Shown here piece by piece: positions 1-12,557 of a stretch of 12,557 nucleotides of DNA (position 1 is the first letter of the stretch; the number at the start of each line of letters is the position of its first letter). The stretch is taken from the NCBI GenBank assembly GCA_003697085.1, contig RFFU01000005.1:1-12557 (forward strand). Direction: 5' to 3'. Under the pieces are notes generated by a model, which saw only the letters and a list, made by a program, of their open reading frames with translations, was not told the DNA's origin and made no database searches. The position numbers and the translations under genes were made by a program. Source of the stretch: Candidatus Hydrogenedentota bacterium (lineage in GTDB: Bacteria > UBA8481 > J006).

Positions 1-43
1 CACTGGTGTCATCCCGAGTTCTCCGTAAGGCGAACGAGGGATC
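1..43 (+). repeat. Dispersed palindromic repeat, family A, copy 1
   Basis: This stretch matches 8441-8483 at all but two of its first 42 bases. It folds as ATCCC (11-15) pairing with GGGAT (38-42), and GTTCTCC (18-24) pairing with GGCGAAC (29-35) through one G-T wobble, around a GTAA loop (25-28). It lies at the window edge and may begin further left. The type resembles the short hairpin repeats that fill intergenic DNA in many environmental bacteria and give spurious ORFs when translated. Confidence 0.8.
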
Positions 44-83
44 CCCTCCGCGTGAAATTCTGCGCAGGGGGACGCGCCAACAG

Positions 84-110
84 GTAGGGCGACCGGCCGG
101 GCGCCCCTAC
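84..110. repeat. Palindromic repeat, GTAGGG...CCCTAC type
   Basis: GTAGGG (84-89) and CCCTAC (105-110) form an inverted repeat around a core containing CCGGCCGG. I know this kind of GTAGGGGCG/CGCCCCTAC hairpin from intergenic DNA of many environmental genomes. No second copy was seen in this window, so membership of a family is inference. Confidence 0.55.
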
Positions 111-155
111 AGTCCGCGATCGGAACGATCCGCCTCCTTTTCTCAACTCTTCTTC

Positions 156-179
156 GCAGGCAAGAGTGTCTGCACTCCA
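156..179 (-). repeat. Dispersed repeat, family B, copy 1
   Basis: Read on the minus strand this is a diverged copy of the GGAGCGCAGGCATCTTGCC element also found at 3697-3721, 8051-8072 and 8600-8623. The full form is a small palindrome, GCAGGCA/TGCCTGC around TCT. This copy keeps GCAG and CTGC but has mismatches in the middle of the stem. Confidence 0.6.
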
Positions 180-183
180 TATT

Positions 184-232
184 CTCCTTTTTCCTTTTGA
201 CTTTTGCCTTTTGACTTTTTCCTTTTTCTTCG
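184..232. repeat. Pyrimidine-rich tandem repeat, 14-bp period
   Basis: Two 14-base units, CCTTTTGACTTTTG (193-206) and CCTTTTGACTTTTT (207-220), stand in tandem and differ only in the last base. They are flanked by degenerate CT-rich sequence on both sides. The tract lies just downstream of the minus-strand phosphorylase-like gene. Its transcript there would be purine-rich, so it does not look like an intrinsic terminator. A purine-rich stretch at about 8562-8594 looks like a decayed inverted relative. Confidence 0.5.
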
Positions 233-250
233 CTCTTGCCCTTCAGAGCA

Positions 251-3200
251 TCAACTCTCGTCTCCAAAATACACATCGATCCGCCGGACCGCGCCGGTGC
301 GGACCTGCTCGGCCGCCTCTCCACGAACCCCTACCGCGGAAAAGGTCTCCCGCCTTCCGTCACGCCAGGTCAAGCGGTATTCCTCCGGTACCACTCCCGC
401 CGAACCGAATGTATCCCGCCGCTTCGGGTTGTGATACACCACCAGCATCCTTCCGAGAAACTTGAAGGCAAAAGTATTTTCCGGAAGCAAAATTTCCCTC
501 CATCCTTCGACGGGATCAAGATACCGACGTCGGATCGGTTTTTTCGTGAACAACCATCCGGGAAGCCGGGGGCGAAGATTCAATCTCAGTCGCGCGCCCG
601 CGCCGCCCCCGTCACGCTCGACGGCAAACGGTTTCTCCCCCGCCACCGCCAGAATCCAGATATGAAGAAACTCGCAGGTAAGCCCGGAGAGACGTGGCTG
701 GTAGGCGCGGCCGTGCTCCGTTGGATCGTGATACGCACTGGACACAATGAACGACGCGCCCTCGAGTGTGCTTCGACCGTAAACCGCCGGATCGAGAAAG
801 GGCATCAACGTCGTCCGCGCATCCCGCCAAAAAGCCTCGCACAGACCGCTTCGGAGGATTTCCAAGAGGTATTTGTATTCCATATGGAGATAAATCGATT
901 CGTTCTCGATCCATCCCCGCGGATAGGCTCCGACGGCCCGCCCCAGTTCGAAGGATTCTCCCTCCATATTCTCGCACGATTTGTACATTCTCAGTTTCCG
1001 ATCGAAGAGCGGCGAGCGGCGCACGGCACGGTAAACGGATTCCGCCTCATGCGGCCGGACCCGCATCCAATGGACGGCCCCCTCGAGAAAGAGCCGCACC
1101 GGGCGCGTCCGGAACCCTTCCACCTTCACCAGCGGCCGGCCGTCCGGATCCTTCTTTCCAAGCGACCGAACCCGCTTCGCATCGCTGACGAAATAGGTGT
1201 AGGGAACTCCCTCCGGTGAAAGAACCTTCTTTCGCAAGGGACCCTCGAAGATTCCATCCAGCATCTCCAACGCCGCTTCGAGAAAGGAACGCAGTCTTTC
1301 CGAATGCAGCCGTCTCTCTTTCCCGGATACCCCCCAGTAGGTCCGCTCCCGGTAGCGTTCCTTGATCGCGTTCGCCTCGTCCCAATAACGAAACGCGGCT
1401 GCGGAAGCGGAATCGGCATTTTTCGAAGACGCAATCCGCCGCCGAATCACCGGCTCCAATTTCTCGATAAATTCCGCCAGTTCCTCGTAAACCGGTTCCC
1501 CTCGTGAGGGCATTTCGTCGAGCACCGAAAGCAACAAAGCAACCGCCTTGCGCAACTCCAATGTTTCGCAGAGCGCCGAGCCGAACAGACCCGGCAAGCC
1601 GTTCATCGAGTCGTTCCAACCCGGCTTGCCCGCCTCCATATCCATTCCGACCCCCGCGGGATCGAGGGTCGCGAGACGGTTCGTGACGATGCAGAGAAAC
1701 TTCACGAAGAGCGAGGTGAGGTAGACCTTGCCTGCCCCGTACTTTGTCCGAACACGGTAGGGATATTTCTTTCGCTTCGCGATCCGCTCCACCTTCGCAG
1801 GATCACGCCACACCGCACCGTACCGCCGGATCTTCCCGCCCGCATCCACACACTTTTCCGAACGCGGCCGAATCACGTCCGGGTCATCGAAAAAGGAATA
1901 GTCGCGTTTTCCGAAGAAGAGCGTTTCCGTCCGCTCCGGATACACCATTCGATAAATATCGATGAGATCGAGATTGTAGTGCCAATGATCGACCCAGAAC
2001 CCCTCGTGGAGTCCGCCGTTCTCGTCTTCCTCGAAATAACGCATCGCCTCAGGCAGGATTACCGCCAGGCTCTCCTTCGGCTCGCCCGCTCGTTCGAAGG
2101 CCATCGCGAGTCCGCCCGGGGTGAAGGGCCGCGCCGTAATCTCCTCGATCTTCCTTCGGGAAGCCGCTTTCGAAAAGCGTCGTTTCAGCCATTTTCGGAA
2201 CCCGACTTCGTCCGCCACGAGATACCGCATCGTCTTCACCTCGAGCGGATTGTAGCCGTCCAACTGGATCAGGTTCATAAACGTCGCCAAATTCGCGTCT
2301 TCCACCTCCGGAAAGAACCAGGTATCCGTTCGGCGATTCTGGAGAACACTTCGGTAGTGCCCGTTTCCCTGCGATAGATACGTCGGCTCGACGACGAAGA
2401 AATGGTAGTCCCGTTCGAGATCGCCGTTCTGGCGCGAATAGATATAAAAGGCGCTCTTTCCCCGCACCGTATCGAAGACCTCCGGCATCCCCCCGCGGAT
2501 AACATTGTCGAGAAAATCCTGTGCGCAGTAGGCATCGAAGACGGGATCCGCCGAGGCCGTAAAGGCGTGCTGCGCGATCTCCTCGAGCACCGCGCGGTTT
2601 TCTTTTTCTTTCCGATCCAAAAACCCGTTCCGCCGCACAAGCCTTCGTATCTCCGTGAAACGATCGTCGGAATCGGCGTACCCGATCAGAGTCGTTACAA
2701 CCGTTTCCTCCGCCGGACCGATACGAAGTTCTCCGGCGCAAAGCGCGCACGGTGTCTTGTTCAACCGATACTGTTTCTCTTTCAAGACCTTCGTCCCCTT
2801 CTCATCGAACCGGTACGGGAAATCGTAATTAATCGCGTCATCGAACACGATGCGCGGGTCGACGATCGCCGTTGCAACATTCTTGGAAACGGGAAGAAAG
2901 AAGTTCCCCCCCTCGATCTTCCCCACCTCCTCCTTGTCATCGGGCGTCTGGCGCAGGCGGAAGACCTCACACCCTGCTATCCGTTCCACGCCCATCATTC
3001 CCTCGATATGGCGTGGAATCCCCTTGATCCTCTGCAGATCGACTCCGGTCGGAAGAACGCGAACCGCACCGTCGAGAAAAGCAATTGTCCGGGAACGCCG
3101 CGTCAGGTTACGGATCGAGAGGCGCCGGACAAGAGCGGCAAAGGGAAGATTGGGAAGCGGAAAGTAATCGATTCGGATTTGCCAGCCGGCCTCCGGATCG

Positions 3201-3568
3201 GTTTCTTCGATCGAAAGGTCGGCGCGACCCATATGAAGAATCTGCGATACCTTCTCCGCCCGCCTTTTCCGGAACGGTTCATACAAGGGTTTTCGAGCCT
3301 CGCGAAGGAAGGTTCGAAATCCCTCTTGAAAGATGCGCATACAGGCCTTGTTGAAGGAATAGAATTCGAGGATCTGGCCGTTCTTGTCCTTGACACCCAT
3401 ACTCGAGACGACCTGGCCGCGATTGACGTAATACAGCCAGAGCGGAACTCCCCATCGTCCCGCGATCCCCGGCAAAAAATTCGAGAAGGGGCGGGCCCAG
3501 TTGTAATTCTCCACGACGAAGCGCCCGGTATCCGAATCGAGATAGAGTCGCGCCTTCCTTCCGCTCAT
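251..3568 (-). CDS. GH94-like (cellobiose-phosphorylase-type) large protein
   Basis: A 1105-residue protein, probably cytoplasmic, since no signal peptide is visible. The N-terminal part (about 15-75) has the SNFLPGIAGRWGVPLW...NRGQ pattern that I associate with very long proteins annotated as cellobiose phosphorylase. A catalytic-type segment follows, with HEGFWVDHWHYNLDLID near 521-537 and GWNDSMNGLPGLFG at about 650-663. In GH94 enzymes the general-acid aspartate sits in a WND motif, which would be D653 here (codon 1610-1612). GH94 phosphorylases cleave beta-glucosides with inorganic phosphate to give a sugar 1-phosphate. Typical members have about 800 residues, so this is a longer, uncharacterised branch and its substrate is unknown. 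It lies 218 bases after treT on the same strand, which suggests a role in glucan or disaccharide turnover. The start at 3568 is chosen for its strong Shine-Dalgarno; an ATG at 3658 would add 30 residues read through repeat-like DNA. Confidence 0.75.
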   Translation of the reverse strand: MSGRKARLYLDSDTGRFVVENYNWARPFSNFLPGIAGRWGVPLWLYYVNRGQVVSSMGVKDKNGQILEFYSFNKACMRIFQEGFRTFLREARKPLYEPFRKRRAEKVSQILHMGRADLSIEETDPEAGWQIRIDYFPLPNLPFAALVRRLSIRNLTRRSRTIAFLDGAVRVLPTGVDLQRIKGIPRHIEGMMGVERIAGCEVFRLRQTPDDKEEVGKIEGGNFFLPVSKNVATAIVDPRIVFDDAINYDFPYRFDEKGTKVLKEKQYRLNKTPCALCAGELRIGPAEETVVTTLIGYADSDDRFTEIRRLVRRNGFLDRKEKENRAVLEEIAQHAFTASADPVFDAYCAQDFLDNVIRGGMPEVFDTVRGKSAFYIYSRQNGDLERDYHFFVVEPTYLSQGNGHYRSVLQNRRTDTWFFPEVEDANLATFMNLIQLDGYNPLEVKTMRYLVADEVGFRKWLKRRFSKAASRRKIEEITARPFTPGGLAMAFERAGEPKESLAVILPEAMRYFEEDENGGLHEGFWVDHWHYNLDLIDIYRMVYPERTETLFFGKRDYSFFDDPDVIRPRSEKCVDAGGKIRRYGAVWRDPAKVERIAKRKKYPYRVRTKYGAGKVYLTSLFVKFLCIVTNRLATLDPAGVGMDMEAGKPGWNDSMNGLPGLFGSALCETLELRKAVALLLSVLDEMPSRGEPVYEELAEFIEKLEPVIRRRIASSKNADSASAAAFRYWDEANAIKERYRERTYWGVSGKERRLHSERLRSFLEAALEMLDGIFEGPLRKKVLSPEGVPYTYFVSDAKRVRSLGKKDPDGRPLVKVEGFRTRPVRLFLEGAVHWMRVRPHEAESVYRAVRRSPLFDRKLRMYKSCENMEGESFELGRAVGAYPRGWIENESIYLHMEYKYLLEILRSGLCEAFWRDARTTLMPFLDPAVYGRSTLEGASFIVSSAYHDPTEHGRAYQPRLSGLTCEFLHIWILAVAGEKPFAVERDGGGAGARLRLNLRPRLPGWLFTKKPIRRRYLDPVEGWREILLPENTFAFKFLGRMLVVYHNPKRRDTFGSAGVVPEEYRLTWRDGRRETFSAVGVRGEAAEQVRTGAVRRIDVYFGDES

Positions 3569-3575
3569 GAACAAT

Positions 3576-3582
3576 CCCTCCC
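3576..3582 (-). promoter_or_regulatory. Shine-Dalgarno deciding the phosphorylase-like start
   Basis: GGGAGGG on the minus strand lies seven bases before the ATG at 3566-3568. The upstream in-frame ATG at 3658 would translate a segment unlike the family N-terminus, so this site fixes the start. Confidence 0.75.
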
Positions 3583-3591
3583 GGTTCCGTT

Positions 3592-3612
3592 TTTCCGACT
3601 CTATATCGGAAA
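3592..3612 (-). promoter_or_regulatory. Palindrome over a possible -10 box
   Basis: A perfect 7-bp inverted repeat, TTTCCGA (3592-3598) and TCGGAAA (3606-3612), encloses TATAGAG when read on the minus strand. TATAGA resembles a -10 box, and TTGCGA 15 bases upstream resembles a -35, although that spacing is short. The palindrome ends ten bases before the Shine-Dalgarno. It could be an operator, a hairpin in the leader RNA, or chance. If real, it gives the phosphorylase-like gene its own regulation, separate from the trehalose operon. Confidence 0.3.
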
Positions 3613-3668
3613 GACGCGAATCGCAATAGAGCGCCGGTCGCGCCGCCGATGGCGCCAATCCGCCAACC

Positions 3669-3721
3669 GTAGGTTGGAGAACCTGCGCTCCACACCTGCG
3701 GGCAAGATGCCTGTGCTCCCA
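3669..3721 (-). repeat. Composite dispersed repeat (families C and B) in the treT-downstream gap
   Basis: The gap between treT and the phosphorylase-like gene holds two elements also found at 8040-8625. On the minus strand, 3697-3721 is a family B copy (TGGGAGCACAGGCATCTTGC), and 3669-3686 reads GCAGGTTCTCCAACCTAC, one base from the perfect hairpin at 8146-8163. The remainder of 3569-3786, apart from the palindrome at 3592-3612, shows no gene, terminator or further repeat that I can support. Confidence 0.7.
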
Positions 3722-3786
3722 GGAATGTGCGTTCCACTTCCGACAGAGAGGCCCGCGGTCCCGGGGTTACGCTTCTTTTTCGCCTT

Positions 3787-5031
3787 TTATCTCGTAATCA
3801 ATCGCTCCGTTGGATACTCCAGTGCGTGCAAGAGAAGCAGCCACCGGCGAAGGTTCTGGGTGACAAGAAATTCGCTGCGGACCCACTCCATTCCGAGCTT
3901 TCCCAATCGCTCGCGCTCTTTCGGATTCGCCAAAAGATAACGGATCTGATACGCGCACCCTTCGGGGGTATGGCAGAGAAGCCCCGTAACGCCGTGAAGC
4001 ACTTGAGCGGGGATACCGCCGACGGCACCGGCCACGACGGCCTTTCCCTTCCACAAGGCCTCTGTAACCGTCAACCCGAATCCTTCCCGAATCGATTTCT
4101 GCAGAACGATCGTGGCACCGCGTTGGAGTGCGTTGATCTCGTGATTCGCATCGGGAGGAAGTTCCAGGACGTGGCAGTCCGGATCGTTTCCGACGGCTTC
4201 CCGCACCTCCCGCAGGACCTCCGCGCCCTCGGGATCGTCCGTCGCGGACCCGCCGGCGAGCACCAGCCGAATGTCATTCGTCTCCTTCGCGATTTTGTAA
4301 GCACGATAGACACCAATCGGATCCTTGAGGCGGTCGTAGCGGGATACTTGAAGGATATACGGTTTGTCGCGCGGAATCCCGAGCCGCTCCAGAACAGCCT
4401 CGACTTCCTCCTCCGTAAGGATCCGGTTTTTTTCCGTCAAAGGATCGATGCTGGGAAAGAAGAGATACTGGGGAATCGGCAGTTGTTTGGCGAAAGCGGG
4501 GAGGCTGAAGATCGAGGCGTCGTATCGTTCGACATAGGATGAGAGAAAGTCCCAAACCCCGGGGGCGGGATGTGAGGCATCGATGTGACAACGCCAGACC
4601 CATTTCCTCGCGTCGCCGTTCTTCTTCAGATCGATCAAGGCGGCCGGCTGAGGGTCGTGGATCGCCACGACATCGGCATCGAGGTTGATCGTCTCAGCGT
4701 TTTTTCGGTTTGTCTGCATATAGATATCGACGTCCGTGGCGGAGAGGCGGACGGGAGCGCCGTGGATGGCGTTGTGCCATGCCTTGGTGACCCGGAAGAA
4801 ATCCGGATTTCCGTGGATCACCTCCCAGCGGCATTCGATCCCGAGTTCATTCATCAGGGGAACCAACCGCGCCAGCATCTCGGCGACTCCTCCGCCGACG
4901 CGCGTCGAATTCACCATCACAAGCCGTTTCCCCTTGAGATGCTCCGCGAAGAAGCGGAGTTCCTCGATCGTCCCCGTTCCGACGAGCGGTGCGTAGTCGT
5001 CGAGCGCGGGGGAAGAGCGAGGTTTATTCAT
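3787..5031 (-). CDS. treT: Trehalose synthase TreT (GT4 glycosyltransferase)
   Basis: A 414-residue cytoplasmic GT-B glycosyltransferase of family GT4. TreT makes trehalose from an NDP-glucose and free glucose, and the reaction can run in reverse. Visible motifs: NSTRVGGGVAEML (41-53), the N-domain glycine loop; HDPQPA (125-130); CHIDASHP (148-155); SRYDRLKDP (230-238), the start of the donor-binding domain; and EGFGLTVTEALWKGKAVV (316-333), with the GT4 E-x7-E pair at E316 and E324. The length matches characterised TreT proteins (about 410 residues). The ATG at 5029-5031 overlaps the stop of the upstream gene by four bases, and GGAGG lies seven bases before it, so translation is probably coupled. 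It is the last gene of the overlapping set and ends in TAA. A related GT4 trehalose phosphorylase or another disaccharide specificity cannot be excluded. Confidence 0.88.
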   Translation of the reverse strand: MNKPRSSPALDDYAPLVGTGTIEELRFFAEHLKGKRLVMVNSTRVGGGVAEMLARLVPLMNELGIECRWEVIHGNPDFFRVTKAWHNAIHGAPVRLSATDVDIYMQTNRKNAETINLDADVVAIHDPQPAALIDLKKNGDARKWVWRCHIDASHPAPGVWDFLSSYVERYDASIFSLPAFAKQLPIPQYLFFPSIDPLTEKNRILTEEEVEAVLERLGIPRDKPYILQVSRYDRLKDPIGVYRAYKIAKETNDIRLVLAGGSATDDPEGAEVLREVREAVGNDPDCHVLELPPDANHEINALQRGATIVLQKSIREGFGLTVTEALWKGKAVVAGAVGGIPAQVLHGVTGLLCHTPEGCAYQIRYLLANPKERERLGKLGMEWVRSEFLVTQNLRRWLLLLHALEYPTERLITR

Positions 5032-5663
5032 TCCAGCGCCTCCAGGATCTCATTCCGAACCCCTTCCAGCGTAAGCATCGTGAGGTCGATGCGATCGAGC
5101 CTTTCCGCCAGATCCGGCCGATTCATCGAGGTTCCGAGCCAGGCGGAGAAATCATTCGTAGCCAGGTCGACACGGATCCGCGCTGTCACGAAGTGATGGT
5201 AGATCGACTGGAGCGAAACCTGTGCGACGGCATCGCGAAATTCCTCGACCGACTTCACCACGATCCCCGTCGGCACGACGACCGAAATCGAACTGCAGAG
5301 ATAGAACGGCGTCCGCGCCGGTCGTGTCCCCGCCGCCGGGTTCTCCTCGATATAATCCTTCAGAACATCGACGATCGTTCCGCGCAGTTCGGCCAGGGAA
5401 TGCTTTCCGCGGATATCGACACCCGCCAATCGCTCCGCCAACACCGGCTCCCCGCACGCGTTATGAACCCAGTCGGCGAAGTCATTGGGATACCGTTCGA
5501 GAAAGAGATGGTGTTCCCGCAAGGTCTGAAAAAGGTGGTGAAAAATCTCGGCACCGCGCGCGGTGCGAATCACCCGCAGGAGCTCGTTGAGATTCCGGGC
5601 CTGTTTGCCGGTCAGTTCCACGAGGTCCGAAGACGTATGGAATCGAAAACTTTCGCCGTTCAT
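5028..5663 (-). CDS. DUF5752-like protein with internal duplication
   Basis: A 211-residue soluble protein of unknown function, without signal peptide or membrane segment. From memory it resembles the family catalogued as DUF5752, which occurs beside trehalose-synthesis genes; I could not check this. The sequence appears to contain two related halves. Residues 40-103 and 154-211 share I-F/Y-HH (H42/H43 and H156/H157), then NDFxxW (60-65 and 170-175), then P-x-LAERL, then D and a final L-x-x-(L/V)R helix. It starts at an ATG overlapping the otsB stop (ATGA), with GGAGG four bases upstream, and its own stop overlaps the treT start. The strict coupling on both sides suggests it is made in step with the trehalose enzymes, perhaps as a partner or regulator of TreT or OtsAB. 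That role is inference only. Confidence 0.8.
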   Translation of the reverse strand: MNGESFRFHTSSDLVELTGKQARNLNELLRVIRTARGAEIFHHLFQTLREHHLFLERYPNDFADWVHNACGEPVLAERLAGVDIRGKHSLAELRGTIVDVLKDYIEENPAAGTRPARTPFYLCSSISVVVPTGIVVKSVEEFRDAVAQVSLQSIYHHFVTARIRVDLATNDFSAWLGTSMNRPDLAERLDRIDLTMLTLEGVRNEILEALE

Positions 5664-6436
5664 TGGTCCTCCGCCGCCAAGATTTCGAGCATTTTGCCGA
5701 GCGCCTGCGGTCCGCTCAAGAAATATCGTGCCCGCGTCGCGATTTTTTTCCCGCGGTCGCGATCCGCTCCGCCGACGAGAATCCCGAAATCCTCTTTCCT
5801 CAATTCCGCGAACGCTTCCTCGTCCGTCACGTCGTCACCCGCGTAAAGAATGACCGCTTTCGGATGAAGGCGGCGAAACCACTTCACCGCGTCTCCCTTG
5901 GTCGGAGCATTTTTCGGTCGGAATTCGAGCACGCAGCGGCCCGAAAGCGTCTCGAATCCCTTCGGCACCCGTTCGGAAGCAAGCGACTCGACTTCCCTTC
6001 GCCGCGCGCGATCAACCTTCCGCGTATGCAGCACGACGTTCGCTCCCTTTCGCTCAATCAAAACACCGGGAAACGATCTTTCCAGAGTTTTTAGACGGAG
6101 GGCCAGACGTCGCGCGCGCGCCAAAAGCGCCGCGTTCCAAAGAACCTCCTGCCGCCGCCCCGGACTCCGACGAACGAAACCGTGCACTCCCACAATCGCC
6201 AGCCCGCTCACGGGAACCAGACGATCGATCTCTTCCAGAGGCCGTCCGGAAATCAGACCGATCTTCGTGTCCGATCGGTCTCGCAGGCGCTCGATGGCCC
6301 GCAGGGTTCTCCTCGGAACACGGGCCGCCTCGGGGGTCGGCGCGATCGGCGCAAGCGTCCCGTCGATATCCAACAAAAGGAGGAGACCGTGACGACGCCG
6401 GCTCCTCCGTATGCGCGTGATCGGCGGCTCCCTCAC
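5660..6436 (-). CDS. otsB: Trehalose-6-phosphate phosphatase
   Basis: A 258-residue HAD-superfamily phosphatase that removes phosphate from trehalose-6-phosphate, the second step of the OtsA/OtsB route. HAD motif I is DIDGTL (23-28), with nucleophile D23 and acid/base D25. Motif II is LISGRP (61-66, S63). The motif III lysine is probably K180 in KGDAVKW. Motif IV is GDDVTDEEAF (200-209), the Mg2+-binding acidic cluster. E. coli OtsB is about the same length (266). The frame is open far upstream inside otsA, but the domain begins at residue 17. The GTG at 6434-6436, overlapping the otsA stop as GTGA, is therefore the natural start. The first 16 residues are very arginine-rich. No strong Shine-Dalgarno precedes the GTG, so initiation probably depends on ribosomes finishing otsA. 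Confidence 0.9.
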   Translation of the reverse strand: MREPPITRIRRSRRRHGLLLLLDIDGTLAPIAPTPEAARVPRRTLRAIERLRDRSDTKIGLISGRPLEEIDRLVPVSGLAIVGVHGFVRRSPGRRQEVLWNAALLARARRLALRLKTLERSFPGVLIERKGANVVLHTRKVDRARRREVESLASERVPKGFETLSGRCVLEFRPKNAPTKGDAVKWFRRLHPKAVILYAGDDVTDEEAFAELRKEDFGILVGGADRDRGKKIATRARYFLSGPQALGKMLEILAAEDQ

Positions 6437-7986
6437 GGGAAATACACCGGTACGCTCCCCTCCACCCGTTTCACACCGGCATCGAAGAGCCGCCGGGCCC
6501 AATCGTAAACGTTGCGCTGAAAAACTTGCGTTCGCATTCGTTCCATCCGCACCCGCCGCTCTTCCTCCGGCATCTCGATCGCTTCGTGAATCGAGTGTGC
6601 CATCCCCTCGATGTCGTAAGGATTCACGATCAATGCGTCGGGAAGATCCCGAGCCGCGCCCGCGAAGCAGGATAAAATCAGGACACCGGGATCGGCGCCC
6701 TGGGACGCCACGTACTCCTTGGCCACGAGGTTCATTCCGTCTTGAAGGCTGGTGACGAGACAAATCCGTCCCATCCGATAAAGCGCCACCGCCGTCTCGG
6801 GACCGATCGTCTCGTTCAGAACGACCACCGGCTGCCATTGGTCCGAACCGTACCGCCAGTTGATGTCCCGCACCAGATCCTCGACCGTGTCGGCCAGATC
6901 CTGATACTCGCGGATGTGCGTTCGGCTCGGGGCCGCCGCGCCGATGTACTGGAATCGGCCGTGCCATTCCGGATGGAGTTCGAGAAATCGATCGATCGCC
7001 TGAAGCCGTTCCGGAATTCCTTTCGTGTAGTCCAATCGATCGACCCCTACCGCGAGCACTTCCGCCGTCAGATGATGCTCGATCCGAAGGCGCTCTTCCT
7101 CTTTCCGGACCTTCTCCGAATCCGCCAGATTCGAAACGTTGACGGCATCCATTCCGATCGGAAAGGGCCGGACATAGGTCACTTGATCCCCGTGAAAGAT
7201 GCATTGGTGCTCGCGATCCACCCGAACCTGCATCTCCGATTCGATGCTCTCGAGGAACTGGAGGCAATAGTACTGGAGATGGAACGCGAGAAGATCGTTT
7301 CCCATCAGCCCCTCGAAGATCTCGCGCCGCCAGGGACAGATGCGAAAGACCTCGGCATTCGGCCAGGGGATATGCCAGAAATGGACGACTCCGAGGTCCG
7401 GTCGGGCCTCCTTGAGGAATTTCGGCACGAGAGCAAGGTGGTAATCCTGAACCATCACGAGCGCCGAGTCGTCGCCGACCTCCTCCAACGCCGCCTCCGC
7501 GAACTTCCTGTTCACCGCCTCGTAGGTCTTCCAGTCGGACCAACGGAACCTCGGGCGGATATACGCGACGTGGCAGAGCGGCCAGAGCGCCTCGTTCGAG
7601 AAGCCGAAATAATATCCCTTCTCTTCCTCCTTCGAAAGAAAGATGCGCCGGAGGAGATATCGGGGATCCTTCGGAGGAACCTCGACGCGCCCCTTCTCGT
7701 CCGAGGCCATCTTGTCCGCGCCGCCGGAGCCGTGACCGACCCAGACTCCTCCCACGGCCCGCAGGACGGGATCGAGCGCCGTAACGACACCACCGGCCGG
7801 TTTGAAGTATTGCAGTTCCCCGCCGACCCGCTTGTGCTGATACGGCTCCCGGTTCGCCATCACGATGATCTTGCGATCGCCCAGGATGCTTCGCACGAAA
7901 TCCTCGAGCCGCGAGGCGTCCCACAATCGCGGCGTGAACCGGTATTGCTTCTCCAGCGCTCCTTCGTCTTCCTTCTTCGGACTCAT
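6433..7986 (-). CDS. otsA: Trehalose-6-phosphate synthase
   Basis: A 517-residue GT20 enzyme that joins glucose from UDP-glucose to glucose-6-phosphate to give trehalose-6-phosphate. Active-site residues of E. coli OtsA have clear counterparts: R46 in NREP (R9), the FSNEALWPLCH segment at 129-139, D180 in VQDYHL (D130), H205 in FWHIPWP (H154), R317 and K322 in VDRLDYTKGIPERL (R262, K267), and D416 and E424 in LQDGMNLVAKE (D361, E369). The N-terminal region, with an extended loop up to KPAGGVV (62-68) and a long stretch to about 120, makes it longer than E. coli OtsA (474). This is typical of a second OtsA subgroup found in environmental bacteria. It is the first gene of the overlapping set. 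A glucosylglycerol-phosphate synthase is the main alternative, but the adjacent otsB supports trehalose. Confidence 0.92.
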   Translation of the reverse strand: MSPKKEDEGALEKQYRFTPRLWDASRLEDFVRSILGDRKIIVMANREPYQHKRVGGELQYFKPAGGVVTALDPVLRAVGGVWVGHGSGGADKMASDEKGRVEVPPKDPRYLLRRIFLSKEEEKGYYFGFSNEALWPLCHVAYIRPRFRWSDWKTYEAVNRKFAEAALEEVGDDSALVMVQDYHLALVPKFLKEARPDLGVVHFWHIPWPNAEVFRICPWRREIFEGLMGNDLLAFHLQYYCLQFLESIESEMQVRVDREHQCIFHGDQVTYVRPFPIGMDAVNVSNLADSEKVRKEEERLRIEHHLTAEVLAVGVDRLDYTKGIPERLQAIDRFLELHPEWHGRFQYIGAAAPSRTHIREYQDLADTVEDLVRDINWRYGSDQWQPVVVLNETIGPETAVALYRMGRICLVTSLQDGMNLVAKEYVASQGADPGVLILSCFAGAARDLPDALIVNPYDIEGMAHSIHEAIEMPEEERRVRMERMRTQVFQRNVYDWARRLFDAGVKRVEGSVPVYFP

Positions 7987-7987
7987 G

Positions 7988-7996
7988 ACCTCCTTA
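7988..7996 (-). promoter_or_regulatory. Full-length Shine-Dalgarno of otsA, unusually close
   Basis: TAAGGAGGT on the minus strand is a nine-base match to the 16S rRNA 3' end but stands only one base before the ATG (7984-7986); GGAGG itself ends two bases from it. No other in-frame start lies nearby, so the ATG is kept. I see no convincing promoter between here and 8050. Confidence 0.6.
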
Positions 7997-8050
7997 ACCT
8001 ACCGGAAGAGCGCGCGATTGCAACTCGATATGGAAACGGGACGCCTGATC

Positions 8051-8072
8051 GAAGCGCAGACATCCTGCCTGC
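8051..8072 (+). repeat. Dispersed repeat, family B, copy 3
   Basis: GAAGCGCAGACATCCTGCCTGC, given here only as a family match, is a diverged plus-strand copy of the GGAGCGCAGGCATCTTGCC element. It shares the outer GCAG/CTGC stem with the other copies. It lies in the otsA upstream region, with no coding potential around it. Confidence 0.55.
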
Positions 8073-8100
8073 AGAAAGAGAGTGCGAGTGCCACCCCTCA

Positions 8101-8123
8101 CCCCACCCCTCCCCCCGGTGGGG
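8101..8123. repeat. C-rich/G-rich hairpin repeat
   Basis: CCCCACC (8101-8107) and GGTGGGG (8117-8123) form a 7-bp stem with a nine-base C-rich loop. Its six-frame translations (PSPHPSPRWGEG and the reverse) are the familiar spurious peptides of a widespread intergenic repeat. Confidence 0.6.
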
Positions 8124-8145
8124 CGAAGGGGAAGCGGAATGAAAC

Positions 8146-8163
8146 GCAGGTTCTCCAACCTGC
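8146..8163. repeat. Dispersed repeat, family C hairpin
   Basis: GCAGGTT and AACCTGC form a perfect 7-bp stem around CTCC. A near-identical copy (17 of 18 bases) lies inverted at 3669-3686, next to a family B copy. Confidence 0.7.
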
Positions 8164-8173
8164 GGGTGCCAGT

Positions 8174-8191
8174 GCGGGCGAGGACGCCCGC
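8174..8191. repeat. GC-rich hairpin
   Basis: GCGGGCG (8174-8180) and CGCCCGC (8185-8191) form a perfect 7-bp stem with an AGGA loop. It follows family C by ten bases and may belong to the same composite repeat. No T tract follows, so it is not a standard terminator. Confidence 0.6.
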
Positions 8192-8205
8192 CCCTCCATC
8201 GCCCC

Positions 8206-8248
8206 GGTGTCATTCCGAAAATCGCCGCAAGGCGATTGAGGAATCCCC
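8206..8248 (+). repeat. Dispersed palindromic repeat, family A, diverged copy
   Basis: It begins GGTGTCATTCC and ends GGAATCCCC. ATTCC (8212-8216) pairs with GGAAT (8240-8244), and AATCGCC (8220-8226) pairs with GGCGATT (8231-8237) around a GCAA loop. The layout matches the copies at 1-43 and 8441-8483, but several base pairs are replaced by different pairs. Confidence 0.75.
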
Positions 8249-8282
8249 TTCCGGCGGTATCCCGCCGTGGTGCCAATACGCC

Positions 8283-8354
8283 CCCCCTCTCCCCAACCGT
8301 CCCTGCGTGCGCCGCGATGCGTCGCGGCAGGCAGGTCCCCCGAGGGGCGAGGGA
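8283..8354. repeat. Long imperfect inverted repeat
   Basis: A C-rich left arm (CCCCTCTCCCC, from 8283) faces a G-rich right arm (GGGGCGAGGGAG, to 8354). A shorter GC-rich palindrome centred on GCCGCGATGCGTCGCGGC lies between them. This looks like one repeat inserted in another. It has no coding potential. Confidence 0.45.
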
Positions 8355-8380
8355 GAACGAGGCGGTTGTCAGCAATCTTG

Positions 8381-8421
8381 GGGGATTCCTCGTCGGCCTG
8401 CAGCCTCCTCGGAATGACACC
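8381..8421 (-). repeat. Dispersed palindromic repeat, family A, inverted copy
   Basis: On the minus strand it begins GGTGTCATTCCGAGG and ends GAGGAATCCCC, matching the ends of the copy at 8206-8248. The outer ATTCC/GGAAT stem is kept, but the centre is a different CTGCAG-containing sequence. Its end, GACACCAG (8416-8423), is an exact inverted repeat of CTGGTGTC (8443-8450) at the start of the next copy, so the two stand back to back. Confidence 0.7.
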
Positions 8422-8440
8422 AGGGTCGAGCGAAGCAAGA

Positions 8441-8483
8441 CACTGGTGTCATCCCGAGTTCGCCGTAAGGCGAACGCGGGATC
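8441..8483 (+). repeat. Dispersed palindromic repeat, family A, best-formed copy
   Basis: ATCCCG (8451-8456) pairs with CGGGAT (8477-8482), and GTTCGCC (8458-8464) pairs perfectly with GGCGAAC (8469-8475), with one A-G mismatch between the stems and a GTAA loop. It is in the same orientation as the copy at 1-43, so direct copies bracket the sugar operon. Confidence 0.8.
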
Positions 8484-8599
8484 TCCCCCACATGGTATCC
8501 CGCCTTCTGTCGTTCCGAGCCCCTCGCATTCGCACGGGGCAGGGGCAGGAGAAAGCCAAAACGCGAAAGGCACAAGGGAAAAGGAGAAGAAGCCGTCCC

Positions 8600-8623
8600 T
8601 GGGAGCGCAGGCATCTTGCCGGC
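8600..8623 (+). repeat. Dispersed repeat, family B, copy 4
   Basis: The sequence TGGGAGCGCAGGCATCTTGC starts at 8600 and closely matches the inverted copy at 3697-3721. It is the last repeat before the sequence changes to the more AT-rich leader of the surface protein gene. Confidence 0.7.
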
Positions 8624-8893
8624 CGGAAGGGACCGCGCTCCGTTGTCAGAGTGTCAATTTCCGACCCCCTATTATTGCAGCCCTCTATTTTTCTGTAAGT
8701 TTTTTCACCGTTCCTTTTTTGCACAAAGTCCGCCGGAACGAGTATAATAAAATTGGTGGGTTTTCGGTCCAAAAATGGAATCTCACGCGTTGATACGACA
8801 ATAGTTAGATATCAGCGGCACGGATACCGGCAGACAGCGCGACGTTACGGTCCTTCCGCATTGCGGACGTTCCCGCCGAGAAGGGGTTTAATA
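8624..8893 (+). promoter_or_regulatory. Intergenic leader of the surface protein, with a TATAAT box
   Basis: No gene is seen in this stretch. A perfect TATAAT lies at 8743-8748 inside a locally AT-rich segment. The best -35 candidates (TTGCAC at 8719, TGCACA at 8720) match only three or four of six consensus bases. Transcription from here would give a leader of about 140 bases before 8894. The leader contains a short CCGC/GCGG inverted repeat near 8857-8866 but matches no riboswitch I know. AAGGGG at 8881-8886 is the likely ribosome-binding site. Confidence 0.4.
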
Positions 8894-11800
8894 CTGAGAT
8901 TTTTTCTCTTTTTCTCTCTAGCCGTCGTTGCCATACCATCCAACGCCGCAATAACCGAATTCGGTGTATCGGGGGATTTCAATAGTTGGGCCGATCCTCC
9001 GACTTCGCTGCCGTATCTCTTCGTAAGCGAAGGAGGAGGAGATTTTTTCACCATCTACAAGATTCCATCTGATTTTGGCACAGGCGCCCAGAATTTCAAA
9101 TTCCGCGTGAATTTTGGTGCGGGTTTCCAGTGGCGTGGAGACGGAGGATCGATCTCACAAACCCAAACCAGTGCTGAAGGAACCTTCGATGTTCCAAATT
9201 ATTCCGGAGCTTCGAACATCTCCTTAACTCTGTCGGAAAACGGCTATTATTATATGTACGCATATGACGACGGTGCCGACGGAATCGTAAAAACACGTGG
9301 GGGCCGCGTTCGGACTGACGGGAAAAATTTCAGTTCCGCTTCAAGTGATGCGTATCGGGAGTGGCCGTCGTACGCCAAATTGGGGGTCGATGGGGGGATC
9401 ACATTCTATACGTATTGGGACACAACATACCTTTACATCGCCGTCAGCGGTGTAGACCTTGCTTCCGTAGGAACCAGCGGAGATTTCTTCGTGGCCATCG
9501 ATACTGATGGAATGGGGCGAGGATTGTATCAGTCTTCAAATTGGGATTCTCGACGGCATCATCTTCCTTTCGCTGCAGATCGCCTTCTCTGCATCGAAAA
9601 CAGCAATTATGCGCTTGTTCGCTTCGCCGATTATTCCCTCCCTTCACTCGATTGGAGTGATGGAGTCGGCGGTGGGTATGGAACGGGCGGTGACAGTTAC
9701 GTTGCGACTTCTTTTTCTGAATTCAGAATCGCGTGGTCCGTTTTGGGCGGGATCCCCACAAATCTTCGCATTATGGCATGGTATCAGGGAACGGATCTCA
9801 ATAACCAGTCCGTCAACGCCTCCTTTCCAGTGGAAAATCCCGCCTCGGGGACCGATGCCGATGAATATTTCACCCATTACTATTATTGGTCGAACATCAA
9901 CGGCAGTTCCAAACCCCGCGAAGATTCCCGAATCGTGGCTAATCCCCGCATCGTGATCAACGACGTCAACTACCAATCGTACGATCCCGGAAGCGGAACA
10001 GAGGAGGATGATTACATTGAACTCTACAATGCTTCCGGCACTTCGCGTTCGATCGGCAATTATACGCTTCGAGATATGGAGGGCCATTACGACATTACGA
10101 TTCCCGCGGGTGTCACTCTTGCAGCGGGCGGCAGAATCGTTCTTCACCCTGGCGTCGGGACAAACGGTTACATCGACAAAAACGGGACGAAACACTATTA
10201 CGGAAATCTCACGGGCTCTGCAAGCGATTGGTTCGCAACGGGCACCGATTATGCCGGAGCCCTTTCCCTATACAACAGCACAACGCTTTCCGCTTCAACA
10301 TTGGTGGATTTTGTCATGTTCAACAACTCGAATTCGGGTTGGAACACAACGCTTGATGACACAGCAACCGCAAACGGAATTTGGGTTGCGGACACAACCG
10401 TTAAGGTTGTTTCGACCAAGGTAGATAATCCGATTTTCCTGAAGAACGACGGCGCCGACAGCGATTACGCGATCAATGATTGGGTCGTCGCGCGGAGCAC
10501 GCAACAAGTCAACGGACTTACCAACAAAGGCGTGGAAAATCCAGGCGGCAAAAATCGTGTTTTTCAGAATAAGAACATCACCTCCCTGGGATTTTTCGAG
10601 TCCGATTACTCCACACCATTATCTGATTACGCCGTGCAAATCGGAGACACAATCTATGTAAAGCTTGTAACTTCACAAACAAACCCAACAGGCGCCTCCG
10701 GCCGCATCGACGCCATCGAAATCCTTATCTGGTCCAACGCCGGAGGAACGATCCCTGTTTCTCTTTTCGAGACTGGAAACAACACAAAAGAATTTCGGGG
10801 GCGTTTCGAGTTGAGCCGGGACACCACTTCTGCGGGTGCGGAACTCCTGAAGGTCAAAGCCGGCGATTCGGTTCACGCCCGACTGTACACCTTCTCCGGC
10901 GATAGTGCCGGTGTTTACGTCGGTCCGGACACGTCTCTTCCAAACGCCTGGTACCTTAACAACAACTCGACGGCCGGCGATTCCTTTACGACAGCAATCG
11001 GAAATGACGCCAACGATGGCTTGTCCCCCGCTTTCCCCAAACTCACATTAGATGACGTTCTACCTCGGCTCAGCCCCGGAGACACGCTTTACATCGATTC
11101 CGGCACCTTCAACCGGGCCACCCAGATTACGTTGGACGGCACCGGAAGTGCCGGCGGCGAGACGGGGGTCTGGATCATCGGCGTGGATTCCTCCGGCTCG
11201 ATCATCAATTTCACAGGCGCCGTCGATCTGCTCGTGAACAAGATCGACCGGCTCCACTTCCGTGATCTGGGCATCAAGGGGGCCAACGTGGGTTTGAAAC
11301 TCGATTCCTCGGATTCAACTTCCGTCGAGCGGGTCTACATCAACGCGCCCGCCAACGTAGGACTGCTGTTGACCAACTCGGATTCGTGCACGATTTCGCA
11401 AGTCGCCGTGGTCAACGGCGGCAACCACGGCATCAACCTTCAGACCAATTCCAACTTCAACTCGATCTCACACTGTCTCGTGGACAACGCGACCTTTTCC
11501 GGGATTCTGTTCAACGCCAACGCCGACACGAACACGATCACCAACTGCCGCTCGATCAACAACGGAAACCACGGTATTTCCTCCGATCTCTCCCTCTTCA
11601 CAAGAATCGAGAACTGCACAATTTCGGACAATTCCCAGTACGGCGTCTTTATCACAAACGCCTCCCATCGGGCGCAGATTTCCTCCAACGAGATCAGCGG
11701 AAACGGCCTCGACGGCATCCGGATCGAAGCAAACAATGCGGTGGTTCGCTATAACCGAAGCCGTTTCAACAACGGCGCAGGGGTCTGGGTCTTCTCGGGT

Positions 11801-12557
11801 TCAGGTGCAAAAGTGAACGAAAATGAATTTGACTCGAACGCCACATACAGCGCCCGGTTCCAGGTCGCTCCCAGCAGTTTCAAGAAGAACAATATCACGC
11901 CGGAACCGAACCAGTTGAACCGCGTCCGGATCGAAGTGAGCGGTATCGACTTCCGGAGAAACTGGTGGGGAACGACGGATTCGGGCGAAATCCGACACTC
12001 GATCGACAGTGCGAACGTCACCTTCACCGCCGACTTTATGCCGTTTCGCCTCGGCCGGGTCGATACGGATGCCGGTTCGGACACGGTGGCCCCGTCGGCA
12101 CCGACGGGGGTTACGGCTTCGGCTCTTGGGCCGACTTCGATTCGTGTCTCTTGGAACGCCGTTTTAACCGACGAAGAAACCGATGGAAATCCCGTCAATC
12201 TGAACGGATACAACATCTACCGGAGCGAGGTTGAGGATACCTCGTGGTGGAAGAAGGTCGGTTCGGTCGGTGCTGGAGTCACGCATTACGACGACGCAGG
12301 TCTGACAACGGGCACGAAGTATTATTATCGCGTAACCGCTTTCGACAATACGTCCCCTGACAGCAATGAGTCTTATTATTCGTCTATTGTTTCCGCCACT
12401 ACTTCGTCCACCGCAGGTCCGAACGCCTGGTACATCAACGACGCCGTGCACGATGCCGACGATTCCTTCACGACGGCGGTCGGCAGCGATGCGAACGATG
12501 GCACGGATCCCTCGACACCATTTCTCCACATCGACTCGGCCATCTCGCAACTGACCC
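8894..12557 (+). CDS. Large modular secreted/surface beta-helix protein (3' end outside window)
   Basis: At least 1221 codons without a stop, running off the window. Residues are numbered from the CTG at 8894. It has a signal peptide at 1-19 (a phenylalanine/leucine-rich core, then AIPSNAA). Residues 22-150 are an Ig-like domain opening with VSGDFNSW, recalling CBM20/48 folds. Residues 156-335 have WDTTYLYIAVSG...FVAIDTD, as in CBM9/glucodextranase C-terminal domains. Residues 350-546 are lamin-tail-like (VINDVNY...DYIELYNASG). Residues 556-681 are Ig-like with ETGNNTKEFRGRF. Residues 683-1056 are a right-handed parallel beta-helix of 22-24-residue rungs ending at NWWGTTD. Residues 1063-1172 are fibronectin type III, and from 1176 a second helix-cap module begins. 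Its job is probably carbohydrate binding or adhesion at the cell surface; no enzyme active site was recognised. The start is uncertain: CTG 8894 has AAGGGG seven bases upstream, while TTG 8861 gives a longer signal peptide but no Shine-Dalgarno. Upstream, the frame is closed by TAA at 8696. Confidence 0.8.
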   Translation, partial: MRFFLFFSLAVVAIPSNAAITEFGVSGDFNSWADPPTSLPYLFVSEGGGDFFTIYKIPSDFGTGAQNFKFRVNFGAGFQWRGDGGSISQTQTSAEGTFDVPNYSGASNISLTLSENGYYYMYAYDDGADGIVKTRGGRVRTDGKNFSSASSDAYREWPSYAKLGVDGGITFYTYWDTTYLYIAVSGVDLASVGTSGDFFVAIDTDGMGRGLYQSSNWDSRRHHLPFAADRLLCIENSNYALVRFADYSLPSLDWSDGVGGGYGTGGDSYVATSFSEFRIAWSVLGGIPTNLRIMAWYQGTDLNNQSVNASFPVENPASGTDADEYFTHYYYWSNINGSSKPREDSRIVANPRIVINDVNYQSYDPGSGTEEDDYIELYNASGTSRSIGNYTLRDMEGHYDITIPAGVTLAAGGRIVLHPGVGTNGYIDKNGTKHYYGNLTGSASDWFATGTDYAGALSLYNSTTLSASTLVDFVMFNNSNSGWNTTLDDTATANGIWVADTTVKVVSTKVDNPIFLKNDGADSDYAINDWVVARSTQQVNGLTNKGVENPGGKNRVFQNKNITSLGFFESDYSTPLSDYAVQIGDTIYVKLVTSQTNPTGASGRIDAIEILIWSNAGGTIPVSLFETGNNTKEFRGRFELSRDTTSAGAELLKVKAGDSVHARLYTFSGDSAGVYVGPDTSLPNAWYLNNNSTAGDSFTTAIGNDANDGLSPAFPKLTLDDVLPRLSPGDTLYIDSGTFNRATQITLDGTGSAGGETGVWIIGVDSSGSIINFTGAVDLLVNKIDRLHFRDLGIKGANVGLKLDSSDSTSVERVYINAPANVGLLLTNSDSCTISQVAVVNGGNHGINLQTNSNFNSISHCLVDNATFSGILFNANADTNTITNCRSINNGNHGISSDLSLFTRIENCTISDNSQYGVFITNASHRAQISSNEISGNGLDGIRIEANNAVVRYNRSRFNNGAGVWVFSGSGAKVNENEFDSNATYSARFQVAPSSFKKNNITPEPNQLNRVRIEVSGIDFRRNWWGTTDSGEIRHSIDSANVTFTADFMPFRLGRVDTDAGSDTVAPSAPTGVTASALGPTSIRVSWNAVLTDEETDGNPVNLNGYNIYRSEVEDTSWWKKVGSVGAGVTHYDDAGLTTGTKYYYRVTAFDNTSPDSNESYYSSIVSATTSSTAGPNAWYINDAVHDADDSFTTAVGSDANDGTDPSTPFLHIDSAISQLT
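10940..11110 (+). repeat. Beta-helix cap module, copy 1 (within the surface protein)
   Basis: It encodes PNAWYLNNN...DSFTTAIGNDANDGLSPAFPK, then SPGDTLYIDSGTF. The D-ANDG-x-x-P...GDTLYI..GTF pattern is typical of the N-terminal cap of right-handed parallel beta-helix domains. It precedes the rungs and has a close second copy at 12419. Confidence 0.7.
12419..12557 (+). repeat. Beta-helix cap module, copy 2 (cut by window end)
   Basis: It encodes PNAWYIND...DDSFTTAVGSDANDGTDPSTPF, aligned with copy 1 at P-N-A-W-Y, DSFTTA, G, DANDG and P. It begins exactly 1479 bases (493 codons) after copy 1, directly after the fibronectin type III domain. The gene therefore probably continues with another helix. 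Confidence 0.75.

Follow-up and report, generated by a model that had tools for sequence, protein, structure and literature searches.

The 211-aa protein encoded between otsB and treT in a trehalose operon of Candidatus Hydrogenedentota bacterium is a full-length member of the DUF5752 family and a relative of Thermoproteus tenax OrfY, and we think it is probably an accessory or regulatory subunit dedicated to the adjacent trehalose synthase TreT. The idea that DUF5752 serves TreT draws on the obligate pairing of the two genes, the restriction of the pairing to a single TreT clade and the co-divergence of the two proteins. The stretch of DNA analyzed here, referred to as the window, is the 12,557 nucleotides of contig RFFU01000005.1 (assembly GCA_003697085.1).

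Genomic Context of the Trehalose Operon

The gene order of the operon is otsA-otsB-ORF-treT, with all four genes on the minus strand (Table 1). The 211-aa reading frame exists as the initial annotation described it, and the 4-base overlaps it was said to have with both neighbours can be read from the sequence: an ATGA at 5660-5663 holds the otsB stop and the DUF5752 start, and a second ATGA at 5028-5031 holds the DUF5752 stop and the treT start. Compared with the solved TreT structures, the TreT in the window scores higher against 6ZJ4 (417 bits) than against the Pyrococcus horikoshii enzyme 2X6Q (328 bits).

Table 1. Genes, repeat units and signature motifs of the trehalose operon in the window.
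Feature	Position	Strand	Description and evidence
treT, GT4 trehalose synthase, 414 aa	3787..5031	-	PF21269 TreT_GT1 E 1.9e-57; nearest solved structure 6ZJ4, 417 bits
DUF5752 / OrfY-family gene, 211 aa	5028..5663	-	PF19027 full length, E 1.9e-58; phmmer to 4CSO E 3.4e-26
Repeat unit 2, residues 116-211	5031..5318	-	strand and five helices; H157, R164, N170-D171-F172-x-x-W175, D193, R203; hhalign, DSSP, conservation
NDFSAW, residues 170-175, unit 2 signature	5139..5156	-	D171 120/121, W175 121/121
Repeat unit 1, residues 2-102	5358..5660	-	strand and five helices; H43, N60-D61-F62-x-x-W65, E77, D83, R94; hhalign, DSSP, conservation
NDFADW, residues 60-65, unit 1 signature	5469..5486	-	D61 120/121, W65 121/121
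otsB, trehalose-6-phosphate phosphatase	5660..6430	-	TIGR00685 T6PP above cut-off
otsA, trehalose-6-phosphate synthase (GT20)	6433..7986	-	PF00982 E 2e-124; TIGR02400 451 bits, short of the 565 cut-off

Adjoining the operon, also on the minus strand (251-3658), is a gene for a 1135-aa protein with zero Pfam matches and a weak match to GH149 beta-1,3-glucan phosphorylase (E 2.3e-16, residues 551-803) that falls far below the cut-off; it is probably a divergent phosphorylase of disaccharides or glucans. Divergent from the operon on the plus strand (8753-12556) is an open-ended reading frame for a large protein that combines a lamin-tail domain, a right-handed beta-helix and fn3 domains and is likely an exported surface protein. 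The operon is additionally flanked by non-coding repeats, one a 63-base direct repeat (1-63, 8203-8265 and 8441-8503; 60-84% identity) and the other a 39-base inverted pair (3685-3723 with 8598-8636; 82% identity), as is typical of dispersed intergenic repeats.

Family, Fold and Internal Duplication

The match to PF19027 (DUF5752) scores 197.7 bits, passing the curated gathering cut-off of 23 bits, and aligns residues 4-211 of the protein with positions 2-208 of the 208 in the model. The initial annotation called this an unknown protein, and that description stands for its function but not for its family, as both DUF5752 and a solved homologue, 4CSO, are on record. The AlphaFold2 model of the 211-aa protein (pLDDT 89) has the OrfY fold of 4CSO over the whole chain, with a Z of 22.5, an rmsd of 2.5 and 205 residues aligned (Foldseek E 8e-16, TM 0.83). 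OrfY is 32% identical to the window protein and carries the His and NDFxxW in both halves of its sequence, but in the phmmer alignment it is without the E77 and R164 that are conserved in the bacterial proteins. In a PDB fold search with the AlphaFold2 model, 4CSO was the sole true match and the rest were low-Z helical look-alikes; a weak fold match beyond 4CSO was treated as evidence neither way. DUF5752 is structurally the same as the window protein and its family entry carries no function, while the molecule name that the PDB depositors gave 4CSO is transcription factor. No viral relatives of the DUF5752 protein were found, and searches of the literature under DUF5752, PF19027 or 4CSO returned nothing.

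The two halves of the protein are an internal duplication, as had been proposed. Residues 40-103 and 154-211 are 33% identical (BLASTP E 6e-8) and give a local alignment score of 72, compared with a mean of 21.4 (sd 4.0, maximum 48) in 5000 shuffles. A profile-profile comparison of one half against the other using hhalign gave a probability of 99.8 and an E of 2e-27, and the profile of either half finds the other half in 43/43 members. The homology of these two segments was thus correctly recognized in the initial annotation, but their extent was underestimated, as the repeat really covers residues 2-102 and 116-211, or nearly the whole protein. Structure prediction of the protein alone gave the same predicted secondary structure twice, a strand and five helices: E6-22, H25-33, H37-50, H61-68, H73-80 and H90-107 in unit 1, and E120-136, H139-148, H151-163, H171-178, H183-190 and H199-210 in unit 2, with a short extra helix (109-113) between the two units. 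Together, the profile-profile comparison and the repeated predicted secondary structure give the two equivalent halves of the OrfY fold. Both the fold and the duplication were already known; the duplication is no discovery of ours, since a novel fold and an origin by gene duplication are reportedly described for OrfY in the CASP10 targets paper.

Conserved Residues

Conservation was counted in 121 distinct full-length DUF5752 homologues. Each half was originally described as having a paired HH, but only the second His of each pair is invariant (H43 and H157, 121/121 each), whereas the first position is His in 83/121 (H42) and 5/121 (H156). Homologues without the HH are therefore found for half 2, whereas the NDFxxW is kept in both halves as first described (Table 1). 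The third proposed motif, P-x-LAERL, could not be upheld as a shared feature, as its Pro is incidental and its Glu belongs to half 1 only (E77, 121/121, versus Glu in 22/121 at the equivalent half-2 position). The invariants that are symmetric between the halves are one His, D-F-x-x-W, an Asp (D83, D193) and an Arg (R94, R203). R164 (118/121) is kept in half 2 alone, and since E77 is likewise specific to half 1, the halves share a core signature and have specialized later. With one conserved His per half, the metal site suggested for the paired HH is not supported by conservation and was rejected in that form, though it is possible that the His, Asp and Trp of each half make up a pseudo-symmetric candidate ligand site.

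Single-Unit Relatives

Approximately 15 PF19027 matches cover half the model only. Most of these are in proteins of ~1000 aa with receiver domains before the unit and a PPDK_N (ATP-grasp) domain after it. The combination of receiver, single DUF5752 unit and PPDK_N (L074, L075, L077-L082 and L084-L089; ORFs of about 985-1130 aa) is apparently an unnamed signalling architecture, and one protein (L087) has an additional N-terminal receiver domain, for three receiver matches. Two single-unit proteins (L076 and L083) are ~100 aa long, and this small type was seen in one genus only. In hhalign comparisons with the two halves, the PPDK-type profile gave probabilities of 98.5 and 98.1 and the small-type profile 96.2 and 95.5. 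The motifs are in place in both types: the PPDK type has [YF]-H together with N-[DHN]-F-S-x-x-W, and the small type has Y-H together with N-D-F-A-x-x-W. The receiver-PPDK_N hybrids differ from the window protein in having one repeat unit inside a large signalling-type protein instead of two, and in several of them the Asp of NDF is replaced by His or Asn. Since single copies exist in both the receiver-PPDK_N and the ~100-aa proteins, the fused dimer arose from a wider domain, with the ~95-aa unit being a domain in its own right that was doubled and fused in the TreT partner. No mention of single-unit DUF5752 relatives turned up in the searchable literature.

Association with treT Across Genomes

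In GTDB genomes, treT adjoins a full-length DUF5752 gene in 43/43 loci. A second collection of 80 loci came from Omnitrophota, Elusimicrobiota, Planctomycetota, Acidobacteriota and others; treT is directly downstream of DUF5752 in 78 of these and the other two end at a contig edge, making 78/78 assessable loci paired, with a median DUF5752-treT spacing of ~0 bases. The two sets overlap slightly (e.g., one Lindowbacteria contig is in both) and contain 121 distinct proteins. DUF5752 is on the same strand as treT and immediately upstream of it, usually overlapping or abutting, in 121/121 assessable loci, a count that covers non-archaeal loci and represents partly overlapping species samples as opposed to independent events.

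Both models were searched in 280 genomes and found TreT above cut-off in 73 and full-length DUF5752 in 41. TreT was present in 41/41 genomes with full-length DUF5752, versus 32/239 of the others. Of the control genomes, that of Sulfolobus acidocaldarius, a species for which a system for deleting treT is available (PMC7688234), contains both proteins, and that of Thermotoga maritima contains TreT only. In the small phyla around genomes G086 and G114, DUF5752 and TreT are present or absent together, with close relatives lacking both. The link to the other trehalose genes is looser: a long enough OtsA match is found in 89 and OtsB in 97 of 123 loci, with some of the rest cut by contig ends. The obligate TreT link of DUF5752 was not found in the searchable literature.

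Candidate natural fusions were also seen, but none were used as evidence because the frames look artefactual. In L060, a 765-aa frame joins OtsA, OtsB and DUF5752, but the assembly there seems to be frameshifted or collapsed. In L073 and L121, the protein has a long N-terminal extension that resembles GC-rich sequence read out of frame.

TreT Clade and Co-Divergence

In a quick tree search of 97 TreTs, those with a partner group in a single clade (SH-aLRT 99), and L102 is the only solo TreT that falls inside it. When the solved TreTs were added, 6ZJ4 (the T. uzoniensis enzyme on our reading of PMC11046441) joined the partnered TreTs and 2X6Q was placed among the solo ones, at moderate FastTree support (0.70 and 0.85). 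DUF5752 is limited to one TreT clade, which excludes the Pyrococcus TreT.

The lone solo TreT inside the partnered clade, L102, has a 10-base N run (4904-4913) at the start of treT, and this treT is directly before a sugar ABC importer (6211-10521; binding protein, two permeases and ATPase), so its DUF5752 partner may be lost or inside the N gap; the importer could indicate that this lineage has gone over to taking up and using trehalose. Overall, sugar importer genes near treT occur in 9/38 solo versus 7/122 paired loci, a weak separation. TreT-like GT4 genes without DUF5752 (L091-L128) often adjoin a long (~730 aa) OtsA-like gene and are a second, separate otsA-treT arrangement.

Pairwise distances among the DUF5752 proteins and among their TreTs have a correlation of 0.93, and the partial correlation is 0.84 given OtsA (95% 0.74-0.89) and 0.84 given OtsB. 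The partial correlation of DUF5752 and OtsA given TreT is 0.36 (0.36-0.38 for DUF5752 versus OtsA/OtsB), and that of TreT and OtsA given DUF5752 is 0.07. DUF5752 divergence therefore tracks TreT far better than OtsA or OtsB. It is possible that cassette inheritance could yield part of this co-divergence, yet much of that cassette is common to OtsA and OtsB as well. We also considered the TreT residues specific to the partnered clade as a map of the interface, and rejected this as there are five such positions only, which is too few.

The initial annotation proposed a stoichiometric partner or regulator of trehalose synthesis. A role as partner or regulator agrees with our results for TreT, given the 121/121 pairing, the one clade and the co-divergence, but it is not supported for a general OtsA/OtsB partner, as about a quarter of the DUF5752 loci are without a full OtsA match (some of these being cut by contig ends).

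Proposed Role of DUF5752

As a subunit of TreT, DUF5752 would be co-produced with TreT and bind to it, and would either tune TreT activity on a small ligand or stabilize or assemble TreT. The His, Asp and Trp of each half could form a ligand pocket, paired by the pseudo-twofold axis, or could be a buried fold signature. The weaker OtsA/OtsB residual would fit a secondary role in joining the TreT and OtsAB routes, though the main claim stands without it. When produced by itself in E. coli, T. tenax TreT turns over UDP-glucose with a kcat of about 13.5 per s (PMC11211441), and a fusion of T. uzoniensis TreT to mCherry is functional (PMC6861944). Since both of these enzymes are active without the partner, DUF5752 is not essential to catalysis, and therefore regulation or stabilization is left as its role.

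T. tenax also offers a precedent, the TPSP-GT complex, in which a non-catalytic operon partner switches a trehalose enzyme, with both partner binding and switching demonstrated by yeast two-hybrid and activity (PMC3634074). The partner in that complex is a GT4-type glycosyltransferase on a GT20 fusion enzyme, and the TreT pathway of T. tenax is described as unidirectional (PMC3634074). Unlike that partner, DUF5752 is no glycosyltransferase and has TreT as its linked enzyme, and the proteins are unrelated. One-way synthesis by T. tenax TreT was reportedly measured on the enzyme alone, and DUF5752 as the cause of this direction was rejected as unsupported. Several points do speak against DUF5752 being a TreT subunit: many TreTs are entirely without DUF5752, adjacency and co-divergence may also arise from genes travelling as a cassette, and the depositors of 4CSO labelled it a transcription factor.

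The strongest alternative, which we consider unlikely, is that DUF5752 is a solubility or assembly factor without a ligand that stabilizes or scaffolds TreT, perhaps joining it to OtsA/OtsB, with the His, NDFxxW and Asp/Arg being structural. The signature is also present in single-unit proteins whose partners are quite different, as expected of a fold signature, and the asymmetric DUF5752-OtsA residual correlation suits a bridge role, but a polar His and Asp that are invariant in both halves are more than a fold usually demands. Also in its favour, T. uzoniensis TreT needed to be fused artificially to mCherry to become more soluble and stable, going by the title of Mestrom 2019 (via PMC6861944); however, P. 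horikoshii TreT, from outside the partnered clade, has equally low yields (PMC11211441), so low yield is not specific to partnered TreTs.

We find it quite improbable that DUF5752 is an enzyme of its own, placed in series with TreT in the trehalose or NDP-glucose pathway and acting, for instance, on a substrate or product of TreT. The invariant His, Asp, Glu77, Arg and Trp could form an active site, and the CASP10 target paper is said to call OrfY a functionally uncharacterized enzyme. Against this, there were zero enzyme-family or enzyme-fold matches, with 4CSO alone being found, and 4CSO itself does not keep E77 and R164; moreover, the TreT reaction (NDP-glucose and glucose) leaves no missing step and solo TreTs manage without DUF5752.

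Trehalose is a twofold-symmetric disaccharide, and a more speculative thought, to which we give very little weight, is that DUF5752 is a product sensor in which each half (His, Asp and Trp) grips one glucose of trehalose and the sugar-bound form throttles TreT. The single-unit receiver-PPDK_N versions would then be half-sites for a monosaccharide or related metabolite, and the pseudo-twofold symmetry of DUF5752 would match that of its ligand.

A transcription factor for the trehalose operon, which is what the PDB molecule name of 4CSO implies, is hardly credible, as a DNA-binding domain was not found in Pfam or PDB fold matches (an absence that is no proof), the pI of the window protein is 5.7 with a family median of 6.1, and co-divergence with TreT is unexpected for a DNA-binding regulator.

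Implications

The family, fold and duplication were known before; the obligate DUF5752-TreT link and the single-unit relatives are added here. DUF5752/OrfY had a solved structure with no function, and it now has a concrete, testable partner in TreT. The single-unit relatives provide an evolutionary source for a duplicated domain that is without any other PDB fold match, and they tie the DUF5752 domain to phosphotransfer-type signalling proteins. TreT is used for making trehalose and its analogues, and because in vitro work has been done without the DUF5752 protein, the natural regulation, stability or direction of the partnered-clade TreTs may have been missed.
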